DNA of 34,839 nucleotides, from NCBI GenBank assembly GCA_004376105.1, contig SOKA01000037.1, forward strand, positions 1 to 34,839, written 5' to 3'. Made by a program: the position numbers and the translations under genes. Every line of letters begins with the position of its first letter. Position 1 is the stretch's first letter. A model generated the notes under the pieces. That model worked only from the letters and a program-made list of their open reading frames with translations. It was not told where the DNA came from and did no database searches. The DNA comes from Dehalococcoidia bacterium (GTDB taxonomy: Bacteria > Chloroflexota > Dehalococcoidia > Dehalococcoidales > E44-bin46). Shown here piece by piece: positions 1 to 34,839 of this stretch.

Positions 1-464
1 TACATAACAGCCAGTAATACGGCGCTATCTTCACAATCACCATAACCAACCCCATCTTGGTCAATAGTAGTAGCCAGCTCATCGGCATTTTGGGCAAACT
101 CTTCATGCTTAAACTGGTCTATATCAGAAGTATACCTTACCCTATCCCGGACAAAGCGAAATACTGCTTCCGCCCTCTGTATTTTGTCCGGGTTTTTGGC
201 GGCAATTTGCTCACCTAAGCTGTAGGCTAGAGCAGCTTCTTTCCCCAGGCTCTCGTAGGCTATGACCGGACGGAAGGTCGTCTTAGTTAGTTGATAAAAA
301 CCATCTTCACCAAGGGCGCTGGTTCTACATATTTCCCAGTTATCAAAAACTTCACCATTTATCTCGTGGAAACCGGCTGATGGAGTTGCCGATGCATAAC
401 TAGTAACGGCTAACCCAGCTACCAATACCAATATTAAGCCTAGTAAAATTTTAGTCCTGTTCAT
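1..464 (-). CDS. Exported transglutaminase-like protein, 3' end outside window
   Basis: The reverse strand reads from an ATG at 464 to the left edge with no stop, giving 154 residues of an incomplete protein. It opens with MNRTK, a hydrophobic stretch of about 17 residues and an Ala-Ser-Ala-type cleavage region near residue 26, so it is probably secreted. Just before the window edge is GYGDCEDSAVLLAVM, which resembles the GDCED motif around the catalytic Cys of bacterial transglutaminase-like cysteine peptidases. The His and Asp of the triad would lie outside the window. The ATG follows the DUF350 stop codon by only 4 bases, so the two genes are probably co-transcribed and translationally coupled. 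Family call is fairly sure; substrate is unknown. Confidence 0.75.
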   Translation of the reverse strand, partial: MNRTKILLGLILVLVAGLAVTSYASATPSAGFHEINGEVFDNWEICRTSALGEDGFYQLTKTTFRPVIAYESLGKEAALAYSLGEQIAAKNPDKIQRAEAVFRFVRDRVRYTSDIDQFKHEEFAQNADELATTIDQDGVGYGDCEDSAVLLAVM

Positions 465-468
465 ACTC

Positions 469-954
469 TCAAAATGGTGTTGTTAATGCGGCATGGAGTA
501 TTAAGCCAAAGAAAATGAGGTAGCCAAAGACGTAGATACCTACTGCCACAGGACTTTTGTTGATGCTTATAAATGGTATTTTGGGTGTCAGTTTATCCAC
601 AATGCGCAGCAACGCTATTCCAATTCCCAGACTTATGGCAAAGCTTATTGCGGCTAACCCCCAGGTTCTAAAATCAAAGATATAGCCTACTATGGAGCCA
701 CCGATCGCAGTGTATGCAGTAGCAGCTCCATGGATGACAAGACCAACCAGGATGAAAAAACCAGCAATGAATAGCCCGGTAGCAATGGGGCTTTCTCCAA
801 TACGCTGGCGCTCATGAATATGAGGGGTAAGGGCATCTAGTGCCCTAATCCCAAGCCAGGCAAGGAGAGTGCAGATGAAGACGAGCACTATAATTCTGGC
901 TAGCCATATCAAAACAGTTAACCAGAAAGGGAGGGCTAAACCTAGCTCAGGCAT
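469..954 (-). CDS. DUF350 family membrane protein with internal duplication
   Basis: A 161-residue, very hydrophobic protein with about four or five membrane segments. Two related halves are visible. Residues about 38-76 carry ALDALTP...SPIATGLFIAGFFILVGLVIHGA; residues about 117-157 carry IVDKLTP...SPVAVGIYVFGYLIFFGLILHAA. This tandem repeat is typical of DUF350 (YjfL-like) proteins, whose function is not established. A GGAAGG ribosome site lies 6 bases before the ATG. It is upstream of and almost touching the exported transglutaminase-like gene, suggesting a joint envelope role, which is inference only. Confidence 0.7.
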   Translation of the reverse strand: MPELGLALPFWLTVLIWLARIIVLVFICTLLAWLGIRALDALTPHIHERQRIGESPIATGLFIAGFFILVGLVIHGAATAYTAIGGSIVGYIFDFRTWGLAAISFAISLGIGIALLRIVDKLTPKIPFISINKSPVAVGIYVFGYLIFFGLILHAALTTPF

Positions 955-1054
955 AAAGTACCTTCCATATTGTCATTGTCTATATTAGGTTAGCTGTAAT
1001 AGGGTGATAAAAGCAGGGACATTAAATGGAACTAAGTTTTTATTTAATAACCCT

Positions 1055-1083
1055 AGTATATCCCTTTCCCTTGACTAAGACAA
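1055..1083 (-). promoter_or_regulatory. Predicted sigma-70-type promoter for the DUF350/transglutaminase pair
   Basis: On the minus strand TTGTCT (1078-1083) and TATACT (1055-1060) are separated by 17 bases. This would give a leader of about 95 bases before the DUF350 ATG. The -35 overlaps a short inverted repeat CCTTG-N7-CAAGG (plus strand 1069-1085), which could be an operator or chance. Confidence 0.4.
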
Positions 1084-1098
1084 GGTTTTAAGGAATTT

Positions 1099-1737
1099 TT
1101 ATTCTTCCTCCCAGGCATCCTTACCGATAAGGGAGACAAAGCGGCAGCCGCCCAAATTCTGAACTATATTCTTCTTTCTATGCTTGGTGATTTTATATAA
1201 CTCTTGCACATAGCGCGAGCCTACAGGAATCACCAGCCGTCCACCAATTGCTAGTTGAGCCAGAAGGTCAGCTGGCACTCTGGGGGCACCAGCGGTAACC
1301 ATTATAGCGTTATAAGGTGCCCCACTTTGCCAACCCAAGGTCTCCTTAGCCAGGTGGACCTCAATATTGGTATAGCCTAGGCTATCCAATACCCTCTTGG
1401 CTGCCTCAGCCAGAGGTGGCAGGCGCTCGGTGGTAATCACTAACCGGGCTAATTCAGCTAGAATGGCTGCCTGATAGCCACTGCCTGTCCCTACCTCCAG
1501 CACCTTTTCATTGCCAGTAAGTTCTAAAGCCTCAGTCATAAGGGCAATAATAAGTGGCTGTGAAATTGTCTGGTCAAAGCCGATAGGCAATGGCCTATCT
1601 TCATAGGCTAGGTATTGCTCTTCTGGTGGCACAAAACGTTCTCGCGGAATGCGAGCCATAGCTGCTAATACCCGTTCATCTCTAATTTCAGTGCTAAGGT
1701 GCCTAATTAACTCGGCTCTCATTGCTTCAAAGTCCAT
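1099..1737 (-). CDS. pcm: Protein-L-isoaspartate O-methyltransferase
   Basis: This enzyme methylates L-isoaspartyl residues of damaged proteins with S-adenosylmethionine as part of protein repair. The 212-residue product has the family's QTISQP segment near residue 56 and SAM-binding motif I, VLEVGTGSGYQAA, at 79-91. It then has TLGW, PYNAIMVTAGAP and GGRLVIPVG. The usual GDG before TLGW is replaced by AKE (about 130-132), an atypical SAM-pocket edge. The frame stays open to a GTG at 1749, but the GGAG at about 1751-1755 is too close to it; the ATG at 1737 fits better. It is the last gene of the likely xer - small membrane protein - pcm transcript. Confidence 0.9.
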   Translation of the reverse strand: MDFEAMRAELIRHLSTEIRDERVLAAMARIPRERFVPPEEQYLAYEDRPLPIGFDQTISQPLIIALMTEALELTGNEKVLEVGTGSGYQAAILAELARLVITTERLPPLAEAAKRVLDSLGYTNIEVHLAKETLGWQSGAPYNAIMVTAGAPRVPADLLAQLAIGGRLVIPVGSRYVQELYKITKHRKKNIVQNLGGCRFVSLIGKDAWEEE

Positions 1738-1762
1738 GGTGAGCACCACTCCTAGGACGAAA

Positions 1763-2038
1763 TTAAGATAAAACCAAAGCTAGCACTACCAGAGTAACCA
1801 GCATTATCCCGCCTAGAATACCGATTCTTCGCAGCTCAGTAGCTATGTGAGGGTAACGAGCTACAGTCGGGGTTGGTTCCTTTACCGAAGGAGCAGCCAC
1901 CTTGGAGGGGGCAGCCGGCTCATAGGTTTGAGCAACGGCTTGCTGTTGAGTAGCTGTGGCGGTAGAGATTTGCTTTCTTTTTCTTTTTTTACTTTGGGGT
2001 AAATGCTTTCCCCGGCGACGTCGTGATTTACTAGCCAT
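1763..2038 (-). CDS. Small basic tail-anchored membrane protein, unknown
   Basis: A 91-residue protein not matched to a named family. The first 24 residues are extremely rich in Arg and Lys (SRRRRGKHLPQSKKRKRKQ). A Gln/Ala/Pro/Thr-rich linker follows, then one hydrophobic helix at about 71-91 (RIGILGGIMLVTLVVLALVLS) that runs to the C-terminus. The basic head would be cytoplasmic and could contact nucleic acid, ribosomes or lipid head groups. It begins 14 bases after the recombinase stop and ends just before pcm, so it is probably in the same transcript. Coding is supported by the tight packing between two real genes. Confidence 0.65.
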   Translation of the reverse strand: MASKSRRRRGKHLPQSKKRKRKQISTATATQQQAVAQTYEPAAPSKVAAPSVKEPTPTVARYPHIATELRRIGILGGIMLVTLVVLALVLS

Positions 2039-2052
2039 CTAGAGCCTCCGCA

Positions 2053-2961
2053 TTACTTAGCCCTGGGGTGGGATTTCTCATAGGTGCGTCGGATATGCTC
2101 CGTAGTAAGGTGGGTGTAAACTTGCGTAGTAGAGATGTTAGCGTGACCCAATAATTCCTGGACTGACCTCAGGTCAGCCCCACCACTCAGCATATGAGTA
2201 GCAAAGCTATGTCTCAGGGTATGAGGGGTAATCTCTTTATCCAGCTCGGCTGATTTAGCATAACCTTTTAATATTTGCCAAAGTCCCTGTCTAGTCAGTC
2301 TCTCACCACGGCGGTTAAGAAACAAAGCCTTCTCAGTATCATTATGGGTCAGGCGAGGGCGAGATTCTTTTACATATTCTTCTACTACCAAAGCTGCTTG
2401 TTTATAAATAGGGATAAGCCGCTCTTTATGCCCCTTACCAAAGCAGCGCACATAGCCACCCTCTATATCTATATCACTCACGTTCAAAGATACCAACTCG
2501 CTCACCCTCATGCCACTGGCATATAATAACTCCAGTATTGCCCTATCCCTTTTGGCTTCTGGCGTAGACAGCTTAGTTGGCTGTTCCAACAAGCGGCGAA
2601 CCTGGCTAATTGAGATAGGTTTAGGCAGTGACCTCCCCACTTTAGGTGAATCAACCTTGTGTGAAGGGTTGTCTTTTATGTTGCCTTCAGCCACCATGAA
2701 GTTAAAGAAAGACCTGGCAGCAGCTACCTTGCGGGCTACTGTAGTGGCAGCATAGTTCCTCTGCTTAAGATTAAGCAGATGGCTTAGCATCCCTTGCCGA
2801 TTAAAGCTAGCCCACGAGGTAGTGAAGTCACGCTTGGCAGCTTCTTCCTCAACAAAGCTAGCTAATTGATAGAGGTCATTGCGATAAGCAGCTACTGTGT
2901 TTTCAGAAAAGCCTTTCTCCACAGTAAGATAAGTTAGAAAACTGTTAATATCCTCTTTCAC
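2053..2961 (-). CDS. xerD: Tyrosine recombinase XerC/XerD
   Basis: Site-specific recombinase expected to resolve chromosome dimers at dif. The protein is about 300 residues, normal for XerC/XerD. It has an N-terminal SAM-like core-binding domain (FLTYLTVEKGFSENTVAAY) and a C-terminal catalytic domain. Counting from the first GTG (2964), all catalytic residues are present: R153 (GMRVSEL), K177 (GKGHKER), H248 and R251 (TPHTLRHSFATH), H274 (LLGHANISTTQVYTH) and nucleophile Y283. Two GTG codons sit together at 2964 and 2961; the second gives better spacing from GGAGGAGG. Whether it is XerC, XerD or a lone Xer cannot be decided here. The lack of integron, phage or transposon genes argues for a housekeeping role. 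Confidence 0.9.
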   Translation of the reverse strand: MKEDINSFLTYLTVEKGFSENTVAAYRNDLYQLASFVEEEAAKRDFTTSWASFNRQGMLSHLLNLKQRNYAATTVARKVAAARSFFNFMVAEGNIKDNPSHKVDSPKVGRSLPKPISISQVRRLLEQPTKLSTPEAKRDRAILELLYASGMRVSELVSLNVSDIDIEGGYVRCFGKGHKERLIPIYKQAALVVEEYVKESRPRLTHNDTEKALFLNRRGERLTRQGLWQILKGYAKSAELDKEITPHTLRHSFATHMLSGGADLRSVQELLGHANISTTQVYTHLTTEHIRRTYEKSHPRAK

Positions 2962-2985
2962 CACACCTCCTCCAGCTTTTTATAC

Positions 2986-3014
2986 ATTTTAACATAACTA
3001 AAAAGAAAATTCAG
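2986..3014 (-). promoter_or_regulatory. Predicted extended -10 promoter for xer - pcm transcript
   Basis: The minus strand has TGT-TAAAAT (extended -10, hexamer 2986-2991) and a partial -35, CTGAAT (3009-3014), 17 bases upstream. The predicted start is near 2979, leaving a short leader that contains GGAGGAGG. Confidence 0.4.
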
Positions 3015-3077
3015 CCCGGTAAAGCTTCCTTGATAAACGACCTGGCACATAGAGTTTTTATTAGGTAATTAGGTTTG

Positions 3078-3086
3078 TGCTATACT
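3078..3086 (+). promoter_or_regulatory. Predicted extended -10 promoter
   Basis: TGC-TATACT matches an extended -10 element, 13 bases before the ATG at 3100. Initiation near 3093 would leave only about 7 leader bases, with AAGG immediately before the start. No good -35 is visible. Confidence 0.4.
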
Positions 3087-3099
3087 TAAGTAAAGGTAG

Positions 3100-3861
3100 A
3101 TGAGCAAGTTTATACGTAAGTTAAGTCAGGCTTGGCAGAGTGGGCTCCAGCCTATGGGGTTTAGGGCGGGGCAATCGGGCTCACAAAGGCCCAAAATGCT
3201 GCTCATTGCCAGTTTGGCTCAGGTTAATGTTGATAGCTTGGCTGATTATGTGGCTGGGGCTGATGCTGGGCTGTTACGTATTTCCAAATTGAGCTCGGGA
3301 ACTGAAACCCTTAAAAAAATGTCTCAAGCTGTGCCTGATATTCCCTGGGGTGGGTGGCTAAGAGATATTAGCTGGGGAGAGATGAAGCCGATGAAGATGG
3401 TTGGTTGTGATTTTGTGGTTTTCCCGGCGGCTAATACCTCGTTGGCAATACTTCAAAATAGTGAAGTGGGTAAGATATTAGAGGTAGAGGCATCGCTCAG
3501 TGAAGGTTTGTTGAGGACAATTGATGAGTTACCTGTGGATGCCGTGCTTATCACTGGCGAACAGAAAGAGGATTATTTTCTTACTTGGCAGCATCTAATG
3601 CTCTTTTGGCGCTTTGCCGATTCGTTGGCTAAACCCTTGTTAGTCTCAGTACCATCAAGAGTGATGACTAACGAGCTTCAGGTGCTGTGGGAAGCGGGGG
3701 TGGGTGGTGTGATAGTGGAGGCAGGGGTTGGGGGATTAAAGGAGTTGCGACAGGCGATTGATAAATTAACCTTTCCCCCGCAACGTAGGCGGAGAAAGGC
3801 GGGGGCTTTGCTGCCTCACATTAGTGGTGCGGGGCCGGATGCAGCCACTGAAGAAGAGTAG
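3100..3861 (+). CDS. Protein of unknown function, possible TIM-barrel
   Basis: A 253-residue soluble protein. From about residue 33 it alternates short hydrophobic strands and helices (MLLIASLAQV, GADAGLLRIS, IPWGGWLRDIS, GCDFVVFPA, VDAVLITGE, KPLLVSVPS, AGVGGVIVEAGVGG), the rhythm of a beta/alpha barrel. The final VGGVIVEAGVGGLKELRQAI resembles the phosphate-binding end of such barrels. I cannot assign a family or activity. The N-terminal 30 residues are basic and Gly/Gln-rich, and the C-terminus after a KxRRRRK-type cluster looks disordered. It is a single gene facing away from xer, with its own predicted promoter. AAGG precedes the ATG. Confidence 0.7.
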   Translation: MSKFIRKLSQAWQSGLQPMGFRAGQSGSQRPKMLLIASLAQVNVDSLADYVAGADAGLLRISKLSSGTETLKKMSQAVPDIPWGGWLRDISWGEMKPMKMVGCDFVVFPAANTSLAILQNSEVGKILEVEASLSEGLLRTIDELPVDAVLITGEQKEDYFLTWQHLMLFWRFADSLAKPLLVSVPSRVMTNELQVLWEAGVGGVIVEAGVGGLKELRQAIDKLTFPPQRRRRKAGALLPHISGAGPDAATEEE

Positions 3862-3938
3862 TTTTTGTGCTCACCTCAACTAGTAGCCATCTCAAGCCTA
3901 AGGCTATTGCCGCCGAATTATCAAAAACTCCAGCTAAA

Positions 3939-3978
3939 GGGTAGACCTTTTTGTATTGTCTTTGGTAGACTCCTTTTG
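3939..3978 (+). repeat. Imperfect direct repeat, upstream copy
   Basis: It shares GGGTA-ACC-TTTTGTATT-TTT-GTAGACT with 4047-4085, about 80 percent identical by eye. The upstream copy has no TTGACA in front of it, so it looks like a decayed promoter duplicate or an operator. Confidence 0.5.
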
Positions 3979-4037
3979 AGAATCATAATTGAGAATCGCA
4001 TGGTAATCGCGTCGTTTATAGCTTTTCTGGCCGGGGC

Positions 4038-4066
4038 TTGACAAATGGGTATACCTTTTGTATTAT
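4038..4066 (+). promoter_or_regulatory. Strong sigma-70-type promoter for the degV/plsX operon
   Basis: A perfect -35 TTGACA (4038-4043), a 17-base spacer and TATTAT (4061-4066, five of six). The start is predicted near 4073, giving a leader of about 23 bases with AGGAGG (4085-4090) before the ATG at 4096. It is among the best promoters in the window. Confidence 0.7.
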
Positions 4067-4085
4067 TTTTAGTAGACTATTTTTA
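4047..4085 (+). repeat. Imperfect direct repeat, downstream copy overlapping promoter
   Basis: This is the second copy of the element at 3939-3978. It covers the spacer, the -10 hexamer and the predicted start of the operon promoter. Confidence 0.5.
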
Positions 4086-4095
4086 GGAGGATGGT

Positions 4096-4449
4096 ATGGG
4101 TAAGCTTATCGTTTATAGTTTTAAGATTGAGAAAGAGCAGCTTGATCGTGCCAAGAGGTTTCTTGCCCGCCAGGGAGCACTGCTTCAGGACAGCTTGCGG
4201 GACTTTATTGAGGTCGCTGCTGATTGTGAGCAATGCCTTGAACTACATGAAGAAGAGGCATCAATTAGTGAATTGCAAAGTGCCTTCGCTACCCTTCTTG
4301 CCAAATCCAAGGATGCATGGTATCTGAATAGCCTTCTTCAGGAAGCGGTGATGAAGATAGCAAAGATGAGTAAAGTGCCTCTAGATTTTATTATGAATGT
4401 GCTGGGCGAGGCACGACGAGTTAAGCCGGTAGTGGTGCGCAGGATGTAG
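4096..4449 (+). CDS. Protein of unknown function, 117 residues
   Basis: I do not recognise a family. The product is mostly helical and charged, with no membrane segment: MGKLIVYSFKIEKEQL, then DRAKRFLARQGALLQDSLRDFIEVA, a Cys pair at DCEQCLE (Cys about 54 and 57) and a Val/Arg-rich end VVVRRM. A single C-x2-C is not enough to claim a metal site. It has an AGGAGG ribosome site 5 bases before ATG and sits directly behind the strong promoter. It is the first gene of the run degV, plsX, degV, degV, so it could be a regulator or accessory protein of fatty-acid handling; that is inferred from position only. Confidence 0.65.
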   Translation: MGKLIVYSFKIEKEQLDRAKRFLARQGALLQDSLRDFIEVAADCEQCLELHEEEASISELQSAFATLLAKSKDAWYLNSLLQEAVMKIAKMSKVPLDFIMNVLGEARRVKPVVVRRM

Positions 4450-4505
4450 CCATTCCTGCAGGATAGCAAGTAACTAGAGCACGTTTTTAGTAGAGAAGGT
4501 TAATT

Positions 4506-5186
4506 ATGGGGAAAGTAGCCATTAGTGCTGATTCTGTTTCCCTGACTCCAGAAAAGGCAAGGGAATATGGTTTTACCATGATTCCCTTGCCTATTATTAT
4601 GGGTGGTAAACAGTATCTGGATACAGAGATAAATATGGATGAGCTTTATGCCCGATTGGATACCAAGGAGAACCTGCCTAAGACCTCGACGGCTAATGTG
4701 GAGGAATTTTTGCGGTTTTTTGCTGAGCTCAGCCAGAAGGCAGAGGCTATCTTTCATATCTGTATGTCCTCAGTTTTTAGCCCCCAATATAATAACGCTT
4801 TAAAAGCTAAGGAACTGGCTGGTGAAAAATTACCGGGGACAAGGATTGAGGTGGCTGATTCACGCACAATAGGGATAGGGGTTCACTTCCTTTTCTATTA
4901 CGACAAGGGAGGCAGAGTATTTGAGGCTCGCACCTGGGCTGAAGCCGAGTCAGCAAGCAGCTTTAGGTCTATCGTTGAAGTTGACGCTTCCACGGGGGGA
5001 ACGGTGAAGCCCGTAGCCAGGGCTAAGACCGTAGCCCAGATAATGGATAAGCTGGTTGAGATAACCAAAGAAAGGGCTAACGGCAACAAGTTGTGTGCTG
5101 TCATCGGTCATACCAGAGTCCCTGACCGGGCTGAGAAGCTGAATGGTAAAGGGCTTATTGACTATACCTTCTCCACTAGGGCTTGA
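4506..5186 (+). CDS. DegV/FakB-family protein, shortened by two in-frame deletions
   Basis: DegV/FakB proteins bind a fatty acid and present it to the kinase FakA. This 226-residue copy aligns along its length with the 288-residue paralogue at 6206 but lacks two blocks. About 37 residues are missing after residue 126 (DSRTIGIGV joins directly to HFLFYYDKGGRV). About 26 are missing near the end (AEKL joins to NGKGLIDY), the second being where FakB proteins carry their C-terminal His/Gly ligand loop. The frame is open, the ribosome site GAAGG is normal and the GGR motif is kept. The last residues (STRA) are encoded in sequence that matches the 3' flank of the third degV copy. It is either a specialised short form or a decaying duplicate; I favour decay. 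Confidence 0.7.
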   Translation: MGKVAISADSVSLTPEKAREYGFTMIPLPIIMGGKQYLDTEINMDELYARLDTKENLPKTSTANVEEFLRFFAELSQKAEAIFHICMSSVFSPQYNNALKAKELAGEKLPGTRIEVADSRTIGIGVHFLFYYDKGGRVFEARTWAEAESASSFRSIVEVDASTGGTVKPVARAKTVAQIMDKLVEITKERANGNKLCAVIGHTRVPDRAEKLNGKGLIDYTFSTRA

Positions 5187-5209
5187 TTAGGCTAGTTGTT
5201 TGCGACAAT
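5178..5209 (+). repeat. Shared 3' flank of degV copies 1 and 3, first copy
   Basis: The pattern AGGGCTTGATTAGGCTAGTT then GTTTGCGACAAT recurs at 8218-8246 with a few changes and a 3-base gap. It supports duplication of the degV unit with its downstream DNA. The stop codon of the shortened degV lies inside it. Confidence 0.55.
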
Positions 5210-5242
5210 TAAGCTCTGTTTATCATCCGAAGGAGGTATCTC

Positions 5243-6193
5243 ATGGTCAGAGCTGACCAGAGGATAAGGATAGTGGTAGATGCTATGGGTGGTGATTATG
5301 CCCCTAGCGAGATAGTTAAGGGTGCGGTCTTGGCTGCGGAGAAAACTGACGTAGAGGTCGCCTTAGTTGGCCCTACAGATATCGTGGAAGCAGAGCTGGC
5401 TAAGTATGATGCCTCTCATTTACCCATTGGCTGTATCAGGGCTGATGAATTTATCAAAGAGGGTGAAAATCCGGCTCTAGCTGTGCGCCGCAAGCCTAAT
5501 GCCTCTATAGCGGTGGCGGCAAAGATGATGAAAGAAGGGGAGGCGGAGGGCTTAATTAGTGCCGGTCCTACAGGAGCAATAGTCGCCAGTGCCATCCAGT
5601 ATCTGGGTATGATGGAAGGGATAGAGCGTCCAGTAATCGGTGGGGCTATCTTTGATCCGGCTCCTAATACGGTAGTTTTTGATTGCGGGGTTAATATTGA
5701 TTGTAAGCCATATCACCTGTTAACCTTCGCCGTTGTCGGTTCTGTCTACTGTAAAAAGCTGTTGAATATCACTAATCCCACCATAGGTCTATTAAACATC
5801 GGCGCCGAGGAGAGTAAGGGTAATCAACTGACGAAGGAAACCTATCGTCTGCTACAGAGAAGCGGTTTGAATTTCATTGGCAACATAGAGGGCAACCAAA
5901 TCATGAGCGGGCGAGCCAATGTCCTTGTCTGTGATGCTTTTGTCGGTAATATACTGTTTAAGTTCGTTGAATCATTAGGCTTATTTAAAGACTCAGCCGG
6001 AAGGGACGAAAAACGTGACCTGGGTGGTGGTCTCATCTGGGGGGTTAATGGCATTGTCCGGAAGTTACACGGGTCTAGCCGAGCTCCTCATGTGGCGGTA
6101 AAGATAAATCATGTCAAGCAGGCGGTTGAAGTCGACCTGATAGGTGCCATCAAATCAGAGTTAACTACCATTATAAAGGAAATCAAATTATAA
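5243..6193 (+). CDS. plsX: Phosphate acyltransferase PlsX
   Basis: PlsX interconverts acyl-ACP and acyl-phosphate, the acyl donor for PlsY at 30810. The 316-residue product starts RIVVDAMGGDYAPSEIVKGA and keeps the family landmarks: ALAVRRKPNASIAVAAKMM, SAGPTGAIVASA (usually SAGNTGA), FDCGVNIDCKPYHLLTFA, IGLLNIGAEESKGNQLTKE, NFIGNIEGNQIMSGRANVLVCDAFVGNILFK. The start has AAGGAGG 8 bases upstream. It lies between two FakB-like genes and 12 bases from the second, which fits FakB-derived acyl-phosphate feeding PlsX. The Asn-to-Pro change in the SAG-TGA motif and the short C-terminal region are mild departures. Confidence 0.93.
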   Translation: MVRADQRIRIVVDAMGGDYAPSEIVKGAVLAAEKTDVEVALVGPTDIVEAELAKYDASHLPIGCIRADEFIKEGENPALAVRRKPNASIAVAAKMMKEGEAEGLISAGPTGAIVASAIQYLGMMEGIERPVIGGAIFDPAPNTVVFDCGVNIDCKPYHLLTFAVVGSVYCKKLLNITNPTIGLLNIGAEESKGNQLTKETYRLLQRSGLNFIGNIEGNQIMSGRANVLVCDAFVGNILFKFVESLGLFKDSAGRDEKRDLGGGLIWGVNGIVRKLHGSSRAPHVAVKINHVKQAVEVDLIGAIKSELTTIIKEIKL

Positions 6194-6205
6194 AAGGGGG
6201 TTAAT

Positions 6206-7072
6206 ATGAGAGAAGTAGCTATTATAGCCGAGAGTGTTGCTACCATAACACCAGAGGTAGCCCAAAAATATGACATCTCAGTGGTGCCCTTCCATATTAT
6301 AATGGATGGCAAGGACTATATAGAAACGGAGATAGATAAGGAACAGCTTTTTGCCCGACTTAGGAGTAAGGAAAACCTACCCACCACCTCACCTCCCTCT
6401 CCCGGAGAGTTCTTGGAATCCTTCACGAGGGCAAGCCAGCAGGCAAAGGCTATCTTAGTTGTTACCCTGACCTCTAGCTATTCCCAAGCCTATAATTCGG
6501 CACTAAACGCTAAAAAGTTGGCTCAGGAGCAATTACCCAACACCACCATTGAGGTATTGGACTCTCAGACTGTTGTCGGCGCCGAGATGCTTATTACCAT
6601 TGAGGCGGCAAAGGCAGCCAACGAAGGTAAAAGCCTCCCTGAAGTGACTGAAGTTGCCAATAAGATAAAGCAGCGTGTTTCCGAGTTTGCCCTGCGACCA
6701 TCTCTCTTTCACTTTGAGCACTACGGGAGAACGGGTAAGGCTAAAGGCTGGGCTAAGTCGGCAATCTCCACAGTAACCGTTCTAGAGACAGACGCCGCCA
6801 CTGGCGGTGCCGCCAAACCTGTATTAAGAGACAGAAAGCCAGCTAAGGCAGTAGAAGCTACGCTTGACCTCATAGAGGAAAGGACTAAAGGGAAGAGGTT
6901 GATTGCTGCCATAACCCATGTCAGTGTCCCTGATGAAGCTGAGAGGATAAAAAAGAAGCTATTGTCCCGGTTTAACCTAGCTGATGAAATTTATGTTTGC
7001 GAAATGCCCCCCATTGGTGCTGTTTTAAACGGAGAGGGCATAGTTGACATCGGATTCTACGCCGAGGATTGA
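6206..7072 (+). CDS. DegV/FakB-family fatty-acid-binding protein (copy 2)
   Basis: A full-length DegV protein of 288 residues. Domain 1 has the AESVATITPE opening, IIMDGKDYIETEI, the LPTTSPPSPGEFL segment equivalent to the TSQPS motif, and TLTSSYSQAYNSA. Domain 2 has EVLDSQTVVGAEM, the EHYGRTGKAKGW Arg motif and DAATGGAAKPVLRDRKPAKA. The C-terminal ligand loop is PPIGAVLNGEGIVDIGF instead of the usual HTGPG. In Firmicutes such proteins deliver exogenous or recycled fatty acid to FakA. The gene follows plsX by 12 bases with an AAAGGGGG ribosome site. The altered loop suggests a different acyl-chain preference, which is inference. FakA is not in the window. Confidence 0.88.
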   Translation: MREVAIIAESVATITPEVAQKYDISVVPFHIIMDGKDYIETEIDKEQLFARLRSKENLPTTSPPSPGEFLESFTRASQQAKAILVVTLTSSYSQAYNSALNAKKLAQEQLPNTTIEVLDSQTVVGAEMLITIEAAKAANEGKSLPEVTEVANKIKQRVSEFALRPSLFHFEHYGRTGKAKGWAKSAISTVTVLETDAATGGAAKPVLRDRKPAKAVEATLDLIEERTKGKRLIAAITHVSVPDEAERIKKKLLSRFNLADEIYVCEMPPIGAVLNGEGIVDIGFYAED

Positions 7073-7090
7073 CCTGCCGCTAGGAGGTGA

Positions 7091-7181
7091 ACCTCTCCTT
7101 CAAAGGAGAGGGGGAGATATTAAAAAAGAGGGGCTTCGCCCCCCTTAGACAACCCCTTACCAAGGGGAAGGACAAAAAGGG
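7091..7181 (+). repeat. Dispersed palindromic repeat, copy A
   Basis: Three adjacent hairpins: CCTCTCCTT-CA-AAGGAGAGG (7092-7111), GAGGGGC-TTC-GCCCC (7128-7142), CCCCTT-ACC-AAGGGG (7153-7167). The first two match copies B (23573-23672) and C (33692-33774). This copy lacks the left arm ACCTCACCCCCTT seen in B and C but has an extra right hairpin. It sits in the spacer between degV copies 2 and 3. Confidence 0.8.
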
Positions 7182-7197
7182 GGTTGAATTGGCAGTG

Positions 7198-7278
7198 ATG
7201 AAAGCATTTTTAGGTGTAGCCTACGCTCTGGGGTTCTTTTTCCGTATATTGTGGTCGGTTATAGTCAGACGTCGGTAA
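7198..7278 (+). CDS. Possible 26-residue hydrophobic peptide
   Basis: ATG at 7198 opens MKAFLGVAYALGFFFRILWS followed by VIVRRR and a stop, a plausible single membrane helix with a basic cytoplasmic end. The longer frame from 7087 runs through the palindromic repeat and is not credible as protein. The ribosome site is weak (GGGGG about 14 bases upstream). It lies in the spacer before the third degV. Could be chance. Confidence 0.25.
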   Translation: MKAFLGVAYALGFFFRILWSVIVRRR

Positions 7279-7335
7279 TAGAGGCTTCGCCTGCGTTCAA
7301 AAAAGACGTTGCGAGAGTGGCTTGAGGAGGCTAAT

Positions 7336-8208
7336 ATGAACAAAGTAGCTATTATGACTGATACCACTACCAACATGCCTCAAGAAATCGCTGATAAATA
7401 CAATATCAAACTAGTAGCTGCGGGCATTATTATGGATGGCAGGGCATATCCTGAAACTGAGATAAATCTAGCCGATTTTTATGAAAGATTACCCAAGTGG
7501 AAGGAAGCAGGAAATATGCCCACGTCTACAGCTGTCCCTGTAAGGGTTTTCTTAGAGGCATATCGCCAACTAAGCCAGAAGGCAGAGGCTATCTTGTATA
7601 TAAGTCAAAGTGTAAAGTTTAGCCTGTCACTAAATGCAGCGGTGCAGGCTAAAGCGATGGTTCAGGACGAGCTAGCTCAAACTGCTATTGAGGTGATTGA
7701 TTGTGGCACCGTTTGTGGAGCTGAGATGCTTATTGCCTTAGAAGCTGCCAGGGCTGCTGCCGCCGGTAAGAGCCTCTCCGAGGTGGTTGAAGTTACTCAC
7801 AATATGGTAAAAAATATCAACTATATTCTCCTATCTGATGACCTTTACTATTTAGCCAAGGGAGGCAGGATACATAGAGCCCGCCCCTGGGCAGCTTCTA
7901 AAATTACTAACACGGTGCTTCTGACAGTGAGTGCTGCCACCGGTGGGGAGCACAAACCCCTAGCCAGGTGTAGGACGAAAGGTCAAACACTGGAAACACT
8001 GTTTGATGTGGTGAGGCAGAGAAGTGGGGGGAAGAAACTATATGTTGCTATAGACCACGCTAATGTGCCTGCTGAAGCTGAAGAACTTAAACAAAAGGTA
8101 CTATCACAGTTCGAATGTGTAGAGGCTTTTATTAATCAGATTAGGCCGGTGGTAACTCTTCATACTGGTGTAGGGACTCGTATCTTTAGCTGGTGGGGTG
8201 AAGACTGA
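7336..8208 (+). CDS. DegV/FakB-family fatty-acid-binding protein (copy 3)
   Basis: A 290-residue DegV protein. The start at 7336 is chosen over upstream codons because AGGAGG lies 6 bases before this ATG and MNKVAIMTDTTTNMP aligns with the other copies. Key segments are IIMDGRAYPETEI, MPTSTAVPVRVFL, SQSVKFSLSLNAA, EVIDCGTVCGAEM, AKGGRIHRARPWA, SAATGGEHKPLARC and LHTGVGTRIFSWW. Of the four paralogues it keeps the FakB-like GGR and HTGxG motifs best, so it is the most likely active fatty-acid carrier. It ends the probable operon; guaB3 converges on it 45 bases later. Confidence 0.88.
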   Translation: MNKVAIMTDTTTNMPQEIADKYNIKLVAAGIIMDGRAYPETEINLADFYERLPKWKEAGNMPTSTAVPVRVFLEAYRQLSQKAEAILYISQSVKFSLSLNAAVQAKAMVQDELAQTAIEVIDCGTVCGAEMLIALEAARAAAAGKSLSEVVEVTHNMVKNINYILLSDDLYYLAKGGRIHRARPWAASKITNTVLLTVSAATGGEHKPLARCRTKGQTLETLFDVVRQRSGGKKLYVAIDHANVPAEAEELKQKVLSQFECVEAFINQIRPVVTLHTGVGTRIFSWWGED

Positions 8209-8217
8209 GGCAAATCA

Positions 8218-8246
8218 GGGGCTTGATTGGGTTAGTTGTTTACAAT
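8218..8246 (+). repeat. Shared 3' flank of degV copies 1 and 3, second copy
   Basis: The GGGCTTGATT-GG-TAGTTGTTT pattern matches 5178-5209. Here it lies wholly downstream of the stop codon, whereas in copy 1 it supplies the stop. Confidence 0.55.
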
Positions 8247-8253
8247 CTGCCCT

Positions 8254-9393
8254 CTAATGGGATGACAATTGCCACGATTTTCCTTCAGTGGTGATAGCCG
8301 GAGCAACCATCATCTCAACCTTATGCATTTCTTGGATGGTAAGTACACCGCAAATACCCATTGCCGTGCGAACAGCCCCGATAAGGTTTTGACTGCCATC
8401 GGTGACTGAAGTAGGACCGAAGAGAATTTGCTGTAGTGGACTAGTAGTGCCCACTTTTATTCGAGTTCCTCTGGGGAGTGCCGGGTGGGGGTGGGACATA
8501 CCCCAGTGATAACCCAGCCCTGGTGCTTCTTTGGCTTGAGCCAAAATGGAGCCTATCATTACCGCATCAGCACCGGCAGCCAAGGCTTTGCACAAATCTC
8601 CACCTTTACGAAAACCGCCGTCGGTAATTATCGGCACATATCTGCCGGACTCACGCCGGTATTCCTCTCTAGCCGCAGCACAATCCATAGTGGCTGTTAT
8701 CTGGGGGACACCGACGCCGAGGACTTCCCTAGTAGTGCAGGCAGCACCTGGTCCGACACCTACCAAGACCCCGGAGATTCCCGTTCTCATAAGCTCTAGA
8801 CAGGCATTATAGCTTACACAGTTACCAACGAGTATAGGCATAGGTATAGATTTACGAAGCTCGGAGAAGATTAGTCCACGATAGCTTTTAGATATATGCC
8901 GGGCACTGGTAACCGTGGACTGAACTACAAGAATATCAGCCTGAGCTTCAGCAACTATGGGAGCAAAGCGTTTGGTATTGGTTGGTGCCACAGAAACGGC
9001 GCATACTGCCCCTGACTTTTTAATGGCTTGTATTCGTTCGCCAATAAGGTTCTCCTTAATCGGTTGAGAATAGACCTTTTGGAGTAAAGGGGTAATTTCA
9101 GCATCAGGTGCTTGCGCAATTTCGGATAGTATTTCCTGGGGGTTATCATACCGAGTTTGCAGTCCTTCTAGGTTGAGAACAGCGAGCCCACCCAGCTTGC
9201 TCATCAGAATGGCGAAGTTGACATCGGTCACGGCATCCATTGCTGAAGCTATAACGGGGATAGACAAGGTAAAGCCCTCTATCTTGAAATCAATGTTTGT
9301 CTGGTCTGGGTTGACAGTTACATCTCCGGGCACTATAGCCACTTCATCAAATCCATAGGAACGCCGTAATTGCTTAAACTGAGGAGTAGCCAT
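8254..9393 (-). CDS. guaB3: GuaB3-type IMP dehydrogenase family protein
   Basis: IMP dehydrogenase oxidises IMP to XMP with NAD in guanine nucleotide synthesis. The 379-residue protein is one TIM barrel with no CBS pair, as in the GuaB3 subfamily, whose exact activity is less certain. Visible motifs are IPVIASAMDAVTD, GGLAVLNLEG, the catalytic loop GVGPGAACTTRE (Cys219), IITDGGFRKGGDLCKALAAGADAVMIGS and the closing GVLTIQEMH. The ATG has AAAGGA 5 bases upstream. It stands alone, after a promoter at 9416-9445. If no classical GuaB exists elsewhere in the genome, it probably supplies XMP. Confidence 0.88.
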   Translation of the reverse strand: MATPQFKQLRRSYGFDEVAIVPGDVTVNPDQTNIDFKIEGFTLSIPVIASAMDAVTDVNFAILMSKLGGLAVLNLEGLQTRYDNPQEILSEIAQAPDAEITPLLQKVYSQPIKENLIGERIQAIKKSGAVCAVSVAPTNTKRFAPIVAEAQADILVVQSTVTSARHISKSYRGLIFSELRKSIPMPILVGNCVSYNACLELMRTGISGVLVGVGPGAACTTREVLGVGVPQITATMDCAAAREEYRRESGRYVPIITDGGFRKGGDLCKALAAGADAVMIGSILAQAKEAPGLGYHWGMSHPHPALPRGTRIKVGTTSPLQQILFGPTSVTDGSQNLIGAVRTAMGICGVLTIQEMHKVEMMVAPAITTEGKSWQLSSH

Positions 9394-9415
9394 TTTTGTC
9401 CTTTCTTAAAAGGGA

Positions 9416-9445
9416 ACTATATCAAAGGCAATAGTTCAAAGTCAA
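9416..9445 (-). promoter_or_regulatory. Sigma-70-type promoter for the guaB3-type gene
   Basis: On the minus strand TTGACT (9440-9445), an 18-base spacer and TATAGT (9416-9421). Initiation near 9409 leaves about 16 leader bases including AAAGGA. Confidence 0.6.
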
Positions 9446-9580
9446 GGAACTTTAGTTGAGATTATTTAGCAACCTATCTAGTTTAATGATAGGCATCTTA
9501 TGAAGTCAGGCTAGCAATAACAAAATAGCCAAACACAACCCACTGATAGCTTTTTATCTAGTGACCGAGCTAGCTTATAT

Positions 9581-9597
9581 TAATAACTCGGTTATTA
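9581..9597. repeat. Perfect 7-bp inverted repeat
   Basis: TAATAAC-TCG-GTTATTA, just downstream of the degV copy 4 stop. It is AT-rich with no T-run, so an operator or weak 3' hairpin is as likely as a terminator. The rest of the 9394-9615 gap holds the guaB3-type promoter and no gene. Confidence 0.35.
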
Positions 9598-9615
9598 TTG
9601 TGGGCGGGGGTAGTT

Positions 9616-10479
9616 TTAATCTTGGCTATAAAATCCCAGTGATAAACAGCGTGGTCCACCTACCACACAGCCTACTGATGACCATTCCGTGATATGGAGT
9701 TCGCTGACTTCAAACTGGGAGAGGAGCTTCTTCTTTAATACTTCGGCTTCCTCAGGGTTGTTAGTATAGCCGATGGCTGCGTGTAGCTTCTTGTCCCCAC
9801 TTTTTTCCTTCACCATCTCCAGCAGTGCTTCTATTGCCTTAGCTTTAGTTCTATTCTTGGAGATGAATTTCCCTTTTCCGCCAGAGGCGGCATCCATTTC
9901 CAAAAGGGGGTATATCGGGATTGGAGCTTTGGCTATGCTCGGTTCTCCACCTGACCTCCCCGCTCTTTCAAGGAAGAATAGAGTCTCTGGCACATTCACA
10001 TAGGTTATCCGCTGCACTACCTGGTGAGCAATCTCAGTCACCTCGGATAGGCTCTTGCCTTCACTAGCTGCCCTGGCGGCAGCCAGGACGACAAGCAGCT
10101 CACCAGAGATAACGCTGCGGGAATCGACCACTTCAATGGCGGTATCGGGCAATTCCTGCTTGGCTGTCTCTTTAGCTTGCAGTGCCGCAGTATAGTCTAC
10201 GGACATAGTTGAGGACAATGAAATAAATAAGATGCCCTTTGCCTTTTGACTAGCTTTCTTATAGGCTTCCAGTATTTCACCTGTACTGCAAGCTGAGTGA
10301 GTAGGCAGGTTCTGGTAGGACTCAAGTCGGGCAAATAACTGCTCTCTATTAAAGGTGTTATCCAGGTAATCCTTGCCATCAAAGATGAGGTGGTAGGGTA
10401 GCACTATAACGTCATATTCCTCGGCTAGCTCTGGGGATGTGGAAGATAGGCTGTCAGTAATAACCATTACCTCTTTCAT
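9616..10479 (-). CDS. DegV/FakB-family fatty-acid-binding protein (copy 4)
   Basis: A 287-residue DegV paralogue on the opposite strand. The start at 10479 (MKEVMVITDSLSSTSPEL) aligns with the other copies and has AAGGGGAG just upstream; the longer frame to 10530 would run into the -10 element. Segments present are LIFDGKDYLDNTF, LPTHSACSTGEIL, SLSSTMSVDYTAA, EVVDSRSVISGELL, LERAGRSGGEPSI, DAASGGKGKFISK and the loop SSVGCVVGGPRCLSLGF. The loop lacks the common HTGPG. The gene has its own promoter, so it is regulated separately from the plsX operon, consistent with paralogues of different ligand preference. Confidence 0.87.
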   Translation of the reverse strand: MKEVMVITDSLSSTSPELAEEYDVIVLPYHLIFDGKDYLDNTFNREQLFARLESYQNLPTHSACSTGEILEAYKKASQKAKGILFISLSSTMSVDYTAALQAKETAKQELPDTAIEVVDSRSVISGELLVVLAAARAASEGKSLSEVTEIAHQVVQRITYVNVPETLFFLERAGRSGGEPSIAKAPIPIYPLLEMDAASGGKGKFISKNRTKAKAIEALLEMVKEKSGDKKLHAAIGYTNNPEEAEVLKKKLLSQFEVSELHITEWSSVGCVVGGPRCLSLGFYSQD

Positions 10480-10526
10480 TATTAATCTCCCCTTTTCCTT
10501 ATATGGATAGAAAATATTAAATATTA

Positions 10527-10555
10527 ACAATAGACAATAATAAGCCTTTTGTCAA
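10527..10555 (-). promoter_or_regulatory. Strong sigma-70-type promoter for degV copy 4
   Basis: A perfect TTGACA (minus strand, 10550-10555), 17-base spacer and TATTGT (10527-10532). Its architecture nearly duplicates the promoter at 4038-4066 in front of the other degV genes. Confidence 0.65.
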
Positions 10556-10584
10556 TCGGTGTAGATGAGTGGTAAAGTATAGGT

Positions 10585-10590
10585 TATAAT
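10585..10590 (+). promoter_or_regulatory. Possible -10 element for rsmI operon
   Basis: TATAAT 26 bases before the rsmI ATG. No convincing -35 at 16-18 bases is seen. It lies back to back with the degV copy 4 promoter. Confidence 0.35.
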
Positions 10591-10616
10591 AGCTGAGTTA
10601 AGGGAAATAAAAGGCG

Positions 10617-11429
10617 ATGGCTCTTTATGTTGTAGCTACTCCTATTGGTAATCTGGAGGATATTTCCCTGCGTGCTCTGCGCACTTTGCGGGAGGTGAAG
10701 CTTATCGCGGCTGAGGATACCCGCAGGACGAGGCAGCTTCTTGTCACTTATGATGTTAAGACACCGGTGACAAGCTATCATGAGCACAATAAGTGGGCTA
10801 AGCTAGATTATATTCTAGATTGCCTTGAAGGTGGGGATGTAGCTCTTGTTTCTGAGGCTGGGATGCCAGGCATGTCTGACCCTGGCTATGAACTGATTGT
10901 GGCGGCTAATCACCGAGGCATCCCGGTGGTTCCTATTCCCGGGCCTTCGGTGGTCATTACGGCGCTGGTTGTCTCTGGGCTGCCCACGGAGAGGTTTATC
11001 TACATTGGCTTTCTGCCTCACAAGGCTGGTAGCCGGCGGCGGCTTCTAGAATCGGTGGCTGATGAGTATGGCACTATAGTAGTCTTGGAGTCTCCTCATC
11101 GGCTACGAGCTGCCCTGAATGATATATTGCTGGTTCTTGGAGATAGAAAAGTAGCCGTTTGTCGTGAACTTACCAAGATTCATGAAGAGGTTTTCCGGGG
11201 GACAATAAGCCAAGCCATAGAACACTTCATACAGCCGAGAGGAGAGTTTACTCTAGTTATTGAGGGTAAGGGAGAGAAGGAGAAGCCACAGTTGACAGAA
11301 GCTATTGAGAGGCAGTTACATAGTTTGCGCCTGTCTGGAGTAATGGCTAAAGAAGCTATAGCCAGGGTAGCTGGAGAAACGGGTTTATCAAAGAGGGAGC
11401 TGTATCGAGCCTGGCTCAAGCTCCTTTGA
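10617..11429 (+). CDS. rsmI: 16S rRNA (cytidine1402-2'-O)-methyltransferase
   Basis: RsmI methylates the ribose of C1402 in the decoding centre of 16S rRNA using SAM. The 270-residue product has the family start LYVVATPIGNLEDISLRAL, then LIAAEDTRRTRQLL, SYHEHN, ALVSEAGMPGMSDPGYELI (usually VSDAGTPGISDPG), PIPGPSVVITAL, FIGFLPHKAGSRR-type sequence, ESPHRL and CRELTKIHEEV. The C-terminal GLSKRELYRAWL helix is also typical. AAAGG lies just upstream of the ATG. It starts a run rsmI, zinc-ribbon protein, metG, polyprenyl synthase with short gaps, probably one transcript. Confidence 0.95.
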   Translation: MALYVVATPIGNLEDISLRALRTLREVKLIAAEDTRRTRQLLVTYDVKTPVTSYHEHNKWAKLDYILDCLEGGDVALVSEAGMPGMSDPGYELIVAANHRGIPVVPIPGPSVVITALVVSGLPTERFIYIGFLPHKAGSRRRLLESVADEYGTIVVLESPHRLRAALNDILLVLGDRKVAVCRELTKIHEEVFRGTISQAIEHFIQPRGEFTLVIEGKGEKEKPQLTEAIERQLHSLRLSGVMAKEAIARVAGETGLSKRELYRAWLKLL

Positions 11430-11453
11430 GGTTTTCTGGAGAGGAGTTATTAG

Positions 11454-11654
11454 ATGCGCCGAGGGTGTATGTCTTTAGGAGACGTCCGGTGTGATGATTG
11501 TCACCGAATTATACCACATTCAGAGCGTTATTTGGTTATTGAAGACACGGGTGGTGTGGTGTTACGTCTATGCGTCGATTGTAGCCTGAAGAAGGGTTAT
11601 GCTCACTATAAAGTGGAGAAGGGTGAGCAGGTGCTAACCTTCTTTTCTGAGTGA
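11454..11654 (+). CDS. Small zinc-ribbon protein, unknown function
   Basis: A 66-residue protein with two CxxC pairs, C13-x2-C16 (VRCDDCHRIIPHSERY) and C40-x2-C43 (LRLCVDCSLKKGY), the layout of a treble-clef or zinc-ribbon domain. GGAGAGGAG lies 7-9 bases before the ATG at 11454; a second ATG at 11469 is possible. It is wedged between rsmI and metG (24 and 21 base gaps), so it is likely co-expressed with translation genes. No family name can be given; a role in RNA or ribosome contact is only a guess. Confidence 0.75.
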   Translation: MRRGCMSLGDVRCDDCHRIIPHSERYLVIEDTGGVVLRLCVDCSLKKGYAHYKVEKGEQVLTFFSE

Positions 11655-11675
11655 GTATTAGCTAGAAAGAAGATT

Positions 11676-13355
11676 ATGGGTGACAGAATTTTTATCGGCG
11701 TGGCTTGGCCCTATGCTGATGGTCCATTACATCTGGGGCATATTGCTGGGGCATATTTACCATCGGATATATTTGCCCGCTACCATCGCACTAAGGGGAA
11801 TGAGGTATTAATGGTATCGGGTTCGGACCAGCATGGCACACCAATAACTATTAAGGCTGAGCAAGAGGGAAAGAAGCCTGAAGAGATAGCCAATCAATAT
11901 CATCAGCAGTTTCTTGATTCGTGGCAGAAGTTAGGTATTTCCTTTGATTTATTTACCAGTACCGGCACCGCCAATCATGCTGAGGTATCACATGACTTTT
12001 TCCTCACCCTTTTTAATAGGGGCTATATTTATAAAGCTACTGTGTCACAGCCCTTTTGTCCTCATTGCCAGCGCTTTTTGACCGACCGCTATATTGAGGG
12101 CACCTGCCCCTACTGTTATTCTTCTGGGGCTCGGGGTGACCAGTGTGATAAGTGTGGCAAACCTATAAGTCCGGTTGAGCTGATTGACCCTCATTGCCAA
12201 TTATGTGCTACCACTCCCCAGTTTAAGGACTCAGAGCACTTCTTTTTTAGATTGAGTGCCTTCAGGGATAGGCTTTTAGTTTGGATGAAACGGCAGACCC
12301 ACTGGAGACAGAATGTCCTTAATTTTACTATGCGCTATGTGGAAGAGGGGCTGAAGGATAGGGCTATTACCCGTGATATAGGTTGGGGAATACCTGTGCC
12401 ACTGGATGGCTTTAAGGGCAAGTGTCTTTATGTGTGGTTTGAGGCTGTCATCGGTTACCTCTCGGCGACTAAGGAGTGGGCTAAGTCTAGCCGAGATGAG
12501 GGAAAGTGGCGCTCTTTCTGGCAGGGTAATGAGGCAAAGAGTTATTACTTTATTGGTAAGGATAATATTATCTTTCATACCATTATCTGGCCAGCGATGC
12601 TGATGGGCTACGATAGTCTGAATCTGCCTTATGACATACCAGCTAATGAGTTCTTGACTATTGAAGGCAAGAAGCTTTCTACCAGTCGTCATTGGGCAGT
12701 GTGGCTGCCTGATTATCTTTCGCGCTATGAGCCTGATCCGTTGCGTTACCTATTGTCCATAACCATGCCAGAAACAGGGGATACCGATTTTTCATGGCAT
12801 GAGTTTGTTCGGCGTAACAATGATGAGCTGGTAGCTACCTATGGGAACCTGGTTCATCGGGTGCTCACTTTTGTCTATCGTAGCTTTGAGGGCTGTGTGC
12901 CAATGCCTAGGGAATTTGATAGCCGTAGTCAGGCGGTTATTGATGTGGCTAAGGATACCCTTAATACAGTGGACAAGCTTCTTTACCGTTGCCATTTTAG
13001 GGAAGCACTAAGGTCGGCTATGTCCTTAGCTCAGGAGACTAATCGCTACCTAGAAGAGAAATCGCCCTGGAAAGCAATTAAACAGGATAGGCAGGCTTCA
13101 GCCAACTCTCTGTATGTGGCTATTTGCGTAATTTCCTGCCTGAAAACGATGCTATATCCCTTTTTACCCTTTAGCTCTCAGAAACTACACGAGTATCTGG
13201 GCTTTGAGGGCAGGGTTGAAGATGATGGCTGGCAGCTACATTTCCCATTACCGGGGCAGAAATTACTTCCCCCTGAGCCCCTATTTTCTAAATTAGATGA
13301 AGGGTTGATAGAAGAGGAGGTTAGTCGGTTGGGGCATGTTAAGCACAATTTATGA
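11676..13355 (+). CDS. metG: Methionyl-tRNA synthetase
   Basis: Charges tRNA-Met with methionine. The 559-residue enzyme has the HIGH-type signature PLHLGHIAGAYLPSD near residue 17. Its connective peptide carries four knuckle-like Cys pairs (CPHC, CPYC, CDKC, CQLC), FFFRLSAF, GWGIPVP and the KMSKS-type loop KKLSTSR near residue 331. The Thr in place of the second Lys is the KMSTS/KFSTS form common in archaeal-like MetG. An anticodon-binding helical domain follows. The C-terminal EMAP/Trbp-like dimerisation domain is absent. The last 20 bases overlap the next gene. Confidence 0.96.
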   Translation: MGDRIFIGVAWPYADGPLHLGHIAGAYLPSDIFARYHRTKGNEVLMVSGSDQHGTPITIKAEQEGKKPEEIANQYHQQFLDSWQKLGISFDLFTSTGTANHAEVSHDFFLTLFNRGYIYKATVSQPFCPHCQRFLTDRYIEGTCPYCYSSGARGDQCDKCGKPISPVELIDPHCQLCATTPQFKDSEHFFFRLSAFRDRLLVWMKRQTHWRQNVLNFTMRYVEEGLKDRAITRDIGWGIPVPLDGFKGKCLYVWFEAVIGYLSATKEWAKSSRDEGKWRSFWQGNEAKSYYFIGKDNIIFHTIIWPAMLMGYDSLNLPYDIPANEFLTIEGKKLSTSRHWAVWLPDYLSRYEPDPLRYLLSITMPETGDTDFSWHEFVRRNNDELVATYGNLVHRVLTFVYRSFEGCVPMPREFDSRSQAVIDVAKDTLNTVDKLLYRCHFREALRSAMSLAQETNRYLEEKSPWKAIKQDRQASANSLYVAICVISCLKTMLYPFLPFSSQKLHEYLGFEGRVEDDGWQLHFPLPGQKLLPPEPLFSKLDEGLIEEEVSRLGHVKHNL

Positions 13356-14298
13356 ACCTATTCAGGAGGACTTAGTCAAGGTAGAGGATAGGCTGAGGTC
13401 AGTCGGCGAGGTTGATTTTCCCTGGCTGTCTAAGCTGTTAGATTATAGCCTGGGGGACGGCGGCAAGAGGATTCGTCCCGCCCTTGTTCTTTTATCGGGT
13501 AAGTTTTATAACTATGACCTTAGTTACCTTCTGCCTATGGCTACATCCGTTGAGGTTCTGCATACGGCTACCCTAGTTCATGATGATGCTATTGATAACT
13601 CCCTGGTTCGCCGGGGTCATCCCACGATTAATAAAGTGTGGGGTGAAGACAAAGCAATACTTCTGGGGGACTACCTGCTGGCTAAGTCAGAAGAGCTTGT
13701 AGCTGATACTCAAAATCTGCGAGTAATAAAGCTCTTTGCCCAAACCATTATGGCTATTTCTAGCGGAGAGTTAAATCAAGCCTTTAGCGCTTTTAATTTG
13801 GAGCAGACTCGTCAGCAATACTTGCAAAGGATTTCCGGTAAGACTGCTTGTTTACTTTGCCTAGCTACTGAGTCAGGGGCTATTTTGAGCCAAGCTCCGG
13901 GAAAATCGGTCGAGGCGCTAAAAGGATATGGTTATAATCTTGGTATCGCCTTTCAGATTGCGGATGATATCCTGGATTTTGTTGGCACCGAGGCGGAAAT
14001 GGGCAAGCCCGTAGGCTCAGACCTGGCTCAGGGCACCCTTACCCTGCCGGCAATACTTCTTTTGGAGCGCTACCCTGAGGATAATCCGGTAAGGAGGTTG
14101 TTTCAGAACGAGGATAAGCAAAAAAATATAGAACTGGCGTTAGAACTAGTTCGTAACTCGTCAATTATTCAGGAATGTTATGCCGTTGCCTCAGATTATT
14201 GTGCCCGGGCTTGCCAAAATCTTAACCTATTGCCAGATAATGCCAGTCGCCGGTCGTTAATAAAATTAGCCGATTATGTGGTAAGTCGAAGAAAATAA
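13336..14298 (+). CDS. Polyprenyl diphosphate synthase (trans, long-chain)
   Basis: An isoprenyl synthase of 320 residues that adds IPP units to an allylic diphosphate to make a quinone side chain or related polyprenyl. Present are GGKRIRPALVLLSG, the first Asp-rich motif HDDAIDNSLVRRGHPT (D83, D84, D87), LLGDYLLAKS, a lysine-bearing SGKTACLL segment and the second Asp-rich motif QIADDILDFVG (D210, D211, D214). Product length cannot be read from the sequence. The ATG lies inside the end of metG, implying translational coupling. It ends convergent with moaE 19 bases later. Confidence 0.92.
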   Translation: MLSTIYEPIQEDLVKVEDRLRSVGEVDFPWLSKLLDYSLGDGGKRIRPALVLLSGKFYNYDLSYLLPMATSVEVLHTATLVHDDAIDNSLVRRGHPTINKVWGEDKAILLGDYLLAKSEELVADTQNLRVIKLFAQTIMAISSGELNQAFSAFNLEQTRQQYLQRISGKTACLLCLATESGAILSQAPGKSVEALKGYGYNLGIAFQIADDILDFVGTEAEMGKPVGSDLAQGTLTLPAILLLERYPEDNPVRRLFQNEDKQKNIELALELVRNSSIIQECYAVASDYCARACQNLNLLPDNASRRSLIKLADYVVSRRK

Positions 14299-14317
14299 TT
14301 GGGGGTGAGGCCTTTAA

Positions 14318-14725
14318 TTATTCGCCCTCAACCCAAATGCTACCGTCCTGGTAGGTTTCCCTTCTCTGGGTAGGCATTGTTTGCTTGAACTGGTCAATAA
14401 CATACTGGCAGGCGGCAAAGCCCTCCTGGCGGTGGGCAGCAGCTACAGCAATAACCAGATTAATATCCCCCACTTTTAGCTTGCCTGTCCTATGACATAT
14501 AGCCACGTTACTGAGTTGCCATTTTTGCCTGGTTTCGCTAGCTATCTCCAGCAGCCTGTTTTCTGCCTTTCCCTCGGTATCGCTGTATTCTACTGAAAGA
14601 ACCTGTTTACCTCGGGAGTGTTTGCGAATCAGCCCGATATAGGTAACCACGCAACCACTACTATCAGTTTTAACTTTATCAATCACAAGCTCAGGGGAAA
14701 TAGGCTTTTGTGTAATTTCTATCAT
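14318..14725 (-). CDS. moaE: Molybdopterin synthase catalytic subunit MoaE
   Basis: MoaE with thiocarboxylated MoaD converts cPMP to molybdopterin. The 135-residue protein shows [65 protein letters not shown] and DGSIWVEGE. The active-site Lys of IDxxK is present (K114), but the second conserved region, usually P-x-W-K-(K/R)-E, reads PTQRRE, so Trp is Gln120 and Lys is Arg121. Activity may be altered. No moaD or other moa gene is in the window. Its ATG overlaps the ftsH stop by ATGA, so it depends on the ftsH transcript. Confidence 0.88.
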
Positions 14726-16638
14726 GCCATATCGGGTGCAGCTGGGGCTTGTTTGGGGAGGGGTTGAGGTATGATTGGTGCTTTCTTAGTTTTGGTCGTA
14801 GTTTTTGCTGGCGTGGGGGCGGGTGTGGCTGCGGCTTCTGGCAGAGGCGATGGTACCGGTTGGTTAAGTAATAAGTCCAGTTCTTCACCCTCCAGGCTCT
14901 CGTGAGCAATAAGCTTTTGGGCAACATATATTAATTTTGGCTTGTTTTCAGTTAGAATCTTTTTGGCTGCTTTATAAGCGTGCTGAATAATATTATGGAC
15001 CTCCCCATCAATCTCCTGGGCTACCTTCTCGCTATAGTTCCTCTGCTCGGTGATTTCGCGACCGAGGAAGATTAGTTCCTCCTTATGCCCGAAGGTTCGT
15101 GGTCCTAGTTTATCACTCATTCCGTACTCAGTCACCATCTTGCGGGCAAGCGTGGTTGCCCGCTCAATATCATCGTAAGCCCCGGTGGTCGTTTCATTGA
15201 AGATTAACTTCTCAGCAGTATGACCGGCTAGGAGGGTGGCTACCATATCGTTGAATTGGGAGCGTGTCATCAGATATCGGTCTTCGGTGGGTAGTTGCCG
15301 GGTATGGCCGAGAGACATCCCACGAGCCACTATGGAGATTTTATGTACTGGGTCAGCATTAGGTAGCATTTTGGCAACTAGGGCATGTCCTGCCTCGTGA
15401 TAGGCAGTGATTTCCTTTTCCTTAGGGCTTATCCTCCGGCTCTTCCTCTCTGGGCCAGCAATCACCCGGTCTATGGACTCCTCAAACTCCTGCATTTCAA
15501 TAACTTGCTTGCCCCGCCTGGCAGCCATAATAGCTGCCTCATTGACCAGATTGGCTAGGTCAGCGCCACTAAAACCGGCTGTCTGTCTAGCTAGTACCTC
15601 TAGACTAACCGATTCAGCCAGTGGCTTACCGTTGGAATGAACTTTAAGGATTGCTTTTCGACCGTTGATATCTGGTCGATCCAGGATTACCCGGCGGTCG
15701 AAGCGCCCAGGGCGAAGTAAAGCCGGGTCGAGTATATCAGGTCGGTTGGTAGCGGCGAGAATAATCACGTTAGTATTGGTGTCAAAGCCATCCATCTCCG
15801 TCAGAATCTGGTTAAGGGTTTGCTCCCTCTCATCATGACCGCCGCCTAGTCCAGCACCACGGTGACGACCTACAGCATCAATCTCATCAATGAAGACAAT
15901 GCAAGGGGTATTACGTTTGGCCTGGTCAAAGAGGTCACGCACCCTAGAGGCACCAACGCCAACAAACATCTCCACGAATTCGCTGCCACTAATAGAAAAG
16001 AAAGGCACCCCAGCTTCACCAGCTATTGCCCGAGCCAGTAGCGTCTTTCCTGTGCCTGGCGGACCTACTAGCAGTAACCCCTTTGGGATACGGGCTCCTA
16101 GTTTCTGAAACTTCTCACGCGACTTGAGGAATTCTACTACTTCGTGTAACTCCTGCTTGGCTTCCTCTACCCCGGCGACGTCATCAAAGGTTACCGTTGG
16201 TGTATGAGCTGGAAACAATCGAGCTCGGCTACGGCCAAAACTCATGGCTTGGCTATTAGCTCCCTGTGCCCTGCGGAATAGGAAGAACAGCAAACCACCA
16301 AAGAGTATAAGGGGAAGGAAGTTTATCAGCAGACCCCAGTTAAACCCTGACGGTTTTACCTTAGGTCCTCCTTCCTCAAAGATATACCCTAGTTCCTGGA
16401 GGTCAACTGCACTCAGACTACCTATGACTGTTTTTAGCTCTGTACCTGCGGTAGAGGTCATGAGTAATTGTTCGCCATCTATTACAGTCTCCTCTATCTC
16501 GCCATTCCGGGACATGGCAATAGCTTCACCCAGGCTTATTTCTTCAGGTTTCTTGGTTGCGGGCGTGAAATAAGCGAAAAGAGCCATAGCGGCCACTGCG
16601 ATAACTATAAATATTATGATATTACGACTCAACCTCAT
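14722..16638 (-). CDS. ftsH: ATP-dependent zinc metalloprotease FtsH
   Basis: A membrane-bound AAA+ protease for quality control of membrane and short-lived proteins. The 638 residues show transmembrane helices at about 7-24 and 99-121 with a small external domain between. The AAA module has Walker A GPPGTGKT (192-199), Walker B VFIDEIDA (247-254) and arginine fingers in [10 protein letters not shown] (about 309 and 312). The zinc site HEAGH is at 414-418. The last 45 residues are a Pro/Ala/Thr/Lys-rich disordered tail. AAGGA precedes the ATG, and an extended -10 promoter lies at 16697. Confidence 0.97.
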
Positions 16639-16696
16639 TTTTATCCTTCACCCCAAGTAGTAGTTGGCCTTAGCTTTAACTCTTAGTGGTGTTTAT

Positions 16697-16705
16697 ATTA
16701 TACCA
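16697..16705 (-). promoter_or_regulatory. Extended -10 promoter for ftsH-moaE
   Basis: The minus strand has TGG-TATAAT (hexamer 16697-16702). The -35 position is weak, as expected with an extended -10. Predicted start near 16690, leader about 52 bases. Confidence 0.55.
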
Positions 16706-16743
16706 AAAAATAGCAGTAAATGGAAAAAATTCAGCGAATGGTC

Positions 16744-17583
16744 TTAATCTGATTTTAGCCGGGTATTATAGGTTGTTTGCAGAAGCAGAGCATCCTCTTC
16801 CAGATTTGGGCTTTCGCAGATAACAATACCCTTGACCTCGTAATCCTTTAATGCTTGGAGAAGTTCAACATACTGGAAATCTGACTCTTTTAGGTTCAGA
16901 TGTTTTATTTCTCCCTTCGGTCCATAGGCAATACCAGAAACATGAATGTGCATATTATCCAGGGCGGCTCTGCCTAACCGCTGTTTAACTTGTAGCAGAA
17001 TGGAGACAAACTCTGGGTAAGAATTGAACTCCCTAGTCCGAGCATGCCAATGGGCAAAGTCTATACAGGGAGCTAATCCTTCTAGCTCGGTGCATAGGTT
17101 AAATATTTCGTCTGGGGTTCCAAACCCAGAGGGCTTACCCGGGACCTCTGGCCTAATCCTTACTCGATTATTTTCCCTTTTAAGCTGGTTTAGTGTTTCG
17201 GCTAAATATTTTTTCACTGTATTATAGGCTTTTTCAGGTGGGTCACCGAGATAATAAGCAGTGTGGAAAACGACGCTTTCAGCCCCACATAGAGAGGCGA
17301 TACGGGCTGTCTGTAATAGTCGCTCTTGGCTAGCCTTTATCTTTTCTGGCTCACGGGCGTTAAAGTTTATAAAGTAAGGAGCGTGAGCTGATAGCTTTAT
17401 ACCTGTCCTGGTTGCTGTTTCCGCAACCGGGTAAGCACCTGCCTTATCCATCTTTACACCGCGGACGAATTCTATCTCCATGCAGCCAAGTCCAAGCTCG
17501 GCAATACGCTCAATTCCTGATGTGGTTGATGATGATTTGGCGCTATGAGGAACGCCGCCTGTTCCAAAAAGTAGCCCTGCCAT
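16744..17583 (-). CDS. nfo: Endonuclease IV-type AP endonuclease
   Basis: A three-metal TIM-barrel endonuclease that cuts DNA at abasic sites in base excision repair. The 279-residue product has ligand motifs in order: LSAHAPYFINF, ESVVFHTAYYLG, VRIRPEVPGKPSGFGT, CIDFAHWHAR, MHIHVSGIAYGPKGEIKHLNL and GIVICESPN. The region after HIHVSG is of the archaeal-like KGE-KHL form. The start MAGLLFGTGGVP is normal for that group. It is monocistronic, divergent from the DUF72 gene. It complements MutM, which makes the abasic lesions it would process. Confidence 0.88.
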   Translation of the reverse strand: MAGLLFGTGGVPHSAKSSSTTSGIERIAELGLGCMEIEFVRGVKMDKAGAYPVAETATRTGIKLSAHAPYFINFNAREPEKIKASQERLLQTARIASLCGAESVVFHTAYYLGDPPEKAYNTVKKYLAETLNQLKRENNRVRIRPEVPGKPSGFGTPDEIFNLCTELEGLAPCIDFAHWHARTREFNSYPEFVSILLQVKQRLGRAALDNMHIHVSGIAYGPKGEIKHLNLKESDFQYVELLQALKDYEVKGIVICESPNLEEDALLLQTTYNTRLKSD

Positions 17584-17615
17584 TTATTTCTAATTCTTCT
17601 ACTTATTTTGAATAT

Positions 17616-17624
17616 AGTATATCA
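17616..17624 (-). promoter_or_regulatory. Extended -10 promoter for endonuclease IV gene
   Basis: The minus strand has TGA-TATACT (hexamer 17616-17621) followed by ATA. The 12-base string TGATATACTATA is identical to that in front of argF at 28516. Predicted start near 17609. Confidence 0.5.
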
Positions 17625-17729
17625 TAGCATTTATTTCGGCAATAACCTGCTCTTGCATAATGCCTATCCTCTGTTTATTATAGCTTAAATAGGTGGGTTT
17701 TGCCTATATTCACGGTTGTTGGGGTGAGG

Positions 17730-17758
17730 TTGATAAAATAGACTAAATAGGATACACT
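17730..17758 (+). promoter_or_regulatory. Promoter predicting a leaderless DUF72 mRNA
   Basis: TTGATA (17730-17735), a 17-base spacer and TACACT (17753-17758). The expected start, 7 bases after the -10, falls on the A of the ATG at 17765, and no ribosome site is present. Confidence 0.5.
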
Positions 17759-17764
17759 AAAAAT

Positions 17765-18532
17765 ATGATGTACCTTGGCACTTCAGGGTTTAGTTATAAC
17801 GATTGGGTGGGGAACTTTTACCCAGTGGGTATGCCCAAAAGGGAATGGCTTACCTATTATGCTCGTGAGTTTAATACCTGCGAAGTAAATTCATCCTTTT
17901 ATGCGTTGCCTACGCCTTCCAGCTTAAAAGCAATGGCAGGGAAAACAGGTGAAGGTTTCCTATTTTGTTTTAAGGCGAATCAAGAAATGACCCACCAGCG
18001 GGGTGACAATGCCCCCATTTTTAAGGCATTTTGCCAGGTGTTAGAGCCTATCATCACTGCTGGGAAGCTGGGTTGTATCCTGGCTCAGTTTCCATATAGT
18101 TTCAGTTTTAATCGCCGTAACTGGGAGTACCTCAGCCTGTTTAAGGAAAGGTTAGGTGAACTACCGGTGGTGATTGAATTCCGTAATGCCCGGTGGCTGA
18201 GAAGTGAGGTGTTTGACTGGCTCCGTCATCATGAGTTAGGCTTTTGTTGTGTCGATGAACCACCGCTACCTAATCTTTTACCGCCACTAGCTGAGGTAAC
18301 AAGTAAGATAAGCTATGTCCGCTTTCATGGGCGTAATAGTGCTAAGTGGTGGCAGCACGAGCAGGCTTATGAGAGGTATGATTATAGCTATACACCACAG
18401 GAACTCAGCGAATGGCTACCTAGGATTCAAAAGCTGGATAGTGTAGCTGAAAAGACCTTTGTCTTCGCCAACAATCACTGGCGTGGGCAGGCAGTTAGCA
18501 CCATCCGTCAATTGCGGCTGATGCTGGACTAA
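17765..18532 (+). CDS. DUF72 (YecE-like) family protein
   Basis: A 255-residue protein of the DUF72 TIM-barrel family, whose activity is not established. Diagnostic segments are MYLGTSGFSYNDWVGNFYP, YYAREFNTCEVNSSFYALP, FCFKANQEMTHQR, LAQFPYSF, LPVVIEFRNARWL, YVRFHGRN and the C-terminal KTFVFANNHWRGQAV. Two ATG codons begin the frame; the first coincides with the predicted transcription start, so the mRNA may be leaderless. It is a single gene in a divergent pair with the AP endonuclease. A DNA repair link would be speculation. Confidence 0.88.
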   Translation: MMYLGTSGFSYNDWVGNFYPVGMPKREWLTYYAREFNTCEVNSSFYALPTPSSLKAMAGKTGEGFLFCFKANQEMTHQRGDNAPIFKAFCQVLEPIITAGKLGCILAQFPYSFSFNRRNWEYLSLFKERLGELPVVIEFRNARWLRSEVFDWLRHHELGFCCVDEPPLPNLLPPLAEVTSKISYVRFHGRNSAKWWQHEQAYERYDYSYTPQELSEWLPRIQKLDSVAEKTFVFANNHWRGQAVSTIRQLRLMLD

Positions 18533-18548
18533 TGTGCCTCACTTAACA

Positions 18549-18577
18549 TTGCTCTCTCAGATAACACTAGGTATAAT
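18549..18577 (+). promoter_or_regulatory. Possible promoter for dksA-like/lspA/rluD operon
   Basis: TTGCTC (18549-18554), 17-base spacer and a perfect TATAAT (18572-18577). Start near 18584, leader about 70 bases. The TTGACA at 18628 has no matching -10. Confidence 0.45.
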
Positions 18578-18654
18578 AGCTTACTTGTCAGCCTAAATGG
18601 GAAAATCAGAAACTGGCTATCTCAAACTTGACAGGCGAGCAAGAGGAGGAAGAA

Positions 18655-19023
18655 GTGACTACGAGTTTTAATTTACTTCGCTCTCGTTTGGAGAGTGAGC
18701 AGAAGCGCTTAATTGGTGAATTAGAGCAATTAGAGGCTAGCGTCCGTCCTGCAAGTGAGAGGCGGGAGGGTAGTCCCTTTGGCAAAAGGGAGGAGGAAGC
18801 TACAGAGACCCTCGAGTTAGAGACGCGGCTGGCTTTAGAGAAGCGTATTAGAAACCAACTGGCTGAGATTGAGCACGCTTTATCTAAATTTGAAGAAGGA
18901 ACCTATGGCTTATGTGACATTTGTGGTCAACCTATAGACCCAGCCCGATTAGAAGCTCTTCCCCAGGCAAACCTGTGCTTGAGTTGTAAGGCTAGTCAGG
19001 CAAAGAATGCAAAAGGTAGATAG
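18655..19023 (+). CDS. DksA/TraR-type zinc-finger protein
   Basis: A 123-residue protein with a long charged coiled-coil region (about 1-75, Leu/Glu/Arg-rich). It ends in a four-Cys finger of the DksA/TraR type, CDICGQPIDPARLEALPQ and onward, C-x2-C-x17-C-x2-C. DksA-type proteins bind in the RNA polymerase secondary channel; whether this one does is unknown. The GTG at 18655 is chosen because AGGAGG lies 6 bases before it; the frame remains open to a TTG at 18628. In many bacteria a similar gene lies just before lspA, as here, where it overlaps lspA by 17 bases. Confidence 0.82.
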   Translation: MTTSFNLLRSRLESEQKRLIGELEQLEASVRPASERREGSPFGKREEEATETLELETRLALEKRIRNQLAEIEHALSKFEEGTYGLCDICGQPIDPARLEALPQANLCLSCKASQAKNAKGR

Positions 19024-19543
19024 TCTTCGGGGTAAGTGGTGGCGGAATGCGGTCTTTTTCCTTACTGCAATATTGGTGGTGGTTGGAGATCAGCTTAGCA
19101 AGATATGGATAAGGTCTAATTTAGCTATAGGGCAATCGTTACCTGAGACGGGATTCTTTCGGATAGTCCATACCCATAATACCGGAGCTGCCTTTGGTTT
19201 GTTTCAAGGGCAGTCGTTCGCTCTAACTATAGTTGCCTTCGTCGGCGTGGCTATTCTTCTGTTCTATGCCTTTTTTGTTTGTCGTCGGTTTCCCTTCTTA
19301 AATAATATGCTGAGCAGGGTAGCTCTGGGTTCGATTCTTGGCGGCACGGTGGGTAACCTGATTGACCGACTACGCTTTGGCGGTGTTACCGACTTTATCG
19401 GTGTTGGTATCTGGCCGCCATTTAACGTTGCTGATTCGTCAATAACCGTCGGTGTTGTTGTATTTGCTGGCTCTCTATTGTATCTACTCTTTAGCCAGAG
19501 GCAAGAGACAAAGAGAGATAAAACAGTTTCCCAGAAGAATTAA
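19007..19543 (+). CDS. lspA: Lipoprotein signal peptidase (signal peptidase II)
   Basis: LspA cleaves the signal peptide of diacylglyceryl-modified prolipoproteins in the membrane. The 178-residue protein has four hydrophobic helices. Motifs present are VVGDQLSKIWI, FFRIVHTHNTGAAFGLF, GTVGNLIDRLRFGGVTDFI and FNVADSSITVGVV; the Asp of GVTDFI/NLIDR and of NVADS give the catalytic aspartate pair. The C-terminus is basic. The gene overlaps the DksA-like gene and precedes the RluD-type gene, a common neighbour order. A lipobox substrate is encoded at 27335. Confidence 0.94.
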   Translation: MQKVDSLRGKWWRNAVFFLTAILVVVGDQLSKIWIRSNLAIGQSLPETGFFRIVHTHNTGAAFGLFQGQSFALTIVAFVGVAILLFYAFFVCRRFPFLNNMLSRVALGSILGGTVGNLIDRLRFGGVTDFIGVGIWPPFNVADSSITVGVVVFAGSLLYLLFSQRQETKRDKTVSQKN

Positions 19544-19568
19544 GCTTTCCCGGAGTGGCTTAAGGGGG

Positions 19569-20480
19569 GTGAGGTTTATACCCCGTCTCAAGGTATTTAG
19601 CTTTGTGGTTGATGAGCCAGGGGCTCGTCTTGATAAGTATGTGGCTGAGAAGTGTCTAGACCTTTCCCGGCCCCAGGCTCAAAAGCTTATTGCTGATGGC
19701 TATATCACGGTTAATGACCGTGTGGCTAAGGCGGGACTTAGACTTCATATTGGTGATAGGGTGAATATTACTATACCTCCCCCTCCGCCCAGCCCCTTAT
19801 CTCCTGAGGCGATTCCGTTAAATATTATCTACGAGGATGATGACCTTTTAGTCATAGACAAACCAGCCGGGCTGACTATTCACCCAGCACCGGGACACCC
19901 AAGTCATACCCTAGTAAATGCTATTCTGTCCTACTTGCCCAACCTGCCTGATACTGGGGACTCATTGCGACCGGGAATTGTGCATCGTCTGGATAAAGAC
20001 GCCTCAGGGGTGATGGTGGTGGCTAAGAATAGTGTGGCTCAGGCTAATCTGATTAATCAATTTAAAGCTCGCTCGGTAGTAAAAGCCTATCTGGTGTTGG
20101 TTAAGGGACATCTCACTCCGGATGAGGGCGTTATTGAGGCACCTATTGGGCGTGACCCTCGCAACCGAAAACGCATGGCAGTGGTGGCTGAGGGCAGAGA
20201 GGCGCGAACCAACTATCATGTCATTAAGTATATAGGAAACTATACCCTGCTTGAGGTCAGACCTGAGACCGGTCGCACTCACCAGATTCGGGTTCACCTT
20301 TCAGCTATTGGCTACCCGGTGGTAGGAGATAGCGTGTATGGAGTAAAATCACCCTATCTCTCCCGGCAATTTCTGCATGCCTGCCGCCTGGGCTTTAAGT
20401 TACCATCCAGCGGCGAGTATGTAGAATTCACCTCCGATCTCCCCCCAGATTTGGAGCAAGCACTAAAAGACATTGCCTAG
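19569..20480 (+). CDS. rluD: RluD-type 23S rRNA pseudouridine synthase
   Basis: Isomerises uridines in 23S rRNA to pseudouridine. The product is about 304 residues. It has an N-terminal S4 RNA-binding domain (ARLDKYVAEKCLDLSRPQA, GYITVNDRVAKAGLRLHIGD) and a catalytic domain with INIIYEDDDLLVIDKPAGL-like sequence. It also has the catalytic RLDKDASG motif and RPETGRTHQIRVHLSAIGYPVVGD. The open frame extends upstream to 19452 inside lspA, but a GTG at 19569 directly after AAGGGGG, or at 19605, fits the family length better; the start is uncertain. Exact target uridines cannot be told from sequence alone. Confidence 0.92.
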   Translation: MRFIPRLKVFSFVVDEPGARLDKYVAEKCLDLSRPQAQKLIADGYITVNDRVAKAGLRLHIGDRVNITIPPPPPSPLSPEAIPLNIIYEDDDLLVIDKPAGLTIHPAPGHPSHTLVNAILSYLPNLPDTGDSLRPGIVHRLDKDASGVMVVAKNSVAQANLINQFKARSVVKAYLVLVKGHLTPDEGVIEAPIGRDPRNRKRMAVVAEGREARTNYHVIKYIGNYTLLEVRPETGRTHQIRVHLSAIGYPVVGDSVYGVKSPYLSRQFLHACRLGFKLPSSGEYVEFTSDLPPDLEQALKDIA

Positions 20481-20584
20481 AATCTGGATAGGTGAGGTGG
20501 TAGAATGGGTGAAAAGAAGAGTTGAGATGACTAAGGTTAGAGCGTTTGGATGTTATCTGAAACATTTCTCTTAGTAGGGCATAA

Positions 20585-21370
20585 ATGGAGTTAAATATAC
20601 AAACATATCAAGAATTAGCAGAAAAATATTTAAAGTATCAGTTTGCACTTTACCCGATGAAGTTTGATGCTACGCCAGAGTTGCAAATAGCAATAATGCA
20701 ATCTCATCAATCCAATACTGACACAATGTTTTCACTTAGAGAGATAATTGCGTTGAAAAATGTGAACGATGTTTATTGCCTTTCTCGATCTATGTTCGAA
20801 TCGGTTGTAAACATGGGGGTGTTGGTAACTGACAAAATAAAGGATGGAGCAAAACGTTTCCTGGGATTTCAATATGTTGAAGCATGTAGAATACTGGATC
20901 ACCTAAAACAAATCGACCCAGAATTCGCCAGTAAGGTTTACGACCCTGAGGAAGTTAATGCCATTATAGCGGGACGAAACGCTTTTGTTTCAAAATATGG
21001 CAATGTTGGTGATTGGTGTGGTCTTAATTTAATCGAGAGGGTTAGACTGATTGATGAGAGTTTTCCACCCACTTGTTCAACTACAAAATTCTTTGAGTAC
21101 TTCTATTGCCAAGTATATAGGAAAGGTTCAGGCGCAACACATCGAACTTCTACCGGATTAGGGCGGTCTATCGTCTGGACAAAATCAATGGTTGGCGATT
21201 TGATTTTCATCGAGCCCACTCCGAATATGAACCATCTAGTTTTCGCTAGTATTCACTCCCTAATTGTTTATTTAGCGAGTATCAGATTTATAGGCCAGAT
21301 TTTAAAAGGTAACGAGACGGAATCTTATTATCAAAAGGAAACTGCTTGCATTATTGCAGGAAAAGAATAG
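20585..21370 (+). CDS. DUF5677-like protein, probably acquired
   Basis: A 261-residue mostly helical protein resembling DUF5677: it has the RSMFESVVNMGVLV helix, GFQYVEACRILDHL, and a late YRKGSGATHRTSTG segment. Function is unknown. Its codon use is strongly A/T-ending (long runs of aaa, aat, ttt, tta), unlike the flanking rluD and gltX genes. The spacers on both sides (about 104 and 105 bases) are longer than usual for this stretch. The ribosome site is weak (TAGTAGGG). Together these suggest horizontal transfer into a housekeeping run. No integrase or repeats border it. Confidence 0.65.
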   Translation: MELNIQTYQELAEKYLKYQFALYPMKFDATPELQIAIMQSHQSNTDTMFSLREIIALKNVNDVYCLSRSMFESVVNMGVLVTDKIKDGAKRFLGFQYVEACRILDHLKQIDPEFASKVYDPEEVNAIIAGRNAFVSKYGNVGDWCGLNLIERVRLIDESFPPTCSTTKFFEYFYCQVYRKGSGATHRTSTGLGRSIVWTKSMVGDLIFIEPTPNMNHLVFASIHSLIVYLASIRFIGQILKGNETESYYQKETACIIAGKE

Positions 21371-21475
21371 ATGGCAAGTACGTCAGATAACACAGCATGT
21401 ACGCTATGGGCTAATGTCCTTGCCCTTTGGGACATTGCTTTGTAACTTCTTTCGAGCTCCGGAGAGATGTTTTAG

Positions 21476-22921
21476 ATGAATAAATCAGTTAGGGTGCGGT
21501 TTGCACCTAGTCCTACAGGTTATCCCCACGTGGGCAATATCAGGACTGCCCTGTTTAACTGGCTCTTTGCCCGACACTATGGGGGTAGCTTTATTGTCCG
21601 TATTGAGGATACCGATGTCGCCCGTAAGGTTAAGGGTGCGGTGGAAGTTATCCTTGATAGCCTGTGCTGGTTGGGATTGGATTGGGATGAGGGTCCCTAT
21701 TTTCAATCGCAGCGCTTAGAATTATACCGTGAGGCAGCCAAGCGTCTGATTTCACAGGGAGATGCTTATTATTGCTATTGTTCCCCCCAGCGCCTGGAGG
21801 AGATGCGGGCTGAGCAGGTTAGGCGTAAGCAGCCGCCGGGCTATGACCGACACTGCCGCAATTTAAGTCAGAAAGAGCGGGCTGAAAAGGAGGCTGAAGG
21901 CATTACACCAGTAGTTCGTTTCCAGACCCCGCTTAGCGGGCAGACCAAGTTTAGTGATTTAATTTGGGGTGAGGTGGTATTTGAAAATGATACCATTGAT
22001 GATTTCGTATTGCTTAAATCGGATGGCTATCCTACATATCATCTAGCCAGTGTGGTTGATGACCACCTGATGGAAATAACTCATGTTCTCAGGGCTGAGG
22101 AGTGGCTATCCAGCACCCCCCGCCACCGGCTTCTGTATCAGGCTCTGGGATTTGAGCCACCGCAGTTTGCTCACCTGCCGATGATACTGGGGGCTGACCG
22201 TGCCAAATTGAGTAAAAGACACGGGGCAGTGTCTATAACTGAGTATCGGGAGCAAGGCTATCTACCTGAGGCTATGGTGAACTTTCTGGCTTTGCTGGGC
22301 TGGTCCCTGGATGATAAGACTGAGATTTTACCTGAGCAGGAGCTTATAAACAGCTTTTCCCTGGAGCGTGTCAGTCGGACAGCGGCCGTCTTCAATCGGG
22401 ATAAGCTCAACTGGATGAATGGGGTATATATCCGGAGGTTGAGCGTGGAAGATTTTACTCAGCGGGCGCTCCCCTTTCTGGATAGTGGCTTACCTCCTGA
22501 GGTGAAACGACCGTTATCCATTGAATATATCAGGCAGATTATGCCTCTTATTCAGGAGCGAGCCCGAACCCTGGCTGAGGTAGCTGAGCTGGCTCAGTTT
22601 TTCTTCGTTGACAAGCTTGATTATGCTCCTAGCCTGTTAATAGGTAAGAGTATGAGCCAGGAATTAGCCACTCAAGCGTTAGAGACGGCAAAGCAGAGGC
22701 TGGGGCGATTAGAGGTGTTTGATGCTGAGTCTCTGGAGGCTATGCTTAGACCTCTAGCTGTAGAGTTAGGGCTGAAGACAGGGCAGCTTTTTGGTGTGCT
22801 CAGGGTAGCCGTTACCGGGCGAACAGCGGCGCCGCCTCTATTTCAAACTATGTCGGTCCTGGGCAAGGAGCAGTGCCTTAAGCGAATTGAAACCGCGCTA
22901 GATAGACTCCATAGGCTGTGA
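21476..22921 (+). CDS. gltX: Glutamyl-tRNA synthetase
   Basis: Charges tRNA-Glu, and in lineages without GlnRS also tRNA-Gln for later amidation. The 481 residues include the HIGH-type motif PSPTGYPHVGNIRTALFNWL at about 12, IEDTDVAR, WDEGPYFQSQRL, YCYCSPQRLEEM, the LHLxxVVDDHLM-type region (YHLASVVDDHLMEITHVLRAEEW), and the KMSKS-type loop AKLSKRHGAVS near residue 243. A helical anticodon-binding domain ends in LFGVLRVAVTGRTAAPPLF. GGAGAG lies 8-10 bases before the ATG. It is followed by the flavoprotein gene after 52 bases. Confidence 0.96.
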   Translation: MNKSVRVRFAPSPTGYPHVGNIRTALFNWLFARHYGGSFIVRIEDTDVARKVKGAVEVILDSLCWLGLDWDEGPYFQSQRLELYREAAKRLISQGDAYYCYCSPQRLEEMRAEQVRRKQPPGYDRHCRNLSQKERAEKEAEGITPVVRFQTPLSGQTKFSDLIWGEVVFENDTIDDFVLLKSDGYPTYHLASVVDDHLMEITHVLRAEEWLSSTPRHRLLYQALGFEPPQFAHLPMILGADRAKLSKRHGAVSITEYREQGYLPEAMVNFLALLGWSLDDKTEILPEQELINSFSLERVSRTAAVFNRDKLNWMNGVYIRRLSVEDFTQRALPFLDSGLPPEVKRPLSIEYIRQIMPLIQERARTLAEVAELAQFFFVDKLDYAPSLLIGKSMSQELATQALETAKQRLGRLEVFDAESLEAMLRPLAVELGLKTGQLFGVLRVAVTGRTAAPPLFQTMSVLGKEQCLKRIETALDRLHRL

Positions 22922-22973
22922 GTGTCAAATGGGTATATCTTCGTTAGGCAAAAGCAGATGAAGGAGGTATATA

Positions 22974-23540
22974 GTGAAAGCTATAGCTATTGTTGGTAGT
23001 CCGAGGGAGAAGGGAAATACAGAAATTCTGGCTAGACACACCCTGAAGGCTATAGAAGAGGAGGGATTGGACACCGAACTTATAAGTTTAGCTGATTTAG
23101 ATATCAAGCCGTGCAATACCTGTATGGTCTGTAAAAAAGAAGAACGATGTCCTATCGATGATGACCTATTTCCGATATATATCAAGATGAAAGAGGCTGA
23201 TGCTATAATATTGGCCTCACCAGTATACTTTGGTTCAGCAACAGCTTTATTAAAAGCCCTCATGGAGAGGGCTGGTTATATTGCGTATTGGAATGGTAGG
23301 GCGTTTGAGGGTAAGGTGGGTGGACCCTTGGTGGTAGCCCGCCGGGCTGGTCAAAATTTTACCTTATCTCAGCTGGCTTATTGGTTTTATATTATGGGAT
23401 GTTTTGTTCCCGGCTCAACCTATTGGAATATTGCCTTTGGCGAGCGAAAGGGTGAGGTAGAGAAAGACGAGGAAGGGCTTAAAACAGCGTGGAACTTCGG
23501 TAAAAATGTTGCTCTTTTGGTTAAAAAACTGAAGACCTAG
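22974..23540 (+). CDS. NADPH-dependent FMN reductase-like / iron-sulfur flavoprotein
   Basis: A flavodoxin-like protein of 188 residues. The N-terminus KAIAIVGSPREKGNTEILA is the FMN phosphate-binding loop, and ASPVYFGSATALLKALMER is the second flavin contact. Between them is a compact cysteine motif, C47-x2-C50-x2-C53-x5-C59 (CNTCMVCKKEERC). It matches the CX2CX2CX4-7C pattern of Isf-type flavoproteins that hold a 4Fe-4S cluster in anaerobes. That supports an anaerobic redox role, perhaps oxygen or peroxide removal. The GTG start has AAGGAGG 6 bases upstream. Confidence 0.82.
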   Translation: MKAIAIVGSPREKGNTEILARHTLKAIEEEGLDTELISLADLDIKPCNTCMVCKKEERCPIDDDLFPIYIKMKEADAIILASPVYFGSATALLKALMERAGYIAYWNGRAFEGKVGGPLVVARRAGQNFTLSQLAYWFYIMGCFVPGSTYWNIAFGERKGEVEKDEEGLKTAWNFGKNVALLVKKLKT

Positions 23541-23572
23541 TTTACTTCGCAAGGAATAATTGATATTTTCTA

Positions 23573-23672
23573 ACCTCACCCCCTTTATCCCCCTCTCCAT
23601 GATATGGATATATATTCCTATCATGAGGGGGAAAGTAATTTAAAAAGAGGGGCTACCGCCCCTCTTAGACAC
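23573..23672 (+). repeat. Dispersed palindromic repeat, copy B
   Basis: Left arm ACCTCACCCCCTTT then ATCCCCCTCTCC, an interrupted palindrome CCCCCTC-ATGATA...TATCATGAGGGGG (23589-23631), and a right hairpin AAGAGGGGC-TACC-GCCCCTCTT (23645-23666). The left arm matches copy C with one change, and the right hairpin matches copies A and C. It lies between convergent genes and supplies the stop codon of mutM (23665-23667). Confidence 0.8.
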
Positions 23673-24507
23673 CCTGATAAATAGAGTTATCATACGGCTG
23701 GCATTGAGGGCAGAAGTAGGTGCCACGATTTCGGACAACTATTCGCTCAATGAGAGTGCCGCAGACAGGGCAAAGGTTGCCACTAAGGCGGTGGGCAACC
23801 TGAAACTGAAGGTGAGCCGTGCCCAGTTCCCCACTGGGGCGAAGGTAGGTATCCACGCTGGCTCCTTTATAACCAATAGCTGACAATAGCACTCGCTTAA
23901 TGCTGTGATGGAGCCTTTTTGCCTCATCTTGAGACAGGCTTTTTCCCGACCTTAGGGGGTGGATTCTGGCAGCAAACAGAGCTTCATCGGCATACATATT
24001 GCCGATGCCGGCAATGAAGGTCTGGTCGCAGAGGAGAGCTTTTATCGGTGCCGTGCGATTATTCAGGCGCTTTAGCAGAATCTGGGGGGTAAAGCTGGCT
24101 TCCAAGGGTTCAGGTCCAAGCTTACCGACAATAGAATTGGTGTCTTCTACCAGCCACATTACCCCGAGCTTACGTGGGTCGCGAAAGCAAAGCTGGATTT
24201 CTTTATCCAGGTAGAGTATAGCGCGGATAAATTTATCGGGTTCAGTCGAGGCTGGTTTTAATAGCAGAGAGCCAGTCATTTTCAGGTGGATAATTAGTGC
24301 TTTACCGCTGGTCAGGCTAAAGATGAGATATTTGCCGCGCCGAGCCACCCCGGTGAGCCTTTGCCCTATGAGTCGGGAGCAGAATTCTTCAACCGATGGC
24401 AGGCGTACTATCCCAGCCCAGAACAGAGTGACGCTGCTAACACGACGACCGACAATAAGGGGCAGTAACTCGTTCTTTATGCTCTCTACCTCGGGAAGCT
24501 CAGGCAT
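23665..24507 (-). CDS. mutM: Formamidopyrimidine-DNA glycosylase
   Basis: Removes 8-oxoguanine and formamidopyrimidines and nicks the abasic site in base excision repair. The 280 residues include the catalytic N-terminus PELPEVE (Pro2, Glu3), the RRGKYLIF Lys59, GIGNMYADEALFAARIHP (helix-two-turn-helix) and a zinc finger with C246, C249, C266 and C269 plus RNRGTYFC. Most MutM proteins end at the last zinc Cys plus one or two residues. This one adds PYDNSIYQGV, whose last codons and stop fall in palindromic repeat B, so the C-terminus seems to have been remade by the repeat. It starts 7 bases after the polA stop and is probably co-transcribed with it. Confidence 0.95.
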   Translation of the reverse strand: MPELPEVESIKNELLPLIVGRRVSSVTLFWAGIVRLPSVEEFCSRLIGQRLTGVARRGKYLIFSLTSGKALIIHLKMTGSLLLKPASTEPDKFIRAILYLDKEIQLCFRDPRKLGVMWLVEDTNSIVGKLGPEPLEASFTPQILLKRLNNRTAPIKALLCDQTFIAGIGNMYADEALFAARIHPLRSGKSLSQDEAKRLHHSIKRVLLSAIGYKGASVDTYLRPSGELGTAHLQFQVAHRLSGNLCPVCGTLIERIVVRNRGTYFCPQCQPYDNSIYQGV

Positions 24508-24514
24508 TTTAGGG

Positions 24515-27226
24515 TTATTCCATCTCCCCCCAGTTATTGCCGGTCTTGATGTCCACTTTTAATGGGAGGCTAAGGGCTAAAGCAGTGGACATTACTTGTG
24601 GCACCAGCTGGCGCATTGTTTCCAGCTCCTCCTGGGGCACTTCAAAGACAAGCTCATCGTGCACCTGAATCAGGAGCTTACTTTTCAGTTGGCGCTTGTC
24701 CATTTCCCGGTATAGGTTAATCATAGCCATCTTTATAATGTCGGCTGACGTCCCTTGCACTGGCATATTTATTGCCATGCGCTCAGCAGCTTCCCTAACC
24801 TGTCGGTTGGGAGAGTTGATTTCAGGGATAAAGCGTTTTCTGCCCAGTAACGTTTGAACATAGCCTAATTCCCCTGCCTGCTTTTTGGTAGACTCAAGGT
24901 ATTGCTTTACCCCGGGGTATTTTTCAAAGTATGAGGTAATGAATTGAGCCGCCTCTTCCCGCGATAGTTCTGTTGCCTGCTCCAGCCCGTAGTCACTCAT
25001 ACCATAAATAACGCCGAAATTAACTGTCTTGGCCAGGCGGCGCATATCCGGGGTTACTTGTGTAGCACCCACGCCGAAGAGCTGGACGGCGGTGGCAGTG
25101 TGAATATCCTCATCCCGATGGAAGGCGTTTAACAGGCTTGAGTCCTGAGATAGGTGGGCAAGGGCACGGAGGTCAATCTGTGAATAGTCTCCAGCTAAGA
25201 GGCAAAACCCGGGTGGAGCAATAAAGGCTTGCCTAACTTCCCTTCCCGCTTCACCTCGGACAGGGATATTTTGCAGATTGGGCTCGCTGGAGGAAAGCCG
25301 ACCAGTAGCTGTCCTTGTTTGATTAAAGCTGGTATGCACCCGACCTGTTTTGGGGTTTATTAAGCTGGGTAGGGCATCAATATAGGTTGACTTGAGCTTG
25401 GCTAACTGGCGGTAGTCTAAAATAAATTCTATTATGGGGTGGACTCCGCGCAGTTCCTCCAGTACCGAAGCACCGGTGGAATAACCGCCCCTAGTTTTAC
25501 GGGCTGGTGGCAGTTTCAGCTCCTCAAATAGGATAGAGCTTAGCTGCTGGGGTGAGTTTATATTGAAGCGGTGACCTACACTATTATATATTTCTGTCTC
25601 CAGCTTGAGTAACTGCTCACTGAGGCGATGGGACATCTGCCTCATTAGCTCTATATCCAGAGCTACACCGTTCCTCTCCATACTGACCAGCACTGGCACC
25701 AGTGGCATCTCAACCTCAGAGAACAGTTGCCATAGCCCCTGCTGGTGAAGCTCTGCGCTTAGTAATTCAGCCAGTTGTCCGGTGATATCAGCGTCAGCAC
25801 AGGAGTAATCGGCAGCCCGATTTACCTCTACCTGTGACATAGAAAGCTGCTTAGCCCCCGAGCCAATAAGAGCAGAAATAGGCGTCATTTCAATGTCTAG
25901 CTTGCTGAAGGCGAGGGCTTTCAAGCTTAAAGATTTTTCGCCCAGAAGGTAGGCAGCGAGCATAGTGTCAAAGGTCAGGTTATTGACCTTTATCCCATAC
26001 TCAGCCAGCACCGTCATATCATACTTGCCGTTGTGGGCAAGCTTAGCTAAGGTAGCATCTTCAAGTGGAGACTTAAGCCCATTGATGACCTGGTTGAGGG
26101 GCAGTTGTTCCACCTGTCCCCAGCCGACATGACCGACAGGGATGTAGTAAGCCTCGCCCGGGGCTAGCGATATAGATATACCTACCAGTTGGGCTAACAT
26201 AGCGTTTAGGCTTGTTGTCTCTAAGTCAAAGGCAAAGGACTTAGCTGCTGACAGGCGGTTTAGTAGCTCATCAAAGGCTGAAGTGGTATTTATAATATGA
26301 TAGGCTTGTTGGGGTCTGGGCTCAATTTTAGCCTGAGGGAGGCTTTCAGGTGCTTCCATTTCGGGCAATTTAGGTAATAGGCTAAGAAACTCCAACTCAC
26401 GGAAAAGCTCAGCTACCTGATGGCGGTCATAATGGCTAATCTGGCAGTCATCAAGGTTAAGGGTAACTGGTGTCTGGGTAACGATAGTCGCCAGCTCTTT
26501 ACTCTGGCGAGCAAGGGCTTCATTTTGTCGTAATAGCGCCTGGAGCTTGGGTGGGGTCACCTCGTCTATATGGGCATAGATTTCTTGCATGGTGCCAAAT
26601 TGCTGGATGAGCCTGACTGCTGTTTTCTCACCGATGCCAGGGACGCCGGGGATGTTATCCGAAGGGTCGCCCTTTAATCCTTTAAGGTCGGCAATGTGCT
26701 CAGGTTTGATGCCATATTTCTGGCTTACTGCAGCTTCATCATAGAGCGCAGTATCGCCAAAGGTTCGCCTGGGGGTAAATACTTTTACTTTAGGTGACAC
26801 CAGTTGCATAGCATCAGCATCGCCGGTAACAATTATAGTATCAATACCCTGGTGGCTGGCCTGCTGGCTGAGTGTGCCCAGAACATCATCTGCCTCATAG
26901 CCATCGAGTTCAAAGATAGGGATATGGAAGGTTTCCACCAACTGTTTTACCCGCTCTAGTTGGTTGACCAGTTCGTCAGGGGTTGGGGGGCGCTGTGCCT
27001 TATACTGGTCAAACATTTGGTGTCTAAAGGTAGGTGCCTTCTTATCGAAGGCGATGGCATAGTGGGTAGGTTTAAGCTCGCTTATTGCTTTCAGTAGTAT
27101 AAGGGCAAAGCCATAAATGGCACCTACCACCTCCCCGGTTTTACTCACCGTGAGCGGCGGTAAGGCGTGAAAGGCACGATGGACGAGGGCATTGCCGTCA
27201 AATAACACCAACCGAGGCTTTTTCAT
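24515..27226 (-). CDS. polA: DNA polymerase I
   Basis: A 903-residue Pol I with three domains: a 5'-3' exonuclease (LVLFDGNALVHRAFHALP, ELDGYEADDVLGTLS, GLKGDPSDNIPGVPGIGEKTA), a 3'-5' proofreading domain and a polymerase. The proofreading motifs FDLETTSL, HNGKYDM and YSCADAD look intact, unlike in many Pol I proteins that lost this activity. Polymerase motif A reads GDYSQIDLRALAH: Asp680 is the catalytic acid, while the usual Glu of QIELR, the steric gate against ribonucleotides, is Asp685. Motif B (RRLAKTVNFGVIYGMS) and motif C (QVHDELVFEV) are standard. The mRNA is predicted to be leaderless. Confidence 0.96.
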   Translation of the reverse strand: MKKPRLVLFDGNALVHRAFHALPPLTVSKTGEVVGAIYGFALILLKAISELKPTHYAIAFDKKAPTFRHQMFDQYKAQRPPTPDELVNQLERVKQLVETFHIPIFELDGYEADDVLGTLSQQASHQGIDTIIVTGDADAMQLVSPKVKVFTPRRTFGDTALYDEAAVSQKYGIKPEHIADLKGLKGDPSDNIPGVPGIGEKTAVRLIQQFGTMQEIYAHIDEVTPPKLQALLRQNEALARQSKELATIVTQTPVTLNLDDCQISHYDRHQVAELFRELEFLSLLPKLPEMEAPESLPQAKIEPRPQQAYHIINTTSAFDELLNRLSAAKSFAFDLETTSLNAMLAQLVGISISLAPGEAYYIPVGHVGWGQVEQLPLNQVINGLKSPLEDATLAKLAHNGKYDMTVLAEYGIKVNNLTFDTMLAAYLLGEKSLSLKALAFSKLDIEMTPISALIGSGAKQLSMSQVEVNRAADYSCADADITGQLAELLSAELHQQGLWQLFSEVEMPLVPVLVSMERNGVALDIELMRQMSHRLSEQLLKLETEIYNSVGHRFNINSPQQLSSILFEELKLPPARKTRGGYSTGASVLEELRGVHPIIEFILDYRQLAKLKSTYIDALPSLINPKTGRVHTSFNQTRTATGRLSSSEPNLQNIPVRGEAGREVRQAFIAPPGFCLLAGDYSQIDLRALAHLSQDSSLLNAFHRDEDIHTATAVQLFGVGATQVTPDMRRLAKTVNFGVIYGMSDYGLEQATELSREEAAQFITSYFEKYPGVKQYLESTKKQAGELGYVQTLLGRKRFIPEINSPNRQVREAAERMAINMPVQGTSADIIKMAMINLYREMDKRQLKSKLLIQVHDELVFEVPQEELETMRQLVPQVMSTALALSLPLKVDIKTGNNWGEME

Positions 27227-27248
27227 AGTCTCATTATAGCAGAGTGAG
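27188..27248 (-). repeat. polA 5' end and promoter, parent copy of a duplication
   Basis: About 60 bases spanning the -10, start codon and first 13 codons of polA recur at 27831-27892 in the same orientation with about seven differences. The two copies flank the rhodanese lipoprotein gene. Confidence 0.8.
27233..27241 (-). promoter_or_regulatory. Extended -10 promoter of polA, leaderless
   Basis: The minus strand has TGC-TATAAT (hexamer 27233-27238). Initiation 7 bases downstream falls on the A of the polA ATG at 27226. There is no ribosome site and no good -35. Confidence 0.55.
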
Positions 27249-27334
27249 AAGGATTTGGGTTAGCAAAGTCAGGCAAGTCAAACTGTTAGCGAAGCTACCA
27301 GCTGACTAAAGTCTTCCCAAAGATTCGTATGATT

Positions 27335-27778
27335 CTATTTTGTGGTTGGCAATCCTTCCGCCTTCCACTGATCAATCCCGCCCGACATATTGTAGACTTC
27401 CCTGAAATTGAGCTCCGCCATTATATCTAAAGCGTTTCCGCTTCGACCTCCACTCCGGCAATAAATGAGATAGGTTTTATTCTTATCCAAAGTATTAAGC
27501 TCATCCCTGAAAGTTTCAGAGAGGAAATCTATATTGATAGCCTTTTCTATATGCTCATCGGCAAATTCTTCCGGCGTTCGCACATCAATAATCACAAAAT
27601 CGGGATTGTCCAGGTTGTCCTGTATTAAGATAAACGCTTCTTGTGGAGTAATATCTTCAATTATCTGGGTTGGAGTTTCGATTTCTTTGCCAGCGCAGCC
27701 ACCTATCAAAACAAATCCAATAATCAGTGATGCCGAAAGCACCAATATCATTAAGTTTTTTAGACTCTTTTTTGCCAT
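27335..27778 (-). CDS. Rhodanese-domain lipoprotein
   Basis: A 147-residue exported single-domain rhodanese. The N-terminus is a lipoprotein signal peptide (MAKKSLKNLM, a hydrophobic core, lipobox LIGGC with Cys28), a substrate for LspA at 19007. The mature domain shows VIIDVRTPEEFADEHIEKAINI and the active-site loop YCRSGGRSG with Cys107. Such proteins bind persulfide sulfur, here outside the cytoplasmic membrane. The gene lies between two copies of the polA start region, and the nearest upstream promoter-like site is the duplicated polA -10. AAGAAGAG precedes the ATG. Confidence 0.87.
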   Translation of the reverse strand: MAKKSLKNLMILVLSASLIIGFVLIGGCAGKEIETPTQIIEDITPQEAFILIQDNLDNPDFVIIDVRTPEEFADEHIEKAINIDFLSETFRDELNTLDKNKTYLIYCRSGGRSGNALDIMAELNFREVYNMSGGIDQWKAEGLPTTK

Positions 27779-27806
27779 AAGTTATTACTCTTCTTCTTTT
27801 TAGTCT

Positions 27807-27869
27807 TTAAGACAGGGTTTGGAGCATCAAGGCATTGCCATCAAACAGCACCAACCGAGGCTTTTTCAT
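27807..27869 (-). pseudogene. Truncated polA 5' copy (20 codons)
   Basis: ATG at 27869 opens MKKPRLVLFDGNAL, identical to the first 14 residues of PolA, then diverges to MLQTLS and stops. It is a start-region duplicate rather than a functional gene, though it may be translated as a 20-residue leader 28 bases before the rhodanese gene. Confidence 0.75.
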
Positions 27870-27892
27870 AACTTCATTATAGCAGGGTTGAG
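27831..27892 (-). repeat. Duplicated polA promoter and start region
   Basis: It matches 27188-27248, including TGC-TATAAT (hexamer 27876-27881) seven bases before the ATG. It probably drives the rhodanese gene. Confidence 0.75.
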
Positions 27893-27907
27893 GGCATAGT
27901 AGATAGA

Positions 27908-28180
27908 TTAAAAATCGCTGGGCGGGGCTCTCTGGATGGGTTTTAGGTAGGAGGTATCATTATGTCTAATGAGGATGAACCGTTCATTTTCATAAGTAAA
28001 GGTGGTGATTCCACACACGTCCTGCTTTATGTTCCAGAAGTGGGAATTATCCAGCCCCAATAGAGCACATATCAGCACCTTATTGACAACGCGATGAGAT
28101 ACTAGGACTACAGTGCCCTCATATTTGGCTATTATATTACCCACCACACCAATGGCTCTTTTCCTGCGCCGCAAAAGCAC
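27908..28180 (-). pseudogene. C-terminal fragment of a histidine phosphatase (phosphoglycerate mutase family)
   Basis: The 90-codon frame encodes only the second half of the fold: GNIIAKYEGTVVLVSHRVVN (the family's late VxVSHGxxI His motif), KVLICALLGLD, FWNIKQDVCGITTF and FILIRHNDTSYL. The N-terminal RHG motif with the phosphorylated His is missing, so no activity is expected. Its upstream end runs directly into, and overlaps, the 3' end of the DUF4342 gene. This looks like a deletion that fused the remains of two genes. It has no start signal of its own. Confidence 0.7.
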
Positions 28181-28388
28181 CGATAGCTGCTAGAACTGGA
28201 GCTGCCAGAATCACTGCCGCCGTTACTGGCGCGCCTATCGTCAGTGGAATCTCAAGTACAGTTTTCCCTTTGTGAATCACCCGGACCTTTCTGATGTTAC
28301 CTTCGTGGATGAGTTGCTTGATTTTCTCAACTAACTGGCTTCCTGATACGGTAAACTTTTCGCTTTTAGTCTTTTCATTATTGGTCAT
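28137..28388 (-). CDS. DUF4342-family protein with a replaced C-terminus
   Basis: An 83-residue protein of the DUF4342 type: FTVSGSQLVEKIKQLIHEGN, VRVIHKGKTVLEIPLTIG and a hydrophobic APVTAAVILAAPVLAAIGAFAA helix, which probably contacts the membrane. Family members usually continue with a short charged tail after this helix. Here the last residues, QEKSHWCGG, come from DNA that reads as a histidine phosphatase in another frame. The gene thus seems cut at its 3' end by a deletion but may still work. Function of the family is not known. AGAGG precedes the ATG. Confidence 0.7.
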   Translation of the reverse strand: MTNNEKTKSEKFTVSGSQLVEKIKQLIHEGNIRKVRVIHKGKTVLEIPLTIGAPVTAAVILAAPVLAAIGAFAAQEKSHWCGG

Positions 28389-28515
28389 TGGTAGCCTCTC
28401 TTTATTTAATTGTAAATGATTAAGGGTTTATATTCTAGAGGCTATACGAAATTTCTCTAAAAGCTGTTTAAACTTCCCTTGATAAGAAACCCCTTTACTT
28501 AATAGTTGTTTTTCG

Positions 28516-28524
28516 TGATATACT
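28516..28524 (+). promoter_or_regulatory. Extended -10 promoter for argF
   Basis: TGA-TATACT (hexamer 28519-28524), part of a TGATATACTATA string shared with the endonuclease IV promoter. Start near 28531 gives a 17-base leader with AAAGGGGG. No ARG box is recognised. Confidence 0.5.
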
Positions 28525-28547
28525 ATAGGGCTATAAAGGGGGTTAAT

Positions 28548-29489
28548 TTGGAGGGTAAGGACCTACTTTCAGTATCTGACCTCGGCAGTTTGGATATTGA
28601 CTTACTTATTTCAGATGCTGTAGATATGAAAGCCAGGGGCTGGCTTTCTTTACTTAGTGGCAAGACATTAGCCCTTATGTTTGAGAAGCCATCGTTAAGG
28701 ACTCGGGTTAGCTTTGAAGTAGCAATGCGACAGCTAGGTGGGCAGACCATTTACCTGTCTTCGGCTGAGGTTGGTCTGGGAGAGCGCGAGTCAGTTTCAG
28801 ATGTAGCCCGTGTGCTCAGTGGCTATGTAGATGCTATTGCTGCCCGCACCTTTTCTCACCAAACTTTAGAGATTCTGGCTAGCTATTCTAATGTGCCAGT
28901 GATAAATGCTCTATCTGATTTGGAACACCCGTGCCAGGCGCTGGCTGACCTTTTTACTATTTATGAGAAGAAGGGGGAGCTTCGGGGCTTGACCCTAGCC
29001 TTTGTTGGTGATGGCAATAATGTGGCTCACAGTCTTCTATTAGCTGCTTCGCTTACCGGGATGAATTTCAGGATTGCTTCTCCAACTGACTACAGGGTTC
29101 AGGAGAGAGTATTGCACCTGGCTCAAGGCTATGCTTTTGATAGTGGTGCTGAAATATTCTACACTGAGGAGCCGCGACTGGCAGTTAGTGGGGCTGATGT
29201 AGTTTATACTGATGTGTGGACGAGTATGGGGCAGGAGGCTGAGGCTGACCGGCGACGCCAGACGTTTGCCAGCTACCAAGTGAATAGTGAACTTCTGTCT
29301 TTAGCTAAGGGGGATGCCATATTGATGCACCCCTTGCCAGCACATCGGGGCGAGGAGGTGGCTGAGGGCATTTTAGACAGTCCACAATCAGTAGTCTTTG
29401 ACCAGGCTGAGAATAGGATGCATCTGCAGAAAGCGCTGTTGGCGGTAATGCTGGGTGGTCTGGAGATACCGCTGGCTGGCTATCGGTAG
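28548..29489 (+). CDS. argF: Ornithine carbamoyltransferase
   Basis: Forms citrulline from ornithine and carbamoyl phosphate in arginine synthesis. The 314-residue product has the carbamoyl phosphate loop KPSLRTRVSFEVAMRQLGG, HPCQALADLFTIYEKKG, AFVGDGNNVAHSLLLAASLTG, VYTDVWTSMGQE and MHPLPAHRGEEV; the SMG and (H)PLPAHRG motifs favour ornithine over aspartate. TTG at 28548 is chosen as start because AAAGGGGG lies 6 bases before it; the in-frame ATG at 28506 would be upstream of the predicted promoter. It is followed after 10 bases by der. Confidence 0.93.
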   Translation: MEGKDLLSVSDLGSLDIDLLISDAVDMKARGWLSLLSGKTLALMFEKPSLRTRVSFEVAMRQLGGQTIYLSSAEVGLGERESVSDVARVLSGYVDAIAARTFSHQTLEILASYSNVPVINALSDLEHPCQALADLFTIYEKKGELRGLTLAFVGDGNNVAHSLLLAASLTGMNFRIASPTDYRVQERVLHLAQGYAFDSGAEIFYTEEPRLAVSGADVVYTDVWTSMGQEAEADRRRQTFASYQVNSELLSLAKGDAILMHPLPAHRGEEVAEGILDSPQSVVFDQAENRMHLQKALLAVMLGGLEIPLAGYR

Positions 29490-29499
29490 GGGGGCTGGT

Positions 29500-30813
29500 G
29501 TGAGTAAACCGATTGTGGCTATTATTGGTAGACAAAATGTAGGTAAATCTACCCTGCTCAATCGGATGGCGGGTAAGCCAATAGCCATTGTCGAGGATTT
29601 GCCGGGGACAACCCGTGACCGGGTAATGGCTAATGTTTCGTGGCAAGGGACTGAGTTTACTGTAGTTGATACCGGCGGTCTAGAATTAAAACCCCAGCCC
29701 ACTATCGGTCAGGGGGTTAAAGAGCAGGTAGAGATAGCTATTATTGAGGCTGATGTTATTATTTTTTTAGTGGATGTCAAGGATGGGGTAACGCCCTCTG
29801 ACCTGGAGATAGCTGATATGCTTCGTCGGGTAAGCAAACCCATGGTGTTAGTGGCTAATAAGGCGGATAATGAGAGGCTTGAAACCCAAGCGGTAGAATT
29901 TTATGAATTGGGGCTAGGTGAGCCGTTGGCGATTAGTGCCTATCATGGTCGGGGGATGGCTGAACTGCTGGATAGGGTTATCCCGCTATTACCAGCGCCA
30001 TCGGTGGTTGAGGCTGAGCCTGAGATTATGAAGGTGGCTATTGTTGGTCGACCTAATGTCGGTAAGTCGACGCTATTAAATGCCCTTTTGGGCGAAAAGC
30101 GAGCTATTGTTGATGAGAGTCCAGGGACTACCCGCGACGCTATAGATACTCTATTTGACTTTAGTGGGCAGAGTGTGTTACTTATTGATACCGCTGGTAT
30201 CAGGCGGCGGGGACGGCTAGGGGTGGGAGTGGGACGGTATAGTATAATCCGTGCCTTGCGAGCTATTGACCGGGCTGATATAGCCTTACTTGTTCTTGAT
30301 ACTACTGAGTTGGTTACGGCTCAAGATATGCATATTGCTGGTTATATTCAGCAAGCAGCTAAGGGGATTGTGCTGGTGGTTAATAAGTGGGACCTAGCTG
30401 AGGCTAAGAGCACAACTGAATGTAGTCGATACATCAGGAGCCAATTCAAGTTTATGTCTTATGCGCCAGTGCTGTATATTTCAGCTAAGTTTGGGCAGGG
30501 GGTAGACAAGGTTATGCCTCAGGTGTGTCAAGTATATGAGGAGAGGCTTAAGCGATTGCCTACCGCTGCCGTCAATAGTGTAGTTCAGCAGGCAGTAGCC
30601 GCGCACAGCTTACCCCGAAGGGGTAGCAAGCAGCTAAAGATTCGATATGCGACTCAAGCTGAAGTAAACCCGCCGACCTTTGTCTTTTTTGTTAATGATG
30701 CTAGTCTAATACATTTTTCCTATCAGCGCTACCTAGAGAATAAGCTGCGTCAGTCATTTGGCTTCGCTGGCACACCAATCCGTCTTGTCTTTAAAACTAG
30801 GGGTGAGCAATGA
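29500..30813 (+). CDS. der: Ribosome-assembly GTPase Der (EngA)
   Basis: A GTPase with two tandem G domains needed for 50S subunit maturation. Domain 1 has GRQNVGKST, PGTTRDR, DTGG and NKAD; domain 2 has GRPNVGKST, ESPGTTRDAID, DTAGIRRRG and NKWD. A KH-like C-terminal domain (PPTFVFFVNDASLIHFSYQRYLENKLRQ) follows. The frame opens at 29455 inside argF, but the GTG at 29500 (MSKPIVAIIG) just after AGGGGGG gives the standard N-terminus and a 438-codon gene. Its stop overlaps the plsY start by ATGA, so der, plsY and gpsA form an operon behind argF. Confidence 0.95.
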   Translation: MSKPIVAIIGRQNVGKSTLLNRMAGKPIAIVEDLPGTTRDRVMANVSWQGTEFTVVDTGGLELKPQPTIGQGVKEQVEIAIIEADVIIFLVDVKDGVTPSDLEIADMLRRVSKPMVLVANKADNERLETQAVEFYELGLGEPLAISAYHGRGMAELLDRVIPLLPAPSVVEAEPEIMKVAIVGRPNVGKSTLLNALLGEKRAIVDESPGTTRDAIDTLFDFSGQSVLLIDTAGIRRRGRLGVGVGRYSIIRALRAIDRADIALLVLDTTELVTAQDMHIAGYIQQAAKGIVLVVNKWDLAEAKSTTECSRYIRSQFKFMSYAPVLYISAKFGQGVDKVMPQVCQVYEERLKRLPTAAVNSVVQQAVAAHSLPRRGSKQLKIRYATQAEVNPPTFVFFVNDASLIHFSYQRYLENKLRQSFGFAGTPIRLVFKTRGEQ

Positions 30814-31517
30814 TAATCACCAAGTTTATTATGGTAGCGGTAATTGGTTACCTTTTGGGTTCTATCCCCTTTGGCTTACTGGTAAGCAGACGGGTGGGCA
30901 AGGTAGATGTCAGGCAGTATGGTAGTGGCAGGACAGGAGCGGCTAATGTGCTACGGATAGCCGGTGGCAAAGTGGCGGCTATGGTCCTTGGTCTAGACCT
31001 GTTAAAGGGGGCGCTGGCGGTAGTATTTGCTGGGTTAATAGTTGGTAGAGACTATCTGGTGGTAGGTGGTTTTGGCTGGGGAGTGCTAGTTGCCCAGGTT
31101 ATAGCTGCCCTAGCGGCAATGGCTGGACATAACCGGTCAGTATTTCTTAGGTTTCGTGGTGGTGGGAGGAGCGTCGCCACCTTTTTTGGTGGGTTACTTG
31201 CTTTATGCCCACCAGCAGCACTATTTGGCGGTGAGGTTTTTATTATCGGAACTGGCTTAACCAAGTTTGTATCCCTAGGCTCTATTGCTGGCGCAGTAAG
31301 TACCTATGCGATATTAGTCCCCCTCATTATTAGGAACAGATTCCCCATTGAGTATCTGGCTTATGCCTTAATAGGCACCATAGTAATTATGGTTATGCAT
31401 CGGGATAATATTGCCAGGTTAATGTCAGGCAAGGAGCGTAAGCTAGGCGATAAGGCTAAGGCAAAGGGTTTATCCTTGCCGACTAACCCCGAAAGCCAGG
31501 ATTCTCAGGGACCTTAA
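30810..31517 (+). CDS. plsY: Glycerol-3-phosphate acyltransferase PlsY
   Basis: An integral membrane enzyme that transfers acyl from acyl-phosphate (made by PlsX or FakA/FakB) to glycerol-3-phosphate, giving lysophosphatidic acid. The 235-residue product has five or more hydrophobic helices and the motifs LLGSIPFGLL, GSGRTGAANVLR (38-49; usually GSGNxGATNxLR) and GHNRSVFLRFRGGGRSVATF (107-125; usually KGGKGVAT). The replacement of the GGKG lysine by GGGR and of GATN by GAAN are notable, since these loops bind substrate. The C-terminus is a charged cytoplasmic tail. Next to gpsA, which supplies its co-substrate. Confidence 0.88.
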   Translation: MIITKFIMVAVIGYLLGSIPFGLLVSRRVGKVDVRQYGSGRTGAANVLRIAGGKVAAMVLGLDLLKGALAVVFAGLIVGRDYLVVGGFGWGVLVAQVIAALAAMAGHNRSVFLRFRGGGRSVATFFGGLLALCPPAALFGGEVFIIGTGLTKFVSLGSIAGAVSTYAILVPLIIRNRFPIEYLAYALIGTIVIMVMHRDNIARLMSGKERKLGDKAKAKGLSLPTNPESQDSQGP

Positions 31518-31538
31518 ATGAAGAGCATGGGGTAAGAT

Positions 31539-32591
31539 ATGCCCAAGATTGCCATCATTGGCACCACTTCTTGGGGAAAAACCCTGGGGGTGGTGTTAGC
31601 TCATAAGGGACTGCAGGTTAGGCTATGGGCACGGACTCAACGAGAAACCACTGAATTGAGAAGTGCCGGACCTAATCCTGCTCTGCTTCCTGGTATTACC
31701 TTTCCGCCTCAGCTATCTATTACCAGCTTGTTAGGCGAAGCATTAGCTGATGTAAAGGCAGTAATTCTGGCTGTGCCATCCGAGACTATGCGGCACAATA
31801 TAAGATTGGTTCAAGGTTATCTTAATGGGTCGATGATAGTAGTGAGCGCAGCTAAGGGCCTGGAGATAGGTAGCAGCAAACGCATGTCACAGGTAATTGC
31901 TGAAGAGATAGACCCTCGTTTTTGGTCTAATATTTGCGTGCTTTCCGGCCCCAATCTTTCCCGGGAGATTATTCGCGATTTACCAGCGGCTACGGTGGTG
32001 GCTGCTGAGGATGAAGCTGTAGCCAGAGAAGCCCAGAAGCTGTTAACAGCTCCTAACTTTTGTGTATATACCAATACTGATGTCATAGGTGTAGAACTGG
32101 GGGGGGCATTAAAAAATATCATTGCTCTGGGTGCTGGCATGGTTGATGGGCTAGGCTATGGCGATAATGCCAAGGCAGCCTTTATTACCCGCGGCCTAAT
32201 TGAGATAGCGGCTCTAGGGGTTGCTCTTGGGGCAAATCCTCTCACCTTTGTTGGGTTAGCTGGCTTTGGTGATTTAATAGCCACCTGTGCCAGCCCGTTG
32301 AGCCGTAACCACTATGTGGGGGTAGAGTTAGCCAAGGGGCGCTCGTTGAAGGAGATAACAGATTCGATGACCAGCGTGGCTGAGGGAGTAAATACTACTA
32401 TTGCTGCCTGGAACCTAGCTCGGCAGCTCGGGCTGGGGATGCCTATTACTGAAAAGATTTATCAAGTGCTATTTGAGGGTGTTGACCCTCGCCAGGCAGT
32501 GGATGAACTAATGGCGGCTGAGGGTAGGCATGAATTAGCTGGTCAGAAGTGGGAGCTGGTTTCCTTTTTCAGGCATCGGAGGCATTCCTGA
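31539..32591 (+). CDS. gpsA: NAD(P)-dependent glycerol-3-phosphate dehydrogenase
   Basis: Reduces dihydroxyacetone phosphate to glycerol-3-phosphate for phospholipid synthesis. The 350 residues include an N-terminal Rossmann domain, VVSAAKGLEI, VLSGPNLSREI and the catalytic-domain block ELGGALKNIIALGAGMVDGL. They continue with YGDNAKAAFITRG, ANPLTFVGLAGFGDLIATC, SPLSRNHYVG and the closing PITEKIYQVLFEG. The dinucleotide-binding turn, normally GAGSWGTA, reads GTTSWGKT (from G8), losing the second Gly of GxGxxG. It lies 21 bases after plsY, whose substrate it makes. Confidence 0.94.
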   Translation: MPKIAIIGTTSWGKTLGVVLAHKGLQVRLWARTQRETTELRSAGPNPALLPGITFPPQLSITSLLGEALADVKAVILAVPSETMRHNIRLVQGYLNGSMIVVSAAKGLEIGSSKRMSQVIAEEIDPRFWSNICVLSGPNLSREIIRDLPAATVVAAEDEAVAREAQKLLTAPNFCVYTNTDVIGVELGGALKNIIALGAGMVDGLGYGDNAKAAFITRGLIEIAALGVALGANPLTFVGLAGFGDLIATCASPLSRNHYVGVELAKGRSLKEITDSMTSVAEGVNTTIAAWNLARQLGLGMPITEKIYQVLFEGVDPRQAVDELMAAEGRHELAGQKWELVSFFRHRRHS

Positions 32592-32601
32592 GTTTGGTTT
32601 A

Positions 32602-33681
32602 TCAACCTTTAGGGAGGCCTTTAGCTGGGCCTAAGGTATCAGCCAACTCGTGGAATAGCTGACGCTGTTTTGCGGTTAACGAGTCTGGGGTAACTACAAG
32701 TAGCGTAACTAGCTGGTCACCGCGTCCTCTTCTATGGAGATGAGGGATACCCTTATTTTTAAGCCGGAAGACCTTACCCGTTTGACTGCCAGCTGGGAGC
32801 TTGAGCTTGGTTTTACCATCAAGGGTGGGCACTTCTACCTCAGCACCGAGAGCAGCTTGAGCAAAGTTGATTGGTAGCTCATAAAGGATGTTATCACCAT
32901 CCCGGGTGAAGAACTCATGCTGTTCAACTACCAAAGTGATGTAGACATCACCTGAGGGACCGCCTCTTGTTCCGGCTTGACCTTCACCCCTGAGTCGTAT
33001 TTGAGATTCATTAGCAACCCCGGCTGGGATTTTGACTGAGAGGCTACACTGGCGTTTCTCTTTACCTGTGCCTCGGCACTGGGGGCAGGGCTCAGTTATA
33101 ATCCTGCCCTCGCCGTGGCACCGGGGGCAAGTAGTAATATTAGTGAAGCGACCAAAGATGCTCTGCTGAACACGGCGCACCTGCCCGGTGCCATTACAGT
33201 TGGGGCATCGAGTGGGTTGGCTACCTGGCTTGCAGCCAGTGCCCTGACATAGGGAGCAGTTCTCAGTGCGTAAAATATTTATCTCATTCTCGCAACCAAA
33301 AGCTGCCTCCTCAAAGGTAATAGTAGTATTGTAGTGGAGGTCAGCGCCGCGCTGTGGTGCTTGGCGGGTAGTCGTAGCCGCTCCGCTAAAGAAAGCATCA
33401 AAGATATCGCCAAAACCGCTAAAGTCAAAGCCCTCAAAGCCCCGCCCGAAAAACCCCTCGGCACCACCATGCCCAAAGCGGTCATAGGCAGCACGTTTAT
33501 CAGGGTCAGAGAGCGCTTCGTAAGCCTCATTTACCTCCTTAAATCTTTCCCCGGCATTATCATCACGGTTATGGTCGGGGTGATACTTAAAGGCTAGCTT
33601 ACGGAAAGCCCTCTTTATTTCCTCATCGGTAGCATTTTTAGGGATACCGAGGACTTCATAATAATCCCGTTTTGTTGGCAT
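32602..33681 (-). CDS. dnaJ: Chaperone DnaJ
   Basis: Hsp40 co-chaperone that delivers substrates to DnaK and stimulates its ATPase. The 359 residues show a J domain with HPD ([12 protein letters not shown]), a Gly/Phe-rich linker ([16 protein letters not shown]), four CxxCxGxG-type zinc repeats ([32 protein letters not shown]) and the beta-sandwich substrate domains. It is a full type I DnaJ. It lies downstream of dnaK, separated by about 100 bases that hold repeat copy C, and converges with gpsA. Confidence 0.96.
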
Positions 33682-33691
33682 ATTGTTTTCT

Positions 33692-33774
33692 ACCTCACCC
33701 CCTTAATCCCCCTCTCCTTTGAAGGAGAGGGGGAACGGGTTATGTAAGAGGGGCGAAGCCCCTCTTTAACGCCC
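33692..33774 (+). repeat. Dispersed palindromic repeat, copy C
   Basis: Left arm ACCTCACCCCCTTAATCC, then a strong palindrome CCCCCTCTCCTT-TG-AAGGAGAGGGGG (33708-33733), then AGAGGGGC-GAA-GCCCCTCT (33748-33766). The loop GAA is the reverse complement of the TTC loop in copy A, as if this hairpin had flipped. It lies in the dnaK-dnaJ spacer. Confidence 0.8.
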
Positions 33775-33783
33775 TATTTACTT

Positions 33784-34839
33784 CTAGACCTCGCGGAACT
33801 CGCCTTCTACGGTGCCTTCTTCGCCTCCTTCTTTGCCAGGGGGTGGCGGTGGTGGCTGTTGTTGGTAGATGGCAGCACCTATTTTTTGCATAGCGTTGGA
33901 TAGCTCTTGTGTTGCCCGGCGGATGGCATCTATATCGGTGCCTTGAAGTGCTGAGCGTACGGCGGCTATTTTAGTTTCTGCCTCTTGGTTCAGGTCTGAA
34001 GGTATCTTATCCTTCTGCTCCCGCAGGGTCTTTTCAGCAGTATAAGCTAGGGTATCAGCCGCGTTGCGCGTCTCTACCTCTTCACGCCGCTTGGCATCCT
34101 CAGCAGCGTATGTCTCTGCTTCCCGCTGCATCCGCTCTACTTCTTCCTTGCTCAACCCGCTAGAAGCAGTGATAGTTATTTTCTGCTCCTTGCCGGTGCC
34201 TTTATCGTGGGCCTTAACGCTGAGGATGCCATTGGCATCAATATCAAAGCTGACCTCAATCTGAGGCAGGCCCCGTGGTGCCGACAGGATACCATCAAGC
34301 ATAAACCGGCCTAGGGTTCTGTTATCAGTTGCCATAGGTCGCTCTCCCTGGAGCACATGAATCTCGACACTGGGTTGATTATCAGCGGCAGTGCTGAAAA
34401 TCTGGCTCTTAGCTGTAGGGATGGTGGTATTGCGGGGGATGAGAGGGGTTGCCACACCACCAAGGGTCTCGATGCCCAGAGTGAGGGGAATAACATCAAG
34501 TAGGAGAACTTCTTTAACCTCTCCTTTGAGCACCCCGGCTTGAATAGCAGCGCCTATAGCTACTACCTCATCAGGGTTAACCCCCTTATGGGGTTCTTTA
34601 TCGAAGAGTTGCTTCACCTTCTCATAAACCAGTGGGGTTCTGGTTTGCCCACCAACCAGAATCACCTCGTTAATCTGGGCTGGGGTCTTTTCGGCATCAG
34701 TCAGCGCCTGGCGGCAGGGACCCAGACTTTCCTCCACAAAGTCCATTATCAGTTGCTCCAGCTTAGCTCGGGTGAGGTTGATGCTAAGGTGCTTGGGACC
34801 GCTGGCATCAGCGGTGATAAAGGGAAGGTTTACCTCGGT
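33784..34839 (-). CDS. dnaK: Chaperone DnaK, 5' end outside window
   Basis: The Hsp70 reading frame enters from the right edge ([20 protein letters not shown]) and covers the last part of the ATPase domain, the substrate-binding domain and the lid, 351 codons. The ATPase part shows [17 protein letters not shown] and [17 protein letters not shown]. The interdomain linker region reads [17 protein letters not shown]; the lid is helical and Lys/Glu-rich. The tail is [20 protein letters not shown] followed by REV. There is no start in the window; the ATG at 34746 is internal. It is upstream of dnaJ in one direction. Confidence 0.96.

Follow-up and report, generated by a model that had tools for sequence, protein, structure and literature searches.

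The polA region and its repeated start

The window analysed here is the stretch of 34,839 nucleotides that makes up contig C42 (SOKA01000037.1) of a small MAG of a Dehalococcoidia bacterium, about 1 Mb in size (978 kb, 91 contigs) and referred to below as G000. In a public scan the nearest relatives with a name were MAGs of Dehalococcoidia and Dehalococcoidales. All of the genes discussed lie on the minus strand of the window. A full-length polA gene is preceded by an intact gene for a rhodanese-domain lipoprotein, a 20-codon stub that repeats the beginning of polA, and the remnants of a histidine phosphatase gene and of a DUF4342 gene (Table 1), the last two joined to each other by a deletion. 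The rhodanese protein carries the PF00581 domain with its active-site cysteine and a lipobox-like LIGGC in the translation, and it has two paralogues, with 73 and 70% identity, encoded on another contig of the assembly, C33. The rhodanese stop and the polA start are separated by a spacer of 108 nt, with no clear terminator in its 'B' portion and no signal of RNA structure (fold z = -0.42 for 27227-27334); the stub leader likewise gave no such signal (z = 0.13).

Table 1. Features upstream of and including polA, with positions as numbered in the window
Feature	Position	Strand	Basis
polA, full-length DNA polymerase I, 903 aa	24515..27226	-	Pfam PF00476, PF02739, PF01367, PF01612
Downstream repeat copy, the real polA promoter and start	27188..27245	-	Repeat search
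Extended -10 of polA, TGCTATAAT	27233..27241	-	6 nt before ATG, leaderless layout; same in most relatives in the order
'B' spacer, rhodanese to polA repeat copy	27246..27334	-	Alignable with rhodanese-polA spacer of G022, G001 and G021
Rhodanese-domain lipoprotein, 147 aa, intact, active-site loop CRSGGRS	27335..27778	-	Pfam PF00581, E=1.6e-21
Gap from stub stop to rhodanese ATG, with rhodanese ribosome-binding region	27779..27806	-	Resembles 5' region of other rhodanese lipoprotein genes
20-codon stub ORF, predicted leaderless upstream ORF	27807..27869	-	First 14 codons as in polA; junction after codon 14-15 common to G002
Stub copy of the 58-nt repeat (upstream polA promoter and start)	27831..27888	-	Repeat search; 5' flank matches polA promoter flank of G029, G043 and G019
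Extended -10 of stub copy, TGCTATAAT	27876..27884	-	6 nt before stub ATG
'A' spacer, phosphatase remnant to stub promoter	27889..27907	-	Homologous to phosphatase-polA spacer in G029, G043 and G019
Histidine phosphatase C-terminal remnant, ~90 codons	27908..28180	-	Pfam PF00300, profile positions 123-194 of 194
DUF4342 gene, C-terminus truncated, fused to phosphatase remnant, junction near 28160	28137..28388	-	Pfam PF14242; DNA match to G001 ends ~28160

The original prediction, that direct repeats of about 60 bases and about 88% identity surround the rhodanese gene, is borne out, and every detail given with it is correct. The repeat search found a single family of direct repeats, a 58-nt sequence present in two copies that are 88% identical and spaced 643 bp apart, and a self-BLAST of the 5.6-kb region recovered the same pair at E = 2.5e-15; the longest identical run common to both copies is no more than about 22 nt. 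As had been claimed, both copies hold the polA promoter with its extended -10, the ATG and the first 14 codons of polA, and the upstream one continues into a 20-codon stub (MKKPRLVLFDGNALMLQTLS) that ends 28 bases before the rhodanese ATG. The rhodanese gene is the only one encoded between the repeats, and no inverted repeats were found between 26400 and 28700. When the stub region was used to query the whole 978-kb assembly, only these two sites were matched, and a search of 393 genomes of the class for the pattern TATAAT-gap-ATGAARMRGCC gave a double match in the window genome only, as did a stricter version of the pattern in 156 genomes of the order.

At both starts the -10 hexamer (27876-27881 at the stub and 27233-27238 at polA) is preceded by TGC and followed, after exactly 6 nt, by the ATG. 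Across the order this TG-N-TATAAT-N6-ATG arrangement hardly varies at polA, the extended -10 being the best-conserved element of the polA start, and in nearly all of the compared loci the distance from hexamer to start codon leaves no room for an SD sequence. The layout is also recurrent, with 30 matches vs. 3 for a reversed control in the six genomes searched. Combined with the rules for leaderless promoters of TA-led genes, in which the -10 adjoins the ORF (PMC3160421), it predicts a leaderless polA mRNA, and the same promoter layout predicts a leaderless start for the stub transcript; a literature search found no report of leaderless transcription starts in Dehalococcoides. A scan for consensus -35/-10 pairs found none at the stub or the polA site because the promoter consists of an extended -10 only, and the scan found no other promoter-like site directly upstream of the rhodanese gene on the same strand.

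A copy of another gene's promoter, that of polA, is fused upstream of the rhodanese gene, as in promoter capture. Because the leaderless extended -10 of polA came along with the stub, transcription would be expected to begin at the stub AUG or close beside it. Ribosomes would then read or bypass a dispensable 20-codon upstream ORF, and translation of the rhodanese would begin from the gene's own ribosome-binding site, 28 nt beyond the stub. Judged from this arrangement, the stub's leaderless extended -10 probably now drives the rhodanese gene.

Upstream regions of polA in related genomes

Across the order, the region upstream of polA follows a common theme, made up of variants of argF (divergent) - DUF4342 - histidine phosphatase - rhodanese - polA. 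In G018 and G019 the immediate upstream neighbour of polA is a phosphatase gene, and in G029 and G043 polA is preceded by a phosphatase tail. A rhodanese gene is the immediate neighbour in G022, G001, G021, G008, G087 and G155, and all three genes, phosphatase, rhodanese and polA, are present in G133 and G129. Upstream of the two repeat copies the window differs in sequence, and both of these flanks are attested separately at polA elsewhere: what precedes the stub is homologous to the phosphatase-polA spacer of G029, G043 and G019, and the 'B' spacer to the rhodanese-polA spacer of G022 and G001 (it can also be aligned with that of G021). The window thus holds both types of junction in series; the full order phosphatase-stub-rhodanese-polA on one molecule is known from one MAG contig. 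Relatives in which the rhodanese gene is missing, which it had been proposed to look for, were found in the form of the phosphatase-polA layout (G018, G019), but there this layout looks ancestral. A polA tree built to place the layouts in order did not separate the relevant genomes.

Inserts flanked by repeats recur at this locus. In G043 a 39-bp direct repeat of the phosphatase 3' end, 97% identical, encloses an insert of 1.5 kb, and in G029 the rhodanese gene lies between two copies of the phosphatase tail.

G002 belongs to another genus of the same family as the window and is an independent assembly in a single contig. Here, too, a truncated polA start lies directly before one of the rhodanese genes (TCTGTTATAATTAATAAAGCCATGAAAAAGCCGCTTTAG...GGCAATGCC); the frame of this stub stops at codon 6, while the TG-N-TATAAT (TGTTATAAT) is kept intact. 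The 51 nt from the truncation to the rhodanese gene in G002 align with the corresponding 52 nt of the window, and with the last 20 nt left out of the test, as these resemble other rhodanese leaders, an equally good score was reached by only 1 of 5000 shuffles; four other rhodanese genes show no match to the window stretch in the equivalent region. The alignment indicates that the stub-rhodanese junction is common to the window and G002 and hence old, which comes close to the ancient, fixed arrangement that the original prediction had set against itself. As the junction is common to another genus, the stub did not arise by a recent insertion, which would have been the simplest case, or from one faulty assembly. 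The order in G002 is rhodanese - rhodanese-type spacer - stub - rhodanese - thioredoxin-like and CcdA-like genes (named from translation alone) - polA. An unequal crossover of the stub with the polA start in an ancestor like the window would yield the extra rhodanese-spacer-stub unit seen there. This lends indirect support to the earlier proposal of recombination through the repeats, although excision itself was not observed.

The polA gene itself carries a break in divergence. Between the window and its nearest relative, G001, mismatch falls from 17.7% to 7.9% at about nt 142, a change that none of 300 permutations equalled in strength. The DUF4342-argF flank of the same two genomes is 89-90% identical, so that the odd tract spans DUF4342 to about codon 47 of polA; on the basis of these comparisons it appears to have descended differently in one genome of the pair. 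Such a break is the trace expected from a homologous exchange anchored in polA, and points to one here. No comparable polA break was found between G000 and G029, G148, G031 or G023, or between G001 and G029 or G031. A further break, at nt 917 between G001 and G002, implies that polA recombines among these lineages.

Possible histories of the stub

Drawing on the repeat, the two junction types, the stub-rhodanese junction common to another genus and the divergence break in polA, we favour, with somewhat better than even confidence, the reading that the stub is an old recombination scar acting as a captured promoter, formed when a rhodanese-polA segment was joined to a resident phosphatase-polA locus. 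By the route we infer, a resident DUF4342 - phosphatase - polA locus would have acquired a rhodanese-spacer-polA segment, one end of the exchange probably being homologous and anchored in the polA coding sequence, and the other being joined illegitimately just within the resident polA start, at codon 14-15. A non-homologous join is seen at this point, where the stub departs from polA homology and gives way to the 5' region of the rhodanese gene. The promoter and first codons of the resident polA would have been left stranded upstream of the rhodanese gene, and polA would continue behind the newly arrived copy of its own start.

Several observations run against this exchange. The upstream flank of the G002 stub is of the rhodanese type, not the phosphatase type, so that at least one further rearrangement is needed. 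In addition, in the rhodanese tree the window copy groups with those of G022 and G029 (91/90), while the copy behind the G002 stub falls elsewhere, with weak support; the rhodanese genes form expanded arrays in G001, G002 and G148, and such arrays may undergo conversion, blurring the placement of the G002 copy. Codons 4-5 read CCTCGG in both the stub and the main polA copy. A duplication within one genome could account for this as well, and it had suggested gene conversion between the two, but G043 has the same codons, which weakens the case for conversion.

The main rival is a tandem duplication of the Anderson-Roth type with promoter capture, in which the segment from just before the rhodanese gene to about codon 14 of polA was doubled head to tail in a rhodanese-spacer-polA ancestor. 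The second rhodanese gene would thereby have come to lie behind the polA promoter, and in the window the first one would have disappeared afterwards or given way to the phosphatase flank. The order rhodanese - spacer - polA start - rhodanese, seen in G002, is just what such an event should produce, promoter capture by such duplication has been described in bacteria (PMC11111574), and the rhodanese arrays of the three genomes named above attest to expansion. Such a duplication would yield the G002 unit, but not the phosphatase-type flank of the window stub; taken alone it leaves the phosphatase tail and the A-type spacer, matching G029, G043 and G019, unexplained, and an extra exchange with a phosphatase-polA allele is required. 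We regard it as unlikely. An insertion at the beginning of polA, in which a cassette of about 640 bp entered and a target of 58 bp was duplicated, is the least supported of the natural alternatives and in our view quite improbable. Direct repeats do flank the rhodanese gene, and G043 and G029 have repeat-flanked inserts of their own at this locus, but there is neither a recombinase nor any sign of terminal inverted repeats, and to our knowledge target duplications of 28-58 bp fit no known transposase. The event is not recent, being common to another genus, and other families have rhodanese-polA with an alignable spacer and no stub (G022). With such a stub-free arrangement, two separately attested flanks and an old stub, the discrete insertion with target duplication that was originally proposed is not well supported.

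The promoter capture that was put forward as the other possibility is plausible and forms the best-supported part of the original prediction, as the extended -10 survives in G002 despite the broken frame of the stub. Compatible with any of these histories is the view that the stub is an inert fossil, the rhodanese gene being transcribed from elsewhere or never. The decayed frame in G002, the lack of a -35/-10 pair in the consensus scan and the mere 58 nt of the repeat are in keeping with this, but the extended -10 is intact in both the window and G002, the rhodanese gene is intact down to its active-site cysteine, and its strand offers no other promoter-like site directly upstream; we consider an inert scar improbable. 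Far less probable still is an artefact in which the polA starts of two strains were fused by the assembler; this is a metagenome assembly in 91 contigs and both layouts occur among the relatives, but G002, assembled independently and in a single contig, has the stub-rhodanese junction as well, and the identical runs between the copies are too short for the usual k-mer misjoin.

On a further, unlikely reading, the 643-bp unit of polA-start stub, rhodanese gene and spacer might be a self-contained, amplifiable cassette whose polA-start ends serve as crossover sites for the gain and loss of rhodanese copies, with the borrowed leaderless AUG acting as a regulatory upstream ORF that ties rhodanese output to polA-type transcription.

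Comparison with known systems

Homology-facilitated illegitimate recombination has been described for Acinetobacter, Streptococcus and Pseudomonas. On the favoured reading the window would resemble these cases, with one probable homologous anchor (polA), one non-homologous end and an added gene beside the displaced leftover of the resident; it differs in that a promoter with 14 codons was left over, from a gene that serves replication and repair, and in that the exchange partners are putative. One-sided events of this kind are also on record for T6SS gene arrays of Vibrio cholerae (PMC5361080) and for conjugation in E. coli (PMC3240628).

Promoter capture by tandem duplication or deletion goes back to the his fusions of Anderson and Roth (1978) and was treated by Li and Bock (2019), both as cited in PMC11111574. 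As in the Anderson-Roth captures, a gene gains its neighbour's promoter at a new join, with part of the neighbour's gene in front, in a unit that can amplify; unlike them, the event in the window is natural and old, without laboratory selection, and the promoter is of the leaderless type with its own start codon, so that a short upstream ORF comes along. The locus is a new example of these known processes, promoter capture and homology-facilitated illegitimate recombination, and does not change the general picture; it is an ordinary kind of genome tinkering, though a neat one. Its value lies in being a natural scar that can be read across genomes, which between them show the two parental junctions, their merger and a derivative carrying one more unit, and it could be used for testing promoter gain in streamlined, uncultured Dehalococcoidia-like bacteria.

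As in other leaderless (TA-led) promoters (PMC3160421, PMC12340547), the TATAAT ends 6 nt before the ATG, with no room for a ribosome-binding site before polA or the stub; unlike the usual ones, the promoter in the window has been duplicated before a gene with its own ribosome-binding site, and is known here from its sequence. In E. coli, several mRNAs begin with a 5'-terminal uAUG (ptrB, rcnR and others), and changing this AUG altered downstream expression for some of the genes (PMC4965119). The mRNA predicted for the window would likewise begin with the AUG of a short ORF, followed by an SD-led gene; it differs in that the ORF is not conserved in G002 and in that its origin, a copy of the polA start, is known. 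A leaderless promoter moves together with its start codon, so that its capture automatically makes an upstream ORF.

The polA start and a second stub

Across the order, the layout TG-N-TATAAT-N6-ATG is nearly invariant at polA loci, and a conserved leaderless polA mRNA is therefore predicted. An independent case of a polA promoter followed by a stub, here of 8 codons (TGTTATAATATACTCATGAAAAAGCCACTTCTGGTGCTGTGA), lies in a relative's genome (L188, G004:C40), with an apparent nadC gene about 190 bp beyond it.

Rearrangements at the phosphatase gene before polA

In the window, a truncated DUF4342 gene has been joined by deletion to the last 90 codons of the histidine phosphatase gene. L155, from another family, has a repeat-flanked insertion at this locus: a 1.5-kb insert separates phosphatase from polA, bracketed by a direct repeat drawn from the phosphatase 3' end, and encodes a small ORF and a helix-turn-helix protein, which look like a toxin-antitoxin pair. 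In L148 two copies of the phosphatase 3' end bracket the rhodanese gene, the remainder of the phosphatase gene being gone.

Coordinates of the features, each in its own locus
Feature	Locus	Position	Strand
Promoter and 8-codon stub	L188 (G004:C40)	near 3770-3820	minus
DUF4342-phosphatase fusion	window	28137-28180	
Direct repeat, 39 bp, 97%	L155 (G043:C28)	1017-1055, 2604-2642	
Phosphatase 3'-end copies, about 28 bp	L148 (G029:C69)	3953, 4447	
Direct repeat, 57 bp, 95%	L183 (G007:C73)	1744-1799, 3639-3695	

Rhodanese lipoproteins and a shared stretch elsewhere

The repeat in L183 brackets two genes, one encoding an MFS transporter, the other a rhodanese lipoprotein. It looks like a partial tRNA gene, but ARAGORN found no tRNA gene in it. 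At L150, L168, L169 and L152 (G001, G002 and G148) rhodanese lipoproteins have expanded to carry several rhodanese domains in tandem, some with altered loops at the active site. Finally, L153 (G086:C40) and L161 (G000:C33), from genomes assigned to different families, are 98.3% identical across 4.5 kb, reflecting either recent transfer or shared bin contamination.
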